From: a virus | Strand: one strand, 5' to 3' | Length of the DNA stretch: 46,755 bases | IMG/VR virus record: IMGVR_UViG_3300032278_004247 | Location: 1-46,755 of that record | Shown: positions 1-46,755 of the stretch, piece by piece | Layout of the letters: every line of letters begins with the position of its first letter | Position numbering within the stretch: position 1 is the first letter of the stretch | Translations under genes and position numbers: made by a program | Notes under the pieces: model-generated | Database searches by the model: none | Seen by the model: the letters and a program-made list of their open reading frames with translations, nothing else | Told to the model about the DNA's origin: nothing

Positions 1-1578
1 TCAGGTGGTAGACGGCGTCCAGTTGTGAGGCAGGAGTTCGTCGATGGCGCTGTTCTTCTGCGTCGGCAGGCGAGCCAGGACATCCTTCAGATAGGCGTAG
101 GGGTCGTGGCCGTTCAGCTTCGCCGACTGGATCAGACTCATCACGGCGGCGGCGCGCTGGCCGCTGCGCAGTGAGCCCGCGAACAGCCAGTTGTTGCGTC
201 CCAGCGCCCAGGGCCGGATCTGGTTTTCCACCCGGTTGTTGTCGATCGGCACCGCGCCGTCGTCCAGGTAGCGCGTCAGCGCCGCCCAGCGTTTCAGGCT
301 GTAGTCCAACGCTTTCGCCGTGCCCGACCCGTCCGGGACTTTCTGCCGTTGCGCGATCATCCATGGGTGCAGTGCGTCGGCGATGGGCCGGGATTTTTCA
401 GCGCGCAGGCGCTGGCGGTCTTGATCGGGCAGATCCTTCGCCTCTCGCTCGATGCCGTACAGCGCGCCGATAGACTCCAGCGCTTGCGCGGCCAAGGCAC
501 TCTTATTGGCGACGTGCAGGTCGTGGAACTTGCGACGGGCATGCGCCAGGCAGCCGATCTCGGTGATGCCCTCGCCGAACCCCGCCTTGTAGCCGGCGTA
601 GTCGTCACACACCAGCTTGCCCCGCCAGTCGCCCAGGAAGGCGCGGGCGTGTTCGCCCGCCCGACCCGGGGCGAAGTCGTAGACCGTGGCCTTCAGGTCG
701 GCGAACGGTGTGCTGCAGTAAGCCCACACATAGGCCCGGTGAGTCTTTTTCTTGCCGGGGGCCAGCATGGCCACCGGGGTCTCGTCGGCATGCAGCACAC
801 CTTGTTTCAACAGGATGCCGCGCAGAGCGTCGACCAAGGGCTGCAACCGCACACCGCAGGTGCCCACCCATTCGGCCAGAGTGGAACGCGGGATCGTCAG
901 ACCCGCCCGGCCGAAGATGCGTTCCTGACGGTACAGGGGCAGATGATCGGCGTACTTGGCCACCAGCACCTGGGCCAGCAGCCCGGCGGTGGGGATGTCT
1001 TTGTCGATCACTTGCGCCGGCACCGGCGCCTGGATCAGCGTCTCGCACTGCTCGCACGCCCACTTGCCCCGGATGTGGCGCTCCACCGTGAACTCGCCGG
1101 GCACGTAGTCCAGCTTCTCGCTGACGTCCTCGCCGGTGCGCTTGAGCGCACAGCCACAACGGCATTGCGTGTGCTCGGGTTCGTGGTGGATCAGGGTGCG
1201 GGGCAGTTGTGGCGGCAGTGGCGCGCGCTTGGGCTGTTGCTTGGGTGCAGCGGTGGGCGCCTCGGCGGGCAGGCGCTCGCTCAGCTCCGTTTCCATGGCA
1301 GCCAGGTCGGCGTCGATCAGTTCTTCCAGCAACTGCCCTTGCACGCCTTTGAACTGCTCGCTGCGGCGGGCGAACTTGTGGCGCTTGAGCAGCGCCAGCT
1401 CATGGGCCTGTTTCTCGATCACCGCGTCGCGGTGGCGGATCGCTTTCTCTTGTTGGCTGAGGATCCGGTCTTTTTGGGCGAGGACGCGATCTGTACGCTC
1501 CATGCCATCGAACAACTCGGTGGCCAGAGCACGGAGTTGATCGGCGGAGAAGGCATTGAGGTCGGGGCGCGAAGTCAT
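1..1578 (-). CDS. tnpC: IS66 family transposase TnpC
   Basis: This is the DDE transposase of the IS66 element, 525 aa, a normal full length for the family. The N-terminal 100 residues are a charged coiled-coil/leucine-zipper region. A zinc-finger segment with CRCGC (about 139-143) and CEQC (about 175-178) follows. The catalytic domain shows HADETP (D265), CDDYAGY (D325/D326) and DNNRVENQIRPWALGR (E451), which supply the D-D-E triad. The stop codon is at the first base of the window, so the gene is complete. It is the last gene of the tnpA-tnpB-tnpC operon and probably shares its transcript. Nothing suggests it is inactive. Confidence 0.95.
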   Translation of the reverse strand: MTSRPDLNAFSADQLRALATELFDGMERTDRVLAQKDRILSQQEKAIRHRDAVIEKQAHELALLKRHKFARRSEQFKGVQGQLLEELIDADLAAMETELSERLPAEAPTAAPKQQPKRAPLPPQLPRTLIHHEPEHTQCRCGCALKRTGEDVSEKLDYVPGEFTVERHIRGKWACEQCETLIQAPVPAQVIDKDIPTAGLLAQVLVAKYADHLPLYRQERIFGRAGLTIPRSTLAEWVGTCGVRLQPLVDALRGILLKQGVLHADETPVAMLAPGKKKTHRAYVWAYCSTPFADLKATVYDFAPGRAGEHARAFLGDWRGKLVCDDYAGYKAGFGEGITEIGCLAHARRKFHDLHVANKSALAAQALESIGALYGIEREAKDLPDQDRQRLRAEKSRPIADALHPWMIAQRQKVPDGSGTAKALDYSLKRWAALTRYLDDGAVPIDNNRVENQIRPWALGRNNWLFAGSLRSGQRAAAVMSLIQSAKLNGHDPYAYLKDVLARLPTQKNSAIDELLPHNWTPSTT

Positions 1579-1653
1579 GACGAACAGTATGCCAAGCCCG
1601 CGCCCGATGGGCGATTGGATGTTAGGCGTATAGCCAACAGGAACAACGTGTGG

Positions 1654-1989
1654 TTACAGCACCGAGATCACCGCGTTGGTGCCCAGGCGCTGCCAGGGCA
1701 GGCCCTGCACCAAGGCGACCAGTTGCTCTTCAGTCAGATGCAGCTGATCGCCGCGCCAGGCGTCACCCCAGTGGAACTTGTCCCGGTGCAGGCGACGGGC
1801 GCACAGCCAGATACCCAGGCCATCGTGGATCAGCGCCTTCATGCGGTTGCCCCGGCGGTTGGCGAACAGATACGCGCAGTGAGGCCGGGCGGCGCCGAAC
1901 ACCTGGACCACCCGGGCCAGGGCCTTATCCGGCCCGGCGCGCATGTCCAGGGGTTCGGTGGCCAGCCAGATCTCGTCGATTCGGATCAT
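1654..1989 (-). CDS. tnpB: IS66 family accessory protein TnpB
   Basis: This 111-aa protein matches the IS66 Orf2/TnpB family. It opens with MIRIDEIWLATEPLDMRAG and continues with the family hallmark VFGAARPHCAYLFANRRGNRMKAL and the region IWLCARRLHRDKFHW. TnpB is required with TnpA and TnpC for IS66 transposition, though its biochemical role is unclear. The start at 1989 is chosen over an upstream in-frame codon because its ATG overlaps the tnpA stop (ATGA). That is the usual coupling in this family and also places the conserved MIR(I/V) at residue 1. Confidence 0.92.
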   Translation of the reverse strand: MIRIDEIWLATEPLDMRAGPDKALARVVQVFGAARPHCAYLFANRRGNRMKALIHDGLGIWLCARRLHRDKFHWGDAWRGDQLHLTEEQLVALVQGLPWQRLGTNAVISVL

Positions 1990-2363
1990 TGCAGCAGCTC
2001 GCGCAACAGGGCCAGACACTGATGGGCTTGTTCGGCGGGCCACTCCACGACGAGAGGGCCGCCGGGCCGAGGCACTTCGATGCGAATGTGTCCGTGGCGA
2101 TCCGCGGGCCGGTTCCTTCCGGCTGGTGCTTGCGCGGCCGGCACGGCCAAAGGCATGAAGGCGGGCGACGTGCTTGCCTGGCCTGCTTGCTGGGCTTCCC
2201 GAATCCAGCGGCGGAGCAGATTGGCGTTAAGCTGGTTGTCCAAGGCGATCCGGGAAACGGAGACGCCCGGTTCCAAACAGGCGGCCACGACCTCGGCCTT
2301 GAACTCACGGGAAAAGTGGCGACGGCGTCGCGGTTGGGGCTGAGGTACGCTTAAAGAGTCCAT
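1986..2363 (-). CDS. tnpA: IS66 family accessory protein TnpA (helix-turn-helix)
   Basis: This 125-aa protein has the N-terminal transposase-8-like helix-turn-helix of IS66 TnpA: RRRRHFSREFKAEVVAACLE, then GVSVSRIALDNQLNANLLRRW (roughly residues 14-55). The C-terminal half, with a proline-rich linker and PLVVEWPAEQAHQCLALLRELL, is the variable family tail. The ATG at 2363 lies about 4 nt from a perfect 10-bp inverted repeat, with no good Shine-Dalgarno. Translation from transcripts entering from outside is probably damped by that hairpin. It overlaps tnpB by ATGA. Confidence 0.9.
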   Translation of the reverse strand: MDSLSVPQPQPRRRRHFSREFKAEVVAACLEPGVSVSRIALDNQLNANLLRRWIREAQQAGQASTSPAFMPLAVPAAQAPAGRNRPADRHGHIRIEVPRPGGPLVVEWPAEQAHQCLALLRELLQ

Positions 2364-2367
2364 GGTA

Positions 2368-2395
2368 AGTGTCCACTAAAGAATAAGTGGACACT
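2368..2395 (-). promoter_or_regulatory. Perfect 10-bp inverted repeat in the tnpA leader
   Basis: AGTGTCCACT (2368-2377) and AGTGGACACT (2386-2395) are perfectly complementary with an 8-nt spacer. The hairpin lies directly before the tnpA start inside the IS. A leader hairpin here could block expression from impinging transcription, a common IS strategy. It has no T-run of terminator type. Confidence 0.6.
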
Positions 2396-2445
2396 ATCGT
2401 GACGGCCGCGACCTGCCGCTCAAGATGGGATGGCCGGACGCTTAC

Positions 2446-2713
2446 GAAGCAGCGCCTTGAGCAACACCAGCGTGTTATCACGCAGCTCACCAACCGGGCC
2501 GCAAGCGTGGAGGTTCAGCTAGAAGGCCTCACAATAACGGAGCAAGCGGCCCAAGAAGAGCGCGAAGCATTCGAAGGTTTGGTCGAGGAAAGAGCAAGCG
2601 TGATACGCGATGAGTACCAGGACGAGCTATCCCGGATCCCAAAGGCGCGTAGACGCTCCTCCGCCTCCCTACCACGCACCCCTCCTCCACCCCCAGATAA
2701 CAGTACAGACTGA
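2446..2713 (+). pseudogene. 3' fragment of a coiled-coil protein gene cut by the IS66 element
   Basis: The open frame runs through the IS end, but only the part after 2446 looks like chromosomal coding sequence. It encodes KQRLEQHQRVITQL, then Glu/Ala-rich heptad-like sequence with repeated EER/EEA, and ends in a proline-rich tail (PRTPPPPPDNSTD). There is no start codon of its own in a plausible context. I do not recognise the family. The likely history is an intact gene whose 5' part lies left of the IS, outside the window. Confidence 0.45.
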
Positions 2714-2723
2714 AAGCCAGTAT

Positions 2724-2993
2724 CTACTGAAGCGTTTCCAGGTGATCCGCCCACCGCTGTAGCCACTCCCGGCCCCCTTCCTCATAGCCGTGCACCTTGA
2801 TGCCCTCTGGGAATGCACCAGGACGCGCACAGGGTTGTTGTAGAGGGTACGGCGGAGGAGCCTGGCGTTAGGCTCGCGCAGGCCAGGGATGCTCTTAAGC
2901 TCGCCGCTACAGGAATCGACAACCACCCTGCCCTTAATCACCTCGGACAGATAGAGCTCCACGGGTGCGCCCCGCTTTGGAATAGGGCCTTCT
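2724..2993 (-). pseudogene. Decayed, frameshifted gene of unknown function
   Basis: One minus frame reads, after an in-frame stop at about 2994, VEGPIPKRGAPVELYLSEV and KGRVVVDSCSGELKSIPGLR, then loses sense near 2820. A second frame, displaced by one position, then reads GAFPEGIKVHGYEEGGREW and WADHLETLQ before a stop at 2724. Each half looks like real protein and together they suggest one gene broken by a frameshift. I do not recognise the family. It lies outside the prophage, between the IS66 element and the tRNA remnant. Confidence 0.35.
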
Positions 2994-3048
2994 ACGCGAC
3001 GGTTTCAATCGGACCCGGGGTGCCACTCCGAGGCCGAGCAATTATTCG

Positions 3049-3072
3049 GTGGGGCAAAAAGTGGGGCAAAAA
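3049..3072. repeat. Tandem 12-bp direct repeat
   Basis: gtggggcaaaaa occurs twice without a gap (3049-3060 and 3061-3072). It lies just beyond the tRNA terminator on the chromosomal side. It may be a relic of an older integration at the same tRNA, but nothing else supports that. Confidence 0.5.
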
Positions 3073-3082
3073 CCCAGACAAC

Positions 3083-3116
3083 AAAAAAGGGGCTAGGCTG
3101 TGAATCGCCTAACCCC
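3083..3116 (-). terminator. Rho-independent terminator of the tRNA-Pro gene
   Basis: On the minus strand, the stem GGGGTTAGGC (3116-3107) pairs with GCCTAGCCCC (3098-3089) with one mismatch and an 8-nt loop. It is followed by TTTTTT (3088-3083). It begins about 11 nt after the tRNA CCA end and is therefore the host tRNA terminator, left behind with the 3' fragment. Confidence 0.8.
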
Positions 3117-3126
3117 TTGTTTTATT

Positions 3127-3174
3127 TGGTCGGGACGGAAGGATTCGAACCTTCGACCCCTTGCACCCCATGCA
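3127..3174 (-). other. attL: 3' fragment of tRNA-Pro(GGG)
   Basis: On the minus strand the 3' end reads acceptor strand CGTCCCG-A-CCA (3137-3127), T arm GAAGG-TTCGAAT-CCTTC (3154-3138) and a 7-nt anticodon loop ATGGGGT (3171-3165). Positions 34-36 are GGG, giving proline. The 3' anticodon stem GCAAG pairs with only part of the 5' side (3172-3176): a mismatch appears at 3175 and no D arm or 5' acceptor strand follows. The gene is therefore cut at about 3174, as expected for the chromosomal 3' remnant at attL. A copy restoring the whole tRNA should lie right of the integrase. Confidence 0.88.
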
Positions 3175-3328
3175 GGCGGCGTAATCGGCCTATCATATTG
3201 ATTTTATTGGGTTTCAGACTTTCCCGACTGACCAAAAAGACAGTGCTTTGTGGCGTTTCGCAAACCTTGCAAATCAATGGCTTGCGAATGAGTTTTGCAT
3301 CAGCTCAGGCCGCCCATATACTGCCCGC

Positions 3329-3637
3329 ATGTCCAGTATCTCCCTCACCATCAAACAGCAGTGGGCCGGCTGCCTCGTCATCCACCCGTGGAGCCGCGCC
3401 CAGATAGGCGTCCGGCGCAAAGGCGGTGGCCTGCGGTACGTGCCGTTCGGTGGCCTGCTGCACAAATCCTGGCTCCCCCTGTGGGTCACGCCCGTGGCCC
3501 TGGCCGTCACCGATTGGAACTACTCTGACGCCCATCAATCGGACCAGCGGCACATCATGTCCGGCTTCGTGGTGGGTGCACTGATTGAGCAGCGGGCGTT
3601 TGTTGTGCTGTACGATGGACGACCCAAGGAAGTGTAG
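3329..3637 (+). CDS. Hypothetical protein beside attL
   Basis: This 102-aa product of unknown family starts MSSISLTIKQQWAGCLVIHP and contains FGGLLHKSWLPLWVTPVALA and HIMSGFVVGALIEQRAFVVL. Hydrophobic stretches are moderate and no clear transmembrane segment or motif is recognised. The ATG at 3329 is preferred because upstream codons fall in the att arm; its Shine-Dalgarno is weak. It is the first phage gene after attL and is transcribed against the tail operon, a typical place for a lysogen-expressed accessory gene. Confidence 0.5.
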   Translation: MSSISLTIKQQWAGCLVIHPWSRAQIGVRRKGGGLRYVPFGGLLHKSWLPLWVTPVALAVTDWNYSDAHQSDQRHIMSGFVVGALIEQRAFVVLYDGRPKEV

Positions 3638-3720
3638 GCTCAGGCTGACACGTTCCGCCCACGATCTCCTACAGACACAGGACTGCGCCCTGCTCTACGT
3701 TGGGAGAAAAGGAGGTGCGC

Positions 3721-3948
3721 ATGGACGCGAACAGGACGTGGACAGTGATCGTGGAAACGCCGTCAGGTATGGAACAGGTGGTGGTGGTGCGGTATCCGCT
3801 CAGGCCAACGGAGGATTTAGCCGCCGGCCTGGTCCGGCATAAACTGGGAATGGAGCAGATGCCGGAGCAGTACCGGTACTGCGAGAACGCCAGCCTGCGG
3901 GCACTGGAGTCGGCGGGCTATCGGCTGCTGGGCGTGCGCGAGGCGTAG
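3721..3948 (+). CDS. Hypothetical protein beside attL
   Basis: This 75-aa protein begins MDANRTWTVIVETPSGMEQV. The start at 3721 is fixed by the strong ribosome site AGGAGG 5 nt upstream; the in-frame ATG at 3700 has none. The sequence looks like a small alpha/beta protein with no recognised motif. It ends 5 nt before the end of the convergent gene at 3954-4292, closing the plus-strand pair between attL and the tail operon. Confidence 0.6.
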   Translation: MDANRTWTVIVETPSGMEQVVVVRYPLRPTEDLAAGLVRHKLGMEQMPEQYRYCENASLRALESAGYRLLGVREA

Positions 3949-3953
3949 GGTGA

Positions 3954-4292
3954 TCAGGGGCACCCCGCGTATTTGACTTGCGGCGTGGCAGGCTCAGGGT
4001 CGAGCAGCACGTCCGCTAGCGCGGCGCGGTAGGCTTCTTCATGGTCGGGGTGCACGAACACGTTGACGTGGTAGCCCGGCACCGGCGCCATCTCCGGATA
4101 CTCGAATCCCTCACCGTCGACCAGCGTCTCGCCGGTCGGCTCATGTAGCGTGGGCAGCATGGTCACACGGATTTTGAACGGGTCGCCGCCGATAGTCTGC
4201 TGGTCGTCATCGACAAGCCCGGCAGCGTCCAGGGCATCCATCATTGCCGCTTCGTCATCGGCGCGAAGGTATAGGGGTTGCCATTGGCTCAT
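3954..4292 (-). CDS. Hypothetical phage protein, last gene of the tail operon
   Basis: This acidic 112-aa protein begins MSQWQPLYLRADDEAAMMDA and contains YHVNVFVHPDHEEAYRAALA. It has no signal peptide or membrane segment. Its ATG overlaps the stop of the tail fibre gene upstream (ATGA), so it is translated with it. Position directly after a fibre gene suggests a small tail component or fibre-assembly chaperone. This is inference from context only. Confidence 0.6.
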   Translation of the reverse strand: MSQWQPLYLRADDEAAMMDALDAAGLVDDDQQTIGGDPFKIRVTMLPTLHEPTGETLVDGEGFEYPEMAPVPGYHVNVFVHPDHEEAYRAALADVLLDPEPATPQVKYAGCP

Positions 4293-5188
4293 TGGGTTAG
4301 CTCCTGGATTTTCTCGTGCATTTCAGAGTCCGACAGATATTGTTTGCCGAATGACAAATGTCCTAATTCAACCGTCATATCATCAACGGCAATATTGAAA
4401 TTTGAGATTCCGGAGAAAGCCCCGTTATAGCTGGATGAAACAACAGACCCTCCATCAGCCAGAATTTTAAACGTGTCTTGAGGTGTCGACCATGTAACAA
4501 TCCCGGCTGTTGGGACATCAACGCACGGGACACCAGAGTTTAAAATATTCGTTCCATCATACGACAACAAAACGCCGCTGCTGTCTGTATACACGACAAA
4601 GCGCACCCCGCCGCCTGACAACAAAAGCAACGTAGTGTTCCCACCTACCTGACGCATCCCGTCAAACTGTATCCGCGCCCAGCCTTCACTTGCTCCCCAC
4701 CACGCCGCCGTATCCACATTCTCAATGACCGGCACGTCAGCTTCGCGGGTTACTGCGGTGCCGTCGGTGATGATAATGCTGGTAGCAACACTGCCCGACT
4801 CTAGCTGAAAATAATCAAGCGACCCGGTGACCGTGACTTCAACCGACGCGCCGGTCGTCGTGAACGTAAGCGGGGCACCCTCCGTGGCCGTGCCTGCTCC
4901 GCCTACCGTAATCTCCGCCGACCCGGACCCGTAAACGCTAAGCGTGTAGGTTGTGGCGTCACTGACGGCGACCGTCTGTGTAGCCGGGGCGTCACTGTTT
5001 AGTAAAAGATTAGTCGCCGCAGGCTCAACGTCAAAGCCCAACGCCTCCCCCGTAACCGGATCATGGTTGTACGCAGGCTGGTTTGCCGCGACTTCGACAA
5101 GCTGCCCCTGTGCATTCCAAATCCATTTCGGGGAGGGGCGCGAGAGCGTAATAAGCTGGTCGAAGTTGACCGTTTTCATGTTGCGCAT
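4289..5188 (-). CDS. Putative tail fibre / receptor-binding protein
   Basis: This 299-aa protein opens with a short coiled region, MRNMKTVNFDQLITLSRPSP. It then has a beta-rich domain of the kind seen in phage tail and carbohydrate-binding modules: NLLLNSDAPATQTVAVSDAT, YTLSVYGSGSAEITVGGAG, FQLESGSVATSIIITDGT. The second half (about 155-280) resembles a concanavalin-like jelly roll (WARIQFDGMRQVGGNTTLLL). It starts at the ATG at 5188, which overlaps the upstream stop (TGATG) and follows GGAGGTGGAG. Location after the tail tip gene supports a host-binding role; specificity cannot be inferred. Confidence 0.65.
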   Translation of the reverse strand: MRNMKTVNFDQLITLSRPSPKWIWNAQGQLVEVAANQPAYNHDPVTGEALGFDVEPAATNLLLNSDAPATQTVAVSDATTYTLSVYGSGSAEITVGGAGTATEGAPLTFTTTGASVEVTVTGSLDYFQLESGSVATSIIITDGTAVTREADVPVIENVDTAAWWGASEGWARIQFDGMRQVGGNTTLLLLSGGGVRFVVYTDSSGVLLSYDGTNILNSGVPCVDVPTAGIVTWSTPQDTFKILADGGSVVSSSYNGAFSGISNFNIAVDDMTVELGHLSFGKQYLSDSEMHEKIQELTQ

Positions 5189-5820
5189 CACTCCACCTCC
5201 AAGACGAACGATTGGGCTTTAAAGTCGGCGTACAGGCTGGTCTCGCCGAATGACGGGTGCAGGCTTCCGATCAGGGCGAGGATGCGGCTTTCCTGGCTGT
5301 TGAGGGCGTCCACCGCGTCGGCCAGGGTCTGGCTGTTGGGGTAGTCGCCCTGGGCCACGGCCGTGCCGTTGTCGTTCTGGTACAGGGTCAGGCCTCCCGC
5401 ATCCGGCACCCAGAAAAACTCGGTGTCGGAGGTTCCTGCGATGCCTGCGGTGGTGTCGGCGTAGGTGGGCGCGCCGTTGGCCGCGACGCCGGTGATCAGG
5501 TTGAACCGGCTCTGAATCTTCCGCATCGCCCTGGTGAAGATCGCGGCCGTCTCGATGTCGCCGCTGGCCATCTCGGGGATACCGTCGGCGGTGAAATCGC
5601 GCTGGATGGCGTAGGCGCCCGACCGATCCGCGCCCTTGTACGGCACGGTGAGGGTCAGCTGCGTATCGCCGTCCACACTGGCGATGTCGTAAACCACGCC
5701 CGTGCCGGCCATGACGAAGCTGTCCCCGGCGCTGACGTTGGCCAGCCAGGCCGTGCCAACGCCGGACACAACGGCGCTAGCCTGCACCACCGAGGCGGTG
5801 CCGGTACGATATTGGGACAT
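5188..5820 (-). CDS. Putative tail fibre / tail tip attachment protein
   Basis: This 210-aa protein begins MSQYRTGTASVVQASAVVSG and VGTAWLANVSAGDSFVMAGT. That N-terminal segment is typical of phage tail proteins that dock to the tail tip. The rest contains FTRAMRKIQSRFNLITGVAA and a helical region DAVDALNSQESRILALIGSL, probably for trimerisation. It follows the large tip protein by 12 nt and has a GGAG ribosome site. It is likely the connector between the tip and the fibre encoded next. Confidence 0.6.
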   Translation of the reverse strand: MSQYRTGTASVVQASAVVSGVGTAWLANVSAGDSFVMAGTGVVYDIASVDGDTQLTLTVPYKGADRSGAYAIQRDFTADGIPEMASGDIETAAIFTRAMRKIQSRFNLITGVAANGAPTYADTTAGIAGTSDTEFFWVPDAGGLTLYQNDNGTAVAQGDYPNSQTLADAVDALNSQESRILALIGSLHPSFGETSLYADFKAQSFVLEVE

Positions 5821-5832
5821 GGGGTTCTCCGG

Positions 5833-8800
5833 TTATGTCGCTTTGATCAGGTAGCGGTATTCGCCCAGGGTCAAGGAAATGGTCTGAGAGGACGATGCCA
5901 CGTCATTAAACAAAACGACGTGCGGCATCCGTCTAGCCCAATCCTGCTCTGCGGACGGAGGAAGATTCGTCGTTATCGTCGCGCCCAGGGCCCCATCAAC
6001 AAAGAATTCGGCGCGGTCGGCATATTGCCTAAAGCTGACAACCATGTCCGCGCTCACGTTATCGGAATTAAGCTGAACTTCGGTGACGCCATCGTTGTTG
6101 GAAACTGAAGCGAAAAGCCCTGTAGACCTGAAAACAAACCCGCACCAGAACTCGCTAGATGAGGGCACGTTCCACAGGCCTCGACCGACAAATCCCTCAG
6201 CCTCTGCGTTAAAGCTAGACCTGGCAATCTTGGCATCGAAGAAGCACGTTTTCCCCCATGTTATCAGGCCACTGGCAAGGTCAAGGGAGCCGTATAGTGG
6301 TTGCGCTGTGGCATACCCAAATGAAGACCCTGTGCTTATCGTCAACTGCATTACACCGCGATTTGATGCAGATGTGCCCTCAAAAAATCTGATGCTGGCG
6401 TTTTCGGTGTATGTGTCCCACTCATCGGGTCGATGGAAATATTCCCCCCTGCTAAAATCGAGAGAACCAAACGCGGCGACCCCCTCAACGTCAACATCAG
6501 GGCCAATTATGAAGTTGCTGAGATTGAAACTAATGAAGCGGTCGCCGCCGTCCCCGAAATAGAATGAGCCATCATTCTTGATATATGAGCGCCATTCATC
6601 GCCGTCGTAATACCCCAGGTGGGTGGCAGTCAGGTTCAAGCCGGTGGTGGGCGTATCGCCCAGCCGGGACGGGATATTGGACAGGTTGCTGGTCCAGTCG
6701 GCGCCCAGGCTGCCGGAATCGTCCCAGGTGGTGCCGTTCCAGCGCTTCAGCAGCTTGGTGCTGTCGTTGTACCAGAGGTCGCCCACCGCCTCTGCCGTCG
6801 GGGCGCTGGTGGAGAAATACGTGGTGACCTTGCCGTCGGCGGTGGCTTGGGCGTCGGCAGCCTCGGACAGCGCCTGGCCAATGGCCCCGTCTTGGATGTC
6901 GATCCAGGCATCGTCTTCTTCGTCCCAGCGGTAGGGATGGTCTCCTGCATCCGTCTTGAACCAGAGATCACCTTCCTCGGCATCCAGTGGTGGATCATCT
7001 TGATAATAGGATGTGATCTTTCCATCTGCCGCCGTCTGGGCCGCTGCCGCATCGGAAAGGGCCTGCTGAGCGTCCGCATACGCATCGCTGAGTGTGTCCG
7101 CCTCGCCGCTGTTAATGTCCGCCAGGGAGCCGGGCTTGTCGCTCAGGTTGCTGTAGCCGCTACCCCCGGTGATCACCACAGAGCCGGAGAACGCCGCCGA
7201 GCCGTCGCTGTAGACGGCAAACAGGGTGGTCCCGGCGTACTGGTAGGTGATCATCCCGGTCTTGCCGTCGGCGGACTTCGGCCCCAGCGTCGCCACTGCA
7301 TCACCCACGGCGCTTTCCACTTGCCCCTCCACGCTGATTTTCTCGGTGGCGGCCAAGGTGCCGGTGACGATCTTGGAGGCGGTGAGCTTGACGATCTTGG
7401 TGCCGTCGATGGCGTCATCCGCCAGATTGGCGTCGATGAACGCCCGGTCGGCGTCGGTGACCGTGGCCCAGGGGCTCAGGCCCTCCACCTCACCAGCGGA
7501 CAGCGACGGCGTGGTGACCATGAACTGGCTGCTGATCGTGCCCTGGCCGAAGGCGTCATAGGTGGCAAACCGCAGGTAGTAGGTGCTGTTGTCGGTGAGG
7601 CCGGACAGCACCACCGGCCCGCCGTACTGCTGGGCCACCAGATTCTCGGGGCCGGGGGTGAATCCGGTTGTCTGGCTCATCCACACCCGGGAATCGCGGT
7701 AATCCAGGTCCTCCGGGGGCTCGAAATCAATCTGGGCGCTGCGGAAGCCAGCGGAAATGGTCAGAGCCTCCGGCAGGGGCGGTGCCACGTTCTCCACGCT
7801 GAGCCGCGCCGCCTGGGCGCTGATCTGGTTCTGACGGCCCCGACAGTACACCCGGACCTCAAACGCCCGCCATGCGCCCACTGAGCCGGCCTCGCGAGCA
7901 TGGTCCTCGGCGTTCTTCTCATAGGTGTAGACGAATTGGGGGTCATTCACCCATTCGGTGCGCACCAGGGACAGGGTGCCGCCCACGTCCGCCCACACCT
8001 CCACCTGGTAATCCCGGAAGTAGAGATCGAGCCCGCCGCTACCGGCGCCCTGCTCGCCCTCCTGGCCCATCTCGAACCATTCCGTGACGCTGGTCTTGCG
8101 CCAGACGAACTTGGCGTCGCGGCCACCGAAAACTGTGTCGTTACCCTGCTCGAACAGCTCGAGGCCGGTGACCGGCGGGGCCGGGACCACCTCGTTCGGG
8201 TCGTCCTCCGGCTCCTCGCTCACGTCGCCGGGCGAGCGCACATAGGTGGTGGTGATCTCCGCCGCGGTGCCGTCCTGGTTCACCTTGCCGCGCAGGGAGA
8301 CGCCCCGGACCTGGACCTCATAGGTTTTGCCGTCGCTGGGCACCACAAACGTGGCCTCGGGGGATGCCGGGCCGACCTCAAACCAGCCCGATTGGCCCTT
8401 CTCGCGGTACTCCACCAAACCGTAGGCGTAGTTGCTCACGCTCGGCGGCTGGACCCCCACCTCGATGGTGGACAGGTTCGCGTTGGCCGACCGGGGGGTG
8501 TTGGTGGCTTCCTGCAGGGTGACGGCCGGCGGGTTCAGGGTCACCACCGGCTCATCCTCCACCGGCTCGATGTAGCTGGTGATGCGCTGCACTGAAAACG
8601 CGGACTCCCACACCATGGCGCCAGGGGCCGGCGACGTGGTGGCGGTGCCCTGCTGCGGCGCCGGGCCTTTGTCGCTGGAGAAAGTCGCGACGCTGGAGTG
8701 ATAGACGACGTAGGGCTTCAGCCGCCGTGCCGCCCAAACCAGGTCCCCGCCGTTCGCGATGGCGGTGCCTTTATTGATGTTCGGCGCGTTGGCGTTGCCG

Positions 8801-11256
8801 TCGATCAGGATGTAACACGCGCCGGGGCCGCCGGGGCCGCCGGAACCCGCCCAAATCCGCAACTGGGGCGAGGTTGTGGGGCTGTAGTAGGTGCCCGGCG
8901 GAATGCTGCCGGCTGCGCCGCTCACGTCGATGTAACCGTTGGCGCCGATGCTCATGCCGCGTGCGACAATCACCAAGCCCGCGCCGCCGGCACCGCCATC
9001 GCCGCCCGGCTTTTTGTACTCGATGCCGTCGCCGTCCCACTCCGCAAGCGTGGAGCCGCCGCCGCTGCCGCTGGAACCGCGCAGATCGACGGGGAACAGA
9101 GTCACCCCATCGGCGTCCTGCTCATAGATGGGCGGCGGGGTCTGCCCAGGCTGGACCCGGCCGCCGATGACCGCGCCCATGTTGCGCATGGTCTTAACGC
9201 CGTCCACGTCGCGCATGATCGGCTCGTTGGAGCCACGATACTGATACCCGCGACCGCCCTGGGGCGTGCTCTGGATGTCGAGGAAACCGGGTGTGCCCTT
9301 GTTGACCGCATCCCACCGGCTGCCGTAGTTGAAGAAATAGCCGCCGCTGGAAACCATGCTGGTGGTGCCGGCACCGCCTGGGAAGCCGCGCCCTTTGCCG
9401 TTGATCTTGGCGTTGTTGAGCGTGAGGAAGCCGCGCACCAGCAGCGCCACGTTGTCGGAAATGCGGATTTCGGCTTCGTCGTCGCAATTCAGGTCGCCGG
9501 CGCACCAGAAATAGGTCGCCTCATCGTCCAGCGATTCGCCGCCGGCCAAGTCCAGCACCCCATCCACGCGGGTTACGCCGCCGGTCACGCTCACCACTCC
9601 CGGGAAATTTTCGGGGCTGATCTCAGTGCCGCGCTCGTACCAGCTATTGGGGATCGCGGTGCCCGTTTCCTGTGGCGGCAGGGCGCCGGCCTTCTGGCTG
9701 GACCCGAACAGCTTGACCTTCACTTTACCGGTGCGCCAATCCGTGCTGATCTGCTGGATCTCGAAATTGCGGTTCAGGCGGCCATCGTCCGTGGTGCCGG
9801 TGTAATCCTGCACCTCGAAGAGGTCCACCCGCACAATGTCGCCGACCTCCAGGTCGTTTTGGTCAGGGGTCAGCGTCAGATTCAGCAGCAGCGGCGGCCC
9901 CGCATACCGGTCGCGCAGACTCGCAACCAACCGGTCAATGGTCTGTGTGCTGTGCCAGCCGCTGAACAGGCCCCGGAATTCGAGGTCTTTCTGCTCGGCC
10001 TTGCCGTGAATCTCGATGGACTCCAGGTCCGGCAGGTAGTGGAGTCGGGTAAACTCCTCCTCGAAAATATCCCAGTTCCAGGAGACGAAAATCTCATTGA
10101 TCACCGCGCCCATGTCGTGGGTCAGATCGCCGTAGTCCGCGACGTTTTCGGCGTCGAGCCGGCGGACATAGCCGCCCGTGGAGTGGACGCCGGTCATCCG
10201 GCGCATCCCGAGCTGGCCGTCGGAGTAGATGGGCGGATAGCAGCCCATCAGCGCGAACACCTCCTCCTCCAGGAACTTCTTGCCGTCCTCTTCCTCCAGG
10301 CCGGCGAGCCGGATCTTCACGCCCTGGTTGGGGTCAGCAGGAACCCACAGGTCCTCGCCAATGTTCTCGAAATCGCTGGTGCGGATGAACTCGGCAGGTA
10401 CGCCCAGGTGCCAGTGCTCCGGCAGGTATTCACCGGGGTACCCGTAAATGGCGCCCGTCAGGACGGCATAGGCCAGCATCGGCCCCGGCATTTCCAGGAA
10501 CACAAACTCGGTAATTTTGGGGCCGGACTCCTGATCGCCCTGCCCGCGCTCCAGGGACAGCGCGGTGGTGCCCAGCAATCCGCGCTTCACGCCCGTGAAC
10601 TTGCCGGGCTCTTTGCTGCTGAATGACGCGATCTCGAAATCATCGTCATCGCCCTCGATGCGGAGAAGGCCGACCTTCTCGCCCGCCACCACCGCGCCCT
10701 GAATATCCGGGAACTGATAGGGCTCAAAGCCGCTGGTACTCAGGACCAGTATTTCATCATCCTCGGCGCCCAGGTCGCCGTTCAGCCGCGTTTCCTTCGG
10801 CTTGAAGATGTCCTCCCGGAGCATCCGCTGAACGTCGGCGCACTTGAAGCTGTAGGACAGATCCTTATAGCCGGCCTCATCCACGATCTGGGTGGTGGCG
10901 AGGATGTAGCTGGACCACGGCAGGGTCTCATCGCCGACATAGAACCGCACGGTCTTGCCCCGCAGGCCTTTGCCCTGGCTCAGCCGGTCCGCCTGCAGCG
11001 CGGTCAGGCCGTCGTCCAGCACCTCAAAATTCAGGCTGCCGATCTCGGAGTTGGCCTTGTCCGGGTTCAGCTTCTGGGAGGTGCCTGAGATGCTCTCCAG
11101 AACGCCCTCGATGACGTTCTCGCCGGCCAGGCCGGTGACAGGGTGGGAGGTCAGGTAGAACAGGTCATCGTCGCCGAAGTCGATGGACACGACGAACTGG
11201 GGCGCCTGCCACTGGCTGTCGTTGACTTCGGCGAAGGCGCTGTTATCGATTCTCAT
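5833..11256 (-). CDS. Tail tip / central fibre protein (J-like), 1807 aa
   Basis: The largest gene in the window. Residues about 1-560 resemble tail hub proteins of siphophages (FVVSIDFGDDDLFYLTSHPV). A glycine-rich stretch at about 640-840 (GGDGGAGGAGLVIVARGMS) and fibronectin-type III-like segments at about 900-1290 follow (YAYGLVEYREKGQSGWFEVG, TYYLRFATYDAFGQGTISSQ). Next come Ala-rich helical repeats near 1370-1510 with DAQQALSDAAAAQTAADGK, and a C-terminal jelly-roll domain from about 1590. The order hub, FN3, helical, C-terminal binding domain is that of J-type host-specificity proteins. It is coupled to the preceding gene by ATGA. Confidence 0.85.
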   Translation of the reverse strand: MRIDNSAFAEVNDSQWQAPQFVVSIDFGDDDLFYLTSHPVTGLAGENVIEGVLESISGTSQKLNPDKANSEIGSLNFEVLDDGLTALQADRLSQGKGLRGKTVRFYVGDETLPWSSYILATTQIVDEAGYKDLSYSFKCADVQRMLREDIFKPKETRLNGDLGAEDDEILVLSTSGFEPYQFPDIQGAVVAGEKVGLLRIEGDDDDFEIASFSSKEPGKFTGVKRGLLGTTALSLERGQGDQESGPKITEFVFLEMPGPMLAYAVLTGAIYGYPGEYLPEHWHLGVPAEFIRTSDFENIGEDLWVPADPNQGVKIRLAGLEEEDGKKFLEEEVFALMGCYPPIYSDGQLGMRRMTGVHSTGGYVRRLDAENVADYGDLTHDMGAVINEIFVSWNWDIFEEEFTRLHYLPDLESIEIHGKAEQKDLEFRGLFSGWHSTQTIDRLVASLRDRYAGPPLLLNLTLTPDQNDLEVGDIVRVDLFEVQDYTGTTDDGRLNRNFEIQQISTDWRTGKVKVKLFGSSQKAGALPPQETGTAIPNSWYERGTEISPENFPGVVSVTGGVTRVDGVLDLAGGESLDDEATYFWCAGDLNCDDEAEIRISDNVALLVRGFLTLNNAKINGKGRGFPGGAGTTSMVSSGGYFFNYGSRWDAVNKGTPGFLDIQSTPQGGRGYQYRGSNEPIMRDVDGVKTMRNMGAVIGGRVQPGQTPPPIYEQDADGVTLFPVDLRGSSGSGGGSTLAEWDGDGIEYKKPGGDGGAGGAGLVIVARGMSIGANGYIDVSGAAGSIPPGTYYSPTTSPQLRIWAGSGGPGGPGACYILIDGNANAPNINKGTAIANGGDLVWAARRLKPYVVYHSSVATFSSDKGPAPQQGTATTSPAPGAMVWESAFSVQRITSYIEPVEDEPVVTLNPPAVTLQEATNTPRSANANLSTIEVGVQPPSVSNYAYGLVEYREKGQSGWFEVGPASPEATFVVPSDGKTYEVQVRGVSLRGKVNQDGTAAEITTTYVRSPGDVSEEPEDDPNEVVPAPPVTGLELFEQGNDTVFGGRDAKFVWRKTSVTEWFEMGQEGEQGAGSGGLDLYFRDYQVEVWADVGGTLSLVRTEWVNDPQFVYTYEKNAEDHAREAGSVGAWRAFEVRVYCRGRQNQISAQAARLSVENVAPPLPEALTISAGFRSAQIDFEPPEDLDYRDSRVWMSQTTGFTPGPENLVAQQYGGPVVLSGLTDNSTYYLRFATYDAFGQGTISSQFMVTTPSLSAGEVEGLSPWATVTDADRAFIDANLADDAIDGTKIVKLTASKIVTGTLAATEKISVEGQVESAVGDAVATLGPKSADGKTGMITYQYAGTTLFAVYSDGSAAFSGSVVITGGSGYSNLSDKPGSLADINSGEADTLSDAYADAQQALSDAAAAQTAADGKITSYYQDDPPLDAEEGDLWFKTDAGDHPYRWDEEDDAWIDIQDGAIGQALSEAADAQATADGKVTTYFSTSAPTAEAVGDLWYNDSTKLLKRWNGTTWDDSGSLGADWTSNLSNIPSRLGDTPTTGLNLTATHLGYYDGDEWRSYIKNDGSFYFGDGGDRFISFNLSNFIIGPDVDVEGVAAFGSLDFSRGEYFHRPDEWDTYTENASIRFFEGTSASNRGVMQLTISTGSSFGYATAQPLYGSLDLASGLITWGKTCFFDAKIARSSFNAEAEGFVGRGLWNVPSSSEFWCGFVFRSTGLFASVSNNDGVTEVQLNSDNVSADMVVSFRQYADRAEFFVDGALGATITTNLPPSAEQDWARRMPHVVLFNDVASSSQTISLTLGEYRYLIKAT

Positions 11257-11636
11257 ACGAACTCACGCACGTTGAAGTTGACCGAGTAGAAGCCGACGCT
11301 ATTCACCAGCGACCAGCTGGGGTCGCCGTCGATCTGGCAGGTATAGAGGGTCCCGAAGGGGTCAATCTCGAAGGTCTCGCCACCGGCCACCGAGTCCAAG
11401 AACTCCTGAAGCTGGGCCAGCTTCGCTTCGTCGTCCTCGGCGACTGTGGAAACGCGCCACTCCCGGTCAATTCGGGTCAGGCGGTCGAATCGCCGACCGG
11501 AAAGCGACGTAGAGCTAGCCGCCTGACGCCGGGGGCGCGGGGTCCAGTCGGAAATGGGCACCTCGAAGGTGTATTCCTCGCCCACAGTCCGGCCGCCCGC
11601 CACGCTGCGCTTGGCGGTGTAGGTGATCGTTGCCAT
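11253..11636 (-). CDS. Minor tail protein upstream of the tail tip gene
   Basis: This 127-aa protein begins MATITYTAKRSVAGGRTVGE and ends with FYSVNFNVREFV. The region DREWRVSTVAEDDEAKLAQL followed by GGETFEIDPFG resembles small distal-tail proteins (lambda M-like/Dit-like) that precede the tip gene. It overlaps the tip gene start by ATGA. Upstream lies a terminator and then the accessory cassette that separates it from the tape measure gene, so it must be expressed by read-through of antiterminated late transcripts. Confidence 0.65.
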   Translation of the reverse strand: MATITYTAKRSVAGGRTVGEEYTFEVPISDWTPRPRRQAASSTSLSGRRFDRLTRIDREWRVSTVAEDDEAKLAQLQEFLDSVAGGETFEIDPFGTLYTCQIDGDPSWSLVNSVGFYSVNFNVREFV

Positions 11637-11653
11637 TCAGGGCTCCAGAAACG

Positions 11654-11678
11654 AAAAAGCCCCGCCGAATGGCAGGGC
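11654..11678 (-). terminator. Terminator after the GIY-YIG gene
   Basis: On the minus strand, the stem GCCCTGCC (11678-11671), loop attc, stem GGCGGGGC (11666-11659), with one T-G pair, is followed by TTTTT (11658-11654). It closes the antirepressor/GIY-YIG transcript and insulates it from the tail genes. Confidence 0.8.
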
Positions 11679-11721
11679 TCTGGGTTGTGAAGGGGGCTCA
11701 CAATGTGCGCACCCTTGGGAC

Positions 11722-12243
11722 TCAAGTGTCATCATTTCGGGCTTGCCGAATCATATTTTCTAGCATTTCCGCCTGGTTTGGCGGCAAACGGAACCACTCT
11801 CCGGCCTCTCGAAACGCCTTAAACTGCCGGTGGAGCCTGGCCTCGTACCCAGTTCCGCCAGGGGCGGTGCCGATTACGACGACACCTTGGGGCACCATAT
11901 TGGCGATCTCCTTCATTCGCCTATCTAAGTTTGTTGTTGCCCCAATCTTATAAAGAGGGGCATTTTTAATTTTTGCGACGTAGACGAGAGTCTCAGCGTG
12001 ATGCAGCCTACCCCTGTCATTCTCGGTGCGCGCCTGCCTATAGTTGAAGAAAATGGCCTCTTTTAGCGCTGTTTCGAGCCATACCACGTTCTCCACGCCA
12101 TGATTCCGAAGCGCGCCAGCTATCACGCTTACTTCGGCGACCGTGTCGGCCAGCTCGCCTTCGTCGTTTAAGGCCGCCCTATATAGAATGCCAAGCTCGC
12201 TGATGAGTGACGCCAAGCAGCCCTTGTCAGTGCCTGTAGCCAT
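11722..12243 (-). CDS. MUG113/T5orf172-type GIY-YIG protein coupled to the antirepressor
   Basis: This 173-aa protein has a C-terminal GIY-YIG-superfamily domain of the MUG113/T5orf172 type. The tract ETLVYVAKIKNAPLYKIGAT is the YV..YKIG core, followed by NLDRRMKEIANMVPQGV and the Glu-bearing region GYEARLHRQFKAFREAGEWF. The N-terminal 95 residues are helical and not recognised. The ATG at 12243 shares one base with the antirepressor stop (TAATG), indicating coupled translation; an upstream in-frame start would lie inside that gene. Such domains often occur fused to phage KilA-N/Bro/antirepressor proteins; here it is a separate but coupled partner. DNA cleavage is plausible but not shown. Confidence 0.75.
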   Translation of the reverse strand: MATGTDKGCLASLISELGILYRAALNDEGELADTVAEVSVIAGALRNHGVENVVWLETALKEAIFFNYRQARTENDRGRLHHAETLVYVAKIKNAPLYKIGATTNLDRRMKEIANMVPQGVVVIGTAPGGTGYEARLHRQFKAFREAGEWFRLPPNQAEMLENMIRQARNDDT

Positions 12244-13202
12244 TAGCTTGCCCTCCGCTGCACCTGTAGGGCGCCACCGGCCGTCCGGTGCACATCCTCG
12301 GCAACACGCAGCAGGCGGTTCCGCGAGGCCTCCAGGTGGTGCTGCAAGGCGTCCATTTCGATAAAGCACGCTTCGACGTCATGACCGGCCGCCCGGAGCT
12401 TGCCGAGGACGTGCCGTGTCGGCGAGTCCGCGCCGCCGGCCATGCTCACCGCCGCCGCCGGGATAGACAGGCGGTTCCGGCCAACCTGCGCCTGGGCCAG
12501 GGTCGGATTGTTTGCCAGCCAGCGCTTCACCGGGTAGCTGTATTCGTCGTTCCGGTCAGCCGGAAGCCACTCCCCTTCCAGGGTGTACGCCGCGACGAAG
12601 TTCCGGGCGCTGTCCATCTGACCAGCAGGGATGTCCTCGGCGCTGACGACGCTGAACGCCTTGTGAATCTGCGACCAGATGTGTCCTTTCGCCCGGCGCC
12701 GCATCGGCGCGGGCAGGTGGCGCACTTTGCCGTCCAGCACCGCCGCGAGGCAGTGGAAGCCATCGGTGCCGATTGTCTGGTTCAGGATGGTGCCAAAATC
12801 AGGGTTCGTCCGGTGGTTCGCCGCGTGCCCTTCATTCCAGTATTGCCAAAGCACATCGTCGCATTCCGACTGATAGGCCATGACTTGCTCTCGGATCGAC
12901 TCGCGCACCTTGCCGGCGTTGATGCTCATCAGCCAGCCGGGCAGCTTGCGGAGAGGCATGCAAATCATCGAATAGCGCTTGCCGTCTGCGCCAGTTGTGG
13001 TGATTTCCACCACGACTGAACTGAGTCGGCCACCCTTGATCTTGGCGTACTGGCTTTTCCAGTCCATCCCCATGCCCGTGACCACTGGCCGCATCGGCAC
13101 ATAAGGCTCGTCCAGGTGATCCACCAGCAAAAGCTGGTTGCCACGGAACGGCACCACCTGGGCACCTTGCTGCGATTTATTTTGCGGTATAATATTGTCC
13201 AT
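12243..13202 (-). CDS. ant: P22 Ant-like antirepressor
   Basis: This 319-aa protein carries the phage antirepressor N-terminal domain (P22_AR_N). Visible motifs include VPFRGNQLLLVDHLDEPYVP, MRPVVTGMGMDWKSQYAKIK and SMICMPLRKLPGWLMSINAG, then REQVMAYQSECDDVLWQYWN. The C-terminal half is helical and variable. Ant-type proteins bind and inactivate phage repressors, triggering induction of resident or incoming prophages. The start at 13202 is chosen because GAGGTAAC lies 6 nt upstream and the antirepressor domain starts soon after; the longer frame (to 13322) would run back through a hairpin and the preceding gene. It follows the Arc-like gene, as in P22 immI. Confidence 0.88.
   Translation of the reverse strand: MDNIIPQNKSQQGAQVVPFRGNQLLLVDHLDEPYVPMRPVVTGMGMDWKSQYAKIKGGRLSSVVVEITTTGADGKRYSMICMPLRKLPGWLMSINAGKVRESIREQVMAYQSECDDVLWQYWNEGHAANHRTNPDFGTILNQTIGTDGFHCLAAVLDGKVRHLPAPMRRRAKGHIWSQIHKAFSVVSAEDIPAGQMDSARNFVAAYTLEGEWLPADRNDEYSYPVKRWLANNPTLAQAQVGRNRLSIPAAAVSMAGGADSPTRHVLGKLRAAGHDVEACFIEMDALQHHLEASRNRLLRVAEDVHRTAGGALQVQRRAS
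13167..13193 (+). promoter_or_regulatory. Antisense promoter inside the start of ant (Psar-like)
   Basis: A consensus -10 hexamer TATAAT (13188-13193) has TTGCTG (13167-13172) 15 nt upstream, or CTTGCT with a 16-nt spacer. It points rightward, against ant. A start about 7 nt downstream falls at 13200, opposite the ant start codon. Confidence 0.65.
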
Positions 13203-13270
13203 ACCAGTTACCTCAGCTTTGTTACTGGAACCTGAAGCCCTCGGTGCGCCAACACCGGGGGCTTCTTCAT
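13200..13270 (+). ncRNA. Putative sar-like antisense RNA against ant
   Basis: A transcript from the TATAAT promoter would begin near 13200. It would be complementary to the ant start codon and its Shine-Dalgarno (gttacctc at 13207-13214) and reach the hairpin at 13234-13265, followed by ttcatttg. The predicted length is about 70 nt. Phage P22 makes a 68-69 nt sar RNA from the same place, the arc-ant intercistronic region, which blocks ant translation. The sequence shows the promoter, complementarity and hairpin. Transcription itself is inferred. Confidence 0.6.
13234..13265 (+). terminator. Large hairpin between the Arc-like gene and ant
   Basis: gaagccctcggtg (13234-13246) pairs with caccgggggcttc (13253-13265) around a 6-nt loop. 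On the plus-strand RNA all 13 pairs form with one G-U; on the minus-strand RNA the same position is an A-C mismatch. It is thus better suited to plus transcripts and may end the antisense RNA, though the following T-run is short. It begins directly after the Arc-like stop codon and could also attenuate minus transcription into ant. Confidence 0.6.
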
Positions 13271-13455
13271 TTGTGGCCAGCTTGGCCTGGGATCGTGTTC
13301 CCATTCTCCTTCCTCCATTCAATACCCTGGTCGATCAAAAGCCCTACCTCGGCGGCGAAGCTGCGCCGGCTGGCCTGCGCCCAGTCCGCGATTCTGTCTA
13401 CCAGCTCCGCCTCAAGGCGCAGGCTGCAAGGCTTCTTCTTAGGTGTGCGACCCAT
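13267..13455 (-). CDS. Arc-like ribbon-helix-helix repressor
   Basis: This 62-aa protein has the ribbon-helix-helix layout: a basic arm MGRTPKKKP, a beta strand CSLRLEAEL, helix A VDRIADWAQASRR and helix B SFAAEVGLLIDQGIEW. The S-x-x-x-E pattern at the helix B start is like Arc (SVNSEI). Such proteins bind DNA as dimers of dimers. The ATG at 13455 is preferred over an upstream codon because GGAGG precedes it by 6 nt. It is the first gene of the leftward transcript that continues to ant, as arc precedes ant in P22, and is expected to repress its own promoter and the divergent one. Confidence 0.82.
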   Translation of the reverse strand: MGRTPKKKPCSLRLEAELVDRIADWAQASRRSFAAEVGLLIDQGIEWRKENGNTIPGQAGHK

Positions 13456-13484
13456 CGTGGCCTCCTTCAGTGAATGTAGGACCA

Positions 13485-13513
13485 ATGCTAGTACCGCATT
13501 TGCGGCACGTCAA
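13485..13513 (-). promoter_or_regulatory. Promoter of the arc-like/ant transcript with operator in the spacer
   Basis: On the minus strand, TTGACG (13513-13508), a 17-nt spacer and TAGCAT (13490-13485) form a good sigma-70 promoter. The spacer contains the palindrome CCGCAtttGCGG (13494-13505), here written on the plus strand. Arc operators in P22 likewise sit between the -35 and -10 of Pant. Confidence 0.75.
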
Positions 13514-13526
13514 TACTTTTAATCCA

Positions 13527-13545
13527 CGGTGCACCAATCGCACCG
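13527..13545. promoter_or_regulatory. Inverted repeat operator candidate between the divergent promoters
   Basis: CGGTGC (13527-13532) and GCACCG (13540-13545) form a perfect inverted repeat with a 7-nt spacer. It lies just upstream of the rightward -35, between the two promoters, where a Mnt-like protein would act. The 8-mer accgcatt also occurs twice in this region (13493-13500 and 13542-13549). Confidence 0.5.
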
Positions 13546-13547
13546 CA

Positions 13548-13576
13548 TTGACGCGCGATGAAGTAATGTAAATACT
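13548..13576 (+). promoter_or_regulatory. Promoter of the Mnt-like gene
   Basis: TTGACG (13548-13553), a 17-nt spacer and AATACT (13571-13576) place a start near 13583. That is about ten bases before the AGGAG ribosome site of the gene at 13606. Confidence 0.6.
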
Positions 13577-13605
13577 TGCCGCCACAGAGCATCAGGAGTT
13601 CCAAG

Positions 13606-14097
13606 ATGGCCAAGAACCGGCAAGGCAGTTCCGCAACCTCGACCATCAACATCTCAATGCGGATCGACCCGAAAACGAAGTACCTCATTGATCTGCTGGC
13701 GAGGGACCAGAAGCGAACCCTCACAGGCGTGGTGGAGTGGGCTATTGAGGTCGCCGCTGCCCGCGAGCGCTTCCATAACACCGACAACAATTACGATGGG
13801 CCGTCATTCCTAGATATGCTCGACGCCTTATGGTCCACCGATGAGGCGATCCGTTTGGTGGCTCTGGCGATTCACAAGCCGTCGCTGCTCGATTATCACG
13901 AGCTGCGCATCTGGGAGACGCTGAAGGCCTCCCCATCTTTCTGGAACATCAAGAATCCGCACACCACCTCCAACCTTCAGATGGACCATCTGAATCTCGG
14001 GATGCTGCAGTGCAACTGGGATGACTTTCTCGAGCATGTAAACCAGAACCGCGCGAAGCCGGCCATCGAGGGGTACTATCCCGAAGTGCCCTTTTAG
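13606..14097 (+). CDS. Mnt-like ribbon-helix-helix protein with long C-terminal domain
   Basis: This 163-aa protein has an N-terminal ribbon-helix-helix segment: a strand STINISMRIDPKTKYLIDLL followed by RDQKRTLTGVVEWAIEVAAA. The remaining ~110 residues (from ERFHNTDNNYDGPSFLDMLD) are not recognised; Mnt has a short C-terminal tetramerisation helix, so this tail is unusually long. The start at 13606 has AGGAG 8 nt upstream; the upstream ATG in frame lacks one. It is divergent from the Arc-like gene across a 150-bp operator region, exactly the mnt/arc relation of P22. It is probably the lysogenic repressor of the antirepressor operon. Confidence 0.7.
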   Translation: MAKNRQGSSATSTINISMRIDPKTKYLIDLLARDQKRTLTGVVEWAIEVAAARERFHNTDNNYDGPSFLDMLDALWSTDEAIRLVALAIHKPSLLDYHELRIWETLKASPSFWNIKNPHTTSNLQMDHLNLGMLQCNWDDFLEHVNQNRAKPAIEGYYPEVPF

Positions 14098-14115
14098 CGA
14101 AAGCCCGACATAAAA

Positions 14116-14136
14116 AACCCCGCCGGAGCGGGGTTT
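14116..14136 (+). terminator. Bidirectional terminator between the Mnt-like gene and the lipoprotein operon
   Basis: AACCCCGC (14116-14123), loop cgga, GCGGGGTT (14128-14135). It ends in ttt for plus transcripts and has aaaaaa (14112-14117) for minus ones. It serves two convergent units. Confidence 0.8.
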
Positions 14137-14138
14137 GG

Positions 14139-14282
14139 TTAGTGGGTGGAGCCGGGCGGGCCAGAATCGCCGTCGTCGTCATCCTGCTTGGGCCGCAAGC
14201 CCTCCATGATCAGACCCTCTAGTGGCGTCTCATCGGCGCTCGCGATCTGGGTTTCGCCAGCATTGTTCAGATGCACCGTCAT
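14139..14282 (-). CDS. Small hypothetical protein of the lipoprotein cassette
   Basis: This 47-aa open frame starts MTVHLNNAGETQIASADETP and ends with an acidic, flexible tail (KQDDDDGDSGPPGSTH). Its ATG at 14282 overlaps the stop of the lipoprotein gene upstream (ATGA), and its stop abuts the terminator, so it fits as the last gene of the cassette. No motif is recognised. Evidence is coupling and position only. Confidence 0.5.
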   Translation of the reverse strand: MTVHLNNAGETQIASADETPLEGLIMEGLRPKQDDDDGDSGPPGSTH

Positions 14283-14695
14283 GGCGCCTCCTTCATGGCC
14301 TTAGCGCAGTACGGGGACGCCTTCACCAAGCCTTCATCGGGGCGCAGGATCGCGTCTTTCGAGAATGTGTAGTCTGACCGGATGACCAGAGCATCAGGCC
14401 TGACATCCCGGATCGAGGCTGTGGTGCTTTCCTGAAAAACAATCCGCTCGCCATCATATTTCAGCCTGTTTACGGCGTGCTTCTCGTTCCAGGAGTAGCA
14501 GTACAGGCCCGTGCCGTCCTCGTTGATCTTCAGGGTGAGCAGGTATGCGGACATGCTGCCGGTCCAGGTGCCCACCATCGCATCGCCGGGAGAGACCGCC
14601 CTCGTTTCTGAGAACCTTCCACTGAGCATGTCATCGACCGGATTGGAGCAGCCGCCCAGGGCGCCAGCGAATAGCACCAATGCACCGAACCTCAT
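14279..14695 (-). CDS. Putative lipoprotein (prophage accessory gene)
   Basis: This 138-aa protein has a lipoprotein signal: MRFGALVLFAGALGGC, lipobox LGGC with the cysteine at residue 16. The mature part contains GDAMVGTWTGSMSAYLLTLK and NEDGTGLYCYSWNEKHAVNR, resembling small beta-sheet lipoproteins of the form GTW...L.(I/L)..DGTG. The start at 14695 is fixed by the signal peptide and by ATGA overlap with the upstream lipoprotein gene; the longer frame is spurious. It is expected in a cell membrane of the lysogen, possibly affecting the envelope or superinfection, but the function is unknown. Confidence 0.7.
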   Translation of the reverse strand: MRFGALVLFAGALGGCSNPVDDMLSGRFSETRAVSPGDAMVGTWTGSMSAYLLTLKINEDGTGLYCYSWNEKHAVNRLKYDGERIVFQESTTASIRDVRPDALVIRSDYTFSKDAILRPDEGLVKASPYCAKAMKEAP

Positions 14696-15219
14696 TGCTC
14701 CGATCCTTTTGGGGCAACCCTGAAGTGATCGCGCTCTTGGTGGGCCGTATGGACCACGTAGACATCCACGGGCTCGTTGGTGATGGGCTGCTCGAGGGGA
14801 ACGATAGTCGTTGTCCACCACATCTTCAGGGAACTGGAGCTGGGGACGTTGGGCACGCTGTCGGTGCCCTCCTTGCGGGTGACCTCTTCGCCGCCGCGCT
14901 TGACCACGATTTCCAGCCACTTTCCTTTCGCTGAATCCAGGGAATAGGCGTCAAGGCGAACCACGAAATACCCGCCAGGCCACGGAATTTCGTCAGCCTC
15001 TTTCATGGCCAATTCAGCCTCTTTGCGCTCCCGCTCTTCCAGCATTGAGGGGGTGACGTATTCCAGCGTGACCCGCCCCATGTACGAGCTTTTCTCGACG
15101 TGCTCAATGGGGTAGCCATTGCCCTCGTTCGTCGGAATCCCCATCATCTTGTCCATGTTCGCGCAGCCGGACAAAGCCAGGGTCAGCGCCAGCGCCATGG
15201 ATGCCATTTTTATTGTCAT
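14692..15219 (-). CDS. Putative lipoprotein (prophage accessory gene)
   Basis: This 175-aa protein begins MTIKMASMALALTLALSGC, a clear lipoprotein signal with lipobox LSGC. The mature protein is charged and has the helical region SMLEERERKEAELAMKEADE and the C-terminal strand VDVYVVHTAHQERDHFRVAP. The ATG at 15219 is preferred to that at 15225 because AAGGGA then lies 6 nt upstream. It is the first gene of a three-gene leftward cassette lying between the tape measure and downstream tail genes. The family is unknown. A perfect CRP-type palindrome lies upstream, suggesting expression in the lysogen independent of the late promoter. Confidence 0.7.
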   Translation of the reverse strand: MTIKMASMALALTLALSGCANMDKMMGIPTNEGNGYPIEHVEKSSYMGRVTLEYVTPSMLEERERKEAELAMKEADEIPWPGGYFVVRLDAYSLDSAKGKWLEIVVKRGGEEVTRKEGTDSVPNVPSSSSLKMWWTTTIVPLEQPITNEPVDVYVVHTAHQERDHFRVAPKGSEQ

Positions 15220-15257
15220 GTGCATTCCCTTTTTTGCATGTCTAGGCCCAAATCCTA

Positions 15258-15273
15258 TGTGATGCAGGTCACA
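15258..15273 (-). promoter_or_regulatory. Perfect CRP/Vfr-type site upstream of the lipoprotein genes
   Basis: TGTGA-tgcagg-TCACA is a perfect match to the TGTGA-N6-TCACA consensus. A possible -10, TAGACA, lies at 15244-15239 on the minus strand. The site falls between the tape measure stop and the first lipoprotein gene, where a host-controlled promoter would be expected. Confidence 0.6.
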
Positions 15274-15277
15274 CCGT

Positions 15278-17467
15278 CTAGCGAAGGGTCCGCCCGTTCC
15301 GGCTGTTAGAATCGATCAGCACATAGTCCTTATTGGCAATTCGCTCCTTCAGGGCATCGCCGAACATGTCCGCAAGCTCATCTTTGGTGGCGCCCACGAC
15401 GCTGCCCTGAACTGTGATCGAGATCGAGCTGCCGCCGCCACTATCGGCCCCTCTGCCGCCGTCTAGCTGTACCGGTGCGGGTGCTGCCGGGACAGTGTTC
15501 ACGCCCCCCGTGATAGCGGCCGCGCCTCCGCCGCCGTTGAAATTGGCGGATTTAATGGCGCTGAGCTGTGCTGTCTGGGCCACTACGGCAGCGGTGGCAG
15601 CAATTGGCGCCAGGATGTGACCGATCACCGGCACCGCCGAGGCAGAGGCATATGCGTTGGTGGCTGCCAGCGGGATATTGATTGCCCCCTGCGCAATAGC
15701 CGCCGCCTTGCCGATCTCGAACATCTTGCGGTTTTCGCTGGCCATGAGACCGGTCAGCAGGCCAAACACGTCGGCCGTGCCTTTAAGCTGCAATTTCCAC
15801 CGCTGCTGGTCGAGATTGTTAAGGCTTTCCTTGTGCCTCTCCTCCTCAGCAGCTATCGCATCATTCCATTTGGTGCGATTGTCGAAGTCGGCAGAGCGGG
15901 CCGCCTCCAGCACCTCGAGGCGCCGCTGGTGATGCTCCCGAAGCAGCTCCTCCTCGGTCATGTACCGCTCAAGAAGCTGCTCCCCGGCCTCGATGTCGGT
16001 GGCGCGCTCCTTGTCCATCTCCGCCAGGATTTCGGCGGCGATCCGCCGCGATTCGACGCTCGCTTCCAGCGCCTTCTGCTCGGCCTCATACGCCTCGATC
16101 TGCCGGTAGGAGCCGTCGATGGCGGCGAGCTGTGCGGCGGTGGCGCCTTCCTTGCGCGCCCGGTACAGCTCCTCCTGGCGGGCCGTCATGCCCAGGGTTT
16201 CGGCTTCGAGCTGGAGTGCTGCGACGCGCTTCTGGATGGAGTCGGTGGCCTTGTCGTTACCGCCGCCGAGCGGTTCGGGCGGATCGCCACCGCCCTGGTC
16301 CGGGTTGGTGTTGCCGAACCCCTGGTTAAAGCTCTGCTGCAAGTCGTAGGCAACCTGAAGCCGCTCCCGCACCTCTTCAATCTTGCGCTTGATCTCTTCG
16401 TCGCTGGTAAACACCAGCCCGATGTCTTTCTCCAGGAAGGAGGCATCCAGCTGCTTCTCCAGACCGGCGAGCTCGCGCTCAAGCCGCGGGATGTCGTCGG
16501 CGGCCACACCGTTGATCTTGGAGGCCAGCTCGGCACCAAGGTATTCGGTGAAGTTCACCACTTCGCTGGCGCCAGAGGCCATGGTGCCGATCAGTGTGGC
16601 GAAGGCTGTGCCAAGGGTGACCACGCTGTCTTTAAAGTTCGGGTCGGTGACCAGCTCGCGCAGGTCGTCAATGGCGTCATTGAAGCCGGAAACGTCGGTC
16701 TCACCGAAGGTGTCGATCAGATCATTGCGCAGCTGCTGGAGGGACTGGCCCACGGTGCGGGGCATGTCCTGGAATTCGCGGTTGATGCTGCCCGCGCTGG
16801 ACAGGAGCGCCCGGGTCACCGCCGAGCCGGTCAGCTGGCCCTCGGCCCCCAACTCCCGCAGCTGGCCGATGGTCACGCCCAGGCCGTCAGCAATGGCGCG
16901 CGCCAGGCGGGGGCTGTTCTCCAGGACCGAGTTCAGCTCCTCGCCGCGCAGCGTGCCGGAGGCCATGCCTTGGGAAAGCTGGAGGGTGGCGGAGGCCGCT
17001 TCCTGCGCGCTGGCGCCGGAGACCACGAACGACTGGTTAATCGCTCGGGTGACCGTCAACAGCTGCTGGTTGGTCAGGTCCAGCTCTTCACTGGAGCGAG
17101 CCAGCCGGGCGTACAGATTGATAGTCTCGCCGAGGCCGCCACGGGTCTCCTGGGCCAGCTTGTACGCCGCCTCGTAGGTCTCGTTCAGCTCCTCCTGGCT
17201 CTCGGTCACCAGCCTCAGCTGGGAGCGCAGCTCGGAGTAGGTGTCGGACGCCTGAACAACGGCGCGGATCGCCACACCAATACCCACCGCCGCCAGGACA
17301 TTGCGCAGGCCGCGATACGCCCCACCCAGCTGGTCGGTGGCACGGGTGAGCCGCTCGGTTTCCTGCTCGGCCCGGCGTGACTTATCGGTCAGGCCATCCA
17401 GGGACCGCTGGCCACGGTCGACTTCACGGCTGTCAACGGCTAGTACGAGACGCGCTGTTTCGGTCAT
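15278..17467 (-). CDS. Tape measure protein
   Basis: This 729-aa protein determines tail length and is ejected at DNA entry. The N-terminal segment MTETARLVLAVDSREVDRGQ then LDGLTDKSRRAEQETERLTR and YRGLRNVLAAVGIGVAIRAV is the tape-measure N-terminal domain. SGASAQEAASATLQLSQGMA and RGEELNSVLENSPRLARAIA belong to the same family. Long coiled-coil tracts cover about 310-380 and 420-580. A hydrophobic segment near 600-640 (INIPLAATNAYASASAVPVI) follows, and the C-terminus is glycine/serine-rich. It directly follows the G/G-T chaperone genes, the invariant arrangement in siphophages. Confidence 0.93.
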   Translation of the reverse strand: MTETARLVLAVDSREVDRGQRSLDGLTDKSRRAEQETERLTRATDQLGGAYRGLRNVLAAVGIGVAIRAVVQASDTYSELRSQLRLVTESQEELNETYEAAYKLAQETRGGLGETINLYARLARSSEELDLTNQQLLTVTRAINQSFVVSGASAQEAASATLQLSQGMASGTLRGEELNSVLENSPRLARAIADGLGVTIGQLRELGAEGQLTGSAVTRALLSSAGSINREFQDMPRTVGQSLQQLRNDLIDTFGETDVSGFNDAIDDLRELVTDPNFKDSVVTLGTAFATLIGTMASGASEVVNFTEYLGAELASKINGVAADDIPRLERELAGLEKQLDASFLEKDIGLVFTSDEEIKRKIEEVRERLQVAYDLQQSFNQGFGNTNPDQGGGDPPEPLGGGNDKATDSIQKRVAALQLEAETLGMTARQEELYRARKEGATAAQLAAIDGSYRQIEAYEAEQKALEASVESRRIAAEILAEMDKERATDIEAGEQLLERYMTEEELLREHHQRRLEVLEAARSADFDNRTKWNDAIAAEEERHKESLNNLDQQRWKLQLKGTADVFGLLTGLMASENRKMFEIGKAAAIAQGAINIPLAATNAYASASAVPVIGHILAPIAATAAVVAQTAQLSAIKSANFNGGGGAAAITGGVNTVPAAPAPVQLDGGRGADSGGGSSISITVQGSVVGATKDELADMFGDALKERIANKDYVLIDSNSRNGRTLR

Positions 17468-17744
17468 GCCATGCCTTCGATCTCAGGTGATCCAGATGCC
17501 GCAACACATCCACTTCCCAGGGCAGGAGGTGAACGCGCTTCAGTGCGGCCCAGTGGTGGATCTCGGTGTAGGAGCAATCGCCCAGCTCACAGAACCAGCC
17601 CCACAGGTAGGCGGTGCCTTCCGGGGGCGGCTCTGTTCTCAGGCTCTTGGGTTTCTTGCCGGTTTGGCGGTAAACCGCCTCAAGCTGCTGCCGGCGGCTG
17701 GTGCCGGTCTTGGGGTCCGGGATCGTGTCCGCTATTTCTTTTTC
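17433..17744 (-). CDS. T extension of tail assembly chaperone (G-T fusion by -1 frameshift)
   Basis: No start codon opens this ~100-codon frame. It is entered from the G frame near 17738-17744 and reads EWAEKEIADTIPDP, KTGTSRRQQLEAVYRQTG and GTAYLWGWFCELGDCSYTEI, then HHWAALKRVHLLPWEVDVLR, ending within the tape measure gene. The tryptophan-rich HHWAALKRVHLLPWE block is typical of T domains, which help assemble the tail tube around the tape measure. It overlaps the tape measure start by about 35 nt. Only the fused G-T protein is expected; it would be about 230 aa. Confidence 0.75.
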   Translation of the reverse strand, partial: EKEIADTIPDPKTGTSRRQQLEAVYRQTGKKPKSLRTEPPPEGTAYLWGWFCELGDCSYTEIHHWAALKRVHLLPWEVDVLRHLDHLRSKAWHDRNSASRTSR

Positions 17745-18124
17745 CGCCCACTCGTAGAGTCGGTGGACGGCTTCCTGAAAAAACGCGCATCACGCGAGGC
17801 ATGGCGGTCGATCATGTCCCGAAGCTGGGGGGCTTCGCGGAGCAAGGTCTTCACATTCTCCTCGGTGAATTCCTCCTCCAGGTCCCAGCCGGCCACCAGG
17901 GCCGCGCACAGCGTTACATGGCGTTCGGTGCTGTCCACGGCCTCGCCCTTTGCCAGGGCCTCCATATCCTGCCGGTAGGCGTCCTGTTTGGCCTGCTGGA
18001 AGGCGTCCGCCCACTGGGAGCGGATAACGAGGTGGTAATCGGTAGGCGTGCCATCCGGGTGGGACAGGGGCACCTTGGTGCCCTCGTTGGCTTTCTCGCG
18101 GGTGAAGAATTCCTTCATGCTCAT
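17732..18124 (-). CDS. Tail assembly chaperone G
   Basis: This 130-aa protein begins MSMKEFFTREKANEGTKVPL and contains TPTDYHLVIRSQWADAFQQA. It has an acidic C-terminal half (WDLEEEFTEENVKTLLREAP) and ends KPSTDSTSGRKKK. It lies between the tail tube and tape measure genes and ends in an A-rich frameshift site, matching lambda G in place and organisation. G and G-T coat the tape measure during tail polymerisation and are absent from the virion. The ATG overlaps the tail tube stop (ATGA). Confidence 0.82.
   Translation of the reverse strand: MSMKEFFTREKANEGTKVPLSHPDGTPTDYHLVIRSQWADAFQQAKQDAYRQDMEALAKGEAVDSTERHVTLCAALVAGWDLEEEFTEENVKTLLREAPQLRDMIDRHASRDARFFRKPSTDSTSGRKKK
17738..17744 (-). promoter_or_regulatory. 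Candidate -1 ribosomal frameshift site in the G gene
   Basis: The minus-strand RNA reads cgg aaa aag aaa tag, with the G stop two codons later. Slipping back one base gives gaa aaa gaa ata, the T frame. The heptamer GAAAAAG is not the ideal A-AAA-AAG, so efficiency should be low, as for lambda G-T. It is the only place near the G stop where both frames align on an A-run. Confidence 0.6.
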
Positions 18125-19059
18125 GCAGCACCCCGCAGGATCACGATCTGGCTTTCCTCGGTGGCGTCATAGAGGGCCTGGAAATCCATGGACACGGTGA
18201 CTTCGCCCTCGCCGGACACGTCCGGCTGGCCGGAGTTGTACTTCACGCGCGGCAGGCTGAATGTGTAGGCGTTCGTGCCGTCGCTCAGGGTGAACTCCAG
18301 GTTGGATTCGGTCTCGTTCAGGAACTTCTCGTAGAGCGCCACGCTGTCGAAGAAGGTGGTGATCGAGCCGGTCAGGTTGGAGCGGGCGATGCTCACGCAC
18401 TCCGCCGTATCCGAGCCCACAACGAACAGCGGGGACAGACCGTTCTCCAGGGTGAGGGACAGCTCGGTCACGGTCGCAATCGAGGCGCCGCCCTCGTTGA
18501 TCTGGCCGGAGAACGAATCGAACGGGCTGGTGGTGCTCGCGTCCTGATAGGTGGCGCCGGCAATCGGGGTCTGCGCCGGCGCATCCATGGAGCGCCCCAC
18601 CAGACTGAACGAACTGGTTACGATGGCGTTGGTGGAGACGGTCAGGTTCCAGGTGTTGAACTCACAGCCCAGGTAACGCAGGTACTGGCCGATGTCCGCG
18701 AAGTGCCGCTCGATGGTGAACGGCCGGCGCACCACGCCCGCCTTGAGGGTGTCGGTGCCGACGGACGGGGTGTCCGCTTCCCAGGTGCCGCACAGCACAG
18801 CCTCCAGCATCGGGCCGAAGGCACCGCCGTAGCTCAGCTCGGTGGAAATGTCGCCGCCCACTTGCTTGTTGCCGTGGCGCATGTCGGCGATCTGCCGGTC
18901 GGCACGCAGCTCGTTGCTTTGCAGGGCCTCCTTCGTCAGGGCCAGCGTGGTGCCGGTCTGGCGAATCGGGGTGAACGCGGGGGTTGCCGGAGTGGTGCCG
19001 GCTTCGGTTTCGGCCACCAGGGCCATAGAGTGGCGTGAGCCGTTTGCAGGGCAGGCCAT
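18121..19059 (-). CDS. Major tail tube protein
   Basis: This 312-aa protein of the Phage_tube_2 type polymerises into the non-contractile tube. Typical segments are ADRQIADMRHGNKQVGGDIS, ELSYGGAFGPMLEAVLCGTW, RPFTIERHFADIGQYLRYLG and the C-terminal Ig-like-looking part TFFDSVALYEKFLNETESNL followed by FSLPRVKYNSGQPDVSGEGE. It is preceded by GGAGG and by a terminator, and followed by the coupled chaperone gene. Three copies of a 13-bp repeat lie in its upstream region. Expected to be one of the most abundant late proteins. Confidence 0.9.
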   Translation of the reverse strand: MACPANGSRHSMALVAETEAGTTPATPAFTPIRQTGTTLALTKEALQSNELRADRQIADMRHGNKQVGGDISTELSYGGAFGPMLEAVLCGTWEADTPSVGTDTLKAGVVRRPFTIERHFADIGQYLRYLGCEFNTWNLTVSTNAIVTSSFSLVGRSMDAPAQTPIAGATYQDASTTSPFDSFSGQINEGGASIATVTELSLTLENGLSPLFVVGSDTAECVSIARSNLTGSITTFFDSVALYEKFLNETESNLEFTLSDGTNAYTFSLPRVKYNSGQPDVSGEGEVTVSMDFQALYDATEESQIVILRGAA

Positions 19060-19086
19060 ATCGAACCTCCGTCATTGGGAAAGCCA

Positions 19087-19197
19087 CGTCTCACGACGGG
19101 GCGTTTGGGTCGTCTCACGACGGCCAGAAACAAAAAAGGGCCGCCAAATGGCAGCCCTTCGGGGATTAATGCACCGCGCCCCCACGTCTCACGACGG
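19087..19197. repeat. Three copies of CGTCTCACGACGG upstream of the tail tube gene
   Basis: The 13-mer occurs exactly at 19087-19099, 19111-19123 and 19185-19197. Its core CGTC-tcac-GACG is an inverted repeat. The three copies flank a terminator, between the tail tube gene and the accessory gene at 19213. Possible roles are a protein binding site or a recombination repeat that brought in the terminator segment; neither is shown. Confidence 0.75.
19132..19158 (-). terminator. Terminator upstream of the tail tube gene
   Basis: On the minus strand, AGGGCTGCC (19158-19150), loop attt, GGCGGCCCT (19145-19137), with one T-G pair, is followed by TTTTTT. It ends the transcript of the accessory gene at 19213-19488. 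Late transcription must read through it. Confidence 0.8.
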
Positions 19198-19212
19198 TAG
19201 GGCGCAGCGGCT

Positions 19213-19488
19213 TTAAACGGTTCTCAGTTCCAGCTCAACGTCCACCTTGCTGATATAGCGATGAACGGATTGGCCCATGGTTGTGATCGGGGTGCTGGTC
19301 ACATCCAGAGACGGAGCGCACAATCCACCTGTCGCCTGGTGAAACTCATCAACCGCCCTCTGCACTTTTGCTCTAAGGTTTTCGGCCGCTTGGTCAAACG
19401 CATAGGTGGCAATTGGACTGGCCATCTCTCTGCCAGGGTCGATTTCCAAATCCGGGTCGTGGGGACGATCGGGGTAGATAGGATTCAT
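19213..19488 (-). CDS. Hypothetical accessory protein in the tail region
   Basis: This 91-aa protein begins MNPIYPDRPHDPDLEIDPGR. It has a helical segment YAFDQAAENLRAKVQRAVDE and ends with strand-like HRYISKVDVELELRTV. The frame is open to a TTG at 19521, but ATG 19488 has AGAGG about 8 nt upstream and is preferred. It is not recognised as a tail component. It is bounded downstream by a terminator and upstream by a divergent gene, so it forms an insert between the neck and tail tube genes. Confidence 0.5.
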   Translation of the reverse strand: MNPIYPDRPHDPDLEIDPGREMASPIATYAFDQAAENLRAKVQRAVDEFHQATGGLCAPSLDVTSTPITTMGQSVHRYISKVDVELELRTV

Positions 19489-19621
19489 TCTGTATAGCCT
19501 CTGCTTAATTTCATCCCCCAAAAAGGGCGAAGATTGAATGGATGAAACGAATTTTATTCTCGCCCCTTTGCTATCCGCTTAACGCCGATTGTTAGGGCTC
19601 CACTTAATGGAGTTCTGAAAA

Positions 19622-19822
19622 ATGAAAAGTGTTTATCAGGGTGGCCTGACCACCATTCAGTTCAGCGCACAAATCGGCATCAAGCCGGAATCTATCCGCG
19701 TGCGACTCTGCCAGACCGGCAGTTACTTCGGTGTCACCCCTCGAAAACTACCCAATGGGCGGCTGTTGTGGCCCGCTGATGCGGCGGAACAGCTGCTCAG
19801 CCCGAGGCAGTCGCCCGGCTGA
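19622..19822 (+). CDS. Small putative DNA-binding protein, opposite strand to the tail operon
   Basis: This 66-aa protein begins MKSVYQGGLTTIQFSAQIGI. Residues about 10-35 (TTIQFSAQIGIKPESIRVRL) look like a helix-turn-helix, followed by GVTPRKLPNGRLLWPADAAE, which resembles the wing and tail of small excisionase/MerR-like or AlpA-like proteins. GGAG lies 9 nt upstream of the ATG. It is divergent from the gene at 19213 and overlaps the 3' end of the tail terminator gene by 26 nt. Likely it is the regulator of this small cassette, by inference. Confidence 0.5.
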   Translation: MKSVYQGGLTTIQFSAQIGIKPESIRVRLCQTGSYFGVTPRKLPNGRLLWPADAAEQLLSPRQSPG

Positions 19823-20273
19823 TCCAGGCGCTGTAGTAAATCGTCATCGTGGTTCGGGACCAGTTCTCGACCCGCCGAGGCTGCTCGTAGCCGCAGGAGC
19901 GGATCAGTACCGGCAGCGGATCCCAGACCAGGAACTCCTGGGCCCGGAAATCAGCGATCAGGGTCTCGGACAGGGCTGGCGCGTTGAAGCGCGTGCCCGC
20001 CTTGTACCGCCGGGCGATCTGATCGGCCAGGGTGATGGCCGGGATGTCTCCGTCGTTGAGCGGGTGGTTCAGGTCGATCTGCAAGAATCCGTCGTGCCGA
20101 TCCTGGCCCTGGTCGCCCAGGGAGGCCACGCCCGGCTGGCTCGGCACCACGAACAGAGCCGCCCACGGATCCGTGCCCGGGGTGAAATCCTTGTTCGGGA
20201 ACGCCGTGGTCAGGCCGAAATCGCCATCCAGCCAGCTCAGCACCAGCGCATTGCGAACGTCGAGGAATCTCAT
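19797..20273 (-). CDS. Tail terminator protein (DUF4128-like)
   Basis: This 158-aa protein begins MRFLDVRNALVLSWLDGDFG. It contains FTPGTDPWAALFVVPSQPGV, HDGFLQIDLNHPLNDGDIPA, YKAGTRFNAPALSETLIADF and WSRTTMTIYYSAWISR. The order of segments matches the tail terminator/DUF4128 family, which caps the tube and joins it to the neck. It is the last of four overlapping neck genes, where lambda has gene U. Confidence 0.75.
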   Translation of the reverse strand: MRFLDVRNALVLSWLDGDFGLTTAFPNKDFTPGTDPWAALFVVPSQPGVASLGDQGQDRHDGFLQIDLNHPLNDGDIPAITLADQIARRYKAGTRFNAPALSETLIADFRAQEFLVWDPLPVLIRSCGYEQPRRVENWSRTTMTIYYSAWISRATASG

Positions 20274-20668
20274 ACGCGGTTCTTCTTAGCGGCTTCGTCG
20301 GCGATCTGGTTAAACCGGGCCACGGTCCGGCGGACCATGCCCTCCGGGGCCTGCCTGGACCAGCCCTCGAACTCCAAACGGTGCGCGTACGGCAGGTTGT
20401 TAGCCATGAACGTCACGCCGCCGCCCTTGAGGGCGGCCACCACCTCGTTCATCTCGTTGATGGCCTGCTGCTTCTCGATCTCGCGGGCCAGCTCGCCGTC
20501 GGTCGGGGCGCCCTGGGAGATTTGCCAGTTGCCGACAAATCGGCCGGTGCGACGGGGCGACAGGTTGATCACCTCGGCGAAAACCTGGATTTCCACAGCC
20601 CGGGCGGTCTGTTCCAGGGACCGGCTGGCCATCCGGCTGAATTTCTGCACGTCCGCCGCGAAGCTCAT
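20270..20668 (-). CDS. Neck / tail completion protein (HK97 gp10-like)
   Basis: This 132-aa protein contains helical FSRMASRSLEQTARAVEIQV and the family-typical NLSPRRTGRFVGNWQISQGA with LPYAHRLEFEGWSRQAPEGM near the C-terminus. The pattern (TG.....W / Y...LE.G.S.QAP.GM) is that of HK97 gp10/minor tail completion proteins. It overlaps genes on both sides by ATGA. Confidence 0.8.
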   Translation of the reverse strand: MSFAADVQKFSRMASRSLEQTARAVEIQVFAEVINLSPRRTGRFVGNWQISQGAPTDGELAREIEKQQAINEMNEVVAALKGGGVTFMANNLPYAHRLEFEGWSRQAPEGMVRRTVARFNQIADEAAKKNRV

Positions 20669-21018
20669 GCGTCCCTCAGCTGCACAATCCAGGCGACGGA
20701 GGCCGGATCCTGCCAGGTGTTCATCACCCGCTTGCCGCTGATGTCGTCGCCGATTACGGGGTCTGTGCTGATCTCGCTTTGCAGCACGGTCAGCTTCTCG
20801 TCGGTGGCCAGGATGTGCTCGTTGTCCACCTGCTCGGTCTTGAAGCCCCCGAACACCCCGCGACCCTGGAAGGTCTCGGTGGCCGGGGTTTCTTTGCCAG
20901 TGAGGGGGTCGTAGTCGGTGCCGGTCACCCGCGTCAGGGTGAAACTGCGCACCGCATCAGCCAGGGCGTCATCGAACGCCGCGGCGATGCCGGTTTGAAC
21001 GTCAGCACGAAGACCCAT
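20665..21018 (-). CDS. Head closure / head-tail joining protein
   Basis: This 117-aa protein begins MGLRADVQTGIAAAFDDALA and contains TGTDYDPLTGKETPATETFQ and TDPVIGDDISGKRVMNTWQD. It sits between the adaptor and the tail completion gene. The segments D(Y/P)LTG..T..T, GRG(V/I)..GF and a late strand before a C-terminal V..W.VQLR match head closure proteins of HK97-like phages. Assignment rests on synteny and general pattern. Confidence 0.65.
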   Translation of the reverse strand: MGLRADVQTGIAAAFDDALADAVRSFTLTRVTGTDYDPLTGKETPATETFQGRGVFGGFKTEQVDNEHILATDEKLTVLQSEISTDPVIGDDISGKRVMNTWQDPASVAWIVQLRDA

Positions 21019-21395
21019 CAGGCTCTCCGCACCGGGAATGTGGACCCGCCACCGACCGGGAAATACGGCCGGAGCAGGTCAAAGACAAAGGACAGGTTGC
21101 CCGAGCGAGCCCGGGCGCCGTCCTGGTACTCCGTTTCCGATTCCACCGTATCCGCCTTCACCCGGGTGCGTTTGATGTCCCCCTGAGTGTCGGCGTACAG
21201 GTTGCCGGCGGCCGCCTCTTGTGCCAGGTAAGCCCCGGCGGTCTTGATGGCGCCCTCTACCGGGTCACCCGCCACCACGGAGCGGGCCGTCATCCAGGCG
21301 TTGGCCTGAAGCACAGCGGCGGACTTGTCGCCCTCCTCTGCCCAGTCAACGCCCAGAATCTGGTCCACGTCCGCAACGGTGATGTAATCGGTCAT
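21018..21395 (-). CDS. Head-tail adaptor protein (DnaT-like family)
   Basis: This 125-aa protein begins MTDYITVADVDQILGVDWAE. It has AVLQANAWMTARSVVAGDPV and IKTAGAYLAQEAAAGNLYAD, ending FDLLRPYFPVGGGSTFPVRR. This is the family often labelled 'DnaT-like ssDNA-binding' in phages, which by position is the first neck adaptor docking to the portal. The next gene starts at its last base. No evidence of DNA binding is seen. Confidence 0.7.
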   Translation of the reverse strand: MTDYITVADVDQILGVDWAEEGDKSAAVLQANAWMTARSVVAGDPVEGAIKTAGAYLAQEAAAGNLYADTQGDIKRTRVKADTVESETEYQDGARARSGNLSFVFDLLRPYFPVGGGSTFPVRRA

Positions 21396-21398
21396 CGG

Positions 21399-21731
21399 TT
21401 ATTCCTGGGTCTTGGTGGCTTCGTCGTGCTGTGCCTTGGTGATGGTTTCAACGCCCTCGGGCAGCACGTCGCCCTTTTCGGTGACGCCGACTTCGCCGGT
21501 TTCCGAATTCTTCCAGTAGGTTTTCTTGCCTACTGCATTCGCGTCTCCTGCGCCATCGCCATCAGTCTTTGCCGGAGGACTGCCGGCTGGCTTGCCCTTC
21601 TTTTTGGCTCGCTCACGATCACGCCGCGCCTTTTCGAGCTTGGCGATGTCTTGGGCGCTCAGGAGCTGACCGGGAACAAACCCGTCCTTGTTCAGCTTCT
21701 GTGTCGCCTTGGTTTCGGTGGTCTCGGTCAT
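21399..21731 (-). CDS. Hypothetical protein after the major capsid gene
   Basis: This 110-aa, lysine- and glutamate-rich, low-complexity protein contains LSAQDIAKLEKARRDRERAK and KKTYWKNSETGEVGVTEKGD. No fold is recognised. Similar short charged proteins often sit between capsid and adaptor genes in siphophages, but no role can be assigned. It follows the capsid gene and its terminator, so it depends on read-through. Confidence 0.6.
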   Translation of the reverse strand: MTETTETKATQKLNKDGFVPGQLLSAQDIAKLEKARRDRERAKKKGKPAGSPPAKTDGDGAGDANAVGKKTYWKNSETGEVGVTEKGDVLPEGVETITKAQHDEATKTQE

Positions 21732-21757
21732 TTCAGCACCTATAGGTTGAACCGAAG

Positions 21758-21779
21758 AAAAAGCCGCCCGAAGGCGGCT
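21758..21779 (-). terminator. Terminator after the major capsid gene
   Basis: On the minus strand, AGCCGCC (21779-21773), tetraloop TTCG, GGCGGCT (21768-21762), then TTTTT. A stable UUCG-type hairpin directly after the capsid stop, which may set the high capsid to neck protein ratio and protect the 3' end of the mRNA. Confidence 0.85.
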
Positions 21780-21782
21780 CGC

Positions 21783-22793
21783 TCAGTTGTGGACGAAAAA
21801 GGCCAGAGCCACGTTCTCGCGCTCGTATTGGCGCTCCCAGTTGGTTGCAGCCTGGTACTCGGCCACGGTCGGGGATTGGCCGGCCACGCTGTTGCTGGTG
21901 AACTGGTAGCCTTCCGGGTGGATCAGCCACTCCTTGCGCTCGACCAAGGTCTCGACACCCGCGCCGTTACCGGCCAGCTCGTCCATCTCCACGGCCACCG
22001 GGTACTTCGGAGAGCCTGAGCCGTAGCCGAACACGCCCGGGCCGTACAGCACGGTCACGTAGCGGCTGCCGGAGGTGGTGCCGGCGATCACAGGCAGCTT
22101 CTTGTCCACCACCACGCGCTTGCCGTTGTAGAATGGGATCATCAGGCCGGTTTCCGAGTCCTGGATGTACTCGATGTTGTTTTCCTTGCGCATGCGCGCC
22201 AGGGTCTTCGGATGCACGCCGATCAGGGTGAGCGCATCGTCGGATTCGCCCATGGTTGCCACCGCGTCGACGAAGCCGGCGTAGTTGAACCGGTCGGCGT
22301 CGGTTACGGCGGAGTCATCCTCTTCGGAGATGTCGAAGATCATGTCGCCGGAGCCGCCCTCGTTATCGAGGAAGATGCCCAGGGTCGCGCCTTGAATCCG
22401 GGCAGCGAATCGCTGATCCCAGTAGGCGCTGGTGCGGCTGGCAATCTGGCGCATCGGGTCTTCAGATCCAATGAGACTGGACACCAAGTTGGCGGACTGC
22501 CAGGCGTTGTTGAGGAACAGCTTGCGGGCGGTCATCAGACCGGTGCCGATCTTCTCCGGGGTCGCGTAGTCGGCCGGGTCGTCGTTGCTGAGGTTTTCGT
22601 TATCAGCGTTCAGATCCTTCCAGTACGGGATGGAGGTGATCTCACCTTCACCACCGGCGCGGGCGTTAAGCTGCTCATTGGTGACCGCCACGCCAGACGC
22701 GATGTAGGCGTTCCGGTCAGTGCGATCTTCTTGCAGATAGGACAGGTATACGTCTTCGTCGAACTGGACGTCAGACAGGCGGACAGTAGCCAT
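21783..22793 (-). CDS. Major capsid protein
   Basis: This 336-aa protein of HK97-fold coat type starts MATVRLSDVQFDEDVYLSYL. It continues with EGEITSIPYWKDLNADNENL, then DPADYATPEKIGTGLMTARK and RQIASRTSAYWDQRFAARIQ, with the late segment IGVHPKTLARMRKENNIEYI then FYNGKRVVVDKKLPVIAG. These are the E-loop, P-domain and A-domain patterns seen in coat proteins that use a separate scaffold. It lies between scaffold and neck genes and is followed by a strong terminator. Confidence 0.9.
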   Translation of the reverse strand: MATVRLSDVQFDEDVYLSYLQEDRTDRNAYIASGVAVTNEQLNARAGGEGEITSIPYWKDLNADNENLSNDDPADYATPEKIGTGLMTARKLFLNNAWQSANLVSSLIGSEDPMRQIASRTSAYWDQRFAARIQGATLGIFLDNEGGSGDMIFDISEEDDSAVTDADRFNYAGFVDAVATMGESDDALTLIGVHPKTLARMRKENNIEYIQDSETGLMIPFYNGKRVVVDKKLPVIAGTTSGSRYVTVLYGPGVFGYGSGSPKYPVAVEMDELAGNGAGVETLVERKEWLIHPEGYQFTSNSVAGQSPTVAEYQAATNWERQYERENVALAFFVHN

Positions 22794-22807
22794 TTTAAAT
22801 TACCTCG

Positions 22808-23497
22808 TTATTTCGAGCGCAGAGCTTCGCGGAACCCCTCGGGGTCTTCCTGCTTCCACTCCAGTCGCTCCTTGTCGGTCATTTCGGAGAGTTTCTTTCT
22901 GGCAGCCCCGCCGCCTTTCCCGCCGGGAGCCCCGCCCCCTGACGCTTTGCTGCCGTCCACAAGGAACGGGTATTGCTCGGTCAGATACTTGCCCAACTGC
23001 TTGGCGTCCCACGCCTCGCCGTCCGGGCCGTTGATCTTTACCCCTTCCGGGGTGTGGGCAATGAACTGCAGGGCCTCTTTCTTCAGCAGGCCGTAGCGCT
23101 GCACGCCACCGGTTGCCTCTTTGTCGATGAGGCCGGCCACAATGCCCTCAGCAGTGGCGGTGCGCTCGCTGTTGGCGACCTTGTCGCGCAACTCGGCCAG
23201 CTCTTTGTCGAGCTTTTCGGCTCGCTCGCGCTCCGTCTTGGAGAGCTGCTCCCATTCCTGCTGCTTCTCGAGGCGTTCCCGCTCGCGCTTCTCCGCCTCG
23301 CTCTCGAATTCCTGAAGCTTGCGCTTCGCCTCGGCCCGCTCTTCGCGCTCCTTGCGCAGGGCCTCTTTGAGTTCGTCGGCAGGGTCGATGCCTTCCACCT
23401 GGAGGCGGTAGCCGTCGCCGTGCTCGCTGTACAAGGCCTGCTGAGCCTCTTCCAGCGCCTCGAACTCTTCCTTGGTGATCTCGAATTTCAGTGCCAT
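22808..23497 (-). CDS. Capsid scaffolding protein
   Basis: This 229-aa protein has a long charged coiled coil (about residues 40-130: LKEALRKEREERAEAKRKLQ, EAEKRERERLEKQQEWEQLS, EKLDKELAELRDKVANSERT). A flexible glycine-rich stretch (SGGGAPGGKGGGAARKK) follows and then a basic C-terminus with EWKQEDPEGFREALRSK. This is the build of phage scaffolds, whose C-terminal basic helices contact the coat. It is directly upstream of the coat gene (14 bp). Confidence 0.88.
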   Translation of the reverse strand: MALKFEITKEEFEALEEAQQALYSEHGDGYRLQVEGIDPADELKEALRKEREERAEAKRKLQEFESEAEKRERERLEKQQEWEQLSKTERERAEKLDKELAELRDKVANSERTATAEGIVAGLIDKEATGGVQRYGLLKKEALQFIAHTPEGVKINGPDGEAWDAKQLGKYLTEQYPFLVDGSKASGGGAPGGKGGGAARKKLSEMTDKERLEWKQEDPEGFREALRSK

Positions 23498-23544
23498 GTC
23501 TGCAAACCCCGTTTGCTGGTTTCGCCTGCCCCGCAGGCATAAGA

Positions 23545-23564
23545 AGGGCCGCCGAAACGACCCT
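23545..23564 (-). terminator. Weak terminator before the scaffold gene
   Basis: On the minus strand, AGGGTCGT-TTCG-GCGGCCCT forms an 8-bp stem with two G-T pairs, followed by the short T-rich tract TCTTAT. It lies in the gap between the MuF gene and the scaffold. Strength is probably partial. Confidence 0.5.
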
Positions 23565-23581
23565 GGTGATCCGGTGTTGGT

Positions 23582-24589
23582 TTAAAGCGTCAGGCCCTCA
23601 CGGGCCGCCAGTTGATCGAGCGTCAGCACCCGGCCGGCGTCATCGGTGAACTGGTTGATCTTGACCTTGCCGGAGCGGAACAGCGCCGCGCGGCGCGGCC
23701 CCAGCACGTCATCCTGGAATTCCTTGCTCTGCTGGCGCAGGAAGCCGCCATAGGTCAGCTGGTTATCCACCGGCCCATCCATGCTGGCGCGTTCGCCCAA
23801 GCCGCCGAGCCGGTATTCCTCTTTCACCACCGGCACCCGGATACTGCGGCACCGGTAATGGAGTGGCGGGCGCGGCCCCTGGCCCAGCGGATGCAGGGTG
23901 CGGTCCAGGCCGGCGCAGGTGATCGTTGTGTGGCTGTCCAGGGTGGCCATGAAGCGCTCACCCTCGAGAATGTCCGCGTTGGCCCGGTACACCTCATCGC
24001 GGGCCGTGGCGCCGATGTGGTTTGTGGCCGTGCGGATGACTGCCTCGGCCTGCTGCCGGGACCGCGTAGTGACCAGCCGGGACACCTCCCGGGCCATCGC
24101 ATCCGTCGTTTTGCTTTCCAGGACACCCGCCTGGACCACGCGCATGCTGTCGCGGCCAACGCCCTGGGCGAAGTCGTCAAAGGCCTGGCGGATCGTGAGC
24201 CGCTTCTGGGTTTTCCCGCTCAGCAGCGTCATCTTGCTGCGCGTGGTGATCGCCCGGATTTGCTCAGGGGTGAAGCCCTGGCGAATCTCCACCGTGGCGC
24301 CGGAGGCCAGCAGTCTTGCCGCGAATCCGGCTTCCTGCTCGGCGAAGTCTTCAAGCTCCAGCGCGCCCTGAATGCCGGTCGTGGCGTGGACGATGATTTC
24401 CCGCAGGTCGCGCTCAAGGGCCACCATCCGCCCTGCCTGGAACTCCGTAGCGGCGGCAATCCTGGCCCGCAAGTCCCGGGCAAGCTGTCGCAGAATCGGC
24501 AGCGCTCGCTTAACCTGGCCGCCGGCATACTGCTGGATGTAAATCTGGTGCCGGATCAGGGCCTCAAGGAGCTTGCCGTGCGAGGTCAA
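23582..24589 (-). CDS. Minor head protein (SPP1 gp7 / Mu F type)
   Basis: This 335-aa protein carries the phage head morphogenesis domain. The hallmark lies at about 225-258: DSHTTITCAGLDRTLHPLGQ and PRPPLHYRCRSIRVPV, where Cys/His residues form the conserved C..LD....H..CRC pattern. Upstream are helical regions AEAVIRTATNHIGATARDEV and RAITTRSKMTLLSGKTQKRL. A few copies are packaged in the procapsid and may be ejected with DNA. It overlaps the portal gene by ATGA. Confidence 0.88.
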   Translation of the reverse strand: MTSHGKLLEALIRHQIYIQQYAGGQVKRALPILRQLARDLRARIAAATEFQAGRMVALERDLREIIVHATTGIQGALELEDFAEQEAGFAARLLASGATVEIRQGFTPEQIRAITTRSKMTLLSGKTQKRLTIRQAFDDFAQGVGRDSMRVVQAGVLESKTTDAMAREVSRLVTTRSRQQAEAVIRTATNHIGATARDEVYRANADILEGERFMATLDSHTTITCAGLDRTLHPLGQGPRPPLHYRCRSIRVPVVKEEYRLGGLGERASMDGPVDNQLTYGGFLRQQSKEFQDDVLGPRRAALFRSGKVKINQFTDDAGRVLTLDQLAAREGLTL

Positions 24590-25950
24590 AGCTCAAGGCC
24601 CCCGGTCTGGACCTCCGCGTCGATCTCTTCATCGGTGCGGTCGGGGTCAATGCCGCCGGTCTTGCGGCGCCAGGCCCGGTAATCCGCTTTGGCGATCAGG
24701 CCCCGGTCCACTTCCTGGATGCGCGCCATGACCATCTGCGGGTCGGCGCCCTGCTCGTAGAATTCCTGGTTGAGCCGGAACTTGATGTCATCGAACACAT
24801 CGGCGCTGGTCATGAACAGGGCTGCCCATTCCAGGCAATTCTCGAGACCGTCGCTGACGTTGTCGGCCAGGGTGGACAGGTTGGCGTTCTCGGCGCCCGT
24901 CCGGGCTTTCACGGCCTCCTCTCGCTCGTTGCCGCCGCGCTGCTCGATGAGCTTGGCGCCGATGGCGAGCATCTGGGCCTCTTTCTGCTCCATGAGCTTC
25001 AGGGGCAGGTTTCGCTCTTCGGCCTGGACCAGCTCAACCTTGCCGCCCTTCGTCTGGATGCCCCGGCGGGCGCCCACGGTCACCCCGTTGGGGTTCAGGT
25101 CGCTCCATTCCTGGGTGCTGGTGTCGCCCACATCGACGTGAAACATGGGCTGGCCGACGATGAACGACGCCTCTTCCAGATCCGCACTGTTGCGGTAATG
25201 GGCGATGTTCACGTCTGCGATGTCCAGCAGCAGCGGATTGTCGGGGTGCTCGTCGTTGTTCCCGGCGCCGATGAACTGGAACGGGATGAACGGCCACCGC
25301 TCACCGTTCGCCATGCGAGGCTCTGAGCGCGCCACCTCCTCGTTGTGCCGGAAGACCCGCTGAACGTAGTAACCCTGATCATCCAGGCTCAGGACGCGGT
25401 ATTGCTTCTCCTGGTTGACCTGGAACTCATCGACCGGCTCGTCGTAGTGCTCGAGCAGGACCACCAAGGCCAGTTGCTCGCCGTCGCGGCGCCAGTTAGT
25501 GATGGTATTCGAGGGGTAGGCGCGAAGCGTGGCCCGCAGGCCTTGTGCCTGCTCCTGAGTCAGCCCATCCTCGGCCTCCGGGTAATCCACCAGCACGCCG
25601 TCACGTCCGTTCGTGGCCGTGTCCGAGACCGCGCCACGGGCGAACTGCGTCAGGCTCATGCCTGATCCGTCGGCGTCGTCGCGCATGTACTCAATAACGG
25701 ACGGCAGCTCGGCCTCCGGCTTCTTGCGGAACACCGCGCCCAGCATGCCGTCGTGTGTGCGTTTCGTGACGCCAAGCCACAGCGCCCGCATCTTGTAGTT
25801 CGCGTACCGGTCCAGATCGTCTGGATCAGGGTTCGGCAGATACTCGGTGCCGCGCCGCTTGATGGCGTCAGAGCCCTCAACCGCATCCCGAACCCGTCGC
25901 GCTTTCTTCTCGTGGCGCTCGTAGTCAGGGTGGAGCGTTTCAACGGGCAT
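24586..25950 (-). CDS. Portal protein (DUF4055 family)
   Basis: This 454-aa protein forms the dodecameric DNA gate of the capsid. It begins MPVETLHPDYERHEKKARRV. It has KRRGTEYLPNPDPDDLDRYA, MRALWLGVTKRTHDGMLGAV and GRDGVLVDYPEAEDGLTQEQ, then NGERWPFIPFQFIGAGNNDE and a helical C-terminal half containing EKEAQMLAIGAKLIEQRGGN when read with its neighbours. This set is the DUF4055 phage portal family. It stands between the terminase and MuF genes. Confidence 0.88.
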   Translation of the reverse strand: MPVETLHPDYERHEKKARRVRDAVEGSDAIKRRGTEYLPNPDPDDLDRYANYKMRALWLGVTKRTHDGMLGAVFRKKPEAELPSVIEYMRDDADGSGMSLTQFARGAVSDTATNGRDGVLVDYPEAEDGLTQEQAQGLRATLRAYPSNTITNWRRDGEQLALVVLLEHYDEPVDEFQVNQEKQYRVLSLDDQGYYVQRVFRHNEEVARSEPRMANGERWPFIPFQFIGAGNNDEHPDNPLLLDIADVNIAHYRNSADLEEASFIVGQPMFHVDVGDTSTQEWSDLNPNGVTVGARRGIQTKGGKVELVQAEERNLPLKLMEQKEAQMLAIGAKLIEQRGGNEREEAVKARTGAENANLSTLADNVSDGLENCLEWAALFMTSADVFDDIKFRLNQEFYEQGADPQMVMARIQEVDRGLIAKADYRAWRRKTGGIDPDRTDEEIDAEVQTGGLEL

Positions 25951-25954
25951 TCTG

Positions 25955-27262
25955 TTACCTCATGAACTTGATGGGGCCGATGCTGGCAGCGGCCTCAGTG
26001 GGCCACTCCACATCCACCATGTAGCCGATAGCCGTGGTGATGTGTTGGTAGTCGTTCCGCTGATCTTCCTGGAACGTCGAGCCATCCTTGAGCTGAACGG
26101 TGGCCATGCCCTTGTGGCACCAGGGCGCGGTATTCGGATTCACGAAAAGGTGACGCTCACCTGACGCAGTAAGAACCCTGGCGCGCACGGCGTTCTGCCG
26201 ATCCTTTATGGCCGGGGCCGCCTTTTTCACCTTTCTGGTGAACTGCCATCCGTTCTGTCGAAGCACATCCTCTATCTCGGTGTAGTCCGATTTGTGCCCG
26301 TGTTTCTCGCCTGCTCGGCCTGCCGGGTCACCGTAGATCAGAACGTGCTTGTTTTTGTGGTCGCGGAACTTTTCCACAAACTCTTCCGCCGACTGCCGGC
26401 TAATGGCGCTGGTGAGGACAATCTCATCCAGTAGATACAGATCATCGCCTCGCACAACGCCGACCGCAGAGGAAAGGGGCGTGAAGTTCTGGTCATGCAT
26501 CCAGCAAAGCTGCTCGTGAGGCTGAATCGTTGCCTCGGTGGTGTTCTCGGCCCCGTAGTCTTCGTATATCCGCCCTGTAGCAGTCTCGAAGCTGGCCTCG
26601 AACTCCTGGAGGTACTGCTTACGCGACATCACCCGCCGGGCAGACTGAATCACGTCCGGCGGCAGAATCTCTGCGCTTTTCCAGTGATACGCGGCCCACT
26701 CCGGATCGTTGGCCGTGCGGGCGTATTCGTATAACTCGTAATAGTGGTTTAGGCCGTCCGGAACACCGATAAGCCAGCACCACGCCCGATAATCAGGGCG
26801 CTCCGGGGTCACCGTATTGAGGGCCGGGAGAATGTTGGCCTCCCAGGCCCTGGCCTTAACGTCGGCGATCTCATCGATCACGCCACCGGTCCAGGGCGTA
26901 CCCTCGATGCGCTGGGGCTTGTCGAGGCCGATGAGATGAATCTCCGTGCCGTTGGGCATGAAGACCTTCAGTTCTGATTCACTGGGCGCCTTGGGGTGTG
27001 TGGCTGACAGAGTGAGCGCCTTGATGTCATCCCAGAAGATCTTCTTCACCTGGTCGCGCGTCGGCGCAGCCAGAAAGTAAAGCTCACCGGCGTGCCGCAT
27101 CGCCTGTTTGGCCAGGTACCTTTTGGCGCGCTCCGTCTTCCCTGAGCGCCGGCCGGCCGGAACCACCTTGAATCGCACGTCCTCAGTAATGAGGCGCGTC
27201 TGCTCCGGTATATCCTTCAGGGGATACCAGCGCTTATACTGGCGCTCCAGGGCTGGATTCAT
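25955..27262 (-). CDS. terL: Terminase large subunit
   Basis: This 435-aa packaging motor has an ATPase with a nuclease domain. Walker A is AGRRSGKT (residues 36-43) and Walker B is GGVIDEIAD (D130, catalytic E131). The C-terminal RNase H-like nuclease contains VLIYGDPAGRAGEKHGHKSD (about 290-310), with acidic metal ligands. The start at 27262 overlaps the end of the small subunit gene. No cos site could be recognised, and the headful versus cos strategy is not evident. Confidence 0.93.
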   Translation of the reverse strand: MNPALERQYKRWYPLKDIPEQTRLITEDVRFKVVPAGRRSGKTERAKRYLAKQAMRHAGELYFLAAPTRDQVKKIFWDDIKALTLSATHPKAPSESELKVFMPNGTEIHLIGLDKPQRIEGTPWTGGVIDEIADVKARAWEANILPALNTVTPERPDYRAWCWLIGVPDGLNHYYELYEYARTANDPEWAAYHWKSAEILPPDVIQSARRVMSRKQYLQEFEASFETATGRIYEDYGAENTTEATIQPHEQLCWMHDQNFTPLSSAVGVVRGDDLYLLDEIVLTSAISRQSAEEFVEKFRDHKNKHVLIYGDPAGRAGEKHGHKSDYTEIEDVLRQNGWQFTRKVKKAAPAIKDRQNAVRARVLTASGERHLFVNPNTAPWCHKGMATVQLKDGSTFQEDQRNDYQHITTAIGYMVDVEWPTEAAASIGPIKFMR

Positions 27263-27768
27263 CCCGGCAGCTTATCGGCCAGTTTGCTCAGCGAGGCCGC
27301 AAGATCCTCCGTTCCGCTCTCCCTTTCAGCCTCAAACGCCTTCACGTCGACATGCTTACCCAGGAGCTCGATGGTTTTGAGCTTGTCTGGCCACTTAATC
27401 TTCCGGACCACGGTTTCAACATCCCCGGACATGATCTCCTGGATGTCCACGCCGGTAATTGATTGGCGCCAGACCTTGGGCCACTCCGAAATGGGCTTGA
27501 AGTTGCCCGTATTGTCGAGGATGTCCAGCACGTCGAGCTGATCAATGTCGTGCAGTCGCCTCAGAACGTAGTCAGCATCAACCTTGGTGCGCTCTGAGCG
27601 CTCCCGCTTGCCCTTGTCCACAGCAGCAGCCACTTCAGCATTCCTCAGCAGGCGCTCCCCTGTTGAGTACGCGGACTTTGGGCTGTACCCGGCCCTTATG
27701 GCGGCCTGGGTAGCATTTAGGTCCTTGAGATACTCCTGGACAAATGTCTGCTGTTTGGGAGTCAGCAC
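27259..27768 (-). CDS. terS: Terminase small subunit (Terminase_2 family)
   Basis: This 169-aa protein binds the packaging site and recruits the large subunit. The N-terminal helix-turn-helix is the family signature: MLTPKQQTFVQEYLKDLNAT, QAAIRAGYSPKSAYSTGERL then LRNAEVAAAVDKGKRERSER. The rest is helical. The start codon is GTG at 27768, set by AGGAGG about 8 nt upstream. Confidence 0.9.
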   Translation of the reverse strand: MLTPKQQTFVQEYLKDLNATQAAIRAGYSPKSAYSTGERLLRNAEVAAAVDKGKRERSERTKVDADYVLRRLHDIDQLDVLDILDNTGNFKPISEWPKVWRQSITGVDIQEIMSGDVETVVRKIKWPDKLKTIELLGKHVDVKAFEAERESGTEDLAASLSKLADKLPG

Positions 27769-27831
27769 CGCTGAGTCCTCCTATCCTGGGCCCCGCCCAG
27801 TTAATCGTTGCCGGGCACCGCCCGGGTTGGC

Positions 27832-28224
27832 TTACTCGCCCGCCTCCGCCGGCGGGTTCTTCTCGATGATCATGGCGTCGATCTTGGGGATCAGATCCAC
27901 GGCGATATTCAGAATTACCAGTAACGTCCCGACGATGCCGAACGCCCACATGGCGCCCCTGAACAAACTCATGATCTTGTCGATGGACTTGCCCAGCCGC
28001 TGGAATCCGGCAAGCTGATCGTCACGCAGGCCGGCCACCTCGCTCTTGAGGTCATCCACCCCCTTGAGGGCCTGCTCGGCGCTGCGCTCGGTGATTGCCA
28101 TTCGATGCGGGAGCCTCTCCTCTTCCAGTACGCGCAGCCGGTGGTCGTGGAGACCCTGACCGCGCTCGAGGTCGTTCACCCGCAGAGGGATACTGTCCAT
28201 TTCGTTGGGTGCCTCATGTGTCAT
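27832..28224 (-). CDS. Coiled-coil protein with C-terminal membrane anchor (lysis region)
   Basis: This 130-aa protein begins MTHEAPNEMDSIPLRVNDLE. It has a coiled coil (VLEEERLPHRMAITERSAEQ, ALKGVDDLKSEVAGLRDDQL) and a membrane segment at about 95-115 (GAMWAFGIVGTLLVILNIAV). The build resembles XhlA-type or DUF-type phage membrane proteins linked to lysis. It resembles in build, perhaps by ancestry, the plus-strand gene at 37469 next to cI. The start overlaps the small membrane protein upstream. Confidence 0.65.
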   Translation of the reverse strand: MTHEAPNEMDSIPLRVNDLERGQGLHDHRLRVLEEERLPHRMAITERSAEQALKGVDDLKSEVAGLRDDQLAGFQRLGKSIDKIMSLFRGAMWAFGIVGTLLVILNIAVDLIPKIDAMIIEKNPPAEAGE

Positions 28225-28339
28225 CCCGGGACGATCTCCACCATTGCCGCGCAATCCACGCAGCCACAAGCCAGAAAAGAAAAACGATAATCAGGGTCAG
28301 CGTCAGGGCGTACACCGTGGTGTACAGCCAGCGCTTCAT
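28214..28339 (-). CDS. Small membrane protein, 41 aa, in the lysis cassette
   Basis: This 41-aa open frame starts MKRWLYTTVYALTLTLIIVF. It has one hydrophobic segment (TVYALTLTLIIVFLFWLVAA), a basic/aromatic tail and the end RSSRDDT. Its ATG overlaps the Rz1-like stop (AATGA) and it overlaps the next gene by 11 nt, consistent with an expressed gene in a packed operon. A holin accessory or antiholin role is possible but not shown. Confidence 0.6.
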   Translation of the reverse strand: MKRWLYTTVYALTLTLIIVFLFWLVAAWIARQWWRSSRDDT

Positions 28340-28578
28340 TTTCCGATGGCCTCGATCAGGCCGTTATGCCGGGTGGCGCAGTCGTGATACTGGCTGGCCC
28401 ACTCGGTCATGGTGCGCAGGACCGTGCCCGCCTCGCCGTTACTCAGGGTCGGGAGAGTCTCGGGGCAGCGGGTCATCAGATTCTCCTGGTACGGGCTCGC
28501 CTCGGGCGGCCGCGTTGATGAGCAGCCGGCCAGAGTCAGGCACGCACACATTGCGATAAACAGGATTCTGGATTTCAC
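28336..28578 (-). CDS. Rz1-like outer membrane spanin lipoprotein
   Basis: This 80-aa lipoprotein has the signal MKSRILFIAMCACLTLAGC (lipobox LAGC). Its mature part begins SSTRPPEASPYQENL and contains MTRCPETLPTLSNGEAGTVL. The gene starts within the Rz-like gene in another frame, the classic overlap of spanin pairs. Rz1 and Rz bridge the periplasm and fuse the two membranes in the final step of lysis. The mature part is longer than the ~40 residues of lambda Rz1. Confidence 0.85.
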   Translation of the reverse strand: MKSRILFIAMCACLTLAGCSSTRPPEASPYQENLMTRCPETLPTLSNGEAGTVLRTMTEWASQYHDCATRHNGLIEAIGK

Positions 28579-28828
28579 GGATCACCCCGCGATCAATGAT
28601 GCGTTCGTTGGCCTTCAGATCGGCCAGACGGGTCTCCACCTTCTCGGCGATCTTGGATTCGCGGGCCATGGCAGCGTCGATGGCGGCCTGGGCGCCCCGT
28701 TCTTCGGCCAGGTCCTGGCTATCCTCATACCAGCCACGGCCCACCCAACCGCCGGCGGCGATTGCCGCAACAACGGCCAACACCACCGCGTAGGGCCCGC
28801 CCTTCTGTAGCAGCACGGCCCAGCTCAT
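28439..28828 (-). CDS. Rz-like inner membrane spanin
   Basis: This 129-aa protein has one N-terminal membrane segment (YAVVLAVVAAIAAGGWVG). A periplasmic coiled coil (AEERGAQAAIDAAMARESKI, AEKVETRLADLKANERIIDR) and the family ending NPVYRNVCVPDSGRLLINAA follow. The Rz1-like lipoprotein gene is nested over its 3' part. It is the inner-membrane half of the spanin complex. Confidence 0.85.
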   Translation of the reverse strand: MSWAVLLQKGGPYAVVLAVVAAIAAGGWVGRGWYEDSQDLAEERGAQAAIDAAMARESKIAEKVETRLADLKANERIIDRGVIREIQNPVYRNVCVPDSGRLLINAAARGEPVPGESDDPLPRDSPDPE

Positions 28829-29037
28829 TCGGGCTTATCCCGCTGCCACTGCCAGAACTTCACCACCAGAGGAGGAAGAGCGAACAGGGTGGCGAACGCG
28901 GCGGCGGTGCCGGCCGGTATGTTCGGCGGGTCAAAGAACACCTTGATCACCACCAGGGTGGTCAGGGTCAGCCCCCACAGCGCCAGCAGGATCTTTGCCC
29001 AGCCGTTGCGCTGGATGAAGCTCCGAAGGTCGCTCAC
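28825..29037 (-). CDS. Holin-like membrane protein
   Basis: This 70-aa protein reads MSDLRSFIQRNGWAKILLAL from a GTG start at 29037, placed by GGAG 10 nt upstream and by close spacing to the endolysin stop. It has two hydrophobic segments: WAKILLALWGLTLTTLVVIK and GTAAAFATLFALPPLVVKFW, with a charged C-terminal tail WQRDKPE. Size and layout fit a class II holin, which forms membrane holes for endolysin release. The much longer frame extending to 29964 is spurious, running through the endolysin antisense frame. Confidence 0.72.
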   Translation of the reverse strand: MSDLRSFIQRNGWAKILLALWGLTLTTLVVIKVFFDPPNIPAGTAAAFATLFALPPLVVKFWQWQRDKPE

Positions 29038-29038
29038 C

Positions 29039-29419
29039 TCAGTAGCTCCAGATCCAGGGCCGTGGCCGGCCGGTGTTGTTGGGCAGATCGTCCAAATGGA
29101 TGAACCGGCTCCCGCCCTTCTGATTGACGCCAAAGCCGGTGAATCCGAGGGCCAACGCCAGCTCGATAACGTGCAGGGCATCGCCGCCGCGAACCGCAAT
29201 GTCAGCCGCCCGGCCGCTGGCATGAGCGCCCGGCGAGGATTTACGGGCCTCAATGGGGTGCGACGGGTCTCGATACCCACTAGTGATGACCATGGGCTTG
29301 CCGTATTCGGTGCGCAGGGCCTGGAGGCGGTCCATGAACGCAGGGTCCATGCCGTCCTTGCCCGTGTGCGAGCACCGGAATTCCCCGGCTGAGAAATTCG
29401 GCCAGCGGCTCCAGTCCAT
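29039..29419 (-). CDS. Endolysin, peptidase M15 (DD/LD-carboxypeptidase-like)
   Basis: This 126-aa peptidoglycan peptidase is of the Peptidase_M15_3 type. Motifs are VITSGYRDPSHPIEARKSSP, GAHASGRAADIAV (H66, D73) and FIHLDD (H108), the three zinc ligands. No signal peptide is present, so release needs the holin encoded next. The ATG at 29419 has GAGGT 6 nt upstream; an earlier ATG in frame has none. It is the first gene of the lysis cassette after the Q-controlled terminators. Confidence 0.9.
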   Translation of the reverse strand: MDWSRWPNFSAGEFRCSHTGKDGMDPAFMDRLQALRTEYGKPMVITSGYRDPSHPIEARKSSPGAHASGRAADIAVRGGDALHVIELALALGFTGFGVNQKGGSRFIHLDDLPNNTGRPRPWIWSY

Positions 29420-29433
29420 CGCACACCTCGCAT

Positions 29434-29456
29434 AAAAAAGCCCGCGCAAGGCGGGC
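29434..29456 (-). terminator. Second tR'-like terminator
   Basis: On the minus strand, GCCCGC (29456-29451), loop cttgc, GCGGGC (29445-29440), then TTTTTT. It lies 15 nt before the endolysin start. Confidence 0.8.
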
Positions 29457-29502
29457 CGAAGGGTTCACCATTTGCCGGTGATTGGGGGTCCAGAACGCAA
29501 AA

Positions 29503-29519
29503 AGCCCCAGCGCGGGGCT
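29503..29519 (-). terminator. First tR'-like terminator
   Basis: On the minus strand, AGCCCC (29519-29514), loop gcgct, GGGGCT (29508-29503), then TTTTT. It would end the late leader RNA about 45 nt after its start, unless Q acts. Confidence 0.8.
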
Positions 29520-29551
29520 GAGGCTTAGAGGCAATTCTCGAATATGGCTCT

Positions 29552-29580
29552 TTTATACCCGTGGACTGCCGGGCAGTCAA
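29552..29580 (-). promoter_or_regulatory. Late promoter pR'-like, with palindrome between -35 and -10
   Basis: On the minus strand, TTGACT (29580-29575), 17-nt spacer, TATAAA (29557-29552), a near-consensus sigma-70 promoter. The palindrome GACTGCC-c-GGCAGTC (29564-29578) overlaps the end of the -35 and the spacer. Lambda-type Q binding elements also lie between the promoter hexamers. Start is expected near 29545, 20-45 nt ahead of two terminators. Confidence 0.8.
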
Positions 29581-29609
29581 CACCCGGCCAGTGGATTTTT
29601 GGTCACTGG

Positions 29610-30005
29610 TCAGGCGGCCATGGATAGCATCGCGGCCACCATGTTGATGCCGATTTCCAGGCGCTTCACGGCAGTGTCCCGGTTGACCTTCAGGCGCCGG
29701 GCCAGCTCGCTCTTGCTGACGCACCGGTATTCGTCCGACGAGTCCCCGTAATAGGTTTTCAGCGTCTGGAACACCGGCTGATTGTTGACCCGGATGTGGT
29801 GCATGATGTGGGAATCGAACGCTTCCAGGTCGCGATCTTCCCAGGCCTGAACCGGATAGCCACTGTCGTCCACGATCTGGCCCACCATCCGGTCGATCAT
29901 GGGCCCCATCCAGCTTATCGCATCCTTGGGGCCCGGCCGCTGCCGGCGACTCCAGATACCCCATTGCTCCAGTGCGAATTCCGCTTCCGCGTTGATGTAC
30001 GCCAT
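29610..30005 (-). CDS. Late antiterminator Q-like protein
   Basis: This 131-aa protein begins MAYINAEAEFALEQWGIWSR, the LEQWG.W start typical of Phage_antitermQ proteins, then PMIDRMVGQIVDDSGYP. It has a C-terminal helix-turn-helix (CVSKSELARRLKVNRDTAVK, RLEIGINMVAAML). The start is taken at ATG 30005; the longer frame upstream overlaps the zinc finger gene. It is the last gene of the rightward-type early operon and lies directly before a strong promoter followed by two terminators, which is where Q acts. Confidence 0.82.
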   Translation of the reverse strand: MAYINAEAEFALEQWGIWSRRQRPGPKDAISWMGPMIDRMVGQIVDDSGYPVQAWEDRDLEAFDSHIMHHIRVNNQPVFQTLKTYYGDSSDEYRCVSKSELARRLKVNRDTAVKRLEIGINMVAAMLSMAA

Positions 30006-30006
30006 A

Positions 30007-30219
30007 TCACCGCCCTCTCGCCTCAAAAATGCCCTGACAGTCCACGCAGCGGGTGACCCCGCCCAGTGCCCGCCGCCGCTCCGGTATTTCGTCCTCGCAC
30101 TCCACGCAGTGGGTTTCGGACTCGCTCTCGAACTGCTGACGCCGGGCCGCAATCACCTGCTCACGCGCTGCGTCCCGCTCCTCGATCAGCTCGCCTGCCA
30201 AGTCTGCTGCGTTAGCCAT
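30007..30219 (-). CDS. TraR/DksA-type zinc finger protein
   Basis: This 70-aa protein has an N-terminal helix (MANAADLAGELIEERDAARE) and a C4 zinc finger, CVECEDEIPERRRALGGVTR followed by CVDC. This matches the short TraR-like members of the DksA family, which insert into the RNA polymerase secondary channel and alter host promoters. Such genes are common just before Q in lambdoid phages. It ends 1 nt before the Q gene start. Confidence 0.85.
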   Translation of the reverse strand: MANAADLAGELIEERDAAREQVIAARRQQFESESETHCVECEDEIPERRRALGGVTRCVDCQGIFEARGR

Positions 30220-30592
30220 TTGCCTCTCCCAAATACGAATTGATCGTGTCCATGGCCGCCTGGGCGCCCTTACACAGCGCCGTCATGTAGCCTTGCTCGG
30301 CCAGCCAGCTGAGCCAGTCCAGCTGCTCCCGACTGGTGGTGCTGCCCTTCTGCCGCTTCATTTCGATGGCCAGTCCGTGGAAGCCGTGCGCCGGCACGGG
30401 CAGGAACAGGTCTGGGAATCCCGGGCGCAGACCCTCAGCTTTCATCCGCGCCATCTTCGCTGCCCGTTGTTTCCCGCTGCCGGCCAGGTGGGCGCCGTTG
30501 GGCACGGCCACCAGCCAGCCCTTGTAGGCGGCGTGTTGTAGGTCGAACCAGCGGATCACGGTGGTCTGCTCCTGGCTTTCGCTAGGGATCAT
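30212..30592 (-). CDS. VRR-NUC domain nuclease
   Basis: This 126-aa protein is a minimal VRR-NUC (PD-(D/E)XK) nuclease: AVPNGAHLAG, then GLRPGFPDLFLPVP (D61), LAIEMKRQKGSTTSREQLDW (E77, K79). Phage standalone VRR-NUC enzymes cleave branched DNA such as Holliday junctions, so it may replace RusA/RuvC-type resolvase of the nin region. It overlaps the DksA-like gene by 8 nt. Confidence 0.88.
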   Translation of the reverse strand: MIPSESQEQTTVIRWFDLQHAAYKGWLVAVPNGAHLAGSGKQRAAKMARMKAEGLRPGFPDLFLPVPAHGFHGLAIEMKRQKGSTTSREQLDWLSWLAEQGYMTALCKGAQAAMDTINSYLGEANG

Positions 30593-30595
30593 CGG

Positions 30596-30859
30596 TCAGG
30601 GCTCCGTTTCCCCGGCGCAGAGGCGGGTAGGCTGCGGTTCCATGGGGGTGTAAACGCTATCAATAACCCGGCACCACTGGCCTTGAATCCAGAACGCCAC
30701 TTCATCGAAATACTGGTTGCAGGATGGGTCGTAGCCGTCCGGGTCGCGCGCTAGCAGCGTCACTTTTTCGTGGGGGTCCAGGTGGTACCGCTGGGCGTCG
30801 TACACCTCGCCTTCTTTCACGCCCAGGTGGTCATCGGTCTTGAGGATCATCACCTTCAT
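30596..30859 (-). CDS. Hypothetical protein (early operon)
   Basis: This 87-aa protein begins MKVMILKTDDHLGVKEGEVY and contains DPDGYDPSCNQYFDEVAFWI. A beta-rich small domain resembling phage proteins that describe 'KEGEVYEA' SH3-like openings. The start has AGGAGATGG just upstream and overlaps the preceding gene's stop (ATGA). Function unknown. Confidence 0.6.
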   Translation of the reverse strand: MKVMILKTDDHLGVKEGEVYDAQRYHLDPHEKVTLLARDPDGYDPSCNQYFDEVAFWIQGQWCRVIDSVYTPMEPQPTRLCAGETEP

Positions 30860-31050
30860 GAGCCATCTCCTTTCTTCGTGCGGCGGGCCTGGTCGCATTG
30901 GGCGTCATTGAGGGCCTTAACTGCCGCGCCGACCGGCACCATTCCCACCACCTTTGCACAGCAGGTATAAGCTACTTCCCGCGCCTCCGCGTGATCCGTG
31001 GAGATTTCCAGTAGATTGTCACCTTTCATGATCGCGTAAATTTTATTCAT
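30856..31050 (-). CDS. Hypothetical protein, paralogue of 43852-44124
   Basis: This 64-aa protein begins MNKIYAIMKGDNLLEISTDH and continues AREVAYTCCAKVVGMVP. The first ~40 residues align with the gene at 43852 (KIYAVMKGGEILDIST, TREIAETCCGSMVELVP), so the prophage carries two copies of this small domain in opposite early operons. TGATG overlap with the upstream gene sets the start at 31050. Unknown function; paired cysteines are conserved. Confidence 0.6.
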   Translation of the reverse strand: MNKIYAIMKGDNLLEISTDHAEAREVAYTCCAKVVGMVPVGAAVKALNDAQCDQARRTKKGDGS

Positions 31051-31271
31051 CACTCACCTTCCTTCCCTGCTTGAAGGCGGAGAATCGCGTCATAGGCTGC
31101 CGTCTCCACGACGTTGGAACAGGTGTTGCACAGGTCGAAATACTGGAAATGGCCGATCGGAGGGTAATACTCCATGTCGCCGGTGTGGCCGATGTGGGAA
31201 CGCATCTCGACGCGGCGTTTATGAGTGCCCGCCTCTTTCCGGCAGGCATCGCAGTAAGTAATCACGCTCAT
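31050..31271 (-). CDS. Hypothetical zinc-ribbon-like protein
   Basis: This 73-aa protein begins MSVITYCDACRKEAGTHKRR and has a second CxxC in FQYFDLCNTCSNVVETAAYD. Two CxxC knuckles about 45 residues apart suggest a zinc-binding fold. The last residues LQAGKEGE match the end of the gene at 43852-44124 (LLRAGKEGE). GGAGGG lies 10 nt upstream of the ATG, and the stop of the previous gene overlaps it (ATGA). Confidence 0.6.
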   Translation of the reverse strand: MSVITYCDACRKEAGTHKRRVEMRSHIGHTGDMEYYPPIGHFQYFDLCNTCSNVVETAAYDAILRLQAGKEGE

Positions 31272-32026
31272 GATTCGCCGCCCTCCTGTGTGCCGTGCAC
31301 ACAATCCCAGCACCGGTGAGCCTCTATGCTGTGAGCTGTAGTCATTTTCCCGCACTGACTGCATGCGGCAGAACGGCCTTTGCCTTCAATCTCCGAGGCA
31401 AGCACCGCCAAGGCCGACCGAAGCGCATTTTTCAGGTGCGTGCCGGAAAGCATCTTTCGCCGTAACTCAGCGGTTGGCAGCGCCCAGGCGAAAGCCCATG
31501 CCATTTCGTTCTCAAGATGCCCGCCAACCTCCGGAATCGCGGCGCTTGGCACTAGATCTCGCCTCCAGGCAGAAAGCAGAGGGTCAATCTCTTCGGCTTT
31601 TTCTTTCCATCCACTGGCCTCACCGAGGGCGCGCATCAGGCCCTGGGCGGATTGAATCCACTCCAGAACACCCTCTGGCACGGTTGCTTTCGGCGCTCCA
31701 CGCTTGAATAGCGCCGTGATGATACGCGAGTCCTCGGGGGCGGCATGCTCCGGCCCATCCGTAAATTCAGTCGGACGCCCGTTTACATCAGTGAAGCAGT
31801 AGGCAAAAGGCGCCTCATCCTCGGCATGGCCGAGGGAAGGCACAACCGCCCGATAACGGCTAGGAGGAAACGCCCGGAGGTCGTTTTGAATATCGTTCGG
31901 GAAGTCCTGCCAGCGTTCCCAATGCCCCACGGAGCAGAGCTGCAGCTGGCAGCCGTGGCGCTGGGCATTTTCCAGGGCTTCGTACGACTCCGGCCCATCC
32001 AGAACTATTCGGTATTGCTCGCTCAT
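31268..32026 (-). CDS. Hypothetical protein with C-terminal zinc knuckles
   Basis: This 252-aa protein begins MSEQYRIVLDGPESYEALEN. The N-terminal part contains LQLCSVGHWERWQDFPNDIQ and FAYCFTDVNGRPTEFTDGPE; the middle is helical (RRKMLSGTHLKNALRSALAV). The C-terminus has CSQCGKMTTAHSIEAHRCWD ending in CxxC, a likely zinc site. No family is recognised. Start chosen for GAGGT upstream. Part of the overlapping nin-like gene series. Confidence 0.6.
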   Translation of the reverse strand: MSEQYRIVLDGPESYEALENAQRHGCQLQLCSVGHWERWQDFPNDIQNDLRAFPPSRYRAVVPSLGHAEDEAPFAYCFTDVNGRPTEFTDGPEHAAPEDSRIITALFKRGAPKATVPEGVLEWIQSAQGLMRALGEASGWKEKAEEIDPLLSAWRRDLVPSAAIPEVGGHLENEMAWAFAWALPTAELRRKMLSGTHLKNALRSALAVLASEIEGKGRSAACSQCGKMTTAHSIEAHRCWDCVHGTQEGGES

Positions 32027-32033
32027 ATCAACC

Positions 32034-32405
32034 TCACTTGTGGTAGTCCTCAATCGCGGCCAGCACCTCCGCCGAACACGGCAGCTCGCCCTTCATGCGC
32101 CGGTAGTGCGCCACCAGGCCGGCAAATATCCGCTTCTCCATGCCCCGCCGGCCGATGTCCCGGGGTGAGCCGTAATACTCGGTGACGAACTGGGCGGTGT
32201 TTTTGTCGATGCTGGCCTCGTGCCGGTGGTGGCGCGGGCAAAGTGGGATCACAAAATCTTGGCCTATCCACACCTTCCGGTGCTTGCCGGTGGACCCGAC
32301 GCAGTGGTGAATCTCCGCCGGCATGCCGCAGCAGGCGCAGCCCTGGTCGCGGAGCCATTGATGCCACCGGCGCTGGGCTGCCGTGGGTGCTTTGCCGCCT
32401 TGCAT
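32034..32405 (-). CDS. Ref-like RecA-dependent HNH nuclease
   Basis: This 123-aa protein contains QGCACCGMPAEIHHCVGSTG, then VIPLCPRHHRHEASIDKNTA. The CxxC, IHH and PLCP.HH motifs are those of the phage recombination enhancement (Ref, PF16786-type) HNH nuclease family, which cuts at RecA-formed D-loops. The start at 32405 overlaps the upstream stop (ATGA); a longer frame would lie in that gene. It likely takes part in phage recombination with the ERF/exonuclease pair. Confidence 0.78.
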   Translation of the reverse strand: MQGGKAPTAAQRRWHQWLRDQGCACCGMPAEIHHCVGSTGKHRKVWIGQDFVIPLCPRHHRHEASIDKNTAQFVTEYYGSPRDIGRRGMEKRIFAGLVAHYRRMKGELPCSAEVLAAIEDYHK

Positions 32406-32635
32406 CAGCTCCACCTCCACTGGCGACCAAAAATCACAACGCCAACGCACTTAAACCAGGAAATGACAGGCGGCCCGTTTAATGGCCGGCCCAGCTCCTC
32501 GGAATGCTCTTGAATAAAATCCTCTACCTTGTCCATCTGCCGGGTAATCGACCCGGTCACCAAAAATTCTCGACGGGAAACGATAGCGCCGCCTGGATAA
32601 GATCCTCTGCTGACCACAAAATAGATTCGCTTCAC
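32405..32635 (-). CDS. Hypothetical protein (early operon)
   Basis: This 76-aa protein reads MKRIYFVVSRGSYPGGAIVS and ends ISWFKCVGVVIFGRQWRWS. The start codon is GTG at 32635, overlapping the upstream stop (GTGA) with GGGGGTGG before it. A weakly hydrophobic strand lies near the C-terminus. No family recognised. Confidence 0.5.
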   Translation of the reverse strand: MKRIYFVVSRGSYPGGAIVSRREFLVTGSITRQMDKVEDFIQEHSEELGRPLNGPPVISWFKCVGVVIFGRQWRWS

Positions 32636-33102
32636 GCTGCCACCCCCAGCAGATTGCTCATCTGCTCGATCTGGTCCTGGGTCAGCCCGCTCCAGTACAT
32701 GTCGATGATGTGCTGGCAGAACTGGCCGTAGACCTGCTGGAATTCACCTTCGTCCATCTGGTCGAAGGACATGGATTTAGGCCACCGCTGGCTGACCACG
32801 CCGTAGCCGGGCACCTTCACGTCCATGCGCTCGCAGCCGATGTCCGCCTCGAATTGCAGGCGTTTCAGTACGCTGTGCGCATCCATGTTGGTGAAGTCGT
32901 CCAGGTTCTCGATCAGCAACTGGGCCAGTTTGTGTGCCCGCTTCCAGGCGGTGGGATTGCGCGCTTTCTTCGGGTCGGCAGACACCAGGTCGCCCCGGCG
33001 AATCTTCCGCTGACGGAGCAACTGCTTACTCAGGTCGTCAGCCGGCACGAAAGCCCCGTCATCGGTAACGCGGAGCAGGACCGTGCGTTTCTGTTTAGCC
33101 AT
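32632..33102 (-). CDS. DUF1367 family nin-region protein
   Basis: This 156-aa protein begins MAKQKRTVLLRVTDDGAFVP and continues RRGDLVSADPKKARNPTAWK, RAHKLAQLLIENLDDF. The pattern (PADD..., GD.V.A..KK.RN....R.HKL..L..EN...F) is that of DUF1367 proteins from lambdoid nin regions, distantly like NinB. Function is unknown, with possible roles in recombination. The start has GGAGGTGG 5 nt upstream. Confidence 0.78.
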   Translation of the reverse strand: MAKQKRTVLLRVTDDGAFVPADDLSKQLLRQRKIRRGDLVSADPKKARNPTAWKRAHKLAQLLIENLDDFTNMDAHSVLKRLQFEADIGCERMDVKVPGYGVVSQRWPKSMSFDQMDEGEFQQVYGQFCQHIIDMYWSGLTQDQIEQMSNLLGVAA

Positions 33103-33256
33103 GCACCACCTCCAGAATCTCCATCCCATGCGCCCGGTGTTTCGCCACAACCGCCATGCCCTCGGGCGTGTTGACGATGGCCTGGGGCCAGCCGGTCATT
33201 TCGGCCTGGAACTGGGCCTCTTCCAGAGCGGCTTGGGTGTCGGTGAATGGGGTCAT
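33095..33256 (-). CDS. Small hypothetical protein (early operon)
   Basis: This 53-aa protein begins MTPFTDTQAALEEAQFQAEM and contains GWPQAIVNTPEGMAVVAKH. GAGGAGGCGG precedes the ATG at 33256, and both ends overlap neighbouring genes. It looks like a small helix-strand protein of a type common in phage early operons. No function assigned. Confidence 0.6.
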   Translation of the reverse strand: MTPFTDTQAALEEAQFQAEMTGWPQAIVNTPEGMAVVAKHRAHGMEILEVVHG

Positions 33257-33564
33257 GCCGCCTCCTCGCCCGCCGGCGCAGGCAGGGAAACCATGTGCAC
33301 GTTCCGGCCGGTAATCGGGCACCGGCGCAGATCCTCGGACTCCACCAGCCGCCGGGCGGCGACCAGGGCGTTGGTACGCGCCGCCACGGTGGACGTTTCC
33401 AGGCCGGTGATGGTGGCGATCTGCCGGCGGCTGACCCATCCATCGGTGTGCTGGCCGGTGCGGATCAGCAGGGCGACTCCGGCGAGCACCTGGCGTTGCT
33501 GCCGGCCCAGGTCGGCGGTCTTGAGGGTGTCGTAGGCCATGAGGCTGGATTCGCGGACGTTCAT
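33253..33564 (-). CDS. Winged-helix DNA-binding protein
   Basis: This 103-aa protein has a helix-turn-helix core: TGQHTDGWVSRRQIATITGL followed by ETSTVAARTNALVAARRLVE, then a wing-like CPITGRNVHMVSL. This is the build of small winged-helix regulators of phage early operons. GGAGG lies 9 nt upstream of the ATG at 33564. Its targets are unknown; it could control the nin-like genes or replication. Confidence 0.7.
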   Translation of the reverse strand: MNVRESSLMAYDTLKTADLGRQQRQVLAGVALLIRTGQHTDGWVSRRQIATITGLETSTVAARTNALVAARRLVESEDLRRCPITGRNVHMVSLPAPAGEEAA

Positions 33565-33737
33565 TGGGAGTCCTCCACTTGGCAGGTGATGACTGCGCCG
33601 CCGAAGTCGTGCGCGCCGGTCTGCTTGCAGTCGATCAGGATCAGAACTTCGGTGGCCGTCGCCCCCAGCTGCATGAGGCCGATCATGGCGATCGAGGCAG
33701 CCACAACCACGGCAATAGACACAAATGCGTTTCTCAT
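33561..33737 (-). CDS. Small membrane or secreted protein (early operon)
   Basis: This 58-aa protein has an N-terminal hydrophobic segment (FVSIAVVVAASIAMIGLMQL), probably a membrane anchor or signal. A short outer part with two cysteines (LIDCKQTGAHDFGGAVITCQ) follows. Its ATG overlaps the stop of the replication gene (ATGA). Unknown role. Confidence 0.6.
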   Translation of the reverse strand: MRNAFVSIAVVVAASIAMIGLMQLGATATEVLILIDCKQTGAHDFGGAVITCQVEDSQ

Positions 33738-34387
33738 CACGCCACCTCGCTCTTGCTGGTCAGTCGGCCCGCCACGCCATCCAGCGCGTCGGACAGTCGG
33801 TTGATGCCGGGTTGTGCCTCGGCGCCCTGCTTCATCACGGCGAGGCATTTCTGCGGGTTGCCGATCAGGCGCGGCTCCGGCACGAACTGGTCATGCTCCC
33901 CGGCGTTCGTCGCCTCGCTCATGCCCAGCAGCTTCGACGGGTGTCGCTCCGGCGGGCGGGAGATGTACGCCTGATAGCGTTTCTTGAACTCGTTGCCCTT
34001 GAACGGCAGATCGCGGTCGGTCACGTCGCACAGCTTGATCCAGCCGCCCATTTCCTCGAGGACCGCCATGGTGCGCGGGTCGTCGAACACCACGGATTCG
34101 TACGGGCCGACGCGGCGAATGGCGTCCTCGACCTTGGCCCAAGCGGACAGCGCCCGGGTGTCACCGTCGCCCTCGATGTGGCGCACGATGTCGGCGGGCT
34201 TGGGCACGAAATCGCCGTGCTGGGTGTCGTTGACGTGGGCGGTCAGGGCTTGCTTGATCGCGTCCAGGTCGAAGCGCCGCAGTGCGTTGAACATCAGGTC
34301 CAGGGCGCCATCGGATGGCGGCTTGCCGTACACCTCGCACACCTGGGTCCACAGCGTCACAAACTCGGGGTAGTCGTTCGCGTTCAT
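33737..34387 (-). CDS. Replication P-like protein (putative helicase loader)
   Basis: This 216-aa protein begins MNANDYPEFVTLWTQVCEVY. It has DGALDLMFNALRRFDLDAIK and QALTAHVNDTQHGDFVPKPA, then DRDLPFKGNEFKKRYQAYIS. The N-terminal region matches the DUF6475-type family found next to O-like genes in prophages, with the ADI.RH.EG motif shared with loader-type proteins. It overlaps the O-like gene by ATGA, the order O-P of lambda. A helicase-loading role is inferred from that context. Confidence 0.7.
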   Translation of the reverse strand: MNANDYPEFVTLWTQVCEVYGKPPSDGALDLMFNALRRFDLDAIKQALTAHVNDTQHGDFVPKPADIVRHIEGDGDTRALSAWAKVEDAIRRVGPYESVVFDDPRTMAVLEEMGGWIKLCDVTDRDLPFKGNEFKKRYQAYISRPPERHPSKLLGMSEATNAGEHDQFVPEPRLIGNPQKCLAVMKQGAEAQPGINRLSDALDGVAGRLTSKSEVA

Positions 34388-35250
34388 TGGATGATCCCTC
34401 GCTCTCTCGCCATGCGCTGACCGCGCTCGTGGGGGGTTTCCTGGCGTTGTCCGGAGCCACCACCAGGGGGCGGCGGCGTCCAGTCGTCCAGGTAGTGCTC
34501 GCTGGGGCCGAAGAACGTGGCGCCTTGCTTCACGAATTCGGTGCCGGTCTTACCGGTGATCCGGCAGAACGCGGCGTAGCGCTGGACACCGGCCAGGATG
34601 TCATCAGGATCAGCCCCAGCTTTGACACGGGCCTCCCAGGCCTTGCAGGCATCGCGTTTGTTGTTTCCTGGTCGCTTGGGATACCCCTTCCACGCTTGCT
34701 CGAACTCGTCGGGGTATGTGAGCTTGCGCTGCTTGCCAGCGCTGCCCGCCGGAGGCGGAGACTCGCCTTCGCTTGGCTTGGCTTGACTAGACTTGGCTTG
34801 ACTAGGCTTAGAGTCGGCACTGTCGTCAGGACTGTAGTCGCCACTACTGTTCTCTGTGCTTTCTTCACTGCTGTCCGGTTCATCGCTCTGAGGCGCCTTT
34901 GCTTCGACCGGGCTATGCGGAACGCAGAACGACTCTTTGGCTCGGGATAGCTTCGAAGCGACCCATCGCGGCGCGTGTTCCTGCCAGTCGTGAACGATGT
35001 AGCGGTGGGCGGGATGCTCGTCGATGAACCCTGCTTCGCAGAGTGCAGTCACGAATACAGTCGGGTCTCCACTCCACTGTGACGCGCGGGCTATGGCACC
35101 GTCCGGCCACTTGCCGACGTTGCCGTGCGGGGTCTTCTGAGCAACGAACGCCCACAGCAACTCCAGGTGCCCGATTGCCTGCGGCAGGATCACATCGAGC
35201 CGAGCAGCGAAATCCAGAGTCTTGGGGTGATCCAGTCCGTCGAGCTTCAT
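34384..35250 (-). CDS. Replication initiator O-like protein
   Basis: This 288-aa protein begins MKLDGLDHPKTLDFAARLDV. An N-terminal winged-helix-like region (about 1-100, with LEAG-type CEAGFIDEHPAHRYIVHDWQ) is followed by a Ser/Asp/Lys-rich linker at about 115-170 containing SQAKSSQAKPS. The C-terminal domain has YPDEFEQAWKGYPKRPGNNK, then GVQRYAAFCRITGKTGTEFV and QGATFFGPSEHYLDDW, common in phage replisome-organiser proteins. The linker DNA holds tandem repeats, as lambda O holds ori. It precedes the P-like gene. Confidence 0.78.
   Translation of the reverse strand: MKLDGLDHPKTLDFAARLDVILPQAIGHLELLWAFVAQKTPHGNVGKWPDGAIARASQWSGDPTVFVTALCEAGFIDEHPAHRYIVHDWQEHAPRWVASKLSRAKESFCVPHSPVEAKAPQSDEPDSSEESTENSSGDYSPDDSADSKPSQAKSSQAKPSEGESPPPAGSAGKQRKLTYPDEFEQAWKGYPKRPGNNKRDACKAWEARVKAGADPDDILAGVQRYAAFCRITGKTGTEFVKQGATFFGPSEHYLDDWTPPPPGGGSGQRQETPHERGQRMARERGIIQ
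34777..34806. repeat. Tandem repeats inside the O-like gene, candidate replication origin
   Basis: cttggcttgactag occurs at 34777-34790 and 34792-34805, period 15, with weaker repeats either side. A perfect inverted repeat GTAGT-cgcc-ACTAC follows at 34834-34847. The repeats code for SQAKx in the linker. In lambda the origin iterons also lie in the middle of O. Two clear copies are fewer than lambda's four, so this is a candidate only. Confidence 0.45.
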
Positions 35251-35309
35251 GGTGCCCCCCGCTGGTAAATTTGATCTGGCTTTGCCATACTTCCTCCAGT
35301 CCTATCTAA

Positions 35310-35344
35310 AGCCCCGGTTCCGCCTGCAAGCGCCGGGGCTTTTT
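35310..35344 (+). terminator. Terminator between the O-like and cII-like genes
   Basis: AGCCCCGG (35310-35317) pairs with CCGGGGCT (35333-35340) around a 15-nt loop, followed by TTTTT on the plus strand. On the minus strand the tract is only TTTAGAT, so it is stronger for plus transcripts. The gap 35251-35441 holds this hairpin and no recognisable gene. Confidence 0.6.
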
Positions 35345-35435
35345 CGTGTTTGGGCGGTAGCCCGCTACCCTCACCACTGCGCAGGTGACGCGATTCCCGG
35401 TATGCTGAACGAGCGACCAGACAGCACCGGAGAAT

Positions 35436-35696
35436 TCAGTCATGCGTGAAATCGCTTTTAAGTGCCCTCAGTGCGGCCATAAGACCCTCAAGACCACTCC
35501 CGACCCCGATAAGGAGACGCCCGTCGTCTGCGACCGTTGTGGCAAAAAGACGCCCTACGGGGATCTCGTGAAGGACGTCGAGAAACAGGCGGCCAAAGCT
35601 TTCGAGGACCGGTTTCGGGACATCTTCAAGAAGTAGCTGGGCCTCGCTGAGGTAGGCGCGGAGCGGCGCTGTGTCGACCTGAAGGGTTACGTTCAT
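35436..35696 (-). CDS. Possible gene antisense to the zinc-ribbon gene
   Basis: This 86-aa frame starts MNVTLQVDTAPLRAYLSEAQ. Its ATG overlaps the cII-like stop (ATGA) after GGGGGTGACGC, so it would be translated with that gene. It covers the whole zinc-ribbon gene on the other strand. The zinc-ribbon frame is the better supported of the two, but the coupling and ribosome site here argue that this is not just a shadow. No family recognised. Confidence 0.35.
   Translation of the reverse strand: MNVTLQVDTAPLRAYLSEAQLLLEDVPKPVLESFGRLFLDVLHEIPVGRLFATTVADDGRLLIGVGSGLEGLMAALRALKSDFTHD
35442..35636 (+). CDS. ECs_2282-type small zinc-ribbon protein
   Basis: This 64-aa protein reads MREIAFKCPQCGHKTLKTTP, with a second knuckle VVCDRCGKKTPYGDLVKDVE and a helical basic tail ending RFRDIFKK. 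It matches small phage zinc-ribbon proteins of the ECs_2282 type (KCP.CG ... C..CG.....D). GGAG lies 10 nt upstream of the ATG. It is transcribed against the early operon, between the O-like and cII-like genes, where lambda has the oop antisense unit. Role unknown. Confidence 0.78.
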   Translation: MREIAFKCPQCGHKTLKTTPDPDKETPVVCDRCGKKTPYGDLVKDVEKQAAKAFEDRFRDIFKK

Positions 35697-36079
35697 GCGT
35701 CACCCCCAAACAGGCGCTCCGCACGCTCAGCGATCTTTGCAAGCGCCTTGGTGGCGCCGATGTATTCCCGCTGGAGCTTCGCCCGTTCGTCCTCCGGCTC
35801 GAGCGGCTGCGGGCGGCTGTATCCGCATTCATCGGCCATGAAGAACATGGCGGCGGACGAACCCTGCTCCCGGGCGCGGCGCATGATGAAAAGCATCTGT
35901 TCCAGGCCTAGCTTCTCGGCCTTGGCCGTATTGATGCAGTCGGAAAGCCAGCGGCCCGCAGCTTGCGGGTCCGCTTCCGGCTTGAGCATCGCGCCCACCA
36001 CCTTCGGCCCGCCCAGCATCAGGATGTCGGTGCGAAGCGCCTCGAAGATGTCTTCGTGAAAGAGGGTTGCCTGCTCCAT
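35693..36079 (-). CDS. CII-like phage regulatory protein
   Basis: This 128-aa protein begins MEQATLFHEDIFEALRTDIL, then GGPKVVGAMLKPEADPQAAG and WLSDCINTAKAEKLGLEQML. This helix-turn-helix-like layout (a short N-terminal helix, 'K.VG..L.PE.DP..AGRWL..C.N......L...') is that of phage CII/CP76-type regulators encoded after cro. The start at 36079 has AGGAGAGAG 6 nt upstream. A role as activator of lysogeny promoters is inferred from position between cro and O. Confidence 0.75.
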   Translation of the reverse strand: MEQATLFHEDIFEALRTDILMLGGPKVVGAMLKPEADPQAAGRWLSDCINTAKAEKLGLEQMLFIMRRAREQGSSAAMFFMADECGYSRPQPLEPEDERAKLQREYIGATKALAKIAERAERLFGGDA

Positions 36080-36142
36080 CCGTCTCTCTCCTACTCGTTC
36101 CCACGCCGTCGGAAGGCGTCGGAAGCCTGATTTCGGCCAAAT

Positions 36143-36181
36143 AAAAAGCGCCCCGGTCAGGCAGCGCGTGATCCGGGGCGC
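36143..36181 (-). terminator. Terminator at the end of cro (tR1-like)
   Basis: On the minus strand, GCGCCCCGG (36181-36173), 16-nt loop, CCGGGGCGC (36156-36148), then TTTTT (36147-36143). The stem begins inside the last codons of cro. It separates cro from the cII-like gene, as tR1 does in lambda. Confidence 0.85.
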
Positions 36182-36387
36182 AATTTCTCGCGCAGTTCGT
36201 CGGCGGTGAATTTGCCGTCCGAGGCTTCGGCCAGCAGGTCGGCGTAGTTCGTTTCGCCGGTGTAATCGGTCCTGGGGAGGGAGCCGCTGTCCAGCCACTT
36301 GTACATGGCGCGAGGGCTGATCCCGCAGATTGTGGAGGCCGCTTTGACGCCACCAACCGAGTCGATAACTGATTTGAAGAAGGACAT
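36157..36387 (-). CDS. cro: Cro-like repressor
   Basis: This 76-aa protein has a YdaS/Cro-type helix-turn-helix: VIDSVGGVKAASTICGISPR, AMYKWLDSGSLPRTDYTGET, then NYADLLAEASDGKFTADELR. It is the first gene of the leftward-read early operon and divergent from the CI-type gene, with three operators between them. Expected to repress pRM and then pR during lytic growth. The 3' end overlaps a strong terminator. Confidence 0.85.
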   Translation of the reverse strand: MSFFKSVIDSVGGVKAASTICGISPRAMYKWLDSGSLPRTDYTGETNYADLLAEASDGKFTADELREKLRPGSRAA

Positions 36388-36402
36388 AGTTCCGGTTCCG
36401 AT

Positions 36403-36419
36403 ATGTACTTTCGGTACAT
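36403..36419. promoter_or_regulatory. Operator O1 (OR1-like)
   Basis: ATGTAC-tttcg-GTACAT, a perfect 6-bp inverted repeat and the best match to the shared 17-bp motif. It lies just downstream of the pR -10, covering the pR start region. Confidence 0.85.
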
Positions 36420-36447
36420 CTTATAACGGAACTGAAAGTACATTCAA
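36420..36447 (-). promoter_or_regulatory. Promoter pR of the cro operon
   Basis: On the minus strand, TTGAAT (36447-36442), 16-nt spacer, TATAAG (36425-36420). Operator O2 fills the spacer and O1 covers the start, so repressor binding would block it. cro starts about 30 nt downstream. Confidence 0.8.
36427..36443. promoter_or_regulatory. Operator O2 (OR2-like)
   Basis: Read on the minus strand, ATGTACTTTCAGTTCCG, one good half (ATGTAC) and one diverged half. It is centred 24 bp from O1, sits between pR hexamers and covers the pRM -35. Confidence 0.7.
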
Positions 36448-36460
36448 GAAGAAAGATAAT
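36432..36460 (+). promoter_or_regulatory. Promoter pRM of the cI-type gene, probably giving a leaderless mRNA
   Basis: CTGAAA (36432-36437), 17-nt spacer, GATAAT (36455-36460). The expected start, 7 nt downstream, is the A of the cI ATG at 36467. No convincing Shine-Dalgarno precedes the ATG, in line with a leaderless message as for lambda cI from pRM. Confidence 0.7.
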
Positions 36461-36475
36461 GTACCTATGGTTCAT
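36459..36475. promoter_or_regulatory. Operator O3 (OR3-like) over the cI start
   Basis: ATGTAC-ctatg-GTTCAT, centred 32 bp from O2. It overlaps the pRM start site and the first codons of cI, so binding there would shut off cI, as OR3 does in lambda. Confidence 0.75.
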
Positions 36476-37165
36476 GCTGACGAAGTGCGAAAACGGTTCT
36501 CCGCGCGCCTGCGCCGCGCCACCGCAAACGAGGGGTGGCCGGAGCGGGGCGCGGGCGCTCGCCTTGCCAAGCTGGCCGGCGCCACCCCGAAGGCCGCGAG
36601 CAAATGGCTCAACGGCGAGGCCATGCCCCGGCAGGAAAAGCTGGGCGTCATAGCAAAGGCGCTGCGGGTCAGCCAGCAATGGCTTCAATATGGTGAGGGC
36701 TCCATGGTGGCGGGCGTTGCCGAGGAGCTGGAGCCGTGGGGCGATGACGTGGCGCCGGGGCCGGCCAATCACGGCAGCATCCCCATCATCAGCTATGTGC
36801 AGGCCGGCGAGTTCTGCGAAGCGGAGGACCCGTTCGAGCCGGGCATGGCCGACGAATGGCTGCCCTTCCGCCCGCCAGGGGCGGGGCCGCGCACCTATGC
36901 CCTGCGCGTCGACGGCGAAAGCAATTTCCCTCGCATCCGCAGCGGCGAGATCGTCATTGTGGACCCTGACCGTGCGCCGGATAGCGGCAAATTCGTGGTG
37001 GCCAAGCGCCACAGCGACGCGAAGGTCACCCTCAAGATGATCCAGTTCAACGAGGGCGAGCCGTTCCTGAAACCCGGCAACCCGGACTGGCCGGAGCCGA
37101 TCATCAAGATCGACGGCGGATGGAGCATCTGCGGCGTAGTGATCGGCAAGTACGACCCGATGTAA
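36467..37165 (+). CDS. CI-type repressor with S24 self-cleavage domain
   Basis: This 232-aa repressor maintains lysogeny. The N-terminal helix-turn-helix is ARLAKLAGATPKAASKWLNG (about 31-50). The linker carries the cleavage site in IISYVQAGEF (A113-G114). The S24 domain has LRVDGESNFPRIRSGE with catalytic S152 and a lysine in DAKVTLKMIQ (K190 likely), so RecA-stimulated cleavage is expected. In the usual GDSM motif, N replaces M. The start at 36467 fits the operator and promoter layout; the longer frame to 36299 would extend back through cro. Confidence 0.9.
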   Translation: MVHADEVRKRFSARLRRATANEGWPERGAGARLAKLAGATPKAASKWLNGEAMPRQEKLGVIAKALRVSQQWLQYGEGSMVAGVAEELEPWGDDVAPGPANHGSIPIISYVQAGEFCEAEDPFEPGMADEWLPFRPPGAGPRTYALRVDGESNFPRIRSGEIVIVDPDRAPDSGKFVVAKRHSDAKVTLKMIQFNEGEPFLKPGNPDWPEPIIKIDGGWSICGVVIGKYDPM

Positions 37166-37187
37166 TAACAACAACCCAGGAGGGGAT

Positions 37188-37472
37188 GTGGAAATATCCA
37201 CCATCGAAGAGCTTGAGGGTGTCACCTACGAGCAGCTATCCGAGTTTCTAAGCGACAACGGCGGGTTCTCAAAATGCGAAGCCTGCGGGTCCCAGGATTG
37301 GGAGATAACCAGGATTTCTGGCGGGCACATCCTGTACCTGTACCAGGACGTGGTTTTCTTGGAAAACAAGACAATGGTCTACCTGCCGGTGACGTGTGGC
37401 ACCTGTATGAACACCCGTTTTTTTAATGCTTTGGGCATTGCCTACAGCGTTCTTGCCGGAGGTCAATCATGA
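37188..37472 (+). CDS. Zinc-knuckle protein downstream of cI
   Basis: This 94-aa protein reads MEISTIEELEGVTYEQLSEF. It has CEACGSQDWEITRISGGHIL, a central strand YLYQDVVFLENKTMVYLPVT and a second knuckle CGTC. The start is GTG at 37188, with AGGAGGGG 5 nt upstream; the nearby ATG is out of frame. It lies 22 nt after cI and is probably made in the lysogen from the same message. Position equals lambda rexA, but there is no sequence similarity to RexA that I can see. Confidence 0.65.
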   Translation: MEISTIEELEGVTYEQLSEFLSDNGGFSKCEACGSQDWEITRISGGHILYLYQDVVFLENKTMVYLPVTCGTCMNTRFFNALGIAYSVLAGGQS

Positions 37473-37783
37473 CCAAGCCTGAAGTCATCGATATTGCCAC
37501 GGCACGCCTGCCCGCGCACAATAGACCACGAAAGAGAGGCGGCGGCCCCGGAGGGCCTGACGATATGGAACGTAGAGTTGAGCGCCTGGAAAGCATTACC
37601 GACGATCTGCGCATGGGCATGGTCCGCGTGGAGTCTCGGCTCGACAACATCGAAAAGAACATGCTGACCCGCGCCCAGGCCGCGATTGCGGCCCTTGTTG
37701 CGGTGCTCGCCGTGCTCGGCGGCGGCTGGTGGATAGTTCAGCAGTACCTCTCCCCTATCCTTCAAGGCGTGGGCGGCCAGTAA
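37469..37783 (+). CDS. Coiled-coil protein with C-terminal membrane anchor, downstream of cI
   Basis: This 104-aa protein has a basic, flexible N-terminus and a coiled coil (MERRVERLESITDDLRMGMV, RVESRLDNIEKNMLTRAQAA). A membrane segment at the end (AAIAALVAVLAVLGGGWWIV) leaves a short tail. It overlaps the upstream gene by ATGA and is followed by a terminator, so cI and these two genes form one unit. Its build is like the lysis-region gene at 27832. A membrane effector of a lysogen-encoded exclusion pair is possible (rexB position), by inference. Confidence 0.7.
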   Translation: MTKPEVIDIATARLPAHNRPRKRGGGPGGPDDMERRVERLESITDDLRMGMVRVESRLDNIEKNMLTRAQAAIAALVAVLAVLGGGWWIVQQYLSPILQGVGGQ

Positions 37784-37806
37784 ACCGCCAGCCATAGCCC
37801 ACCAAG

Positions 37807-37830
37807 AGCCCGCCCAGCGCGGGCTTTTTT
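37807..37830 (+). terminator. Terminator of the cI operon
   Basis: AGCCCGC (37807-37813), loop ccagc, GCGGGCT (37819-37825), then TTTTTT. Clear rho-independent terminator. Confidence 0.9.
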
Positions 37831-37858
37831 GTGCCTGCTTTTCGCTGACCCGCCCCTT

Positions 37859-37878
37859 TTGTGACTGACCGGTCACAA
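37859..37878. promoter_or_regulatory. Palindrome upstream of pL
   Basis: TTGTGAC-tgaccg-GTCACAA, a perfect 7-bp inverted repeat, with the perfect 10-bp palindrome TGACCGGTCA (37866-37875) nested off-centre. It lies about 75 bp before the pL start. It resembles but does not match the CRP consensus spacing, so the protein is unknown. Confidence 0.55.
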
Positions 37879-37892
37879 ATAATCCCGAGAAA

Positions 37893-37909
37893 ATGTACTT
37901 TTGGTTCTT
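37893..37909. promoter_or_regulatory. Operator OL2-like
   Basis: ATGTAC-ttttg-GTTCTT, same motif as O1 to O3. It overlaps the upstream edge of the pL -35. Confidence 0.7.
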
Positions 37910-37936
37910 GACTAGTGTACTTACGGTTCATATTCT
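37908..37936 (+). promoter_or_regulatory. Promoter pL of the left early operon
   Basis: TTGACT (37908-37913), 17-nt spacer, TATTCT (37931-37936). One operator lies in the spacer and one just upstream. It drives the plus-strand genes from 37975 to the integrase. Confidence 0.85.
37915..37931. promoter_or_regulatory. Operator OL1-like in the pL spacer
   Basis: GTGTAC-ttacg-GTTCAT, centred 22 bp from the other pL operator and located between the -35 and -10. Confidence 0.75.
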
Positions 37937-37974
37937 AAGCCCATCAACACGGACAACCCGCAGGGGAGCGAACC

Positions 37975-38433
37975 ATGAACGCACATCAAGCCGCCAGCGA
38001 TTGGGACTACCAGGATGCGCTGCATCCGAAGCTGGCCGCCTACGAGGCGTGGTGCGAGGCGTATCTGGTGGAGGCCCTGAAGTCTGACGAAATCGAAACC
38101 GCGTTCAGCGCGCATGAAGACCTGGAATCCGAGTTCGACGCTCTGGTGCTGTTCCTGGTGTTCGGCGCCGCCGAGTTCCGCCCGCTGTGCCTGAGCGAGT
38201 TCCGCCGGCAGACGTTCGGCATGAGCCGCGGCCAACTGCAGGACGCTCTGGACGACGGCGAGATTGATCCGGTGGAGATTGTGCGCCTTGCCGTATTTGC
38301 CGGTGACGACGCTCGCCGGACCTGGGCGCCGCATGTGCGTCAGGCGATGGATGCGTTCCACGACGCGGTGCTGAAAGCGGCCCCGTCCTGGGGCTGGGTG
38401 GAGACGATTTTTGAAGGGAGGAACGAGCCGTGA
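37975..38433 (+). CDS. Hypothetical protein, first gene of the left early operon
   Basis: This acidic 152-aa, mainly helical protein begins MNAHQAASDWDYQDALHPKL and contains EFDALVLFLVFGAAEFRPLC and LQDALDDGEIDPVEIVRLAV. No family is recognised. As the first gene after pL it holds the place of lambda N, but it is acidic rather than arginine-rich and has no N-like motif. GGGGAG precedes the ATG by 6 nt. It would be among the first phage proteins made on induction. Confidence 0.65.
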   Translation: MNAHQAASDWDYQDALHPKLAAYEAWCEAYLVEALKSDEIETAFSAHEDLESEFDALVLFLVFGAAEFRPLCLSEFRRQTFGMSRGQLQDALDDGEIDPVEIVRLAVFAGDDARRTWAPHVRQAMDAFHDAVLKAAPSWGWVETIFEGRNEP

Positions 38434-38639
38434 TGAACCGACGCATCAAGCAGATCGACGAGAAGCTGGACCTAATCCGCTTCGAGGAAGGCGACAAGGC
38501 GTTCTACTGCCTCGTCGAGTGCGGCAGAACTATGGTGCTGGGCGATACGCCCGCTGAGGCTCGCCAGCGCCTTGCCGCCATCACCCACGGCATAGCCGAA
38601 CTGGAAGGCACACACATTACTGCGGAGGCGGTGTCATGA
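38433..38639 (+). CDS. Small hypothetical protein
   Basis: This 68-aa protein begins MNRRIKQIDEKLDLIRFEEG. It has KAFYCLVECGRTMVLGDTPA and EARQRLAAITHGIAELEG, the 'T.AEA...L' helix common in small phage proteins. Its ATG shares a base with the previous stop (TGATG). Unknown role. Confidence 0.6.
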   Translation: MNRRIKQIDEKLDLIRFEEGDKAFYCLVECGRTMVLGDTPAEARQRLAAITHGIAELEGTHITAEAVS

Positions 38640-39166
38640 GCGAGATTGACGTCCAGCGACTGAAAAACGATCCGGCTTACTGGGACGAGGTGGCGCCGGA
38701 GGGTGCAACGCATTACTACGAGCAGCGCACGGCGCATTTTAAGTGGTTCAAAATGGACGATGGGGTTTTGTATCACCACTGCCCCAATGATGGCTGGGAG
38801 CCGTCGCTGCGGAATTCCCAGTCAAACCCGGCGGGCGACTTGATCCCCCGCCCCACCCAATGGCGCGGCCCCGAGGATGGCCTGCCGCCGGTTGGGACGG
38901 TGTGCGAAGTGTGGCGGCGAAAAGAACGGGTCGAGTGCGAAATTGTTGCTCACGTTCAGTCTGATGGCGTCACGGAAGCGGTTTATCAGTGCGCAACCGA
39001 TTGGGGTTGGAGTTCGACCAGCTTCCGCCCCCTCAAATCCGACAAGGAGCGGGCGATTGATGCGGCCGTGGCGGCAACCATCCTGAAAGACGGCCCGCGC
39101 CTCCGATTCGCCCTGTCTGACATCTACGACGCCGGCCTTCTCCGCCTGCCGGAGGAACGGTCATGA
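38636..39166 (+). CDS. Hypothetical phage protein
   Basis: This 176-aa protein begins MSEIDVQRLKNDPAYWDEVA. It continues PEGATHYYEQRTAHFKWFKM, the 'P.GATHY.......F.KW' domain seen repeatedly in phage early proteins. The second half repeats a similar beta fold around GLPPVGTVCEVW and TDWGWSSTSFRPLKSDKERA. The C-terminus is helical. ATGA overlap upstream. The function is unknown. Confidence 0.65.
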   Translation: MSEIDVQRLKNDPAYWDEVAPEGATHYYEQRTAHFKWFKMDDGVLYHHCPNDGWEPSLRNSQSNPAGDLIPRPTQWRGPEDGLPPVGTVCEVWRRKERVECEIVAHVQSDGVTEAVYQCATDWGWSSTSFRPLKSDKERAIDAAVAATILKDGPRLRFALSDIYDAGLLRLPEERS

Positions 39167-39483
39167 GCGAGATTCTAGGACACGACGTAAACGGGCGCCC
39201 GCTGCGGGCTGGGGATCGGGTGGTTTATTTGCGCTCGCCTCAAAACCCTCGTTGTTCTGTCAAGAGGGGCGCAGTTTTGACGATCCGGGGGACGGCGGGC
39301 GTCTACAAGTCCCCTTGGCGCGGGCAGCCCTATCAGTATTTCAAGGTTGAGGAGTTTCCGGGGTGGGACTTCGCACACGACGGCATCCGCCGCATCGACG
39401 ACCGCACCGACCACCAGCCTTGTGGTGAGACTTTTGCCGAGATCATGCAGCGCATTAAGCGCCGCGAAGGAGTGCCGACATGA
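39163..39483 (+). CDS. Hypothetical phage protein
   Basis: This 106-aa protein begins MSEILGHDVNGRPLRAGDRV with the KOW/SH3-like opening 'G.PL.AGD.VVYL', then VKRGAVLTIRGTAGVYKSPW and FAHDGIRRIDDR. A C-terminal helix (ETFAEIMQRIKRREG) is typical of this family of phage early proteins. ATGA overlap with the preceding gene. Confidence 0.65.
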   Translation: MSEILGHDVNGRPLRAGDRVVYLRSPQNPRCSVKRGAVLTIRGTAGVYKSPWRGQPYQYFKVEEFPGWDFAHDGIRRIDDRTDHQPCGETFAEIMQRIKRREGVPT

Positions 39484-39689
39484 GCAACTACAGCTTTGGC
39501 GAAATCCTGATGGGTGCCACCACGATCATTGCGTTTGTCGCCCTGATGACGGTTATCGGCGAGCAGGACTACCGCGATGCGCTGGCTGAGGAGCGCGAAG
39601 CCTGCGCCATGGTCGCGGCGGGTCACTGGCCGGCAGAGACAGCAGAGGGCTACGACTGCCCGCAACGAGTAGCAAGGAGCGAGTTATGA
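39480..39689 (+). CDS. Small membrane protein
   Basis: This 69-aa protein has a membrane segment at about residues 8-26 (ILMGATTIIAFVALMTVIG). A soluble tail with EEREACAMVAAGHWPAETAE follows. Overlaps both neighbours by ATGA. Unknown role. Confidence 0.6.
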   Translation: MSNYSFGEILMGATTIIAFVALMTVIGEQDYRDALAEEREACAMVAAGHWPAETAEGYDCPQRVARSEL

Positions 39690-39979
39690 GTGAGCAGATC
39701 AACGACGGCGGCCCGGCGTTTCCGGTAGGCCACCCCGAAATGGCCATGCAGGGGCAGTCCGTCAAAGAGACCCAGGGCATGAACCTGCGGGACTACTTCG
39801 CGGCAAAGGCGCTGCCGGCCATTTATCGGGATATGTGGGAGGACTGGCGGGCCAGTGCGCGCGGAGAGGCTCCGACAATGTGCGTACCCGAGGACTGGAT
39901 GGTCGGCGTAGCGCTGGACGCCTACAAGATGGCCGACGCGATGCTGATCGCCCGAGACACCGATACGACAGAGCGCTGA
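39686..39979 (+). CDS. Hypothetical phage protein (NDGGPAFP family)
   Basis: This 97-aa protein contains the recurring phage signature NDGGPAFPVGHP followed by GMNLRDYFAAKALPAIYRDM. A C-terminal helix AYKMADAMLIARD follows. The family is widespread in siphophage early operons with no known role. It is followed by a weak terminator before the recombination genes. Confidence 0.75.
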   Translation: MSEQINDGGPAFPVGHPEMAMQGQSVKETQGMNLRDYFAAKALPAIYRDMWEDWRASARGEAPTMCVPEDWMVGVALDAYKMADAMLIARDTDTTER

Positions 39980-39989
39980 TCTGTTGTTT

Positions 39990-40008
39990 GCCCCTCCGGG
40001 GGCCTTTT
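39990..40008 (+). terminator. Weak terminator before the recombination module
   Basis: GCCCC (39990-39994), loop tccg, GGGGC (39999-40003), then cTTTT. The stem is short; likely partial or an mRNA-stabilising hairpin. Confidence 0.5.
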
Positions 40009-40026
40009 ATTCGATAGGAGCACAAC

Positions 40027-40749
40027 ATGAACGATCTGGCAGAACGACAAGAGGCCCAGGCGCCAGCCGTTGCCGGCGAGACCGGCGCCGTCTTGGCAAT
40101 GATTGAGCGGGTGGCCACGAACCCCGACGCCGACATGGACAAGCTGGAGCGCCTGCTGGATATGCAGGAGCGGGTGATGAACCGCAACGCCATGCAGGCG
40201 TTCAGCGCGGACATGGCCGCTATGCAGGCTGAATTGCCCACCGTTGCCGAAACGGCAGAAGGCCACAACAAGGCCAAGTACGCGCCACTGGAAAAGATCA
40301 ACGAAACGATCCGCCCGGTGCTCCAGAAGTACGGCTTCGCTGTGACGTTCCGCACCGAGCAGCAGCAAGGCGCCGTGGCCATCACCGCCGTGCTGTCGCA
40401 CCGGCAGGGCCATACCCAGGAATCCACCCTCGTGCTGCCCAACGACACCAGCGGCAACAAGAACACCGTCCAGGCCATCGGCTCCACGGTGAGCTACGGC
40501 AAGCGGTACGCCCTGTGTGCCCTGCTAAACATCAGCACTGGCGACGATTCCGACGGCAAGCCGCCCGCCAGTGCTGGGCTGAACCAGGAGCAGGCAAAGC
40601 GTCTGCGCGACGCGCTCAAAATGGCCGGCCTGGATGACGCCTACATCTGCAACGCGACCCACATCGCGAAGCTGGAAGACCTGGACCCGCTGCGTCTTGA
40701 TGCGGCGATCAACCACCTGAAAGCCAAGGCGCAAGGGGGCGACAAATGA
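40027..40749 (+). CDS. ERF family single-strand annealing protein
   Basis: This 240-aa recombinase anneals complementary single strands. The ERF core shows NKAKYAPLEKINETIRPVLQ, KYGFAVTFRTEQQQGAVAIT and NTVQAIGSTVSYGKRYALCA, LLNISTGDDSDG. Before it is a helical N-terminus, and a C-terminal helix-rich region (LNQEQAKRLRDALKMAGLDD) follows. It is the phage P22 Erf type rather than lambda Bet. It overlaps the exonuclease gene by ATGA and acts with it. Confidence 0.93.
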   Translation: MNDLAERQEAQAPAVAGETGAVLAMIERVATNPDADMDKLERLLDMQERVMNRNAMQAFSADMAAMQAELPTVAETAEGHNKAKYAPLEKINETIRPVLQKYGFAVTFRTEQQQGAVAITAVLSHRQGHTQESTLVLPNDTSGNKNTVQAIGSTVSYGKRYALCALLNISTGDDSDGKPPASAGLNQEQAKRLRDALKMAGLDDAYICNATHIAKLEDLDPLRLDAAINHLKAKAQGGDK

Positions 40750-41408
40750 AGATCGTCACCGTACCCCAGGGCTCCCCGGAATGGCATCAGGCCCGCGCCG
40801 GCGCCATCACCGCGAGCATGTTCGCCACCTGCCGGCAGATTCTGAAGTCCGGCAAGAACAAGGGCGACTACAGCGCCGCCGCCAAGGACTACGCCTTCCG
40901 GCTGGCCATCGAGCGCATCAGCGGCGAACCGCTGAACGAGGGATTCGAGACCTACGCCATGCGGCGGGGGCATGAGCTGGAGCCAGAGGCCCGGCTGGCG
41001 CACGAGGCTCGCATCGAAATGCTGATCGAGCATGCCGGCGTAGTGCTGACCGATGACGGGCTGTTCGGGGCCAGCGCGGACGGGCTGATCAATGAAGACG
41101 GCGGCAGCGAGTACAAGTGCCTCATCGCCCCCGAGCGCATCCGCAGCATCGTCGTGGACCAGGATTTGAGCGAGTACCACGACCAGGTGCAGGGGTGCAT
41201 GTGGCTCACCGGGCGGAAGTGGTGGCACTTCGTCCTCTACTGCCCTGCCCTCAAGCCCGCCGGCCTGGATCTGATCATCCATGAGCAGAAGCGCGACGAC
41301 GATTACATCGAGGCGCTGGAGAAAGACCTGCTCGCATTCAATGGGCTGGTGGAGCTGTACCGCCACCAGATCGAGAACGCTAACGGCGGGATAACCGCAG
41401 CAGCTTAA
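40746..41408 (+). CDS. YqaJ-type phage exonuclease
   Basis: This 220-aa 5'-3' exonuclease of the lambda Exo/YqaJ fold produces single strands for the annealing protein. Motifs: GSPEWHQARAGAITASMFAT, YAMRRGHELEPEARLAHEAR, FGASADGLI (D112) and SEYKC (E122, K124), the PD-(D/E)XK site, followed by YHDQVQGCMWLTGRKWWHFV. Directly coupled to the ERF gene, giving a two-component recombination system. Confidence 0.92.
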   Translation: MKIVTVPQGSPEWHQARAGAITASMFATCRQILKSGKNKGDYSAAAKDYAFRLAIERISGEPLNEGFETYAMRRGHELEPEARLAHEARIEMLIEHAGVVLTDDGLFGASADGLINEDGGSEYKCLIAPERIRSIVVDQDLSEYHDQVQGCMWLTGRKWWHFVLYCPALKPAGLDLIIHEQKRDDDYIEALEKDLLAFNGLVELYRHQIENANGGITAAA

Positions 41409-41482
41409 CCGGCGCTCACCGGGGAGTGGCGGGCCTTACCCGCCCCCTTCGGGGGAACTGACAACGGAGAGAGATCGAGTCT

Positions 41483-41968
41483 ATGCCGAATCATAAAGCT
41501 ATCGCACGGCTACTCCTGCGCCGCCATGTAAATGATGAAACCGGATGCTGGGAGTGGCAGGGCTGCATTCAAGGCAACGGATATGGGCGCATAAGATTTA
41601 ATGGACGGACCCAATACGTGCATCGACTTTCTTTTGAGGCCCACAAGGCGCCAATTCCGGACGGGCTTGATGTTTGCCACACCTGCGATAACCGGCGCTG
41701 CTTCAACCCCGACCACCTTTTCGCCGGAACCCGCACGGACAACATGCGAGACGCGGTACGGAAGGGCAGGCAAGCGCGAGGCGAGACGATTTCCAGGCTG
41801 CACAGAGGTGAGCTGTCCAACTTCTCGAAGCTTAAGAGACCTCAGGTAGTCGCCATCCGCGCCCTAAGGAGTAAAGGGGCCACCACTAATGAGCTCGCGA
41901 CCCTGGCAAACGTGAGCGCGGACAACATACGCCGCATTTTGCGGAACGATACCTGGAAGGAGGCATAA
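41483..41968 (+). CDS. HNH endonuclease between exonuclease and SSB genes
   Basis: This 161-aa protein is an HNH_3-type endonuclease: [28 protein letters not shown] (H47) and [20 protein letters not shown] (C65, C68, C73, H78). The C-terminal half has a helix-turn-helix ([26 protein letters not shown]), a typical DNA-binding NUMOD-like tail. It is likely a free-standing homing endonuclease. It breaks the otherwise coupled operon: 74 bp of GC-rich hairpin sequence precede it, and codon use is less GC-rich at its start than in neighbours. Confidence 0.88.
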
Positions 41969-41971
41969 ATA

Positions 41972-42397
41972 ATGGCTCGAGGCGTTAATAAGGCAATTCT
42001 CATTGGCAATCTTTGCTCTGATCCAGAGTGCAGATTTATGCCCTCGGGAGGAGCCGTGACCAATTTCAGAATAGCGACCAGCGAACACTGGAAGGATCGG
42101 CAGACCGGCCAATCCAAAGAGAGGACAGAGTTCCACCGCTGCGTGGCCTTCAACAAGCTCGGTGAGATATGCGGCGAGTACCTGAAGAAGGGCGCCAAGG
42201 TGTACGTGGAAGGCTCCCTGCGCACCCGGAAGTGGCAGGGCCAGGATGGACAGGACCGCTACACCACCGAGGTCGTGCTGAGCGAAATGCAGATGCTCGA
42301 CGGGCGTGGTGGCCAGAGCCAGGAACCGACCAACACCGACCAGCAGTCCGCGCCGCCTGCCGATGATTTCGACAGCCCCGATGATCTGCCGTTTTGA
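41972..42397 (+). CDS. ssb: Single-stranded DNA-binding protein
   Basis: This 141-aa OB-fold SSB has [60 protein letters not shown] and [20 protein letters not shown]. The flexible tail ends [11 protein letters not shown], the acidic tip that binds partner proteins. It completes the recombination set with ERF and YqaJ exonuclease. Confidence 0.95.
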
Positions 42398-42407
42398 GGA
42401 GCCGCCC

Positions 42408-42701
42408 ATGATCCGCTACGCACTGTTGCTGCTCCCCTGCGCCGCCCTGGCCGACCCGACGCTCTACGTTCAGGGCGGCATGGGCTACCAGATCGGCATG
42501 ACCGAACGCTGGACCTACGAGAGCGAACGCTACTCCGGGGAATACACGATGGACCTGCCGCCCCTGGTGGGCTCGGTGGAGGCCGGCATCAGCTACCGCA
42601 ACTGGTTCATCCAGGGCCAGCACGTCAGCAGTGTGGAGACGGGCCAGGACCATGGGTTCAACGTCATCAGCGCCGGTTACCGGTGGGAATTCGAGTTTTA
42701 G
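42408..42701 (+). CDS. Small secreted, possibly outer-membrane protein
   Basis: This 97-aa protein has a signal peptide MIRYALLLLPCAALA, probably cut before DPTLYVQGG. The mature part of about 82 residues alternates polar and hydrophobic residues and aromatic residues, and ends AGYRWEFEF with a terminal phenylalanine. A C-terminal aromatic is the recognition mark of outer-membrane beta barrels, though eight strands would not fit easily. It starts at 42408 after GAGGAGCCG, 11 nt after ssb. A surface role in early phage growth is inferred. Confidence 0.65.
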   Translation: MIRYALLLLPCAALADPTLYVQGGMGYQIGMTERWTYESERYSGEYTMDLPPLVGSVEAGISYRNWFIQGQHVSSVETGQDHGFNVISAGYRWEFEF

Positions 42702-42710
42702 GAGATCGCA

Positions 42711-43655
42711 ATGACTGAGCAGCAGAGAGAAGCGCTTGAAGCGCTGGAATCTATTGGTCGCGCCGTCTGCATAACCCGGCACGGCACCATCCCGATCACT
42801 GTCGAGAAAGCCGCGATGGAGTGCTTCCGGGAGGAATTTAATACCATCCGCGCCGCCCTCTCCCATGCCGAGGGGGAGGCGGTGGACCATTGGGCCGTCC
42901 GCAATCCTGGACTGGCGGATCAGTTTCGAGCCGAGGCACAGGCCGTCCGCAAACGCCTAGGATTTGAGTCTGACGCGGATGACGTGTCACCGAACGACCT
43001 GCGAGAGCGCATCGCCGAGATCGAGGGCGCGCCCCAGGTGGCGGGCCTGACCGAGACGGCCATCAAGTCCAGCCCGGCATATCGCGCCCTGCATCGTGAG
43101 AAAGAGCACTTGCTGGGGCTGCTGAAAGATCAGGCGCCCCAGGTGGCGGTGCCGGAGGGCTTCACTGTGGTTCCGGTCCGGGAGTTCTACGTCATGAGCG
43201 AGGACGAGGACATTATCGGGGGAATCGGCAACGACTTTGAAGCCGGTAAGCACCTGCTGAAACTGGCTCAGGAGGGCGATCCCGAAAAAGCCTGGGGTCT
43301 GGTGGCGGACATCGACCAGACGAAGCTCGCCGCCGCCCCCACCGCGCCCGCCGGGGAGCTAGTTACCCGCTGCACCGCTGGCCTCGGCTGTGACGAAAAA
43401 GGCTATTGCGATGCCGCTGCGACTGGGCAGGGCGACCTGTGCGACCGTCGGACAATGGCCCACGAGCAACCTGTAAGCGATCCTGATGGGTTGCCGGAGC
43501 TGGAGGCCTACGACGCCGGACTAATGCCCGCTGGGGATTGGCCGGATTCCTGGTGGCAGGACTACGTCCGCTCCGAGCTGGGAGCCGCACATGAGTTCTA
43601 TCAACAGCAACTCGACCAGCTTTTCCCGGCACCGGTCGAGAAGGAGAAGAAATAA
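42711..43655 (+). CDS. Hypothetical phage protein, 314 aa
   Basis: This mosaic-looking protein has several segments common in phage early proteins: an N-terminal helix (MTEQQREALEALESIGRAVC), a coiled tract (RERIAEIEGAPQVAGLTETA) and PEGFTVVPVREFYVMSEDED. A cysteine-rich part, CTAGLGCDEKGYCDAAATGQ, with another cysteine after, and a helical C-terminus (ELGAAHEFYQQQLDQLFPAP) follow. No function is recognised. Its stop overlaps the next start (TAATG). Confidence 0.65.
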   Translation: MTEQQREALEALESIGRAVCITRHGTIPITVEKAAMECFREEFNTIRAALSHAEGEAVDHWAVRNPGLADQFRAEAQAVRKRLGFESDADDVSPNDLRERIAEIEGAPQVAGLTETAIKSSPAYRALHREKEHLLGLLKDQAPQVAVPEGFTVVPVREFYVMSEDEDIIGGIGNDFEAGKHLLKLAQEGDPEKAWGLVADIDQTKLAAAPTAPAGELVTRCTAGLGCDEKGYCDAAATGQGDLCDRRTMAHEQPVSDPDGLPELEAYDAGLMPAGDWPDSWWQDYVRSELGAAHEFYQQQLDQLFPAPVEKEKK

Positions 43656-43855
43656 TGATCTATGCACTCTACGCTATCGCCGCCTATCTGATCGTCTCCC
43701 TGCTGGTGGTCGGCATTCTCTACGCCACCGGCCTCCACCGGCACGAACCGCACTGCCACCTCTGGTACATGGCTGCCAGTTGGCTGCCCCTCATTGTTGG
43801 CGCCACCTGGATTCATTTGCGGGACCGTCGCGCCAAGAAAGGGGGCCGCTCATGA
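43655..43855 (+). CDS. Small membrane protein with two hydrophobic segments
   Basis: This 66-aa protein has MIYALYAIAAYLIVSLLVVG and a second segment LWYMAASWLPLIVGATWIHL, with histidines between them (HRHEPHCH) and a basic C-terminus (RDRRAKKGGRS). Overlaps genes on both sides. A possible membrane effector or metal-binding protein; unknown. Confidence 0.65.
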   Translation: MIYALYAIAAYLIVSLLVVGILYATGLHRHEPHCHLWYMAASWLPLIVGATWIHLRDRRAKKGGRS

Positions 43856-44124
43856 AGATTTATGCAGTTATGAAGGGCGGCGAGATTCTGGACATCTCGA
43901 CATGCGAGCGAGAAACCCGGGAAATCGCTGAGACCTGTTGCGGCTCCATGGTGGAGCTGGTGCCACGCGAATCCGCCCCCGCCCCGGATGAGCGGGAGAT
44001 AGCGGCCCAGGCGATAGAACAGGCTGCCCGTGAGTATTTCAATGACGAGAGCGGGCCACACAATCTGCACGACTATCTGCTGTGGAGAGTAAAACTTCTC
44101 CGCGCCGGGAAGGAGGGTGAGTGA
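43852..44124 (+). CDS. Hypothetical protein, paralogue of 30856-31050
   Basis: This 90-aa protein begins MKIYAVMKGGEILDISTCER, then TREIAETCCGSMVELVP, paralogous to the gene at 30856. It continues with a helical part (EIAAQAIEQAAREYFNDESG) and ends LLRAGKEGE, like the gene at 31050. It therefore looks like a chimera of that gene pair. ATGA overlap with the membrane protein gene. Confidence 0.65.
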   Translation: MKIYAVMKGGEILDISTCERETREIAETCCGSMVELVPRESAPAPDEREIAAQAIEQAAREYFNDESGPHNLHDYLLWRVKLLRAGKEGE

Positions 44125-44330
44125 TGCCCTGGTACACGACAGCAGATGCCAGACGCGATGCCGAGCGCCAATCCATAAAGTCTGAGCATGGCGACGATCT
44201 GGACGGCCTGGAAATCTACGTGTGCCAGTGCTGCGGCCACGAGGACCACCCGGACAGGTTCGGTAAATACTGCCCGAGCTGCGGGACCGACCTGGACGAG
44301 CTGGAAGCCGAGGAGCACCGCGATGAATGA
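44124..44330 (+). CDS. Zinc-ribbon protein
   Basis: This 68-aa protein has a C-terminal zinc ribbon: YVCQCCGHEDHPDRFGKYCP followed by SCGTDLDELEAEEH (CxxC...CxxC). TGATG overlap with the gene before. Similar small ribbons are frequent in phage early operons and may bind host proteins or nucleic acid. Confidence 0.65.
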   Translation: MPWYTTADARRDAERQSIKSEHGDDLDGLEIYVCQCCGHEDHPDRFGKYCPSCGTDLDELEAEEHRDE

Positions 44331-44652
44331 GCGCACAGACCGCGAGCTGCTGGCAACGGCTGGGCCATGGCGAGCCCGGCGGTGCTACCGGCAGACAGAC
44401 GATCCCGGCACCACCATCTGCCATTTTAGCGGCTGGGGCGTGTTCTCCGATGTCGATCATCACGGCGACCCGGAGGCCGACGCCCAGCTAATAGCCGCAG
44501 CGCCCGCGATGCTGGACGCCCTGAAAACGGCGCTGCGCGTTATCCGCGACCCTGAATCGCCAATCACCGATACCCTGTGGGCCAGCGGCCATGAAACGCT
44601 GGTAGACGCCATCGCCTACGCTGCCGCCATGGCAGAGGGAGGGGAGCAGTGA
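44323..44652 (+). CDS. Hypothetical phage protein (ead/Ea22-like C-terminal motif)
   Basis: This 109-aa protein contains TDRELLATAGPWRARRCYRQ, then GDPEADAQLIAAAPAMLDAL and KTALRVIRDPES. The motif 'DA.LIAAAP.ML.AL' recurs in phage Ead/Ea22-type proteins of lambda's left operon. The start at 44323 is inside the preceding gene's last codons. Unknown role. Confidence 0.7.
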   Translation: MNERTDRELLATAGPWRARRCYRQTDDPGTTICHFSGWGVFSDVDHHGDPEADAQLIAAAPAMLDALKTALRVIRDPESPITDTLWASGHETLVDAIAYAAAMAEGGEQ

Positions 44653-44849
44653 AGGGCGATCAGACTTCAGCGAACAACCCATGGCCAAGCCGACTATGGT
44701 TGGTCGGAGAAACCCACGAAAAGCGCCGGTCTTCCGCGAAGGAGCCCGGCTCCGTGGCATACGTCAGGGCTGACGAGTACGACGAACTGCTGGCGTGGGT
44801 CGAAGCGAACATGCCGGAGCCCCACCAGGGGCGTGGGGGTGGCGAGTGA
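44649..44849 (+). CDS. Small hypothetical protein
   Basis: This 66-aa protein reads from a GTG at 44649 that overlaps the previous stop (GTGA). It contains VAYVRADEYDELLAWVEANM, a common 'Y.RAD..DEL' helix of phage early proteins. No function assigned. Confidence 0.55.
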   Translation: MKGDQTSANNPWPSRLWLVGETHEKRRSSAKEPGSVAYVRADEYDELLAWVEANMPEPHQGRGGGE

Positions 44850-45193
44850 GTGAGATGCCATCAGCGTTCAATGAGACATATCGCACTGCCAGGAAAGAGC
44901 ATCGCTGCTGCGAATGTCGGAGCACAATCCGGGCCGGAGAGCGCTATCGCTATGTGTCCGGCGTCTGGGATGGCCAGGGGTGCAGCTTCAAGCAATGCGG
45001 CGACTGCGCCGAGCTTAGCGTCGCATTTACCACCGAAGCTGCATACCCGGAGGAGGCGCCGGGGCTGGGAATGCTCGCGGGGTTCATCACCGACGGCGAC
45101 GAATGGCGCTATATCGATGAATCCCACCTGCATCGGCTGGGCCTCAGTTGGTGTCTGGAAGAAAGGGCCGCCCAGCGCGGCAGGGAGGAGTGA
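44846..45193 (+). CDS. Cysteine-rich phage protein
   Basis: This 115-aa protein has TYRTARKEHRCCECRSTIRA, GERYRYVSGVWDGQGCSFKQ and CGDC, a conserved phage zinc-binding family (the pattern A.K.H.C.EC...I..G..Y....G.WD.......C..C). The start is GTG at 44846 with GGGGGT 6 nt upstream and GTGA overlap; an ATG at 44855 is an alternative. The rest (ITDGDEWRYIDESHLHRLGL) is helical. Confidence 0.7.
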   Translation: MSEMPSAFNETYRTARKEHRCCECRSTIRAGERYRYVSGVWDGQGCSFKQCGDCAELSVAFTTEAAYPEEAPGLGMLAGFITDGDEWRYIDESHLHRLGLSWCLEERAAQRGREE

Positions 45194-45450
45194 TGGGCAA
45201 ATATCTGGACCTGGACGACGCAGCCGCCGGCAACCCGGTGGCCGAAAGGGAACTGGCGGAGATGCGGGAGCGCATGGCAGCCCTGGAAACAGCGCTCGCC
45301 AAAGCCGCCGACATGCTCGAAATCTACGCCGTCAAGGTGGATGGCGAATGGGGCGATTGCCGGGATGCCGGCCAGCTTTATGCCGATGGCGAAATGCCGG
45401 AGGCACTGACGGAGGCCCGTGCCCTGCTCACCCAGGAGGAAGGAGGCTGA
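45193..45450 (+). CDS. Hypothetical protein with coiled coil
   Basis: This 85-aa protein begins MGKYLDLDDAAAGNPVAERE. It has a coiled coil, LAEMRERMAALETALAKAAD, then a short acidic C-terminal part. TGATG overlap sets the start. Unknown role; lies directly before the excisionase-like gene. Confidence 0.6.
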   Translation: MGKYLDLDDAAAGNPVAERELAEMRERMAALETALAKAADMLEIYAVKVDGEWGDCRDAGQLYADGEMPEALTEARALLTQEEGG

Positions 45451-45451
45451 A

Positions 45452-45664
45452 ATGCTCCAGCGAGAACTGATCAACATTGGCGAGTTCCAGCGGCGGGTCT
45501 GGGGTGAGAACGGCACCCCGCTCACCGCCCAGGCGATCCGGAACCAGCTCAAGCGCGGCGACCTGCCCGGGCAGCAGGTGGGCAAGCTCTGGTTTGTGGA
45601 CTGGACGGCGTACCAGCGCCAGACTGGCGATGAATTGGTCGATGCGGTACTGAGGGCAGGATAA
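45452..45664 (+). CDS. xis: Excisionase-like DNA-binding protein
   Basis: This 70-aa protein has a MerR/Xis-type winged-helix: MLQRELINIGEFQRRVWGEN, GTPLTAQAIRNQLKRGDLPG, then QQVGKLWFVDWTAYQRQTGD. The layout (helix-turn-helix plus 'wing' ending in a W.V....Y) fits excisionases, which bend attachment-site DNA and turn integrase towards excision. AAGGAGG lies 8 nt before the ATG at 45452, and the stop overlaps the integrase start (TAATG). Confidence 0.82.
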   Translation: MLQRELINIGEFQRRVWGENGTPLTAQAIRNQLKRGDLPGQQVGKLWFVDWTAYQRQTGDELVDAVLRAG

Positions 45665-46755
45665 TGGCGCCAAGGCCCAGGAAGAAGCGAAACAGCGGAT
45701 TGCCGCCGAACCTCTATGCGAACGGGCGGGCGTTCAAATACCGCCGGCCGGACACGGGGACATGGCACGGCATGGGCGTAGATCGCGCCAAGGCTGTCGC
45801 CGCGGCGAACCAGCTTAACGGCCTGCTCATGGCCGGCAGCGACTTGGTGGCGGACGTGATGGGCGATTCGGTGAGCCTCAACGGGTTTCTGGACTACTAC
45901 GAGGCCGAAGTGCTGCCCCCGCGCGAACTGGCGCAGGCCACCCTGGACCTATACGCCGTGCGTTTCCGGCAGATCCGGGCGGCGCTGGGCGAGCGTGACA
46001 TCGCCCAGATCACCATCGGCATGGTCGCGGCGTTCCTCGACAGCCTGACGCCCCGGGCGTCGAATCAGGCCCGTGCCATCCTGGCAGACCTGTTTAACTA
46101 CGCAGCCGCCAAAGGCCTGGTGGCGGACAACCCCGCCGAGGCAACGATACCCAGGCCCGAGAAGAAGACGCGGCGCCGGCATACCGTGGCCGGCGTCCAG
46201 GCGATCTATGCCGCCGCCGAACCCTGGTTGCGCAACGCCATGGACCTGGCCCTGCTCACCGCGCAGCGGCGCGAGGACATCCTGGCCATGCGGTTCGATG
46301 ACATCCGGGACGGCGCGCTGCATGTGGCCCAGCACAAGACGCGGCGGGCCAGTGACGCCGGCTGGATTCGCCTACCGATGACTCCGCAACTCAAGGCCCT
46401 GGTGGCGCGGTGCCGGGATGACGTGCCCTCCCCGTTCCTGGTCCACCGGAAGCCGGAGCGGCGGGTGGCGAGCGGCCGGCACTGGACCCAGGTGGATAAC
46501 CGGTATCTGACCCGGGCGTTTAAAGCGGCCAGAGACGCCGCCAACCCCTACCCTGACTGGTCACCGGAGCAACAGCCGGGATTCCATGAGCTGCGCGCCC
46601 TGAGCCTGCACCTGTACAAAAAGGCGGGCAAGGATGGGCAGAAATTGGCCGGGCACAGCACGCGGAAGATGACGAAGAATTACGAGGCGGATCACGAAGA
46701 AGTGGTGTGGACCGAGGCCGTAGCCGACCTGGATTTGAGCGAGATTACCGGCTGA
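45664..46755 (+). CDS. int: Tyrosine recombinase integrase (lambda Int type)
   Basis: This 363-aa site-specific recombinase has all active-site residues visible: R202 in TAQRREDIL, K225 in QHKT, H308 and R311 in FHELR, H331 in AGHST and the nucleophile Y340 in KNYEAD. The N-terminal arm-binding domain (PRPRKKRNSGLPPNLYANGR, then FKYRRPDTGTWHGMGVDRAK) is similar to lambda Int. A SAM-like core-binding domain covers about 65-160. It is complete and ends at the last base of the window. Its attachment core should be the tRNA-Pro(GGG) sequence seen at attL. Confidence 0.95.
   Translation: MAPRPRKKRNSGLPPNLYANGRAFKYRRPDTGTWHGMGVDRAKAVAAANQLNGLLMAGSDLVADVMGDSVSLNGFLDYYEAEVLPPRELAQATLDLYAVRFRQIRAALGERDIAQITIGMVAAFLDSLTPRASNQARAILADLFNYAAAKGLVADNPAEATIPRPEKKTRRRHTVAGVQAIYAAAEPWLRNAMDLALLTAQRREDILAMRFDDIRDGALHVAQHKTRRASDAGWIRLPMTPQLKALVARCRDDVPSPFLVHRKPERRVASGRHWTQVDNRYLTRAFKAARDAANPYPDWSPEQQPGFHELRALSLHLYKKAGKDGQKLAGHSTRKMTKNYEADHEEVVWTEAVADLDLSEITG

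Follow-up and report, generated by a model that had tools for sequence, protein, structure and literature searches.

A predicted sar-type antisense RNA over the antirepressor start of a phage genome, and sar-like RNAs before unrelated antirepressors

Very probably, the start of the antirepressor gene (ant) in the virus studied here is overlain by a divergent homologue of the sar RNA of phage P22. The window is the whole 46,755-nucleotide stretch of DNA that was analysed (IMG/VR record IMGVR_UViG_3300032278_004247). We hold it highly likely that the phage makes an RNA of about 70 nt over the ant start, and that this sar homologue pairs with the arc-ant mRNA and blocks synthesis of Ant. The element was characterised by its sequence, position, homology, structure, covariation and strand-specific conservation. 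Sar is a textbook antisense RNA. In P22 it pairs with the ant mRNA, blocks translation and is needed for proper lysogeny (PMC12197685; immI summary PMC11016777). It is known in P22 and epsilon34 (PMC2629481), and a phage small-RNA review of 2025 gives it for P22 only (PMC12197685). A literature search, with subscription journals mostly outside its scope, found no paper on sar outside P22-like phages. The window copy is a new, divergent sar, those of P22 and epsilon34 being already known, and relatives of sar are widespread in other phages.

An arc-ant locus with a sar-type element

The genes and predicted signals of the locus are as follows.

12243..13202, minus strand: ant, antirepressor and target gene (P22_AR_N, E 2.8e-45; PHROG anti-repressor Ant, E 4.4e-61)
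13202-13200, minus strand: ant start codon
13214-13210, minus strand: ant Shine-Dalgarno sequence, GAGGT
13267..13455, minus strand: upstream of ant, arc-like gene for a ribbon-helix-helix repressor (PHROG Arc-like repressor, E 8e-4)
13485..13513, minus strand: weak candidate for the arc-ant promoter, TTGACG-17-TAGCAT (consensus scan, 9/12)
13606..14097, plus strand: divergent gene, corresponding to P22 mnt by position only
13188..13193, plus strand: TATAAT, putative antisense -10 box inside ant codons 4-5 (direct reading; relatives)
13201..13271, plus strand: predicted sar-type antisense RNA of about 70 nt, with its ends placed to within 1-3 nt (RF00262 match and fold)
13204..13228, plus strand: predicted 5' stem-loop, with the anti-Shine-Dalgarno ACCUC (13210-13214) at and in the loop (fold; relatives)
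13234..13265, plus strand: predicted 3' terminator hairpin of 13 bp (scan, fold, covariation in relatives)
13266..13272, plus strand: interrupted U-tract TTCATTT, overlapping the arc stop codon (direct reading; scan)

The product of the arc-like gene had no match in Pfam or the PDB. That of the divergent gene matched no Pfam or PHROG family and no PDB entry, and by eye its N-terminus has a ribbon-helix-helix look. Between the two genes, positions 13485-13576 hold promoter-like sites back to back, an inverted repeat GCACGTCAAT/ATTGACGCGC (90% complementary) and the pair CGGTGC/GCACCG; these repeats are candidates for operators bound by the products of these two genes. Directly downstream of ant, a minus-strand gene (11722-12243) encodes a T5orf172/MUG113 (GIY-YIG-like) domain.

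The initial annotation had proposed a sar-like antisense RNA at this place, and its structural description stood up throughout. The perfect TATAAT opposite ant lies on the plus strand at 13188-13193, and transcription starting 7-8 nt past this hexamer would begin within the ant ATG (at A13201), over the initiation codon as had been claimed. The claimed complementarity to the ant ribosome site is that of plus-strand ACCUC (13210-13214) to the Shine-Dalgarno GAGGT (13214-13210). The 13-bp hairpin at 13234-13265, found at the distance originally given, has nine G-C pairs and a 6-nt loop and is followed by TTCATTTG, which would place the 3' end near 13269-13272 and make the RNA about 70 nt long. 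As annotated, the stem pairs fully only in the plus-strand RNA (13/13 pairs), whose U-G pair does not form in the minus-strand RNA, where one pair is lost to C-A. The RNA from 13201 to 13271 folds at -31.6 kcal/mol (z -5.9; 0/200 shuffles as good). Sequence prediction thus gives it the length (about 68-70 nt) and the intrinsic terminator at the end of arc that are typical of sar. A weak point of this terminator is the break in its U-tract. Among 21 other Shine-Dalgarno-supported gene starts in the window, none had such a hairpin or -10 box in the corresponding place; this control placed ant at an upstream in-frame ATG and leaves the start at 13202 uncounted. That ATG, at 13304 on the minus strand, has a good Shine-Dalgarno sequence and lies inside arc, 34 codons upstream of the ant start, so that an N-extended Ant is possible.

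Relation to P22 sar

A search with the Rfam model of sar (RF00262) matched the window at 13203-13269 on the plus strand, over model positions 1-68 of 68, with 27.4 bits (E 0.0061 in 1.4 kb searched with all 4227 families; 0.0013 in 300 bases). The match starts at the base adjoining the ant ATG (13202) on its 5' side, and its other end falls on the arc stop codon (13267-13269). The score falls short of the curated gathering cut-off of 43 bits, and we therefore regard the element as a sar homologue on the evidence, not as a formal RF00262 hit. A related phage, L006, is about 96% identical to the window over shared stretches and identical in the sar region; its RF00262 match has E 4.6e-5 over the whole 45-kb record, in a single-family search.

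The gap between the window and P22 is closed by intermediates. Two IMG/VR relatives, L042 and L025, whose Ant proteins are about 60% identical to that of the window, score 46.6 and 44.8 bits, above the cut-off, and Pseudomonas phage UFJF_PfDIW6 (L002) has a sar-like match of 37.4 bits. The terminator stem GAAGCCCU...GGGGCUUC is common to the window, P22 and the intermediate phages. The interpretation in the initial annotation was largely right, but on one point it was too cautious: similarity to sar, described there as not evident, extends from end to end of the model and into this shared stem.

In P22 (NC_002371), sar occupies 15021-15090, between the end of arc at 15022 and the start of ant at 15091. 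The sar-like reading agrees with it in position, strand, size, two-stem-loop structure and gene neighbourhood, including an anti-Shine-Dalgarno in the 5' loop and, as target, an antirepressor of the P22 type that follows an Arc-like gene. The window differs from P22 in scoring below the Rfam cut-off, in a 5' stem of unrelated sequence, and in its -10 box, which is a perfect TATAAT without a preceding TGn, lying three bases further into ant, whereas P22 has an extended TGC-TATACT. DNA-level searches of phage records, with the locus and likewise with the 24-kb stretch 15000-39000, returned no match, and the nearest named relative was therefore taken from a protein search. By Ant protein this is UFJF_PfDIW6 (53.5%), which has arc, the sar-like match (unannotated in its record) and ant in the same order as the window, but a TATTAT with TGn and a different 5' stem. 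The window element also matched the His leader, with 21.3 bits against a gathering score of 49; this match reflected the shared GC-rich terminator stem and was rejected.

Strand-specific conservation among Ant loci

Relatives of Ant were gathered from viral and genome collections, yielding 100 distinct start regions of ant. Of these, 81 have a strong hairpin with its distal end 57-71 nt upstream of the gene, and in 77 of the 81 it is stabler as antisense than as sense RNA, by a median difference of 5.9 kcal/mol. In 38 representatives, 97.4% of the stem cells pair (79.9% when shuffled), 11 of the 13 stem pairs show two-sided changes, and covariation reaches 0.611 against 0.258 in shuffles. One of two adjacent stem positions is U-G in 34/38, where the sense RNA would have an A-C mismatch; this is direct evidence on which strand functions.

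The same observations bear on whether the hairpin acts instead in the arc-ant mRNA, as an attenuator or a translational-coupling element. The sense hairpin does still fold, with its one C-A mismatch, and the ant frame is open across sar in 27/38 representatives, compared with 13 and 7 for the other two frames. A sense-strand role would nevertheless leave the conserved G-U pairs as A-C mismatches, give no U-tract, and run against the greater antisense stability in nearly all loci; we find it barely credible.

Representative RNAs are predicted to fold into a 5' stem-loop presenting the anti-Shine-Dalgarno and then the terminator. The arms of the 5' stem differ by group: UGUUGGU/ACUGACA in P22, GACGUUG/CGACGUU and UGUGGAUGU/UGUUCACAC elsewhere, while those of the window are CCAGUUAC/GUUACUGG and contain one mismatch. 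The 5' stem scored 12.5 on average, versus 8.4 in shuffles, although these were simple shuffles of related sequences and the comparison is indicative only. MAFFT with RNAalifold did not recover the 5' stem, and in a fixed-column count on a further alignment its helix paired in 62.5% of cells. The value is low because the two arms are displaced from group to group by at least one alignment column, and the 5' stem was therefore judged sequence by sequence. The data are indicative of an anti-Shine-Dalgarno stem-loop that persists while the sequence of its stem changes. Overall, the comparison shows which parts are constrained, namely the terminator stem, the anti-Shine-Dalgarno loop and the -10 box, with the 5' stem drifting.

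The antisense promoter

The TATAAT within ant is predicted to be the -10 box of a sigma-70 antisense promoter inside the start of the gene. Taken alone it is not striking: the hexamer coincides with encoded Ile-Ile codons, and shuffling among synonymous codons reproduces a perfect TATAAT with P 0.15. Most of the evidence that the window has a promoter here therefore comes from the relatives. Among the 81 hairpin loci, 80 have a TATAAT-like antisense hexamer within ant codons 2-5, and in 75 of those 80 it is preceded by TGn, as an extended -10. The string is read as ATA GCA in P22-type ant genes and, in another frame, as AAT AGC ACA in the Pseudomonas-phage type. With both reading frame and encoded residues differing between groups, it is the DNA signal itself that is conserved.

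These comparisons also weigh on two further explanations. According to the first, the element descends from sar but its promoter has decayed in the window, and there is little or no synthesis of the RNA. The window promoter does have no TTGACA-like -35 at 16-18 nt (only TTGCTG, at 15-nt spacing) and no TGn, unlike the 75 relatives, and its Rfam score is well under the cut-off. Yet the -10 hexamer is the perfect TATAAT, neither stem-loop is disrupted and both fold strongly, and the sar region is unchanged in L006, so that we regard a relic as very unlikely.

The second explanation treats the hairpin as a mere terminator that stops stray antisense transcription before arc, with no dedicated small RNA and without ant as a regulated target. 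The hairpin is indeed terminator-like on the plus strand, and with the neighbouring tail genes also on the minus strand, antisense read-through is conceivable. This leaves unexplained both the conservation of an antisense -10 box in shifting reading frames and the conserved 5' stem-loop with its fixed geometry of 57-71 nt, and we consider it very unlikely.

Proposed mechanism

For the favoured sar homologue, we reason by analogy with P22 that the RNA would be transcribed in the window phage, block translation and affect lysogeny. Transcription from the plus-strand promoter in the first ant codons would begin over the ant start codon and stop at the 13234-13265 hairpin, giving an RNA of about 70 nt folded into the 5' stem-loop that presents the anti-Shine-Dalgarno and the 3' terminator stem-loop. 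By pairing with the arc-ant mRNA over the ribosome-binding site of ant, this RNA would block Ant synthesis while arc is still translated; with Ant synthesis blocked, Ant would not inactivate the prophage repressor. At times of strong firing of the arc-ant promoter, for example just after infection, convergent transcription would lower the amount of the RNA. By keeping Ant low the RNA would, as in P22, favour lysogeny.

Sar-like RNAs before other antirepressors

Across 369 Gammaproteobacterial genomes, RF00262 gave three hits, two of which are real arc-sar loci: in L184 (Xenorhabdus) sar lies at 1501-1569 before a KilA-N antirepressor, and in L185 at 1501-1565 before an AntA antirepressor. The third, in L186, was a chance hairpin in a coding region. 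Viral relatives with a sar-like RNA were found for both families (L196, L199 and L201 for KilA-N; L223, L236, L272 and L277 for AntA). In all the KilA-N and AntA sar loci the hairpin lies 3-24 nt beyond the end of a short gene, which was Arc-like wherever this was checked, and most of the loci have an antisense -10-like sequence in the first codons of the antirepressor gene.

Sar-like RNAs thus lie between an arc-like gene and unrelated antirepressors, which makes arc-sar look like an interchangeable control cassette. We consider it likely that sar extends beyond P22-like phages as a transferable cassette in which sar accompanies an arc-like gene, and that this cassette has been combined with no fewer than three unrelated families of antirepressor (P22_AR_N, KilA-N and AntA), each time with an antisense promoter in the first codons of the new gene. 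The cassette is of specialist interest for these unrelated partners, suggesting that phages exchange the antirepressor yet keep the RNA switch. The collected set forms a diverse family with real covariation and offers a basis for a better model. In L231, a sar-like hairpin (2397-2428) precedes an AntA-type gene; the gene upstream is not arc-like and by eye resembles another antirepressor-type protein.

Other leaders at sar-less ant loci

In L052, and more weakly in L096, an ant gene that lacks sar has a sense leader matching C4 and isrK. C4 (P1/P7, RF01695) is also an antisense RNA that controls antirepressor synthesis, but unlike sar it lies in the ant leader, on the same strand as ant. C4 precedes genes of the same Ant family in L052 and, at a score under the cut-off, in L096, and within 12800-14200 of the window the C4 fold had no match at E up to 5. 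In L003 and L012 (3859-3944 in both), the orphan sRNA-Xcc1 (RF02221, 69 bits) lies directly upstream of ant on the sense strand, and it may be a C4-like regulator of antirepressors. These loci suggest that where ant lacks sar, its place can be taken by a different RNA, C4 or perhaps sRNA-Xcc1. A recurrent leader without a match in Rfam is present about 110 bases upstream of sar-less ant in L013, L014, L015, L094, L097 and L099, for example as AACCTTTCAGGATGA...GCAGGGTTCATCACTAAAAGGAA in L013, L094, L097 and L099, and is possibly another structured RNA.
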